DNA of 33,267 bases from Parcubacteria group bacterium GW2011_GWA2_40_14 (GTDB lineage Bacteria; Patescibacteriota; Minisyncoccia; Phycocordibacterales; DATDWN01), in assembly GCA_000996025.1 (NCBI GenBank), contig LBYF01000014.1, positions 1-33,267 on the forward strand, given 5' to 3'. Positions 1 through 33,267 of this stretch are shown here, in pieces; positions within the stretch are counted from its first letter, which is position 1, and the number at the start of each line of letters is the position of its first letter. The notes under the pieces are model-generated. The model had not been told where the DNA came from, made no database searches, and was given only the letters and a program-made list of their open reading frames with translations. The position numbers were made by a program, and so were the translations under genes.

Positions 1-842
1 AGACGAACATTTTCAACCAAACCGTCCATAGTTTTTTCCATAATCGCTTCTTCTTTGGTTTGTGTTTGGATTTCCTTAAAGATCTTTATTATTTTTTGAG
101 CAAGGTCTCGCGGAATTATTTTGTTTTCTATGGCAGTATAGTTTTCTATTTCTTCAGTTGTTAATGTAGTTTCGGACATCATTGCCGAACTGGTAAAACG
201 AGCAGTGATAGAAACTTTAGTTTGACCACTACGGTTCAGTAATCCCGCATGGTTTGTTTCACCGTGCCATACAAAAAACTCTCCTAGGCGTATGTCCGGT
301 TTAAATATTTTTTTAGTTGAAAGAATTAATTTGTCTATAAATTTCAGCTTGGCTCGTAACTTTCTTAAAATAAAAGAATTCTTATAATGAGTTTTTTCAA
401 TAATTGAAATTGGCTGATGAAAACAATCATTGAGAGGAGTCCATGCGGTATAAAAATCCTTTATATAATCGTAACCATCTTTGTGTGTTGTGCCACTTTC
501 GGAAGTGTCTAGTGGAAAATGAATTATCGGGTAGGGAAGTGTAAGATATTTTATCTTTGAAGAAAGTCCAAAAGTTTCTGAGAGTTTTCTCCATACCGCC
601 TGTAATAATAAATGACTAAATGGGTCATAGCGTAGGAAAGCTCGGGCAATTCCTTTTGCCAATTCAATATATTCAATTTTTTCACTTTCAAAACCTTCAA
701 ATGAAACATTGAATGCCCTCTCCACTTCCTGACAGGAAATTTGGAGGTACTCGTCTTTCTTCTTGACAAGTTTCTCCATTATTTCTCTCGGTAAATTGTG
801 TGGTGCCAATGCCCAACCGCTTTCTTCTAGGTTTTTATCCAT
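1..842 (-). CDS. Phytanoyl-CoA/2OG-Fe(II) dioxygenase-like protein, partial (runs off left edge)
   Basis: Not in the ORF track because its stop lies outside the window. Manual translation from ATG at 842: MDKNLEESGWALAPHNLPREIMEKL...HKDGYDYIKDFYTAWTPLND...RLGEFFVWHGETNHAGLLNRSGQTKVSISARF. Open for ~280 codons with an HxD and a distal His in a jelly-roll-like context. Confidence 0.6.
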   Translation of the reverse strand, partial: MDKNLEESGWALAPHNLPREIMEKLVKKKDEYLQISCQEVERAFNVSFEGFESEKIEYIELAKGIARAFLRYDPFSHLLLQAVWRKLSETFGLSSKIKYLTLPYPIIHFPLDTSESGTTHKDGYDYIKDFYTAWTPLNDCFHQPISIIEKTHYKNSFILRKLRAKLKFIDKLILSTKKIFKPDIRLGEFFVWHGETNHAGLLNRSGQTKVSITARFTSSAMMSETTLTTEEIENYTAIENKIIPRDLAQKIIKIFKEIQTQTKEEAIMEKTMDGLVENVR

Positions 843-867
843 AAGGATTATATTATACAGAAACTTC

Positions 868-1479
868 TTATTTATCTAGTATATCCAAGAAAAGAGACAG
901 GTGCACATCATCAACACCGCGAACTTCTATGACGCGTGCGCCGGAAGCTTTTGCCGAAGCGATGCCAGCTGGAGCGTCTTCCACAATAATGGTCTCGGAC
1001 GGTTTTACCTTCAGTCGTTTGAAAGCTTCTAGATAAATCTGCGGATGTGGCTTGGGATTTTCCACTTCATCATTACCCAAAATCAAATCAAAATGGTCAA
1101 AAAGATGGGCCGATTTTAGCATCAAGTGAAGTGTTTCCTGAATTGAGTTTGAACAACAGCCCAAGAGTAGATTTCGAGATTTCAGATGATTCAAAAGAAT
1201 TATTTTTGAGTAGTCAGGCACACAGTAAAGCGGGATTAATTCTTTGGTATATTTTTGTTTGACATCGTTTATAAATTCCCCTAGTCCTGGAGGCAACCTG
1301 CCTTGTTTCTCCAGTTCTTCCAGTTTCTTGCGACTGGGCAAGCCGTTAAAGTAAGTGTCGTGTTCTTCGCGCCCTATTTCCACACCAAAAAGTCGCAAAG
1401 CCTTATTCAAAGCTTCATAATGCCCGTCCGGCATATTGACCAGCACTCCATCAAGGTCAAATAAAATTGCTTTAATCAT
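868..1479 (-). CDS. HAD superfamily hydrolase (beta-phosphoglucomutase-like)
   Basis: FDLDGVLVNMPDGHYEALN motif I, CCSN motif II, KPHPQIYLEA and VEDAPAGIASAKASGARVI motif III/IV. Confidence 0.9.
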   Translation of the reverse strand: MIKAILFDLDGVLVNMPDGHYEALNKALRLFGVEIGREEHDTYFNGLPSRKKLEELEKQGRLPPGLGEFINDVKQKYTKELIPLYCVPDYSKIILLNHLKSRNLLLGCCSNSIQETLHLMLKSAHLFDHFDLILGNDEVENPKPHPQIYLEAFKRLKVKPSETIIVEDAPAGIASAKASGARVIEVRGVDDVHLSLFLDILDK

Positions 1480-1960
1480 ATATACGAAATAACGAATTAA
1501 AACACGAATTGATAACGAATATACGAAAAAATTTACACATTATCAATACGTATTATTCTTTTTGGTTGTAAATGAGATTCTTGAAAATTAACTAAAATTC
1601 CCAATCGTTTTTTTGTTTGCTGAAGATAGTTTTGTATTTGCCTGAAGTTATCCTGTGGCATCTCTTTAACTGTCTTTAATTCCAATACTATCTTATTCTC
1701 TATCAAGAAATCTACAATATTACCGCTTCCGCCAATATCAAACTCTCTTTCACAGATAACCCCATTTTCTTTTAAGGCTTTTTCAATATAATCACCGTAT
1801 TGTTTTTCTCTAGCGTACATACCCAACTCTTTATGTGCATTAAAAAGTATACCAACAATTTGATATGACAGTTCAGGATAAATTACCTTAACACTAACGG
1901 TATGTTTCTTATTCGTATTATTCGTAGCCATTCGTGTTTTCATTCGTTATTTCGTATTAC
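1480..1960. repeat. Inverted repeat pair (~45 bp arms) bounding the GxxExxY gene
   Basis: Left, + strand: ATACGAAATAACGAATTAAAACACGAATTGATAACGAAT (from 1482). Right, - strand (from ~1957): ATACGAAATAACGAATGAAAACACGAATGGCTACGAATAATACGAAT. Confidence 0.75.
1533..1943 (-). CDS. GxxExxY family protein
   Basis: [36 protein letters not shown]...[16 protein letters not shown]...[19 protein letters not shown], typical of the family. Start could be M1 (1943) or M5 (1931). Confidence 0.85.
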
Positions 1961-2793
1961 ACTATGTCAGCAAAATATCTCTCTGTTTTTTTGAAGAAAT
2001 ATATGCCAAATATCATCAAGACCAATGTTCCAACAAGTGAAATGCTTATAAGAAGCCAGTTTATGGGTGTTGTGCCGAGAACTGCAGCACGAGCATTTTG
2101 GATGACGCCCATCATAGGGTTTATAGCAAGAATCCAAGAGTATTTTCCAGCGATTGATGCTGGGTATATAACTGGTGTTACATAAAGCATTATTTGCATA
2201 AGAAATGGCAGGGCGTATCTGACATCACGATATTTGATATTGATTGAGCATAGGAAAAGTCCCAATCCAACAGAAGTCATAAAGGTAATTAAAAGCAAGA
2301 GGGGTAATATAAAAAGTCCTCCAAGGTGCGGGATGTATCCATAATAAAACATAAGAATCACAAGCATGATTGTGCCGATTGAAAAATCTATGAGCTTTGT
2401 GGCAACTGAAGCAATAGGTAAAATCAGTCTAGGAAAATAAACTTTTGTGATAATTGATTGATTTGCCAGAAGTGTGTTGCTGGTGTCTCCCAGCGCGCTT
2501 GAGAAAAAATTCCAAAATAGCAATCCGACATAAACAAAGATGGGGTATGGAACTCCGTCAGAGGGCATTTTAGCAAGTCCGCCAAAAAATATAGAAAAAA
2601 CTACCATAGTGACGAATGGCTGTATAAGCGCCCAAAGAACACCGATACTAGTTTGTTTATAGCGAACCTTGAGGTCTCGCCAAACGAAGAAATATAAGAG
2701 TTCTTTATATCGCCACACTTCTCTGACATCCTCTAAACTAAAAGTTTTTTTTGGACGTATGACGGTTTCTTTGACAAAAGCGGATTGATTCAT
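1957..2793 (-). CDS. ABC-2 type polysaccharide/polyol-phosphate export permease
   Basis: LLYFFVWRDLKVRYKQTSIGVLWALIQPFVTMVVFSIFFGGLAKMPSDGVPYPIFVYVGLLFWNFF signature of TagG/Wzm-type permeases; six hydrophobic segments. Confidence 0.88.
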   Translation of the reverse strand: MNQSAFVKETVIRPKKTFSLEDVREVWRYKELLYFFVWRDLKVRYKQTSIGVLWALIQPFVTMVVFSIFFGGLAKMPSDGVPYPIFVYVGLLFWNFFSSALGDTSNTLLANQSIITKVYFPRLILPIASVATKLIDFSIGTIMLVILMFYYGYIPHLGGLFILPLLLLITFMTSVGLGLFLCSINIKYRDVRYALPFLMQIMLYVTPVIYPASIAGKYSWILAINPMMGVIQNARAAVLGTTPINWLLISISLVGTLVLMIFGIYFFKKTERYFADIV

Positions 2794-2814
2794 GTTTAGA
2801 TTTATTATAACAGA

Positions 2815-3759
2815 TTAGTTCTTTTTTACTTTATCTATATTTTTTAAAAACCATGCATAAGTCTGGACAAGGCCATCTTCAAGAGATGTTTTATATTTCC
2901 AACCAAGATTATTTATTTTACTTACATCCAACAGTTTTCGGAGAGGTCCATCCGGTTTTGACGTATTCCAAGAAATTTTTCCCTTAAAACCCACTATTTT
3001 TTGTATTTTTTCTGCCAATTTTTTTATTGAAACATCTTTACCCGTGCCAACATTTATAATTTCATTTTCATTATATTTGTCCATCAAAAATATGCAGGCA
3101 TCTGCCAGGTCATCTGCCTCTAGAAATTCTCTTTTGGCACGACCAGTTCCCCACAAAGAAACCTCTTTTAAACCACCTTCTTTGGCTTCGTGGAATTTTC
3201 TAATGAGCGCTGGAAGAACATGGGAATTGAGAAGATCGAAGTTATCATTTGGTCCATAAAGATTGGTTGGCATTAAACTTATGAAGTTTGTCCCAAATTG
3301 CTTATTATAAGATTGACACATGATTATTCCTGAAATCTTGGCAATAGCATAGGCCGTGTTAGTAGGTTCTAGTTTGCCACTAAGCAGGTACTCCTCTTTT
3401 ATTGGTTGAGGCGCTTGCCTAGGGTATATGCAAGAACTGCCGAGAAAGAGAAGTTTTTTGGTTTTTGCGATGTATGCATTGTGTATGATGTTCGTTTGTA
3501 TCTTTAAATTTTTGTATATAAAGTCTGCTGGATAGGTTTTATTTGCCATGATACCTCCAACTTTTGCGGCAGCCACAAAAACATATTCAGGTTTTACTCT
3601 GACAAAAAACTTCCTTACTGCCAGAGAATCAGTCAAATCCAAATCCTTGTGGTTTTTAGTGACTATATTTTTATAACCCTCTTTTTGCAGTTTTCGTAAT
3701 ATTGCAGAGCCGACCAATCCTCTATGACCAGCCACATATATTTTTGAATTTTTTTTCAT
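2815..3759 (-). CDS. fcl: GDP-L-fucose synthase (GDP-4-keto-6-deoxymannose epimerase/reductase)
   Basis: [10 protein letters not shown] nucleotide-binding motif, [17 protein letters not shown] (YxxxK), [12 protein letters not shown]. Confidence 0.92.
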
Positions 3760-4792
3760 ATTTTTTTACTTTCTTCCTTAAAATCGTGCTCAACCATTAT
3801 TTTTACCAGTTCTTTGAATTTAACCTTAGGTTTCCATCCCAATTTCTTTTTGGCTTTGGAATAGTCACCTAAAAGTATATCAACTTCTGCGGGGCGGAAA
3901 TAAAGAGGGTCAATCTCCACCACCACTTTGCCTGTTTTTTTATCAATACCTTTTTCTTTTGTTAATTTTCCTTTCCATATAATATTCATGCCGAGCACTT
4001 TTGCTGTTTCTTCTACGAATTCTCGCACAGTATGAGTTTCTCCTGTGGCAAGGATGAAATCATCTGGCTCTTTGTGTTGGAGCATACGCCACATACCCTC
4101 CACATAGTCTTTTGCATAGCCCCAGTCGCGTTTTGCGTCCAAGTTGCCGAGATATAGCTTTTCATCCAAGCCAAGTTTCACTCTGGATAGTCCGCGAGTG
4201 ATTTTTCTAGTGACAAATGTTTCACCTCGGCGAGGGGACTCATGATTAAAAAGGATTCCATTGACAGCAAATAGATTATAACTTTCTCTGTAATTTTTTG
4301 TAATCCAATAGGCATAGACTTTGGCGCATCCATATGGAGAGCGTGGATAAAATGGGGTAGTTTCTTTTTGTGGAATTTCTTCTGCTTTACCGAACATTTC
4401 TGAAGAGGACGCTTGATAAAATTTTGGGGGTTTTTTCATGTGTCGTATTGTTTCAAGCAAGCGAGTAACACCTAAAGCATCAATATCGCTGGTGTATTCA
4501 GGTGAATCAAAACTGACTCTGACATGGCTTTGCGCTCCTATATTATATATTTCGTCAGGTTCTATAGAATGTATAATATTGGATATACTTCCATAATCTG
4601 ATAAATCTCCATAATGAAGAAATATTTTAGTGCCTTTTTCGTGGCGGTCTTTATAGAGGTGGTCTATTCTAGCGGTATTAAAACTTGATGAACGCCTAAT
4701 AATCCCGTGGACTTCGTAGCCCTTTTCTAGTAGTAATTCAGCCAGATATGACCCATCTTGTCCGGTAATGCCTGTAATCAAAGCTTTTTTCA
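3756..4792 (-). CDS. gmd: GDP-mannose 4,6-dehydratase
   Basis: [77 protein letters not shown]. Start placed at 4792, not the ORF-track start at 4856. Confidence 0.95.
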
Positions 4793-4793
4793 T

Positions 4794-4840
4794 ATATACG
4801 AAGTAACGAATTAAAACACGAATGGCTACGAATAATAATT
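4794..4840 (+). repeat. Solo copy of the GxxExxY-flanking repeat, including the GxxExxY start codon region
   Basis: ATACGAAGTAACGAATTAAAACACGAATGGCTACGAATAATAATTGG matches the inverted right-hand copy at 1908-1960. Confidence 0.7.
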
Positions 4841-4925
4841 GGATAATATCAGACATACAGGTTTTTTTCTAGTCCAGACATTCCTTCGTTGGTATTTTAA
4901 AGATTCGTTTGGTATACTCCATATC

Positions 4926-7103
4926 ATGAAAACTACAAAATATATTTTGAAATGGAGCATAATCGTCGGATTATTTATAGTTCCATTTATTGCATTTATC
5001 GTGCCGAACAACATGTTTTTTCCTTTTATTGTAGGTAAGGGTTTTGCTTTCAGGATTCTTGTAGAGATTATATCAGGTCTGTTTCTAGTACTAGCGGTTA
5101 CGGCGCCAGAGTATCGTCCAAAAATATCTTGGATTACAAAAACGGTCGTAAGCTTCGCTCTTGTTCTCTTAATAGCTGACCTGATGAGCGCAAATGTTTA
5201 CAAAAGTCTCTGGAGTAACTATGAACGTATGGAGGGTTTTGTTTTGATTCTTCATTTGGCGCTCTACTATATTGTGGCCTCATCTCTTTTCAGAACCGAA
5301 AGAGACTGGCGTCAATTTTTAAATGTTTCCATTATGGCCAGTGTTATTATGTCTTTCTATGGCGCGCTTCAGCTTTTGGGAAAAATCGCCATAAACCAGG
5401 GCGGTGTGCGCGTTGACGGAACATTTGGCAACGCATCGTATTTTGCCGTCTATCTAGTTCTTCATATTTTTCTCTGTTTGTACATGTTATCAGATTTTTC
5501 CAAAACCAAGTGGCAGAAATGGGCATACGGACTGGTTGCTCTTTTTGAAACTTACATATTGTATTTCACTGCCACTCGCGGAGCCATTCTGGGTCTTATC
5601 GGAGGATTGCTTTTGTCGGCGGCGCTTATAGCCTGGAAAGAAAGAGAAAATCTAAAGTTGCGAAAAGTTGCCTACGGTGTTCTTGGCGCAACACTTATTT
5701 TTATTGCAGGATTTTGGGCTGTCAGTGGCACATCATTTGTCAAAAATAGTCCAGTTCTGTCCAGATTTTCTTCCTTGAGTTTTGAGGAGTTTCAAACTCA
5801 AGGGCGATATTTTATTTGGCCGATGGCTGTTAAAGGTGTTTTAGAGCGTCCTATTTTTGGTTGGGGACAAGAAAGCTTTAACTATGTTTTCAATAAATAT
5901 TACGACCCTCAGCTATATGGTCAAGAGGAATGGTTTGACCGTACTCACAATGTTGTATTGGATTGGCTTATTGCAGCAGGCTTCGTCGGGTTTCTGTCAT
6001 ATGTCGCTATGTATATTGCTCTACTCTATTATGTTTGGAGAAAGAAAAGCACCCTTAATATTTTGGCAAAAAGTATTTTCACCGGCATGTTCTTTGCTTC
6101 CATCTTTCACAATATATTTGTTTTTGATAATTTGATTAGCTACATATTATTCTTTTCCTTTATGGCATACATTCATGCCATAACAGTGGAAAAAGATAAA
6201 CCAAGTGGAGTATTCTATACAGGTATTATTTCCAAAGATATATATCATTATGTCCTTCTGCCTGTTGTAATTACTCTTACTTTTGGCGGGCTTTATTTAA
6301 TAAATGTTCCGGCAATTCTGGCAAATTACAAACTTATTTCTGCCATACAACCTCAAAAAGAAGGGCTGGAGAAAAATCTGGAATTGTTTAAACAAGTCTT
6401 TGGTCATAATTCTTTCGGTTCCACCGAAGCCGTGGAACAGCTTATCTCTATCACTTCTCAAATAGTTTCTTCTCCTCAAGTTCCGAACGAAATCAAACAA
6501 AAGTTCTATGATTTGGCAGAGCAAAAGATAGTGGAAAAAGTGGCAAGTACTCCTCGTGACGCTCGCTACCTTGTTTTTGCTGGCAATTTTTTTAATCGCT
6601 TTGGCAATTATGATGAAGCTATAAAATATTTAACTCGGGCACTGGTAGAGTCTCCAAAGAAACAGTCTATTTACTTTGAACTCGGCACATCTTACTTGGG
6701 TAAAGGAGATAGACAAAAGACTTTTGAGCTTTTCAAACAGGCCTATGATTTGAATCGAGACTCTATGGAGTCAAAAATTATTTATGCCGTTGGTGCAATT
6801 TATACAAAAAATATCAAAGTCCTAAATGAAATCATGGCACAAATAGATAAAAGTATAATCATTTCCGATAATCGTTTTCTGAAAGCTTATGCTGATATAG
6901 GGGACTATCCTACTGTTGTTTTGATACTTTCCGAACGCTTAGCCAAAGAGCCAACCAATGTACAGACCAAACTTTCTCTGGCATCGGCTTATGCAAGTTC
7001 TGGACAAAAACAAAAAGCTATTAGTTTAATTCGCGAGATTATGGTGGCAAATCCTGATTTCAAAACACAGGGAGAGCAATACATCAAAGAAATACAAGGA
7101 TAA
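4926..7103 (+). CDS. O-antigen ligase/polymerase-like membrane protein with C-terminal TPR region
   Basis: Multiple TM segments, FGNASYFAVYLVLH, TATRGAILGLIGG, FGWGQESFNYVFNKYYDPQLYGQEEWFDRTHNVVLDWL (WaaL-type); C-terminal TPR-like helices. Start at 4926 preferred over 4839. Confidence 0.8.
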   Translation: MKTTKYILKWSIIVGLFIVPFIAFIVPNNMFFPFIVGKGFAFRILVEIISGLFLVLAVTAPEYRPKISWITKTVVSFALVLLIADLMSANVYKSLWSNYERMEGFVLILHLALYYIVASSLFRTERDWRQFLNVSIMASVIMSFYGALQLLGKIAINQGGVRVDGTFGNASYFAVYLVLHIFLCLYMLSDFSKTKWQKWAYGLVALFETYILYFTATRGAILGLIGGLLLSAALIAWKERENLKLRKVAYGVLGATLIFIAGFWAVSGTSFVKNSPVLSRFSSLSFEEFQTQGRYFIWPMAVKGVLERPIFGWGQESFNYVFNKYYDPQLYGQEEWFDRTHNVVLDWLIAAGFVGFLSYVAMYIALLYYVWRKKSTLNILAKSIFTGMFFASIFHNIFVFDNLISYILFFSFMAYIHAITVEKDKPSGVFYTGIISKDIYHYVLLPVVITLTFGGLYLINVPAILANYKLISAIQPQKEGLEKNLELFKQVFGHNSFGSTEAVEQLISITSQIVSSPQVPNEIKQKFYDLAEQKIVEKVASTPRDARYLVFAGNFFNRFGNYDEAIKYLTRALVESPKKQSIYFELGTSYLGKGDRQKTFELFKQAYDLNRDSMESKIIYAVGAIYTKNIKVLNEIMAQIDKSIIISDNRFLKAYADIGDYPTVVLILSERLAKEPTNVQTKLSLASAYASSGQKQKAISLIREIMVANPDFKTQGEQYIKEIQG

Positions 7104-7122
7104 TAATAATTTTCAGTAATAT

Positions 7123-7243
7123 TTGCATTGTTTTGGTGATTATGGTATGATCCTACTGTGAGTGCGAAATACAGGATTGCGAAAGCAATAATGTAACGAG
7201 CTGGAACAATGAATATCAAAAGACTGCCTTTGGGCAGTTTTTT
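7123..7243 (+). ncRNA. Candidate stand-alone small RNA (~86 nt) with own promoter and terminator
   Basis: -35 TTGCAT (7123-7128), 17-nt spacer, -10 TATGAT (7146-7151). GNRA hairpin ATTGC-GAAA-GCAAT (7176-7189). Terminator ACTGCC-TTTG-GGCAGT-TTTTT (7223-7243). Confidence 0.45.
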
Positions 7244-7304
7244 GTATTTTAAAGTACTTGAATATTTATATGTATTAATTGTATTATTAAGATGTATTGT
7301 TTCA

Positions 7305-7367
7305 AGGAATGGTTAGCGGTTTGCACTCACACATATTCGTTGGAGCTCGCTTCCGCTAACCATTCCT
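7305..7367. repeat. 15-bp inverted repeat with 33-nt loop
   Basis: AGGAATGGTTAGCGG ... CCGCTAACCATTCCT. Confidence 0.8.
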
Positions 7368-7428
7368 CGGCGCAAAAACTTTTCTGGCTGGTTTATTTAT
7401 AAAATAAATTTTAAGATTTATTTTATTC

Positions 7429-7497
7429 TTCAAAAAAAAGTGTGGATAACTATTTTTTATTTTAAATAAAAAATAGTTATCCACACTTTTTTTTGAA
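7429..7497. repeat. 69-bp perfect palindrome (34-bp arms, 1-nt centre) with two inverted DnaA-box-like sites
   Basis: TTCAAAAAAAAGTGTGGATAACTATTTTTTATTT-T-AAATAAAAAATAGTTATCCACACTTTTTTTTGAA; TTATCCACA at 7477-7485 and its complement at 7441-7449. Confidence 0.85.
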
Positions 7498-7640
7498 ATC
7501 AAATTTTTTTAAGTATATATGTACTATAATTATATCAGGTCGGAAACAAAATAATTTTTATAAAATTATTTCTTGCAAGTTTTAATTTAAAAAATAATTT
7601 CTGTGATTTGCTTTTCACGAAGCAAATAACAATAAATATC

Positions 7641-7682
7641 ATGGCAGCAAAAAAGAAGAAAGCAAAGAAGAGACGAGCATAA
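7641..7682 (+). CDS. Lys/Arg-rich 13-codon micro-ORF (MAAKKKKAKKRRA)
   Basis: ATGGCAGCAAAAAAGAAGAAAGCAAAGAAGAGACGAGCATAA between a TATAAT box (7525-7530) and a hairpin/T-run (7704-7734). No clear Shine-Dalgarno. Confidence 0.3.
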   Translation: MAAKKKKAKKRRA

Positions 7683-7703
7683 TTTTCTTTGTTTCTCAAA
7701 AAG

Positions 7704-7734
7704 TCCGTACCTTGAAAAAATGTGCGGATTTTTG
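7704..7734 (+). terminator. Rho-independent terminator-like hairpin
   Basis: TCCGTAC...GTGCGGA followed by TTTTTG. Confidence 0.5.
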
Positions 7735-7759
7735 TTTTATGTGTTAAAATCATTAAATT

Positions 7760-10303
7760 ATGTGGATTGTAGATAAATTATTTGGCTCCGATTCTACAAG
7801 GGTTTTGAAGGAAATAAAGCCCATAGTTGAGAGGATAAACGCTCTAGAAGTGTCTATTTCTGCTTTAACTAACGAAGAGCTTAAGTCCAAAACGGAAGAG
7901 TTTAAAAAAAGAATTGTCCAAGGTCAGACCTTGGATGACATCTTACCCGAAGCGTTCGCAGTGGTGAGAGAAACTGCTAAACGCACTCTTGGCGAAAGAC
8001 CTTTTGACGTGCAACTTATGGGAGGAATCATTTTACACCGTGGCTCTATTGCCGAGATGCGAACAGGAGAAGGTAAAACACTTGTTGCAACCATGCCTAT
8101 TTATCTGAATGCGTTGACAGGGAAAGGTGTTCATTTGGTTACAGTCAACGATTATCTATCCAGATTGCATGGAGTTTTAATGGGCCAAATCTATTCTTTT
8201 CTTGGTCTTTCTGTTGGAATTATAAATCATGACGAATCTTTCTTGTATGATCCCACTCATACGGAGTTAGATAAAAAAAGAGATGAAACCGGTACTTTTA
8301 AGATTTTTAACGAATTCCTCCGTCCAGTTTCTCGGCGACAAGCTTATCAGGCAGATATCACATACGGTACAAATAACCAATTCGGTTTTGATTATTTGTA
8401 TGACAACATTGAATATGAAGAAGGAAGACTTCGTCAAAGGGAATACAACTATGCAATTGTTGATGAAGTGGACTCTATTTTGATAGATGAAGCTCGTACA
8501 CCACTTATTATTTCCGCACCGGCCGGAGATTCCGAGGATTTGTACCAGAAGTTTGCTGATATTGCCACAAAACTAGAAAAAGGCGAGCACTATACTGTAG
8601 ATGAAAAGTTTAAAACCGTGTCCCTATCCGACTCTGGCATAAGTTTTGTGGAAAAAATTCTTGGGATTGATAATATCTACACCGAAAAAGGTGTCAAATT
8701 TGTCCATCATTTGGAAACTGCTGTCAGAGCAGCCGCCCTTTTTCATAAAGACAAGGAATATGTGATTAAGGACGGCGAAGTAATTATAGTAGATGAATTC
8801 ACTGGTCGCCTTCAGCCCGGGAGGCGTTGGTCCGAGGGTCTGCATCAGGCCGTTGAAGCAAAAGAAAGGGTTCCAATCCAGAAAGAATCAAGAACATTTG
8901 CTTCTATTACTTTTCAAAATTATTTTCGGCTCTATAAAAAACTTTCTGGTATGACTGGTACGGCTACTACTTCTTCTGAAGAATTCTACAAAGTATATGG
9001 ACTACATACTGTGACAGTTCCTACCAATAAACCCATAAACCGAAAAGACCACAACGACCTTATTTTTCAAACAGAACCAGGAAAGTTTAAAGCAATAAGT
9101 CAGGAAGTTAAAGCCAGACATTTGATTGGTCAGCCTGTTCTCATTGGTACTGTTTCAATTGAAAAAAACGAATTGCTTTCCGAATACTTGCGCGCCGAAG
9201 GTATTCCTCACGAAATACTAAATGCCAAAAACCACACCAGGGAAGGGGAAATAATTGCCCAAGCTGGAAGAAAAAGTGCCGTAACTATTGCTACAAACAT
9301 GGCTGGTCGTGGAGTGGATGTAAAACTTGGTGGAAGTCCGGGAACACCCGAAGAATATGAAAAAGTAAAGTCTGTAGGTGGACTTTTTGTTCTTGGTACA
9401 GAACGTCATGATGCCAGGAGAATAGATAATCAGCTCCGTGGAAGATCAGGCAGGCAGGGCGACCCAGGAGAGACTCAGTTTTTTGTTTCACTTGACGATC
9501 ATCTCATGCGAGTTTTTGGCGGGGACTCCATAAAAAACATGATGGGACGACTTGGTATAAAAGAAGATGAGCCGATCCAAAACAGAATGATTACCAATTC
9601 TCTGGAGAGTGCCCAGCAAAAAATAGAAGGATTCAATTTTGACACTCGTAAGCATGTACTGGAGTTTGACGATGTTTTAAACTTTCAAAGAAAGATAATG
9701 TACAGTCGTCGTCGAGAAATTCTGACTGGACCAGATGACGCCGTTAAAAGTTATGTTCTAGGACTTTACACAGAGGCAGAAGGTGAAAATGCCGCAGGCA
9801 AATTAACATTAGGCGAAGCTACGACAGAGCGAGCTACGACAGCGCTAGCTATGACAGCAACATTGCGCCGAGTTATTCTCCAAACCATAGATATGTTTTG
9901 GACAGAGCACTTGGAGACCATGGACTACATGAGGTCGTCAGTAAATTTGCGCGCCTATGGACAAAGAGATCCCCTAGTTGAATACAAGCGTGAAGGTCTC
10001 CAGCTTTTCAAAACCATGGAAATATCCATTGGTCAGGAAATTTTAAAACTTATTCTACAGATACAGGCAAGCGGAGTGGCTTCTACCGAACCTGTGAGAC
10101 TTACTGAAACCAGAGAGGGGGCAGAAAGTCTTACAGCCGAAGGACAAATGGCTTCTCAAAGGGAAACTCCTCGAACTGCAGATGGAGAAAAGATAGGTAG
10201 AAATGACCCATGCTTCTGCGGCTCGGGCAAAAAGTATAAAAAATGCGGAGAATTGAACACAGAAGAACATAATCGTATAATGGCACAGAAAAACTTCCAA
10301 TAA
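7760..10303 (+). CDS. secA: Preprotein translocase ATPase SecA
   Basis: MRTGEGKTLVATMPIYLNAL (Walker A), DEVDSILIDEARTPLIISAP (DEAD), NMAGRGVDVKLGG, GRSGRQGDPGETQFFVSLDD, C-terminal GRNDPCFCGSGKKYKKC. Confidence 0.97.
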   Translation: MWIVDKLFGSDSTRVLKEIKPIVERINALEVSISALTNEELKSKTEEFKKRIVQGQTLDDILPEAFAVVRETAKRTLGERPFDVQLMGGIILHRGSIAEMRTGEGKTLVATMPIYLNALTGKGVHLVTVNDYLSRLHGVLMGQIYSFLGLSVGIINHDESFLYDPTHTELDKKRDETGTFKIFNEFLRPVSRRQAYQADITYGTNNQFGFDYLYDNIEYEEGRLRQREYNYAIVDEVDSILIDEARTPLIISAPAGDSEDLYQKFADIATKLEKGEHYTVDEKFKTVSLSDSGISFVEKILGIDNIYTEKGVKFVHHLETAVRAAALFHKDKEYVIKDGEVIIVDEFTGRLQPGRRWSEGLHQAVEAKERVPIQKESRTFASITFQNYFRLYKKLSGMTGTATTSSEEFYKVYGLHTVTVPTNKPINRKDHNDLIFQTEPGKFKAISQEVKARHLIGQPVLIGTVSIEKNELLSEYLRAEGIPHEILNAKNHTREGEIIAQAGRKSAVTIATNMAGRGVDVKLGGSPGTPEEYEKVKSVGGLFVLGTERHDARRIDNQLRGRSGRQGDPGETQFFVSLDDHLMRVFGGDSIKNMMGRLGIKEDEPIQNRMITNSLESAQQKIEGFNFDTRKHVLEFDDVLNFQRKIMYSRRREILTGPDDAVKSYVLGLYTEAEGENAAGKLTLGEATTERATTALAMTATLRRVILQTIDMFWTEHLETMDYMRSSVNLRAYGQRDPLVEYKREGLQLFKTMEISIGQEILKLILQIQASGVASTEPVRLTETREGAESLTAEGQMASQRETPRTADGEKIGRNDPCFCGSGKKYKKCGELNTEEHNRIMAQKNFQ

Positions 10304-10325
10304 GTTTTTATCAAATGTACTATCT

Positions 10326-10835
10326 ATGGAAATAAAATCGCAGTTTGACCATAAGGGAAAAACATATAAGATCACTTATATAGATGGTATACCTAAAATC
10401 GAGACAGATCCGAGTATTCTAGATGGTGTACATTCTTATTGTTTTTATAACAACAAACTCGTTATTGTTGGTCATGGAAAGGATAATAATTGGACACCAC
10501 CAGGAGGAGCTATTGAAAAAGGAGAAACATACGAAGAAGCTTCCATAAGAGAAATCAAAGAAGAGTCAAATATGAAAGTTCTCCATCAAGAATGTATTGG
10601 TTATCAAGATGTTGAAATACCAGAAGAAAATAGAACAATAAGACAATTTAGAATGTTTTGTATAGTTGAACCCTATGGAGATTTTGAATCTGATCCTGAC
10701 GGAGATATTTTAGAAATAAAATTGATTGATCCAAAAGACTACAAAAAATACATTAAATGGGCAGAAATAGGAGACCATCTTATGAAAAGAGCGTTGGAGA
10801 TTCAAACATTCTTACAGAGGTCTCACCTCACATAA
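10326..10835 (+). CDS. NUDIX hydrolase
   Basis: Nudix box GGAIEKGETYEEASIREIKEES. Confidence 0.9.
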   Translation: MEIKSQFDHKGKTYKITYIDGIPKIETDPSILDGVHSYCFYNNKLVIVGHGKDNNWTPPGGAIEKGETYEEASIREIKEESNMKVLHQECIGYQDVEIPEENRTIRQFRMFCIVEPYGDFESDPDGDILEIKLIDPKDYKKYIKWAEIGDHLMKRALEIQTFLQRSHLT

Positions 10836-10878
10836 GTAAGATTAGTTTGTTCGTTCATTCTCAATTACCTGTTAGTAC

Positions 10879-10972
10879 AAAACTCAACGATCGTTTCATT
10901 TTGTATTATTCGATATATTATTCTACTCTAATTATATAGATTGTGTATAAAAAACCACGATCGTTGAGTTTT
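10879..10972. promoter_or_regulatory. Separated 16-bp inverted repeat upstream of the Cas2/PaaX-like gene (possible operator)
   Basis: AAAACTCAACGATCGT (10879-10894) and ACGATCGTTGAGTTTT (10957-10972), exact reverse complements; a TATGAT box follows at 10977. Confidence 0.5.
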
Positions 10973-10982
10973 ATGCTATGAT

Positions 10983-11528
10983 ATGAATATGCGAAGTGGT
11001 ATTGATTTCAAAAAAGCTATTTTAATGACAGTTGCTACCGCGGGGATTTTAGCTGTGGCGGTACTTGCGCCTAACGCGCTTCAGGTTCTGAAGCCGTTTT
11101 TGAAAAATAAGAAAAAATATAGTCTGAAATATTATTTGAATCAAAAAGCTCAGAAGCTTGTAGAAGATGGTTTGCTTAAAGTAGAAACTAAAAATAACAA
11201 ACAGTACGTTTCATTAACCAAAGAAGGGGAACGTGTGCTCATGTACCATCAAATTAAAGAGAAAAAAAATTATCATTGGGACGGCAAGTGGCGTGTTGTT
11301 ATTTTTGATGTATGGGAAAATAGTCGATACAAAAGAGATTTATTACGGAATGAAATAAAAGATTTTGGATTTGTTCAACTTCAGCGCAGTGTTTGGATTT
11401 ATCCGTACGAATGTGCTGAATTTATTGAACTTTTAAAAACAGATTTATCTTTTGGTAAGAATATTAGGTACATGGTAGTAGAAAGTTTGGATTATGACCA
11501 GAATCTGCGAAAGATTTTTAATTTGTAA
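10983..11528 (+). CDS. Winged-helix plus Cas2/PaaX-C-like domain protein (putative regulator), N-terminal TM
   Basis: HTH-like KAQKLVEDGLLKVETKNNKQYVSLTKEGERVL, then KWRVVIFDVWENSRYKRDLLRNEIKDFGFVQLQRSVWIYPYECAEFIELL, matching the Cas2/PaaX-C ferredoxin-fold pattern. Confidence 0.65.
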   Translation: MNMRSGIDFKKAILMTVATAGILAVAVLAPNALQVLKPFLKNKKKYSLKYYLNQKAQKLVEDGLLKVETKNNKQYVSLTKEGERVLMYHQIKEKKNYHWDGKWRVVIFDVWENSRYKRDLLRNEIKDFGFVQLQRSVWIYPYECAEFIELLKTDLSFGKNIRYMVVESLDYDQNLRKIFNL

Positions 11529-11652
11529 CTATGCTATAAAACAAAGCGGTCGTTTCTTTTTATAGTATAATTAGTTTGAGTTAATTTTATATTTTTTTCA
11601 TAATCTTATGTGAGATTTTTATATTTGTTTGAAATATGGTATTTTATAGTAT

Positions 11653-12027
11653 ATGAAAAAGTATTTATATGTCGCTATTGGTATATTGGTTATTGTGGGA
11701 GTGGTGTGGCTTATTGTCACTCCGGGAAAGCCGGGGAAGTACGATGACTTTGCCAAGTGTATAAAAGATGCAGAGGTGACATTTTACGGAGCTTTTTGGT
11801 GTAAGTATTGCCGGTCGCAGAAAGCCCTTTTCGGCAAGTCAGCCAAATATCTGCCATATGTAGAATGCTCAACTCCAGACAGCAGAGGTCAGTTACAGGT
11901 TTGTATAGATGCAGGCATAAAAATATATCCGACATGGCAGTTTGGCTCAAGTACCGCGGACCGCATTACTGATGTAATAGAACTAGTAGACCTTGCGGAC
12001 AAAACAAGTTGTCAATTACCAGAATAA
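11653..12027 (+). CDS. Membrane-anchored thioredoxin-like protein (CKYC)
   Basis: N-terminal TM; VTFYGAFWCKYCRSQKALFG; YPTWQF cis-Pro-like region. Confidence 0.75.
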   Translation: MKKYLYVAIGILVIVGVVWLIVTPGKPGKYDDFAKCIKDAEVTFYGAFWCKYCRSQKALFGKSAKYLPYVECSTPDSRGQLQVCIDAGIKIYPTWQFGSSTADRITDVIELVDLADKTSCQLPE

Positions 12028-12028
12028 A

Positions 12029-12583
12029 ATGATGCTGTTTATACAAACTTACATCACCTCTTTTGTAACTACTATTACCCTTATATCCCACATTGTATTT
12101 ATTGTTGGGTTGTTACTTTTGATTGTCCACAAAAACTTTAGAACGTGGGTGTATGATTTTGTATATAAACAGGTTCTTCTCCTTTTGTTTTTGACTTCAC
12201 TTTCTGCTGTGATAGGTAGCTTGGCATACTCAAATATTTTGGGATTTCCTCCGTGCGAGCTCTGCTGGATACAGCGCATATTTATGTATCCGCAAGTAAT
12301 TCTTGTCTTTATGGCCATGATTAAGCGAGACAAAAATATAGTGGATTATCTTTTACCACTCTCCATCATCGGCGCTCTGGTTTCTCTCTATCAGTCACTA
12401 ACAAGTTGGGGGTATTTCACCTCACTTCTGGGTTGCACTTCGGCAGGTGGAGCATGTTCCAAGGTATATGTCCTTGAGTACGGCTATATCACTATACCGT
12501 TTATGGCATTTACAGTCTTTGTCTATCTCATAGTAATCTCTATTATTTACTACAAAGCAAAAAAAGAAGTTCTAACTATATAA
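12029..12583 (+). CDS. DsbB-family disulfide oxidoreductase
   Basis: PPCELCWIQRIFMYPQ (CxxC), second Cys pair LGCTSAGGACSKVY, four TM segments. Start at 12029. Confidence 0.85.
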   Translation: MMLFIQTYITSFVTTITLISHIVFIVGLLLLIVHKNFRTWVYDFVYKQVLLLLFLTSLSAVIGSLAYSNILGFPPCELCWIQRIFMYPQVILVFMAMIKRDKNIVDYLLPLSIIGALVSLYQSLTSWGYFTSLLGCTSAGGACSKVYVLEYGYITIPFMAFTVFVYLIVISIIYYKAKKEVLTI

Positions 12584-12781
12584 GCTAGGGAAGGAGAGCA
12601 GTATCATGCTCACAATGATGAGTACGCAAATTAATCTCCAGACGATTTGGATTGTTTTTTTGTTCTTTTTCTGGAATAACATGGTAGAATAGTTAAAAGT
12701 TCGTAAAGTTATAAAGTTCATAAAGTGAATTCATATTCAACTTTAAAAACTTTAAAAACTTTCAACTTTATAAACTCTAGT

Positions 12782-13156
12782 ATGCTTGATTTCCAACAAA
12801 AACGCAAGGTACGGGCATTTCTTTACCACCCAGTGACACTGGTAACCCTTTTTATTATTGTTGTATTTTTTCTCCATTCTACATGGGTAGTCTATGAAAA
12901 AAAGCGTGAAAGTGAACAAAACAAAAATATATCTTTGGCCAATGTAAATCTACTTAGGGCACACGATGTAGAACTTTCTTCTCGGATTGACCGACTTAAA
13001 ACGGACTCTGGTATAGAAGAAGAGATTCGGTCAAAATTTACCGTGGCAAAAAACAATGAAAATATGGTAATAGTAGTGGAAGAAAAAGAAACAAGTGCTT
13101 CCAGCACATCTCAAACAGGTGGATTTTGGCGAAAATTATCAGATTTCTTTTTTTGA
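12782..13156 (+). CDS. Septum formation initiator (DivIC/FtsB-like)
   Basis: Single TM then coiled-coil; LSSRIDRLKTDSGIEEEIRSKFTVAKNNENMVIVVEE. Confidence 0.7.
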   Translation: MLDFQQKRKVRAFLYHPVTLVTLFIIVVFFLHSTWVVYEKKRESEQNKNISLANVNLLRAHDVELSSRIDRLKTDSGIEEEIRSKFTVAKNNENMVIVVEEKETSASSTSQTGGFWRKLSDFFF

Positions 13157-13190
13157 TAAGAGCTGGTATAATACTGAAACACTAAAAAAT

Positions 13191-13424
13191 ATGAAAGTAA
13201 CTATTTATTCCACTCCAACCTGCCACTTTTGCAGTATGGCCAAAGAGTATTTCAAAGCAAATAGTATACCGTATGAGGAGTTTGATGTAGCTTCCAACAT
13301 GGAAAAAAGGAAGGAAATGATGGAAAAATCCGGCCAGCTCGGCGTACCTGTCATTCTGGTTGGTGACAAAGTGGTCGTCGGTTTTGACAGACCGAAGTTA
13401 GCTCAGTTGCTTGATATAAAATAG
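13191..13424 (+). CDS. Glutaredoxin-like protein
   Basis: MKVTIYSTPTCHFCSMAKEYFKANSIPYEEFDV...GVPVILVGDKVVVGFD. Confidence 0.9.
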   Translation: MKVTIYSTPTCHFCSMAKEYFKANSIPYEEFDVASNMEKRKEMMEKSGQLGVPVILVGDKVVVGFDRPKLAQLLDIK

Positions 13425-13473
13425 AACAGTATTGTTCTTGTACAAAGTATAGGTTCTATTATATAATAGGACG

Positions 13474-14106
13474 GTGGATAAACCCAGATTAACTGAAAAA
13501 GAAATTCAAACTATAATTTCTCTAAGAAAAAGAGGTCATACTTTATCTGAAATAAGGAAGTCTGTACCAAAAGGAAAAAGTACTATTTCAAAGTACATTC
13601 AGGGCGTAGTTCCTTATAAGAAATTCGAAGCTGTTTTAGCTTCAAAACAAAATGGTTCAAGAACAAAACGACAAGCAGTTGCAGATTGGAAAACAGCTAG
13701 TAATTTTATTACTAATAAATTGGGTATAATTAATGAAAGAGATTTTATACTAATGGCTGGTATGCTTTACTGGGGAGAAGGAAGTAAAACATTTGATTTA
13801 GCTATAATTAACACAGACCCAGCTCTTTTACGAATATTCATTAAAGGATTATATGCAATGAATGTGCCGAAAGAATATATAAAAATAAGTCTCAGATTAT
13901 TTGGGGATTTAGATGAAACAGAATCAATACATTTTTGGTTGAAGGAATTGAATTTAAATAGAAATCAGTTAGTTTCGATAAATTGGTTAAAAGGCAAAAA
14001 GAAAGGTAAATTGCTATACGGTATGTGTCGTTTGAGAGTCAAGCGTGGAGCATTGTATTTCAAACAACTTATCAGTATGATAAATCTGTTTAAGAAGCTG
14101 CCGTAG
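13474..14106 (+). CDS. HTH plus LAGLIDADG-like (homing-endonuclease-related) protein
   Basis: GTG start; N-terminal resolvase-like HTH (LRKRGHTLSEIRKSVPKGKSTISKYIQG); GMLYWGEGSKTFDLAIINTDPALLRIFIKGL. Confidence 0.5.
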   Translation: MDKPRLTEKEIQTIISLRKRGHTLSEIRKSVPKGKSTISKYIQGVVPYKKFEAVLASKQNGSRTKRQAVADWKTASNFITNKLGIINERDFILMAGMLYWGEGSKTFDLAIINTDPALLRIFIKGLYAMNVPKEYIKISLRLFGDLDETESIHFWLKELNLNRNQLVSINWLKGKKKGKLLYGMCRLRVKRGALYFKQLISMINLFKKLP

Positions 14107-14168
14107 TTCAACGGATAGAACGAGGAGTTCCTAATTCCTAAATGCAAGTTCAATTCTTGCCGGTGGCA
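14097..14168 (+). tRNA. tRNA-Arg (CCU)
   Basis: Cloverleaf by eye: GCTGCCG-TA-GTTC-AACGGATA-GAAC-G-AGGAG-TTCCTAA-TTCCT-AAAT-GCAAG-TTCAATT-CTTGC-CGGTGGC-A. No encoded CCA. Confidence 0.92.
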
Positions 14169-14211
14169 CTAGTGTTTTGATTTTTTTGGTCGTTTTTGTT
14201 AGTATACACTC

Positions 14212-14381
14212 ATGTCACCAGAAGAAAATGAGCTTTTGAGGAAAAATATTGCTCTTACGGAAGATACCTTATCCAGCCATATGTAAATCAGATAACAGAG
14301 GCGTATGGAGGAGCAAAAAGCACCTTTGACGGCGGATTTTCCGGTTTTTTTGACAGTTTCAAAAAGCAATACGGACAATAA
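14212..14381 (+). pseudogene. Remnant of a small TM protein with internal deletion and frameshift
   Basis: MSPEENELLRKNIALTEDT in one frame, then LIQPYVNQITEAYGGAKSTFDGGFSGFFDSFKKQYGQ* in the +1 frame; the hydrophobic middle seems missing. Confidence 0.45.
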
Positions 14382-14386
14382 AATAT

Positions 14387-14464
14387 GCCTAGGTAGCTCA
14401 GTTAGTTCAGAGCATTCGCCTGAAGAGCGAAGGGTCGACAGTGCAATTCTGTCCCTAGGCACCA
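14387..14464 (+). tRNA. tRNA-Phe (GAA), CCA encoded
   Basis: GCCTAGG-TA-GCTC-AGTTAGTTCA-GAGC-A-TTCGC-CTGAAGA-GCGAA-GGGTC-GACAG-TGCAATT-CTGTC-CCTAGGC-A-CCA. Confidence 0.95.
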
Positions 14465-14688
14465 TGAGAAAAATAAAATTTTTTGTGCTTATAGTTGTGA
14501 TAGTATACTTTGTAATCGGAATTGGATTGTATGTTTTAGATATTAACGCAAGGAAATCTTATACAATCTGTGGAATAGATGTTTATGCGGGTTGTTGGCA
14601 AGAGAGAAGCATATACGGCTTTTCAGATGAATCTAAAATTTTTGCGTCATACACTTTCTTGTGGCCTACAATAATAGAAATAAGATGA
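14464..14688 (+). CDS. Small single-TM protein, unknown function
   Basis: MRKIKFFVLIVVIVYFVIGIGLYVLDINARKSYTICGIDVYAGCWQE...; ATG overlaps the CCA end of tRNA-Phe. Confidence 0.45.
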   Translation: MRKIKFFVLIVVIVYFVIGIGLYVLDINARKSYTICGIDVYAGCWQERSIYGFSDESKIFASYTFLWPTIIEIR

Positions 14689-14700
14689 GCCGTTAGTTTA

Positions 14701-15828
14701 TCAAATGGCAAGTTCTAAGTAGCGACGATGGTAGAAATAGGCAATTGTAGCAAGTGCCAGAAGAATCCATGCGAGGAGGGGGCCTGGAGTGTAAATATCG
14801 CTCATTTCCCAAAGACTTATCCAGCTCAAAGAAATGCTTCCGTTTACTGTGGCAACGCTTTCAATCAAATTTTTATCTTGTTTTTTCACTACTTCAAGAT
14901 TTGATTGCCAATTTTTGAGCTGGCTATCAATATTAGCAAGTTTGTTTTGGTAGCTTTTATTTTCAGTTCCAAGTTGACCTTGTATAGTATTTTTTTCAGT
15001 TTGTAACTCCGCAATTCGGGTGCTTATTTCAGTTTTTCTCTGTTGGGTTGCTGTTTGGTTTTCAATTTCAAGGCGAGTTATTTCTGTATTTATTGCATTT
15101 ATTTTAGATTGCAGGGAAGTTGCGGTACTATTGTGGCTATTTATCACTTGATTGCGTTCGCTCTTTAACCCAGTGATATATTTTTCTGTTTGTGTTTGCT
15201 CCGCTTCTATGGACTGTTTTTGTGGCAAAAGATTTTCTGTGCTTATCTGTTCAATATATAGTTTTTCTCCAAAAATATCTTTTATTTCCTGTCTGAATAG
15301 TTCAAGTTTATTTGCTGGCAAGGCGAAACCGATATATCCATAGCGTTCGGCGCTACTGGAACCGTCTATACGTCCACCAAATCCTCGCACAATAGTTTCA
15401 ATGCGTGTTTTTGTGTTAGTAACATGGCGAGTGCGAAGAGTGGAATTGTAATGTGTTTTTAAAAATTCGCGTCCATCTGAAATAGGGGATTCTCCCGGAT
15501 ATCCGTATCTTGGATAGTAATCAGGCATGATTGAGTTTTTGGATTGCGCGCTAGATTCCATAGCATCACTGCTAGAAGTTGTATAGTTTGGAGTAATTAG
15601 GGTTTTTGTACTGTAATTAACTGAATTTCCCATAACGACCAAAATAGCCATAGTTGTAAAAGCAAAAGAAAGCCACGGTAGAGGGGTGGGTGTTTTGAAT
15701 GTTTTTACGCTATTATTCGGCAATTTATTTAATACCATGCTTTTCATGGAGTCGTTACTCTCAGGGCTCCTTTGTTTGCTTTTGCCCCAGTCATTCAAAA
15801 TGTCGTGAATTGTTTGGCGATTATTCAT
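14701..15828 (-). CDS. DUF4349-like membrane protein, probable anti-sigma partner
   Basis: Zn-independent N-terminus, TM, conserved core (RTRHVTNTKTRIETIVRGFGGRIDGSS...GYIGFALPANKLELFRQEI), long coiled coil, C-terminal TM. Immediately downstream of the ECF sigma gene. Confidence 0.7.
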   Translation of the reverse strand: MNNRQTIHDILNDWGKSKQRSPESNDSMKSMVLNKLPNNSVKTFKTPTPLPWLSFAFTTMAILVVMGNSVNYSTKTLITPNYTTSSSDAMESSAQSKNSIMPDYYPRYGYPGESPISDGREFLKTHYNSTLRTRHVTNTKTRIETIVRGFGGRIDGSSSAERYGYIGFALPANKLELFRQEIKDIFGEKLYIEQISTENLLPQKQSIEAEQTQTEKYITGLKSERNQVINSHNSTATSLQSKINAINTEITRLEIENQTATQQRKTEISTRIAELQTEKNTIQGQLGTENKSYQNKLANIDSQLKNWQSNLEVVKKQDKNLIESVATVNGSISLSWISLWEMSDIYTPGPLLAWILLALATIAYFYHRRYLELAI

Positions 15829-15837
15829 ATTTTTATT

Positions 15838-16317
15838 TTAATTTTTGAATATAGTGCGTGCATGAACCAATGCTCGATGCATTCTCACTCGGACAGCAAT
15901 AGGATTTATTTTAAGAACCCTTCCTATTTCACCGAGGGGAAGGCCTCCAATATAGCGTAAGCGTATTAATTCTCTATCGTCCTCGGAAAGTTTTTGTAGA
16001 ATCTGGTCTACAAGGATTTTATCTTCTACTCTAGAGTCAATATCGGAACTATCGTGAAGTGTCTCGTCATATCGTATTTCACGACTGCTTTTTCGCCAGT
16101 GCATTTTCATTTCATTTCTAGCAATAGCAAATATCCAAGCTGAAAATCCAGCCCCGCGCTTATTAAAGCGGGTAAGAACTTCTATGGCTTTAAGCCATGT
16201 GGTCTGTAGAATGTCATCTGCCAAATCACGGTCTCTTAGTGTATTTATAAGATACCCATATAGCTTGGGCGTGAGAGTGTTCCACAGCTTGCTGACAGCG
16301 TCTTTATCTAAGTTCAT
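15838..16317 (-). CDS. ECF-type RNA polymerase sigma factor
   Basis: DRDLADDILQTTWLKAIEVLTRF, FSAWIFAIARNEMKMHWRKS, LSEDDRELIRLRYIGGLPLGEIGRVLKINPIAVRVRMHRALVHAR. Confidence 0.93.
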   Translation of the reverse strand: MNLDKDAVSKLWNTLTPKLYGYLINTLRDRDLADDILQTTWLKAIEVLTRFNKRGAGFSAWIFAIARNEMKMHWRKSSREIRYDETLHDSSDIDSRVEDKILVDQILQKLSEDDRELIRLRYIGGLPLGEIGRVLKINPIAVRVRMHRALVHARTIFKN

Positions 16318-16374
16318 ATTTATGTGTGATCACATAAGTATAATGCATCAGCATACCAAAATGTTACACAATAT

Positions 16375-16398
16375 AGAACCTTCGAATTTGAAGGTTCT
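16375..16398 (-). terminator. Hairpin at the 3' end of the hsp20 gene
   Basis: AGAACCTTC-GAATTT-GAAGGTTCT. Confidence 0.45.
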
Positions 16399-16858
16399 AC
16401 CCTTTCACTCGTAGTTTTGTCTGCCTATTCTTATCCACTTTTGGCAAGCGTATGATGAGAAGACCGTGTTTTTCTACGGCTTCGGCTTCATCTACTTGAA
16501 TTTCTGTAGGGAGCATAATGGTCCGGGAAAATGACCCCCAGTATAGCTCGCGATGAAAATAGTCGTCATCTTTTACAAAGCGTTCTGTCTCGCGTTTGCC
16601 TTTTATGGTAACCATATCGCGAGTTATAGCGATATCCAAATCCTCCGGTTTTACTCCGGCCACCATGCTTTTTATGACTATTTCTCCAGACGTTTGATAA
16701 ACATCTATAGTCAATTGTCCTTCCTCGCCATCTTCATCAAACCAGGCCTCGCCATTTGCCGGTTTGTCGGATAGGCGGTTTTCTGTTTCTTCCACAAGTT
16801 CATCATCCATTTTTATGGTACCTGTCAGTTTTTCAAAAAATGAGCGATTATCTTTCAT
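16397..16858 (-). CDS. Hsp20/alpha-crystallin small heat-shock protein
   Basis: ACD features: VDVYQTSGEIVIKSMVAGVKPEDLDIAITRDMVTIKGKRE...GSFSRTIMLPTEIQVDEAEAVEKHGLLIIRLPK. Confidence 0.92.
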   Translation of the reverse strand: MKDNRSFFEKLTGTIKMDDELVEETENRLSDKPANGEAWFDEDGEEGQLTIDVYQTSGEIVIKSMVAGVKPEDLDIAITRDMVTIKGKRETERFVKDDDYFHRELYWGSFSRTIMLPTEIQVDEAEAVEKHGLLIIRLPKVDKNRQTKLRVKG

Positions 16859-16920
16859 GATTATATTTTATATCTAATTACAAAAAGATTCAAATACTTT
16901 TTCAGCTACTATATTATTGT

Positions 16921-17488
16921 CTAATTTTTAACTCCCACTTTTTTTATTTTTTCAAAAAACAATAAAAGTAGAATAATGCCAAACCAAACTCCGCCAAATA
17001 TTAAAAAAATATTTGTTTGACTTTCACTAATTATAAATAAATTAAAGACAGTATGCAAGATGATGGCTATTATAATACCACAGCTAGTGTATATTTTTCT
17101 CCAAACAGAGCTTTTGTAGAAAGATAAGCCCATAAATATGCCGATAGTGGCAGAAGCAATAATGTGAAGAAGACTGGCTCCGAGGAAGCGCAGATTACCG
17201 TGGATTAGGGTGTCCAAGAGGTTTCCTTCAGCAATAGAAGGAATAAGAAAGAGGGTGTTTTCAAATGTCACAAAACCCAGAGCCGATATGATGAGATAGA
17301 TAAATTAGTTGCTCTAACGGCAAGACAAAAAGAACAGCTAGCATTCCACCGAGAAAAGAAAGAGTAATCATTTTTAGCGGTTCGGGGTGTATATCCTCTT
17401 TAAGCCAAAACCAAAGCCAAAAGAGGGCTGGCACAAGGCCTAAAAGAAAGGCCAGGATGAAAGGGTATTGTTGAATAAAATTTAACAT
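16921..17488 (-). pseudogene. PrsW-family intramembrane protease, frameshifted with internal loss
   Basis: Frame 1 (17261-17488): WFWLKEDIHPEPLKMI. Frame 2 (16921-17271, upstream extension reads ISALGFVTFENTLFLIPS...RFLGASLLHIIASATIGIFMG). The EExxK segment expected between them is missing. Confidence 0.65.
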
Positions 17489-17498
17489 AAAGTTATTT

Positions 17499-19646
17499 TT
17501 ATTTTGGCCACTTTGTTACCATGAGAAGGTTTTTCTTGCCACCATCCTCCAGATGTGACCAGATTTCCTCTGTGATAAATGGCATGAATGGATGAAGAAG
17601 TTTGAGTGAGGTTTCTAAAATGTAATTTAATGTGTGTTGTGCCGATGCTACAACATGTCTATCCTGACTTTGGAGTTTCTCTTTTGACTCCTCTATTATT
17701 TTATCAGCAAAAGTATGCCAAACATAGTGATAGAGTTTTTCTCCAGCGAGGTAGAAACGATACTGGTCCATATCGACAGTTATATCTTTTATTAGAGCTT
17801 GCAGTTCAGCAATATTATTTGCATCACTTTCAGCTATTATTTCCGGTTTTGTTCTATCCCAGTTCTCCGTACTTGTCAAAACATACCGAGTAATATTCCA
17901 AATTTTATTTGCAAAAAGTTTGCAGGCTTTTATTTTATCCTCTGAAAGGGAAAGGGAAGTGCCAGGAGTGTTACCTACAACAAGTCCCATTCTAAATGCA
18001 TCAGTACCATATTTTTCCGTTAGTATCATCGGGTCTATGACATTTCCCTTACTCTTGCTCATTTTCAGTCCTTTAGCATCAAGAACCAATCCATGCAGAT
18101 AAACTGTTTTAAATGGCACTTTTCCCGTAATATATAACCCAAGCATAATCATACGCGCAACCCAAAAAAATATGATCTCTCCGGCAGTTTCCATAACATC
18201 AGTCGGATAAAAAGTCTCGTAGTCTTTAGAGCTTGGAAATCCTAGAGTAGCGAACGGCCATTGTCCTGATGAAAACCATGTATCAAATGTGTCAGTATCT
18301 TTTTGCATTTCATTACCACATTTGTTGCATGTTGATATCTCATTTTCAAGATCAACCACTCCGCCGCCACATTGATTGCAGATTTTCGCTGGTATAGGAA
18401 TACCCCAGACTATTTGTCTAGAGATGTTCCAATCCGTTATGTTTTCTAGCCAGTGTATAGTTATTTTTTTATAGTGTTCTGGAATGTATTTTATCTCATC
18501 ATTGTTTATTTTTTCCAATGCTTTTAGAGCAAGTGGTTTCATTTTTATAAACCATTGATTTTTTATTTGAGGTTCTATAATTGTTCCACATCTGTAACAG
18601 GTTTTAACAACGTGTTTATAGTTTTCATCAATCTTCTCCACCAATCCTTTCTTTTGCATTTTTTCGACTATCAATGCTCTGGCCTTTTTTATATGCTGAC
18701 CAGCAAATTCTCCAGCGATAGGTAAAAGTTTTCCATTTTCGTCTATAATTTGTTCTTTATCTAAATTATGACGTAGAGCAATACCAAAATCTGTGGCATC
18801 ATGCCAAGGCGTTATTGTCATAACTCCTGTACCAAACTCCATGTCAACAGTATCGTCTTTTATTATTGTTGCCTCGATTGGTCCGTTTATCCATTCTAGT
18901 TTTATCTTCTGACCATCTTTATATTCAGAGTACCTCTTGTCTTTTGGATGCATTGTTACATACTTGTCACCAAATTTTGTTTCCGGTCTTGAGGTTGATA
19001 TTGTAAAGGGTCCGTATTTCAAATAATAGTACGGTTCTACTCTTTCTTCGTCTTTTATTTCAAGATCGGAAAAAGATGTTTGATGTTTTGAGCACCAACT
19101 AACAATTTTCTTTCCCCTATATACAATATTGTCATCTGAAAGTTTTTTGAATGTTGTATAGACGGTTTGCACAATATCTGGATCAAGAGTGAACTTTTCT
19201 CGAGACCAGTCGCATGAAGCGCCCATCTTTTTTATTTGAGATTTTATATTAGTCGAACTGTTCAAAGTAAACTCTAGAATTTCTTCGTATAGTTTTTTTG
19301 GTTCAATATCAAATCTTGTTCGACCTTCTTTTTCCAACTTTTTCTCGTACACTACTTGTGTTTCAAATCCCGCATGATCTAGACCCGGAAGCCATAGTGT
19401 TTTAAATCCTTGCATTCGTTTATATCGAATCATAATATCTTCAATAGTCAAGACTAAACCATGTCCAGCATGCAGAGAACCATTTGCATTTGTCGGCGGC
19501 ATTATTATTGTGAATGCCTCGGATTTTGTTTCAGTATTTTGTTGCGGATTTTTATCCGGATTAAAAAACCCACTCTCTTCCCAGAGGTTGTAAATTCTTT
19601 TTTCAGTGGATTTTGGATTGTATGGGGATAAAAAAATACTCTTCAT
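17499..19646 (-). CDS. valS: Valyl-tRNA synthetase (short C-terminus)
   Basis: PPTNANGSLHAGHGL (HIGH), GLKMSKSKGNVIDP (KMSKS), WCSKHQTSFSDLEIKDEERVEPYYYLKYG editing-domain region, CNQCGGG...CNKCGNE zinc knuckle. Confidence 0.95.
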   Translation of the reverse strand: MKSIFLSPYNPKSTEKRIYNLWEESGFFNPDKNPQQNTETKSEAFTIIMPPTNANGSLHAGHGLVLTIEDIMIRYKRMQGFKTLWLPGLDHAGFETQVVYEKKLEKEGRTRFDIEPKKLYEEILEFTLNSSTNIKSQIKKMGASCDWSREKFTLDPDIVQTVYTTFKKLSDDNIVYRGKKIVSWCSKHQTSFSDLEIKDEERVEPYYYLKYGPFTISTSRPETKFGDKYVTMHPKDKRYSEYKDGQKIKLEWINGPIEATIIKDDTVDMEFGTGVMTITPWHDATDFGIALRHNLDKEQIIDENGKLLPIAGEFAGQHIKKARALIVEKMQKKGLVEKIDENYKHVVKTCYRCGTIIEPQIKNQWFIKMKPLALKALEKINNDEIKYIPEHYKKITIHWLENITDWNISRQIVWGIPIPAKICNQCGGGVVDLENEISTCNKCGNEMQKDTDTFDTWFSSGQWPFATLGFPSSKDYETFYPTDVMETAGEIIFFWVARMIMLGLYITGKVPFKTVYLHGLVLDAKGLKMSKSKGNVIDPMILTEKYGTDAFRMGLVVGNTPGTSLSLSEDKIKACKLFANKIWNITRYVLTSTENWDRTKPEIIAESDANNIAELQALIKDITVDMDQYRFYLAGEKLYHYVWHTFADKIIEESKEKLQSQDRHVVASAQHTLNYILETSLKLLHPFMPFITEEIWSHLEDGGKKNLLMVTKWPK

Positions 19647-19725
19647 GTTGTTAATGTGGTCTTCATGCTACTTAGGATATCATGTAAACAGATTTAATTA
19701 TAGTTTATAGTTGAAGAAAGGTATA

Positions 19726-19822
19726 AAAGACATGTCCTTTACACCTATAAATATAATGTCCTTTATAAATATATCTTTTAAAAGACATATTTAGCAAGCT
19801 TAGAATGAATTCTAAAGGACAT
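19726..19822. promoter_or_regulatory. Cluster of AAAGRACAT motifs upstream of the surface-protein gene
   Basis: AAAGACATGTCCTTT (19726-19740), ATGTCCTTT (19756-19764), AAAGACAT (19781-19788), AAAGGACAT (19814-19822). Confidence 0.45.
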
Positions 19823-19890
19823 ACTTTATTGATTCTTAACAGAATTATAAAATATGGTTTAAAATAAGGGTTTTTATAATATTGATAGAC

Positions 19891-19919
19891 TTGACAGTAT
19901 TAAAAATAAAGAGTAATGT
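19891..19919 (+). promoter_or_regulatory. Sigma70-type promoter for the surface-protein gene
   Basis: TTGACA - 17 nt - TAATGT, ~37 nt before ATG 19956. Confidence 0.5.
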
Positions 19920-19955
19920 TTTTGATTAATAAGGATTTTCTGATTACCGATTTAC

Positions 19956-22900
19956 ATGAAACAGTTTATATACAAAGCAATATTTGGAAGATTTAGAGTC
20001 AGTAAGCTGATTCTTATTTCCGTTGCCTTTGTAACTGTTTTTACCTTTGCACACTCTGCTCATGCAGCACAGGAAGGATATGGTCAGTGGGGAACTGACA
20101 ATGCTTTTTCTTCTGGAAGCATTCAAAAGGTAGGAGAAGGTTATGCTTTGACTGCTATAGGATACGGTTCTGATGATTGGAAATGTATTGTTGGAATCAA
20201 AACAGCTCCAGTTAATTCTGACGGTTCTGTAGATTTTGCGGCCGCCGATACTTCTTGGCAAAACAGTAATTGTGCAAGTGGCACTCCCGGTAGTGATGCT
20301 TCCGATTATGCTAAATTGTTTGAACCTTCAAATGGCTATGTGGTAACAGGATGGAGTTGGGGCGCCGATACTTCAGGTGGTTATCCAGATACGGATAGCG
20401 AACCAGAGGACGAATGTTTTTATCAAGAGTATATGAACCTTTCCACCAAGCAAGTCTATGCTTGGGGAGAAGCAAGTACCGGTACATGCTCTGACCGTGT
20501 ATATGGACAGAGTGATTTGAAACAGGTGGCACGCGCAGGAGATGGCAGAGTAATCATTGGCATTTATTTTAATATTGATAACGATGGGCGATTGGATTTT
20601 CTTGCCATGACAACCAGAGAGGTTTCCTCTACCGCACCAGCTCCAGTTGCTTGTCCTGCCGGACAGGTGACAGTGGATGGAAATTGCCAAGGTGTGGACG
20701 GTTGGATTACAGTTGCACCAGGAAACTCTGGACTTATCGGTGGACCGACGCTTACTTGTAGCGTGCCATGCAGTCCTGATTTGCATTGGAGAATGATTGT
20801 TGGCACTGATGCCTATGTGGAAAGAAATGGAGTTTTATTTAATTCAGAAAATAATCTAGATATTTGGGATCAGTCAAATCTGGGAGTAGGCACTTATAAA
20901 TATGCTTTATTTATAAAAGATGATGCCGGTACTTCCTGGGAATATCGTTCAGTTACTGTGACTGTTATTTCTCCTCCAGCACCGGCTCCTGCACCTGAAC
21001 CTATTCCACCTCCAGCGCCAGTACCACCAACAAAGACAACTACAACTTGTAGTCTTACCGCAAGCGCAACAACTGTTACAACTGCTTCCGGAAACAACAC
21101 TGTTACATGGACAGCTACATCCAATCCATCAGGACTTCCATATTTTTGGAATGTCACTGGACCAATTAGCAAGGTAAATGTTCCAGGTGAAGGAACAGGA
21201 CTAACAAATGCCACATATACATATACATATGATACAGTCGGCACTTACGTCGCTTCATTTAATTTTCCAGGTGATAGCACCCGTCTTCCTTGTATAAGTA
21301 ATCCAGTAACTTTAACTGTCACAGCTCCTGTTACACCACCTGCACCAGTACCACCAGTACCACCTACTGCACCAGTACCACCTACCGCTCTTAACACTAC
21401 TTGTTCACTCACAGCTAGCGCAACTGCTATTACGAGAGGTGGAACTGTAACATGGACAGCATCATCAACCCCAAGTGGATTGCCATATTTCTGGTATGTA
21501 ACTGGAACAGAAACTAAGATGCATATTGCTGGTGAAGGAACAGGACTAACAAATGCTACATATACATATACATATAACACCAGTGGTTCATACAAGGTTT
21601 ACTTTGTAGTGGAGAATGCCAGTGGGATTTTCCTCTGCGCCAGTACCCCATTGTTCTTAACTGTTACAGATCCAGTTATACCTCCAGCACCAGTACCTCC
21701 AGTACCTCCAACAGACCAGCCACCAACTATCACAGTTCTTCCTCCAAATCCAGCAACTATAGTACAAGGAGGTACATATGTAGATGCCGGTGCTACAGCT
21801 TCTGACCCAGAAGATGGCAATATAACTTTTAAAATTGCCAGTACAACTACTGTAAATACAGCAGTGGTTGGAACATACAAGGTTACATACACAGTTTCCG
21901 ATTCTAAAGGACAATCTGCATCTGCATCAAGGACAGTCAATGTTACACCTCCAGTAGGTGGAGGTGGCGCTGTACCAACAGGTAAGATTACATTTTGTAT
22001 TATCCTTACTGATATAAATAATGTTATTGCTACTACTTCTAGTGGCTTGCCAGGTGGAGCGTTCTCATTAAACCTTTCTACAGCCACTAGTTCAGGTCTA
22101 ATTCAATCACCAGCTTGGACTACAACAACCTTTTCTCCAAACAGAAAAATAATTGTAAATAGCGGTTTAGATGCAGACTGTATTACATATAGCAATTTGC
22201 CTTTTGGTAGCTATTATTATTCACCAGTTTCTGTAACTGGAGCGCTCTGGCAACCAGCTAAATACAATGATCAAGATACTCAATCAGTAAACAATGTATC
22301 TGATTTCTTCTTGTACAGTCCAGAACTTTTTAATGCTACAACCACAGACGATGCAAGTCGCAATTTAAATTCAGATGGACAGATTGTTTTGAATTCCTCT
22401 AACACAGACCGTACCTTAGTTATCTTTGAAAAAGATCAATCTGGCTCATCATGTCCAGCCCCTCAAATCACATCACTTTTGTCTGCTACAGGAGTAGTCG
22501 GTCAAGCATTTACATATACAGTAACAGCATCATCTACCACAGCCACAACATTTTCTGTCGGAACACTTCCAGCAGGTTTGTCATTTTCTACAACAACCAA
22601 CACAATAAGCGGAACCCCTACAGTTTCAGGGACATATAATATTCAACTTATCGCAGCAAACCAGTGTACCGGAGGGCTTGACCTAAAAACTCTTGTTCTT
22701 ACAGTAACTCCTATAATAAGTGGTGGACCAAGCTCAAACATTTCTGTCTTAAAGACATCAAACCGAACCACAGTTGGTACAGGTGAATCAATAGTCTATA
22801 CAATTACCGTCGCAAACAACGGACCAAGTAATGCAACCGGAGTTATAGTTAATGACACAATTCCGAATTCACTGAATTTTGTCTCTTACACTTCTACACT

Positions 22901-24179
22901 CGGCACCTATAGTACAACGACTGGCATATGGACCATAGGCAATTTAAATAATGCCTCCACCACAATCCTAGCCATTACGGTGTCCGTAAAGGACGGTTTT
23001 CAAGGACAAAATATAACCAACACTGCAGTAGGAAGTGCAACGCAAAATGATCCAACTCCCACGGACAATACTTCTAGTGTTATTGTAGCCGTCAATCCAG
23101 TACCTTCAACTGGTGGCTGTACATCAAATTGTGGTGGCGGAGGAGGTGGAGGTGGAGGAGGTGGAGGGGGCGGTGGTGGTGGCGGCGGTCCAATTTGGCC
23201 CAATAACCTGACTATATTCAATGAGCAGGTTGTAGAGACTGTCCCTAATATCGCTATGGTCACATGGAATACAAACATGTTAGCTACACGACGGGTTGTA
23301 TGGGACACTGTTTCTCATAATGTCCTTGATACCTCTCCAAACTATGGCTATAGGACATCTTCAGTGCTTGTCTCTAATCCACTCCTTACAGCCCACGGTA
23401 TTGTTATAGGACTTGATCCAAACGTAAAGACATACTATTTCAGAGAAATATCCACAGAATTCTCTACTGGTGTTACTCGTATAGTAGTAGGTAAAGAAGT
23501 TGTTCTAGTCCGTGGAGTAATACCAACCGCTACAACTACTTCCTGTTTCTACTTGTATGATTATTTACGAGCAGATTTTAATAACAATCCAGTTGAAGTC
23601 AAAAAACTTCAAGTATTCCTGCGAGACCTTGAAGGATTTACAAACTTACAAATTACTGGGGTATATGACCCTGCCACTATCACTGCTGTTAACACTTTCC
23701 AAATGCGATATGAAAGAGATATTCTGACTCCATGGGGCCACGATGCGCCAACTGGATATACATATATTTTGACCAAGAAAAAGGTAAATGAAATATATTG
23801 CAAGATGGCTTTCCCTGTCACACCTCTACAACAACTAGAAATAGACACTTTCCGCAACTTCCTTCTTGGTTTAAAGAACGCTGGAGTAAATGTTCCAGTT
23901 GTAAATCCAAATGTGAATCTTTTTGGAACGACCACAATCCCTGTCCTTGATAACACTATAATCGGTCAAGCCACAACTACCAGCCCTATAATTTCAAGTA
24001 TCCTCTCTCGACTTACGGCTAATGTCAGGTCAGCTATGAACTGGTCTTACACTCATTTCTGCACATGGTTCAATCTACTTCTTATTCTTATAATCATTAT
24101 TCTTTCTTATCTATTATATAGAGAGAGGCTAAATAGCAAAAAATTGGAAGATATTAACAAAGAGTTATCTCTAAAATAA
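19956..24179 (+). CDS. Large secreted, membrane-anchored surface protein (Ig-like/PKD-like, HYR/DUF5011-like, He_PIG-like, DUF11, poly-Gly, peptidoglycan-binding-like)
   Basis: Signal segment ending AHSAHAAQ; Pro-rich PAPAPEPIPPPAPVPP linkers; two near-identical CSLTASATxxT...GEGTGLTNATYTYTY modules; VLKTSNRTTVGTGESIVYTITVANNGPS (DUF11); 19 Gly; VEVKKLQVFLRDLEG...VYDPATITAVNTFQ; C-terminal TM. Confidence 0.85.
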   Translation: MKQFIYKAIFGRFRVSKLILISVAFVTVFTFAHSAHAAQEGYGQWGTDNAFSSGSIQKVGEGYALTAIGYGSDDWKCIVGIKTAPVNSDGSVDFAAADTSWQNSNCASGTPGSDASDYAKLFEPSNGYVVTGWSWGADTSGGYPDTDSEPEDECFYQEYMNLSTKQVYAWGEASTGTCSDRVYGQSDLKQVARAGDGRVIIGIYFNIDNDGRLDFLAMTTREVSSTAPAPVACPAGQVTVDGNCQGVDGWITVAPGNSGLIGGPTLTCSVPCSPDLHWRMIVGTDAYVERNGVLFNSENNLDIWDQSNLGVGTYKYALFIKDDAGTSWEYRSVTVTVISPPAPAPAPEPIPPPAPVPPTKTTTTCSLTASATTVTTASGNNTVTWTATSNPSGLPYFWNVTGPISKVNVPGEGTGLTNATYTYTYDTVGTYVASFNFPGDSTRLPCISNPVTLTVTAPVTPPAPVPPVPPTAPVPPTALNTTCSLTASATAITRGGTVTWTASSTPSGLPYFWYVTGTETKMHIAGEGTGLTNATYTYTYNTSGSYKVYFVVENASGIFLCASTPLFLTVTDPVIPPAPVPPVPPTDQPPTITVLPPNPATIVQGGTYVDAGATASDPEDGNITFKIASTTTVNTAVVGTYKVTYTVSDSKGQSASASRTVNVTPPVGGGGAVPTGKITFCIILTDINNVIATTSSGLPGGAFSLNLSTATSSGLIQSPAWTTTTFSPNRKIIVNSGLDADCITYSNLPFGSYYYSPVSVTGALWQPAKYNDQDTQSVNNVSDFFLYSPELFNATTTDDASRNLNSDGQIVLNSSNTDRTLVIFEKDQSGSSCPAPQITSLLSATGVVGQAFTYTVTASSTTATTFSVGTLPAGLSFSTTTNTISGTPTVSGTYNIQLIAANQCTGGLDLKTLVLTVTPIISGGPSSNISVLKTSNRTTVGTGESIVYTITVANNGPSNATGVIVNDTIPNSLNFVSYTSTLGTYSTTTGIWTIGNLNNASTTILAITVSVKDGFQGQNITNTAVGSATQNDPTPTDNTSSVIVAVNPVPSTGGCTSNCGGGGGGGGGGGGGGGGGGGPIWPNNLTIFNEQVVETVPNIAMVTWNTNMLATRRVVWDTVSHNVLDTSPNYGYRTSSVLVSNPLLTAHGIVIGLDPNVKTYYFREISTEFSTGVTRIVVGKEVVLVRGVIPTATTTSCFYLYDYLRADFNNNPVEVKKLQVFLRDLEGFTNLQITGVYDPATITAVNTFQMRYERDILTPWGHDAPTGYTYILTKKKVNEIYCKMAFPVTPLQQLEIDTFRNFLLGLKNAGVNVPVVNPNVNLFGTTTIPVLDNTIIGQATTTSPIISSILSRLTANVRSAMNWSYTHFCTWFNLLLILIIIILSYLLYRERLNSKKLEDINKELSLK

Positions 24180-24181
24180 AA

Positions 24182-24206
24182 AAAACTTCCTGATATGGAA
24201 GTTTTT
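24182..24206. terminator. Bidirectional terminator between the surface protein and tsaD
   Basis: AAAACTTCC-TGATAT-GGAAGTTTTTTTT. Confidence 0.7.
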
Positions 24207-24207
24207 T

Positions 24208-25419
24208 TTAAGACAATCTTAGATTACCGTTTGCTATTATGTTTTGAGGTTTACTTAGAAGTTCTGGATAAAGCAAAATATTAATATAAGAGGCGCAAGC
24301 AATCATTAGAGCATTATCTCCTGTCATGGAGTGTGTTGGAATTTTTACTTCAAGGTTTGTATATTCAGTTTCAAATTTTCCAAATACCTCCCGCAGTTTT
24401 TTGTTTGCAATGACTCCACCAGCAATAATTAAAGTTTTTGCATTGACGTCTTCAAGAGTTTTCTTTGTTTTGTAGACTAAAACATCTACAACGGCATCTT
24501 CAAATTCCCTTGCAATATCAGTTTTTTGTTCCAGTGTAGGTTCTTCTCGTCCAAAAGTCTCTCGTAAATAATACAAAACGGAAGTTTTTAATCCAGCAAA
24601 TGAGAAGTCAAAGTCATTAGAGTGAATCATTGGTCGCGGAAATTTAGCGGTATGCAGTAAGTTTTCTTCTCGTGCCCTTTGGGCAAGTTTAGATATTTCC
24701 GGTCCGCCAGGGTAGGGAAGTCCAAGCATCCGAGCAACTTTGTCAAAAGCTTCGCCTACGGCATCATCTCTTGTTTCACCCAGTATTTTGTATTCTCCCC
24801 AATTTTTTACCTCAACTAATTCCGTATGCCCTCCAGAAATTAAAAGGGCAATTGCCGGAAACTGTATTTTGTTTTGCTTTTTTGGAAATTGGTTATTGGG
24901 ATTTATGATTTTATCTGTTCTGTTTAGTAAAACAGAACAGATGTGTCCCTCCATATGATTTACAGGCACCACAGGAATACCCCACAATTTTCCGAGAGCA
25001 GTAGCAAAGGAAATTCCTACCCACAGAGCGGGTGCAAGTCCCGGCCCAGATGTGACAGAAATAACATCTATATCTGGCTTTTGGATATTTTCCAAAACAT
25101 TTTTCAGTCCCTCGTATAAGTTTTCTTCTCTAACTAGTATTGTTTTGATTTCTTTCCATTTTTTTACACTATACGATATATCGTATAGTGTATGCATGTC
25201 TGCTTCCACCAAAGTTTTTTTTAAAAGCGTTGGTAGTTTTTTTGCATGTTCACGCTTTGCTATCATCGGGAAAACCCCGCCGAACTCTTTGTGTATATCA
25301 ATCTGCGAAAAGAGAGCGTTCCCAAGCACACTAAAAATAGGATTTTCCAAACCTCCTGTCGCTTCCACAATGCTGACCGCTGTCTCATCGCAAGATGTTT
25401 CTATACTTAAAATCCTCAT
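24208..25419 (-). CDS. tsaD: tRNA N6-adenosine threonylcarbamoyltransferase TsaD
   Basis: MRILSIETSCDETAVSIVE, VTSGPGLAPALWVG, PVNHMEGHI, LISGGHTELV, DFSFAGLKTSVLY, AGGVIANKKLR. Confidence 0.95.
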   Translation of the reverse strand: MRILSIETSCDETAVSIVEATGGLENPIFSVLGNALFSQIDIHKEFGGVFPMIAKREHAKKLPTLLKKTLVEADMHTLYDISYSVKKWKEIKTILVREENLYEGLKNVLENIQKPDIDVISVTSGPGLAPALWVGISFATALGKLWGIPVVPVNHMEGHICSVLLNRTDKIINPNNQFPKKQNKIQFPAIALLISGGHTELVEVKNWGEYKILGETRDDAVGEAFDKVARMLGLPYPGGPEISKLAQRAREENLLHTAKFPRPMIHSNDFDFSFAGLKTSVLYYLRETFGREEPTLEQKTDIAREFEDAVVDVLVYKTKKTLEDVNAKTLIIAGGVIANKKLREVFGKFETEYTNLEVKIPTHSMTGDNALMIACASYINILLYPELLSKPQNIIANGNLRLS

Positions 25420-25468
25420 GCTTCCACATTAACAAAAATAATCACAATTCACCACCTTCCTATTTTTG

Positions 25469-25516
25469 TTCACATACACCTAACTGATGCTACAGCATCA
25501 GTTAGGTGTATGTGAA
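25469..25516. repeat. 48-bp near-perfect palindrome (23-bp arms)
   Basis: TTCACATACACCTAACTGATGCT-AC-AGCATCAGTTAGGTGTATGTGAA. Confidence 0.85.
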
Positions 25517-25527
25517 TTTTATAATTT

Positions 25528-25553
25528 ATCTCTTACGATACATCGTAAGAGAT
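25528..25553. repeat. 26-bp palindrome (12-bp arms)
   Basis: ATCTCTTACGAT-AC-ATCGTAAGAGAT. Confidence 0.85.
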
Positions 25554-25558
25554 GCACT

Positions 25559-26113
25559 TTATATAACATATACAATGAGCCATTTTCCTCTTCCATTAGA
25601 ATTATCTGGTAATGATATTATTTCTCTCGGTCTGCGGTTTTTATCCTCAAAATCACATGATAGAACTCTAGTACCAGGTCTACATTTTTTCTCCAAAATA
25701 GGCATAAGTTTTTCCACTGCTCGTGGATATAAATAAACAAATACATGTGTGGCATTTGAAACATTGGTTGTAAAAATATTTTCTCGGCGTATTTCGATGT
25801 TCTTGTTGTTTCTTGTATGAAATTTGGCCAGGAGATAGGGGACAAAGGCCATTTCAACCCCAACTGCTTTCAGTCTCGGATATTTTTTTGTAGCTTCTCT
25901 AAGTACGCGAGCGTCTCCACAACCGAGGTCGTACAGAATACTGTCGTTATCCAGTTTTAGATTTTCAATAATTTTTTGACAAATACTCTCCGGTATAGGT
26001 ACGAAAGGGGCATCTGTGGTAAAAATAGAAATGATTTGGGCAATATAAAAAAGTGCTATTACAAAAGTGACAAATAGACAAACTAACAAGACAAAAAAAT
26101 AAATAAAAGGCAT
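25559..26113 (-). CDS. Class I SAM-dependent methyltransferase, membrane-anchored
   Basis: N-terminal TM; ILYDLGCGDARVLREATKKYPRLKAVGVEMAFVPYLLA. Confidence 0.8.
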   Translation of the reverse strand: MPFIYFFVLLVCLFVTFVIALFYIAQIISIFTTDAPFVPIPESICQKIIENLKLDNDSILYDLGCGDARVLREATKKYPRLKAVGVEMAFVPYLLAKFHTRNNKNIEIRRENIFTTNVSNATHVFVYLYPRAVEKLMPILEKKCRPGTRVLSCDFEDKNRRPREIISLPDNSNGRGKWLIVYVI

Positions 26114-26125
26114 ATATCTCCGGCT

Positions 26126-26650
26126 TGCACAAGGGAAAAAATCTAAAACAGTTTAGATTTTTTTCCTTGTGCGTTTATTTTACCAAATCCGAACCTGTTT
26201 CCAAAATCGGAGTAAATGATGTCGCACGCGCGAAGTGTTTGGTGATGTGGAGTTGAGCGGTACGTTCCACGACGAATTCCGTCACAACCCAGCGTCCACT
26301 ACACCAGACTGTCGGGTACGACAGTCTGCTTCCGTTCCCGCTGTTCTGTTTCCGCCCTCGCCTCGCCCCCGACCCCATACAAGTTTGTTTGGCGCGGATT
26401 GCATTTGGATTCGGTATGGCGGTGGCGAGTCTCGGGCAGGTTTCTCCTTTGAAGGGAGAAACTGACGGAATTCTAGTGCCAATTCAAATTCGGTGTCTCG
26501 GACATTCCTTTGGGCTAGTGGTAATATACACTTCTGTTTTTGTTTAACCACGCCCAAAACGGAACATGTCCGAGACGCTAAATCTTTTGTGTGCTTGCCC
26601 CAACCCCCTCCCATGCGCGCACACGGAATCCCGCCTAACGGCATGGGAGA
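26126..26650 (+). repeat. Modular foldback repeat, copy A
   Basis: Terminal hairpin GCACAAGGGAAAAAATCTAAA-ACAG-TTTAGATTTTTTTCCTTGTGC; head TTTATTTTACCAAATCCGAACC...; foldback closed by GAATTCCGTCA (26274-26284)/TGACGGAATTC (26463-26473); further stems at 26495-26576 and 26608-26649. Confidence 0.75.
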
Positions 26651-26755
26651 CTCCCTACCAGAGTGAGCCTTACGGCTCACATACACCATTTGAGCCGTTT
26701 GCCTACGGCAAACAAAAACATTGAAATTTTTTCCAAAATTTGAGAAGATTAAAAA

Positions 26756-27160
26756 ATGACTGATGACGACAAAGAATATGATGAGTGGAATAAATTGAAA
26801 AAAGAAATTCAATCTGGCACTGACGTGCCAGATTACTTCCCACAAGAAGGCGAAGTGTGGATGTCTTCACTTGGAAAAAATATTGGTTTTGAACAAAACG
26901 GAAGTGGTACTAATTTTTCAAGACCGATTCTTGTTGTTAAGAAATTTAACAATCATATGTTTTGGTGTGCTTCGCTTTCTACCAAACAAAAGAAATTTGA
27001 TTTTTATTATAATTTCACTGATCCAAATGGAGAAAAGGTTTCTGTCATTTTGGCTCAATTAAAATTGGTTAGCGTAAAAAGATTGAAAAGAAAGTTGTAT
27101 GATATTTCCAGCAGTGACCTTATAGAGATAAAAGGGAAATTAAGGAAGTTTTTAGAGTAA
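26756..27160 (+). CDS. PemK/MazF-like toxin family protein
   Basis: GEVWMSSLGKNIGFEQNGSGTNFSRPILVVKKFNNHMFWCASLSTK...VSVILAQLKLVSVKRLKRKLYDIS. Confidence 0.75.
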   Translation: MTDDDKEYDEWNKLKKEIQSGTDVPDYFPQEGEVWMSSLGKNIGFEQNGSGTNFSRPILVVKKFNNHMFWCASLSTKQKKFDFYYNFTDPNGEKVSVILAQLKLVSVKRLKRKLYDISSSDLIEIKGKLRKFLE

Positions 27161-27163
27161 ATC

Positions 27164-27189
27164 GAAACCCCGCATCTCTGCGGGGTTTC
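27164..27189 (+). terminator. Terminator-like hairpin after the PemK-like gene
   Basis: GAAACCCCGC-ATCTCT-GCGGGGTTTC. Confidence 0.6.
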
Positions 27190-27335
27190 TCGGAGCCTTT
27201 CGGCACTTTGTATCATTAGTATAGCAAGTGGTATATGAATGTCAAATGAATTGGACTTGCTTTTTTATATGGATATGGTACAATCCAAACAGATTTCTCA
27301 ACCCGCAAACCTTAATTTAAGAGGAGAAAAGTACC

Positions 27336-27497
27336 TTGAAACACAACAAGTTTCTGAGTTTTGTAACGATTCTTTGCGTTTTGAGCCTCTGTAAAATTGA
27401 GGTTACAAACAGCGTGGGCGTGCCTTCGGCACGCCCACTCCTTGGTTGGTTCTCAACCGCTAAGTTCCATTTTGGTGTATTTATTGTACCAAGTTAG
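27336..27497 (+). CDS. Putative small secreted/membrane peptide, 53 aa, TTG start (or truncated gene 5' end)
   Basis: MKHNKFLSFVTILCVLSLCKIEVTNSVGVPSARPLLGWFSTAKFHFGVFIVPS*; SD GAGGAG ~10 nt upstream; promoter-like TTGCTT-16-TACAAT upstream; signal-like N-terminus; ends inside repeat B. Confidence 0.35.
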   Translation: MKHNKFLSFVTILCVLSLCKIEVTNSVGVPSARPLLGWFSTAKFHFGVFIVPS

Positions 27498-27838
27498 AAC
27501 CTATTTTCAAAACAAAGTGAGGTAATGAATGTGGCACGCTCCGAGAAAGTGGTAATGTGAAATGTAATCGTACGCTTCACGAAAGCCCCGCCACCGCCTC
27601 GCTTCTCTCGGCAACCCCCAAAAGAAAAAATGTCTCTTGCTCTTTTGTTTTTCGCGGGATGGATTTTTTCTAAAATGGAAAGGACATTTTTCTTTTTGGG
27701 GTTCTGCCCTCCAAGTATTCGGGCAGTGTGGCGGGGCTTCAATTCGGACTCGGTTTTGGAAAATTTGTGGTATGAATACGCCAGAAGAAATCCTTGTTGG
27801 GTTTCTAAAAATTGTTCATTTACAACCTAAAAAGGAGG
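27473..27838 (+). repeat. Modular foldback repeat, copy B (ends at the serS ribosome-binding site)
   Basis: Head TTTATTGTACCAAGTTAGAACCTATTTTCAAAACAAAGTGAGGTAATG; foldback GAAAGCCCCGCCAC (27581)/GTGGCGGGGCTTC (27728-27740) with inner arm AACCCCCAAAAGAAAAAATGTC / GGACATTTTTCTTTTTGGGGTT; tail CAATTCGG. Confidence 0.85.
27759..27838 (+). promoter_or_regulatory. 80-nt leader of the serS-MAT operon, identical to the leader of the AlaRS-like operon
   Basis: GAAAATTTGTGGTATGAATACGCCAGAAGAAATCCTTGTTGGGTTTCTAAAAATTGTTCATTTACAACCTAAAAAGGAGG, matching the reverse complement of 32366-32445. Confidence 0.85.
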
Positions 27839-27843
27839 CAGTT

Positions 27844-29133
27844 ATGCTAGATATCCGATTCATTCTCGACAACGTCGACCTGGTCAGGCAGAACACGCAA
27901 GATCGTAATGCCAACGCCGACGTCGACAAGACGGTTGCCCTGTATGGGCAGCTGAAGCAGAAGAGGCAGAGCCTCGAAGAAGCGCAGCACCGATCCAACC
28001 AGATCTCCGGACAATTCAAAGGCGCTGATGAAGCGACCCGCGAGCAGCTCAAGATCGAGGTTGCTGGTCTCAAGCAGACCATGACAACGCTCAAGGAAGA
28101 GATCGCTATCGTCGAAAAGGAGTACACCGAAGAAGTGCTCAAGATTCCCAATCTTGTCGCTCCCGACGTTCCTTCTGGCAAAGATGAGCACGGCAACGTG
28201 CCCATCAAGCATGTTGGCGAGCCCACCAAGTTCGGCTTCAAGCCACTCGATCATGTCGAGCTCGGCAAGAAGTTGGACATCTTGGACTTTGAGGCGGCGG
28301 CGAAAGTCACCGGCTCGAAGTTCTACTTCCTGAAGAACGAAGCCGTTCTTCTCGAACTCGGCCTCATCCGTTTCGCGCTGGACTTGGCGATCAAGCATGG
28401 CTTTACGCCGGTGACAACGCCGGAACTTGCTCGTGACGAGATCATCACGGCTTCTGGATTCTCTCCGCGAGGACCCGAAAGCCAAATCTACTCCCTTACA
28501 GAAGGAGGCCTGAGTCTTATCGGCACCGCCGAAATCACTATCGGTGGCTATCTATCCAAAACGGTAATTCCGGAGGAAGATCTCCCGATCAAGATCTCCG
28601 GCGTCAGCCATTGCTTCAGAACCGAAGCTGGGAGCGGCGGTCGTGAGAGCAAGGGACTTTACCGAGTACATCAGTTCAGCAAAGTCGAACTCTACCAATT
28701 CGTTCATCCCGACAAGAGCGCAGCTGCTCACGAAGAGATGCTCGCGATTGAGGAAGAGTTTTACCAAGCCCTGAAGCTTCCTTATCGTGTCTTGCTCATG
28801 TGCAAGGGCGATCTGGGAACCCCTGCCTACCGGAAGTACGACATCGAAGCGTGGATGCCTTTTGTCGGCGAAGGTGGTGGATATGGTGAGGTGACGTCCG
28901 CGTCAAACTGCACCGACTTCCAAGCGCGACGCTTGAACACCAAGTTCAAAAATAGCGCTTCTGGCAAGACTGACTTCGTCCACACCCTCAACGGCACAGC
29001 TGTTGCTGTTACTCGAACGATGCTCGCCATCATCGAGAACAATCAGCAGGCCGACGGGACTGTGCTTATTCCCGAAGTTCTGCATCCCTACATTGGGTTG
29101 CAGTCAATCAAACCGAAACGTAGGAAGTTCTAA
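27844..29133 (+). CDS. serS: Seryl-tRNA synthetase
   Basis: MLDIRFILDNVDLVRQNTQDR coiled-coil arm; CFRTEAGSGGRESKGLYRVHQFSKVELYQF (motif 2); TSASNCTDFQARRLN; HTLNGTAVAVTRTMLAIIENNQQADGTVLIPEVLHPYIG (motif 3). Start at 27844 after AAAAAGGAGG. Confidence 0.95.
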   Translation: MLDIRFILDNVDLVRQNTQDRNANADVDKTVALYGQLKQKRQSLEEAQHRSNQISGQFKGADEATREQLKIEVAGLKQTMTTLKEEIAIVEKEYTEEVLKIPNLVAPDVPSGKDEHGNVPIKHVGEPTKFGFKPLDHVELGKKLDILDFEAAAKVTGSKFYFLKNEAVLLELGLIRFALDLAIKHGFTPVTTPELARDEIITASGFSPRGPESQIYSLTEGGLSLIGTAEITIGGYLSKTVIPEEDLPIKISGVSHCFRTEAGSGGRESKGLYRVHQFSKVELYQFVHPDKSAAAHEEMLAIEEEFYQALKLPYRVLLMCKGDLGTPAYRKYDIEAWMPFVGEGGGYGEVTSASNCTDFQARRLNTKFKNSASGKTDFVHTLNGTAVAVTRTMLAIIENNQQADGTVLIPEVLHPYIGLQSIKPKRRKF

Positions 29134-29171
29134 CAATTCCAACGTAAACTCTCAAACAAAGGAGGTGCAAC

Positions 29172-30431
29172 ATGGACAAGGCAAACTTGCTCGTCTACTC
29201 GTCTGGAGCGCCCAAAATCGACGACACCGAATTCGAGGTCGTCGAACGCAAGGGCATCGGCCATCCGGACACGCTCTGCGACACAATCGCCGAGAAGGTG
29301 TCCCAAGCATACTCGCAGTACTGCTTGAAACGCTACAGCATCATCTTGCGACACATGGTCGACAAGATCGCTCTGTCTGGCGGCTCTGCAAAGGTCAAAT
29401 TCGGTAGTGGTGAAATGCAGAAGCCCGTCAGGCTTTATCTCAACTGTCGGTTCACCCGAACTTGGCAGCAGGAGACCATCCCTTATCTTGAGATCGTCAA
29501 GGATACGGTCTACAAGCACCTTGGAGATGTTCTGCCACTTCTCGATTTGGACCAGTGGCTCATGATCGTGGATAACACGCACTTCGCACCCGGCCCTGGT
29601 GTCGTGTACGAAGCTGATGGATCGACACAGAATGAACGCCAGTTCTTCTTCGAGATCCCGCAAAAAGAGTTTGCGGTTTTCCATGACAACAGCCTGCGCT
29701 CGAACGATACCTCGACGGCAGTAGCGTACAGTCCGCTCAGTGCCACCGAGAAGATCGTGATGCTCGTTGAGACCACGCTGAATGGGAAGGAGTTCAAAAA
29801 ACTCTATCCCTATGTCGGCATGGATATCAAAGTGATGGCCAGACGCATGAAAAAGCGAATGGACATCACTGTTTGCATTCCGTTTATCGCTGCCCACACC
29901 CCGAGTAAGGACTTCTACTTCGAGAAGCTGAAGTTCCTGGAGGGCATCATCAAGCAATTGGTGGTGTCTCAGTTCGGACAGTTCGATGTTACGGTTTCGC
30001 TCAATACAAGGGACAATCCGACCAAATCGGATTATTACCTCACACTGAGCGGAAGCGCTATCGAAAGCGGCGACGAGGGTGTTGTCGGACGAGGTAACAG
30101 ATACAACGGGGTCATCCCGTTCACTCGACACATGAGCATGGAAGCTTGCTGCGGCAAGAATCCTGTCTACCATGTAGGCAAGCTCTATACCGCTATCTGT
30201 TCTCTCATTTCCGAGGAGATTCATCATCTCGTAGGACTTGAGACATATGTGTACCTGACGTCTCAGATGGGCAGGAGCCTGTCAGACCCATGGTCCGCAT
30301 GTGTAGAGATCTGTGGTGGAAACGCAACACCTGTACAACGTCAGATGATCGAAGAAATCATTGAATGTAATCTTGCCAACGCCAATGAAACCACCCAAAA
30401 AATCGTGAGGGGTGAACTGAACCTTTTCTGA
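29172..30431 (+). CDS. S-adenosylmethionine synthetase, archaeal type
   Basis: VVERKGIGHPDTLCDTIAEKVSQAYSQYCLKRY, ALSGGSAKVKFGSGEMQKPVRLYLNCRFTR, DEGVVGRGNRYNGVIPFTRHMSMEACCGKNPVYHVGKLY. Confidence 0.92.
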   Translation: MDKANLLVYSSGAPKIDDTEFEVVERKGIGHPDTLCDTIAEKVSQAYSQYCLKRYSIILRHMVDKIALSGGSAKVKFGSGEMQKPVRLYLNCRFTRTWQQETIPYLEIVKDTVYKHLGDVLPLLDLDQWLMIVDNTHFAPGPGVVYEADGSTQNERQFFFEIPQKEFAVFHDNSLRSNDTSTAVAYSPLSATEKIVMLVETTLNGKEFKKLYPYVGMDIKVMARRMKKRMDITVCIPFIAAHTPSKDFYFEKLKFLEGIIKQLVVSQFGQFDVTVSLNTRDNPTKSDYYLTLSGSAIESGDEGVVGRGNRYNGVIPFTRHMSMEACCGKNPVYHVGKLYTAICSLISEEIHHLVGLETYVYLTSQMGRSLSDPWSACVEICGGNATPVQRQMIEEIIECNLANANETTQKIVRGELNLF

Positions 30432-30446
30432 AGAGAGAAGGTTCTC

Positions 30447-30480
30447 AGTACCCATGTCGCAAAGGCATGGGTACTTTTTT
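30447..30480 (+). terminator. Rho-independent terminator after the AdoMet synthetase
   Basis: GTACCCATG-TCGCAAAGG-CATGGGTAC-TTTTTT. Confidence 0.8.
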
Positions 30481-30482
30481 AT

Positions 30483-31178
30483 TTATAGATCAAATGATTC
30501 TTCGGGACTAACTTCTTTTTTTGTTCCATTAGAAAAATAAATAACACAAGGCTTAGTACCAACGCATAATGCAACCCCACTTTCTATAACTAAACCGGTT
30601 TCTTCTGGTAGACAAACAATCGGCAAATTATGATCACTTACCCATGCTTTGAATCGGTCATTTTGTTCATCTTTAAAATGACAAGCTACTGAAAAGTTAT
30701 TAAGAAGATTGAATCCTGATACGTCTTGTAAACCTATCTTGTTTTCATCATCATGAGTATCAATTCTTTTTCCCATTATGATTGCACCGGCACTACCTCC
30801 ATATACTTGTCCGCCAGCTTCAATATATTGTATTAAAACATCGGCAAATCCAGATTCCCGAATCTCCTGAATAAGGCTCCATGTGTTACCTCCACCAATA
30901 TATATCCCATCAAACTCTTTGATGACTTCGAGATTATATTTTGATGGATCATCTACTGTTTCAAATTGAACATCAGTCCTCTCATGAAGTTCTGTAATGT
31001 TTTTCATCCACAAATGTGCTGTGGAATAAAGTTTGTGCCCACGAAGGGCAATAGGTATGTATAAAAAGCGTCCATTTTTGGGCAATGTATCAAAAAAAAA
31101 TTTGTCGAGGGGGAATGATTGCTTTTCATTACCACCCCCCGACAAATATATTCTGTTGTTCTCCTTTAGGTTTTGCAT
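30483..31178 (-). CDS. Peptidase E-like (family S51) protein
   Basis: IYLSGGGNEKQS, FDGIYIGGGNTWSLIQ, GGQVYGGSAGAIIMGKRIDTH (Ser nucleophile), GLQDVSGFNLLNNFSVACHF. Start overlaps the end of the upstream gene. Confidence 0.85.
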   Translation of the reverse strand: MQNLKENNRIYLSGGGNEKQSFPLDKFFFDTLPKNGRFLYIPIALRGHKLYSTAHLWMKNITELHERTDVQFETVDDPSKYNLEVIKEFDGIYIGGGNTWSLIQEIRESGFADVLIQYIEAGGQVYGGSAGAIIMGKRIDTHDDENKIGLQDVSGFNLLNNFSVACHFKDEQNDRFKAWVSDHNLPIVCLPEETGLVIESGVALCVGTKPCVIYFSNGTKKEVSPEESFDL

Positions 31179-32359
31179 GTTTGTATCGCTTTGCGTAACT
31201 CGTAAATGTTGATGTTACAAGTATACACCAAGCGGTCGAAATAAGCTTCTGTCGTCTCGTCTCGAGGTGGCGGAAGCTTTAACGCTTCACAAACTTTCAG
31301 GTTGACGAACCTCTCGATCTCCAAGCGTGCAAGCTGGACAGTGGTGTCTCGACTGATGGACGGATTGATGAACTGCGCCCAGTAATCAAAGTAATACGCA
31401 AGAATGCTATACACATTCACCCCGTAGTACTTTTCACTAAGCACCTTTGCGAATCGCCTAAACTGAAGGCCTGGACCTTTATTTGCAGCTTGGACACCGC
31501 ACAGGACCAGAAGCGCCATAGTTCGACACGAATCGAACATCTCTCGTGTACCTGTCGCTGTCCACGGCATCAGCGTGTCGAAATAGGAATCAGTCTTGTT
31601 TACGACCCACGCTACTCTTTCGAGACCGAAGCCGATATCACTGATTGCAATGGCTGGGCGATTTGGCTGGGGAGTAAGAAGATAGGCGGCATCACCAAGC
31701 TCAAGTCCTCCGTAGGAGAAAAAGAGCTCAAGCGCCGAAAATTTCCCGGTTCCCCAATCGTTTACAGATGTTCTCATGACGATGATGAAGTCGTTCATGT
31801 GAAGACCGAGCTTGGAGAGAATCGTGCACCAATGATCTACTGACTGCAAATGCTCGGAGAACTCGGCTCCCATTTTTTCAGTGCATACGTTCACGAAGGA
31901 AGTTGACGTTCCTTCCTGTGACTCGACATGCGGCTGAAACTGCATACGAACGCATGGCTGTGCCACGAACACCTTGTCATTCCGAATTTCCTGGTTTCGA
32001 TGAATGATGTCATCAAACATCTGAACGCCGGCGATGACCAGGTCAGTCTGACCTTCGAAATTAGCGATGTTCATAGGGGTTGCCACATTGAAGCCTGTCG
32101 AGCGAAAGTATTCGCTTATTCGTGAGCTGATTTGCGCTGGTGTCAGCATTCTCTTTCGTTTGCTGTATGTGCGAAAAGGATAGTCTCCCTTATCGCACTT
32201 ATGCCAGCCACAAACCGAGACATCCATCTTGGCAGATGTCTTAGAGAAAAAAGTCCTGCCGCAAGTGCTACACGAGTGCATTTCCCATTTCCTTTCGGCC
32301 ATAAATTTCTTCACAGCCTCCGAGTTCGTATCCACGCTGGATTCCTGTTCGGATTTCAT
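31166..32359 (-). CDS. Alanyl-tRNA synthetase-like catalytic protein, archaeal-style N-terminus, no editing or C-Ala domain
   Basis: Zn-like CSTCGRTFFSKTSAKMDVSVCGWHKCDKGDYPF; VFVAQPCVRMQF (motif 2-like); ISDIGFGLERVAWVVNKTDSYFDTLMPW (motif 3). ~397 aa. Start at ATG 32359 after AAAAAGGAGG. Confidence 0.75.
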   Translation of the reverse strand: MKSEQESSVDTNSEAVKKFMAERKWEMHSCSTCGRTFFSKTSAKMDVSVCGWHKCDKGDYPFRTYSKRKRMLTPAQISSRISEYFRSTGFNVATPMNIANFEGQTDLVIAGVQMFDDIIHRNQEIRNDKVFVAQPCVRMQFQPHVESQEGTSTSFVNVCTEKMGAEFSEHLQSVDHWCTILSKLGLHMNDFIIVMRTSVNDWGTGKFSALELFFSYGGLELGDAAYLLTPQPNRPAIAISDIGFGLERVAWVVNKTDSYFDTLMPWTATGTREMFDSCRTMALLVLCGVQAANKGPGLQFRRFAKVLSEKYYGVNVYSILAYYFDYWAQFINPSISRDTTVQLARLEIERFVNLKVCEALKLPPPRDETTEAYFDRLVYTCNINIYELRKAIQTCKT

Positions 32360-32365
32360 GATCGT

Positions 32366-32738
32366 CCTCCTTTTTAGGTTGTAAATGAACAATTTTTAGA
32401 AACCCAACAAGGATTTCTTCTGGCGTATTCATACCACAAATTTTCGTTTTATACAAGCCCGCGCCCGAATTGAAGCCCCGCCACACTGCCAGAATATCTT
32501 TACGGGCAGAACCCCAAAAAGAAAAATGCCCTTTCCATTTTAGAAAAAATCCACCCCCGCGAAAATCAAAAGAGCAAGGAACATTTTTTTCTTTTTGGGG
32601 TTGCCGAGTGAAGCGAGACGGTGGCGGGGCTTTCGTGAAGCGTACGATTACATTTCACATTACCACTTTCTCGGAGCGTGCCACATTCATTACCTCACTT
32701 TGTTTTGAAAGTAAGTGCGAGCTTGGTACAATAAACAC
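32366..32738 (-). repeat. Modular foldback repeat, copy C (inverted relative to B)
   Basis: Reverse complement aligns with copy B nearly end to end, including head, foldback, tail and leader. Confidence 0.88.
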
Positions 32739-32797
32739 ACAAAGGAAAAAATCTAAAGCAGTTTAGATTTTTTCCCTTGTGTGTTTATTGTACCAAG
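32722..32797. repeat. 76-bp palindrome at the C/D head-to-head junction
   Basis: CTTGGTACAATAAACACACAAAGGAAAAAATCTAAA-GCAG-TTTAGATTTTTTCCCTTGTGTGTTTATTGTACCAAG, one mismatch. Confidence 0.88.
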
Positions 32798-33267
32798 TCC
32801 GAACCTATTTTCAAAACAAAGTGAGGTAATGACTTCGCACGCCCCGCGTACGTGGTGGTGTGAAATGAAGTCGTACGCTCCGATACGAATTCCGTCACGG
32901 CACAGCCTCCGCTCCACCAGACTGTCGGGTACGACAGTCTGCCTCCGCTTCTGCTGTTCCGCTCCGCCCTCGCCTCGCCACCACGCATTCTGTTTTGATT
33001 TGGCGGGGGTTTTCTCTTTTTGATTTTGTATGGTGGTGGCGGGCGAGGTCGGGTTTCTCCTTGAGGGGAGAAACTGACGGAATTCTTAGTGCCAATTCGG
33101 TGGACTCGGTTTTGCCAAAACTATTTTCTGGGGATTTTGATTTGGCAAAACCGAGACTAATATTTTTGAAATTCGGCGAGATTCGGGTTTGGATTCCGCC
33201 CGCAGAAAGGGGTCTGGGGAATGAATGCGGGCGGGCTTTGAGTTTCGGATTTTGGCGGGGCTGGCTA
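32737..33267 (+). repeat. Modular foldback repeat, copy D (direct repeat of A; runs toward the window edge)
   Basis: Shares with A the head, CAGACTGTCGGGTACGACAGTCTG (32918-32941), GTTTCTCC..GGAGAAAC, GAATTCCGTCA/TGACGGAATTC closure (32887-32897/33075-33085) and later stems. Confidence 0.8.

Follow-up and report, generated by a model that had tools for sequence, protein, structure and literature searches.

AlaRS-like aminoacyl transferases are, as far as we could find, known from very few natural-product clusters. In the ascamycin pathway, AcmF (GenBank KJ817374) is a truncated alanyl-tRNA synthetase (AlaRS) of 370 aa, made up of the catalytic core and the tRNA-recognition domain only, that takes alanine from Ala-tRNA and places it on a nucleoside sulfamate; a second AlaRS, AcmD, provides the charged tRNA and is resistant to the product, and a hydrolase, AcmE, takes the alanine off (PMC12945691, PMC4257720). 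In albomycin biosynthesis, AbmF, which a review names only “an aminoacyl-tRNA synthetase”, condenses a nucleoside with seryl-adenylate apparently supplied by AbmK, a second, divergent seryl-tRNA synthetase (SerRS) that also confers albomycin immunity (PMC9032320). VlmL, named in the same review, is a cluster-borne SerRS that feeds serine into valanimycin.

The window considered here is a whole stretch of 33,267 nucleotides (contig LBYF01000014.1) from the Patescibacteria member Parcubacteria group bacterium GW2011_GWA2_40_14, referred to below as the host (genome G000). On its minus strand, an open reading frame at 31166..32359, starting with ATG at 32359 and stopping with TAA at 31166, encodes a protein of 397 aa with a Zn-ribbon-like N-terminus, a class II core, and an AlaRS-type helical tRNA-recognition domain. 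The original prediction, made from the sequence alone, had described an AlaRS-like protein of about this length with a Cys-rich, archaeal-AlaRS-style N-terminus and the class II motifs QPCVRMQF and GFGLERVAW, and the frame, the N-terminus (CSTCG...CGWHKC), and both motifs (motif 2 and motif 3, respectively) proved to be there. The Zn-ribbon-like stretch, CxxC...CxxxxC, spans residues 30-55 (32195..32272, minus strand), is archaeal-AlaRS-like, and is absent in two homologous loci (L010 and L040).

Descent from AlaRS, also part of the prediction, was supported by several comparisons. Matches to NCBIfam A-tRNA_syn_arch (TIGR03683; E 5.5e-8, 31.5 bits against a cut-off of 744.7) and alaS (TIGR00344; E 4e-5, 22 bits against a cut-off of 457) lie far below the family cut-offs, and a PDB search with the single sequence returned marginal matches, the best AlaRS at E 0.023. 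A family profile built from ten homologues matched Archaeoglobus fulgidus AlaRS in the PDB at E 1.5e-9, and hhalign of the family against seven canonical AlaRS gave a probability of 96.8 and E 2.5e-10 over residues 72-333. The Pfam search that had been proposed as a check succeeded only in part, in that AlaRS homology came from NCBIfam and the profiles, whereas Pfam held no match at E<=0.01, no AlaRS family (PF01411) even at E<=10, and no AlaX-type match; an AlaX trans-editing protein was ruled out by the lack of a tRNA_SAD editing-domain match. The AlphaFold model of the whole protein was poor (pLDDT 47.5), and its fold search was set aside as evidence. Modeled separately, the C-terminal 136 residues reached a mean pLDDT of 86.8, and the first 14 PDB matches were all AlaRS structures, including the AlaRS-tRNA complex 3WQY, an assignment that, with E values of only 0.1-0.6, rests on the agreement among the matches. 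The profile-profile comparison and the C-terminal matches together indicate that the AlaRS core and the tRNA-recognition helices are kept and that the protein stops before the editing domain; since its end at 397 aa falls about where the AlaRS tRNA-recognition domain ends, the editing and C-Ala domains are missing, as predicted. Judged by these comparisons, the protein represents a divergent AlaRS-like family of AlaRS origin. It retains motifs 2 and 3 with the catalytic Arg residues and the Ala-binding Asp of canonical AlaRS, but falls short of the family cut-offs and lacks the motif-2 loop His and Glu, the Asp-plus-Asn tRNA reader, and the editing and C-Ala domains.

In AlaRS, an Arg holds the ATP alpha-phosphate, a Phe and an Arg stack on the adenine, and an Asp holds the amino group of alanine (PMC12143591). 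In the alignment, these ATP-, adenine-, and amino-group-holding residues correspond to R138, F155, R248, and D241, which, like W202 and E220, are invariant in ten aligned members. R138, the alpha-phosphate Arg, lies in motif 2 (residues 134-141; 31937..31960, minus strand), while D241, equivalent to E. coli Asp235, and the adenine-stacking R248 lie in the motif 3 region ISDIGFGLERVAW (residues 239-251; 31607..31645, minus strand). The motif-2 loop is altered, E. coli H87 and E92 (present in 7/7 and 6/7 of the aligned canonical AlaRS) being replaced by T151 and V156, and the Asn of the amino-acid pocket (N213) is D223 here and Glu in L040. From these residues, the pocket seems suited to a ligand resembling aminoacyl-adenosine, and its ATP site is altered. 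Residues N303 and D400 of E. coli AlaRS read G3:U70. The Asn is kept as N293 (31481..31483, minus strand) in 8/10 aligned members and is His in L032 and L040, the two most divergent, while its partner, the Asp of YDTYGFP, is lost in the family in an alignment read by eye.

Homologues were gathered from genome contigs and from searches of related genomes. The ten found are 91, 85, 80, 76, 75, 72, 60, 60, 40, and 25-26% identical to the protein of the window. For the four homologue pairs with resolvable dS, dN/dS was 0.061-0.092, indicating purifying selection, and the nine homologues whose frames were compared contain no internal stops; the homologue in L010 looks degenerate, its Cys ligands being absent and its frame ending early. 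The open reading frame is neither a chance frame nor a decayed one. A recently truncated, decaying AlaRS, the contrary case raised with the original prediction, is not what was found, and a recent pseudogene is ruled out by the dN/dS values and by conservation. Searches of phage records, plasmid records, and IMG/VR with the protein or its profile returned no relatives. With the more divergent L040 member as query, the only matches were weak ones (E 0.02-0.07) to Rhizobium “alanine--tRNA ligase-related” proteins of about 280-300 aa that lack the gene context described below; on two Rhizobium plasmids (L097, L098), such stand-alone proteins adjoin an Xre/RES toxin-antitoxin pair.

A separate alaS, which the original prediction had suggested looking for, is present elsewhere in the host genome (L035:1568-2908, G000:C13), ruling out the protein of the window as the sole housekeeping AlaRS. 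This AlaRS is only 447 aa long, ends before the editing domain, and reads LFSTYGFP where others read LYDTYGFP; in a relative of the same genus (L004), AlaRS has 542 aa and a CGGPH motif. The prediction had argued from the missing editing domain to a paralog with an unusual acceptor. A non-tRNA acceptor remains the best reading, but because the AlaRS of the host likewise stops short of an editing domain, the absence of this domain is weak evidence by itself. Stronger evidence is provided by a conserved gene set that had gone unnoticed, consisting of a second SerRS, an archaeal-type S-adenosylmethionine synthetase (MetK), and a PepE-like peptidase.

In the window, serS2 (27844..29133, plus strand; a full SerRS of 429 aa above the curated cut-off) and metK (29172..30431, plus strand; PF01941, 419 aa, with conserved motifs) face pepE (30483..31178, minus strand; Peptidase_S51 family, 231 aa, with a conserved GGS(A/T)GA motif) and the AlaRS-like gene. 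The start of pepE and the end of the AlaRS-like gene share 13 nt, as they do in L005, L006, L008, L009, L034, and L039. This convergent order is shared by L005, L007, and L039, while in L006, L008, and L009 serS2 is divergent from the AlaRS-like gene, the L009 contig ending after pepE. SerRS2 and the PepE-like protein accompany the AlaRS-like gene in the window, L005-L009, and L039; by genome, the second synthetase is missing from the cassette in G071, G104, and G220, and by locus, from the set in L010, L032, and L034. The cassette metK of L006 survives only as a C-terminal piece fused to part of guaA, and that genome has another PF01941 gene; the fused frame (L006:9917-11059) combines a GuaA-like N-terminal part with the C-terminal part of this MetK, an arrangement suggestive of recombination of the cassette into guaA. 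No tRNA genes lie inside the cassettes, Rfam returned only chance-level matches below the gathering score, and no halogenase, sulfotransferase, other nucleoside-building gene, or exporter was found in the cassette. Searches of the open-access literature turned up no description of this gene combination, which may have been published outside it.

Archaeal-type metK (PF01941) was found in 10/11 genomes with the AlaRS-like gene and in 0/15 relatives without it; in the one exception (G103), the contig breaks off after pepE. In a sample of the phylum, PF01941 occurred in 11/380 genomes, including 3/3 with the AlaRS-like gene. Bacterial-type MetK was found in only 3/26 genomes checked, and the cassette MetK is thus the only MetK found in this host. 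Elsewhere in Patescibacteria, archaeal-type MetK genes (L069, L070, L072, L073, L074) adjoin HPr-kinase-like, HAD, CofE-like, or glycosyltransferase genes, which suggests several MetK-centred pathways.

The synthetase beside metK varies. SerRS2 of the host is 37% identical to its housekeeping SerRS (contig C9), and G099, G100, and G102 likewise encode two SerRS each. In G101 and G103 the cassette SerRS is the only one found, so the cassette copy could be the housekeeping enzyme there; most genomes are draft assemblies, and missing contigs can affect these counts. In G562, the genes after metK are the AlaRS-like gene, a fused alpha-beta GlyRS, and then glycosyltransferase, PIG-L, and acetyltransferase-like genes, with a separate dimeric GlyRS elsewhere in the genome. 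The cluster in G673 runs from metK to a PepE-like gene and then an archaeal-type ProRS, with a bacterial-type ProRS elsewhere in the genome; a search of this genome detected no AlaRS-like gene, and a similar glycosyltransferase is common to G562 and G673. A second, distinct class II synthetase thus stands beside metK in three versions, SerRS2, alpha-beta GlyRS, and archaeal-type ProRS. Just upstream of the MetK-PepE-ProRS cluster (L068:3735-5906), a reverse-transcriptase-like gene adjoins one for a small protein whose end is C-type-lectin-like; the pair may be a diversity-generating retroelement.

Sequence identities further indicate that the cassette moves horizontally between distantly related Patescibacteria: between G000 and G099, identity is 94.4% for the cassette SerRS and 55.8% for the housekeeping SerRS. 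In the window, the cassette lies between inverted repeats of about 370 nt. The left arm (27472..27838) ends just before serS2 and the right arm (32366..32743) just before the AlaRS-like start; the inner 80 nt of the left are 100% complementary to the right, and both operons thereby have near-identical leaders. Serine-recombinase-like genes, identified by reading the sequence, adjoin the set in L010 and L039. The repeats belong to a family with diverged pieces on other host contigs, two of them near contig ends. Beside the right repeat lies a near-perfect hairpin (32687-32832) with 71-nt arms, 92% complementary, and a 4-nt loop, and a PemK/MazF-like toxin gene (26756-27160) lies just outside the cassette.

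The protein has the same domain cut as AcmF, here known by its description and not by its sequence, and the neighbors of both are a second full synthetase and a hydrolase, AcmD and AcmE there, SerRS2 and PepE here. The differences are several: at the key Asn and Asp, AcmF has Gln219 and Glu232 (N219Q, D232E), in contrast with D223 and D241; AcmF is without the Asp-plus-Asn tRNA reader, of which close members of the present family retain the Asn; the window set has no sulfamate genes but has MetK, and its hydrolase belongs to family S51; and AcmD is an AlaRS, whereas the second synthetase of the cassettes is a SerRS, GlyRS, or ProRS. The likeness to AbmF and AbmK, AbmF being known here by description only, is the second, divergent SerRS beside a synthetase-like enzyme, but the PLP, radical SAM, and siderophore genes of the albomycin cluster are absent from the window set. 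VlmL is likewise a cluster-borne SerRS, although no AlaRS-like partner is mentioned for it (PMC9032320). Archaeal AlaRS (TIGR03683) shares the Zn-ribbon-like N-terminus, class II motifs, helical recognition domain, and Ala-pocket Asp; unlike it, the present protein has no editing or C-Ala domain, has a changed motif-2 loop, and is not the only AlaRS of its genome. Plasmid-borne MetK clusters of Streptomyces and Ca. Megaera have an archaeal-type MetK 38-43% identical to that of the cassette and biosynthesis-like neighbors, but these are a sugar epimerase, a Gfo/Idh oxidoreductase, and a NUDIX protein, with no AlaRS-like gene annotated; on the Streptomyces plasmids (L041, L042) the conserved cluster also contains a glycosyltransferase and a carbamoyltransferase. 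By analogy, the protein probably works like AcmF or AbmF, and we do not assign it as a member of either.

Given that SerRS2, the AlaRS-like protein, and PepE fill roles as in the ascamycin and albomycin pathways, with MetK as an extra member, we favor an aminoacyl transferase whose acceptor is of the adenosyl type. We would put at about an even chance that the protein, in the manner of AcmF or AbmF, places an amino acid, probably serine here, on such an acceptor, with SerRS2 as supplier and PepE as remover. The analogy draws on the AcmF-like domain cut, the kept pocket, the second synthetase, the co-occurrence with metK, the persistence of the gene set through rearrangement, and its mobility; against it count the lack of exporter and nucleoside genes, the retained D241, the second synthetase that is sometimes missing, and the reduced metK of L006. 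As residue 241 stays Asp and is not Glu as in AcmF, ATP-dependent activation is possible, and the protein may itself be a ligase that adenylates Ala, Ser, or another amino acid and attaches it to a small molecule independently of tRNA and SerRS2. Such a ligase would accord with the invariance of R138, F155, R248, and D241, the alpha-phosphate, adenine, and amino-group holders of AlaRS, and with cassettes that have no second synthetase (G071, G220); the replaced motif-2 loop (H87 to T151, E92 to V156) and the Asp or Glu at N213 speak against it, three unrelated second synthetases near metK would be left unexplained, and we place it on the unlikely side.

If the protein loaded alanine or some other amino acid onto one special tRNA, belonging to the host or to a mobile element, this would explain why the helical tRNA-recognition domain is kept and the G3:U70-reading Asn persists in most members. 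We think this improbable, as the partner Asp is lost, the Asn has become His in the two most divergent members, the cassettes contain no tRNA gene, and the host has its own AlaRS; nothing pointed to the specialised tRNA or to the carrier that the original prediction had entertained as acceptors. The set could also make no product and give immunity to neighbors' aminoacyl-nucleoside inhibitors of synthetases. SerRS2 would then be the resistant target and PepE the hydrolase, and the AlaRS-like protein would act as a sink or modifier. The set is small and mobile, lacks an obvious exporter or scaffold-building enzymes, and includes a PepE-like hydrolase and a second divergent SerRS of the kind that confers albomycin immunity (PMC9032320). 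MetK, however, is in nearly every cassette with no obvious place in pure immunity, and the AlaRS-like protein is far from AlaRS, unlike a resistant copy, which makes this quite improbable. Several synthetase paralogues are regulatory, and a non-catalytic regulatory or structural pseudo-synthetase of the HisZ kind would follow that precedent, but even at 25% identity the active-site residues rank among the best-conserved positions, and the linked genes encode enzymes, not regulators, and there is very little chance that this is the answer.

Under the favored transferase reading, the protein would be an AlaRS-derived enzyme no longer serving ordinary translation and part of a small, horizontally moving pathway. 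It would hand an activated amino acid on to a small acceptor, which probably contains adenosine. In the window, the amino acid would probably be serine, arriving as Ser-tRNA or seryl-adenylate from SerRS2, which may double as a product-resistant copy; MetK would provide S-adenosylmethionine (SAM) as acceptor or acceptor precursor, and the PepE-like peptidase may undo the aminoacylation, for immunity or processing. The presence of MetK and the dipeptidase family of PepE prompt the guess that the acceptor is SAM itself. The set might even form a closed minimal pathway, in which MetK makes SAM in hosts mostly lacking any other MetK, SerRS2 activates serine, the AlaRS-like protein links the seryl group with SAM or with a nucleoside derived from it, and the PepE-like dipeptidase then splits the product; we hold this to be unlikely, but if true, Patescibacteria would have a mobile system based on aminoacyl-SAM or an aminoacyl-nucleoside, in which the spare synthetase beside metK (Ser, Gly, or Pro) sets the amino acid.

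The Patescibacteria genomes concerned are about 0.6-1.3 Mb and are seldom credited with such pathways. If the transferase reading is correct, the cassette would give these hosts a MetK of their own, and a conserved, mobile version with interchangeable second synthetases would extend aminoacyl-transfer chemistry to Patescibacteria.
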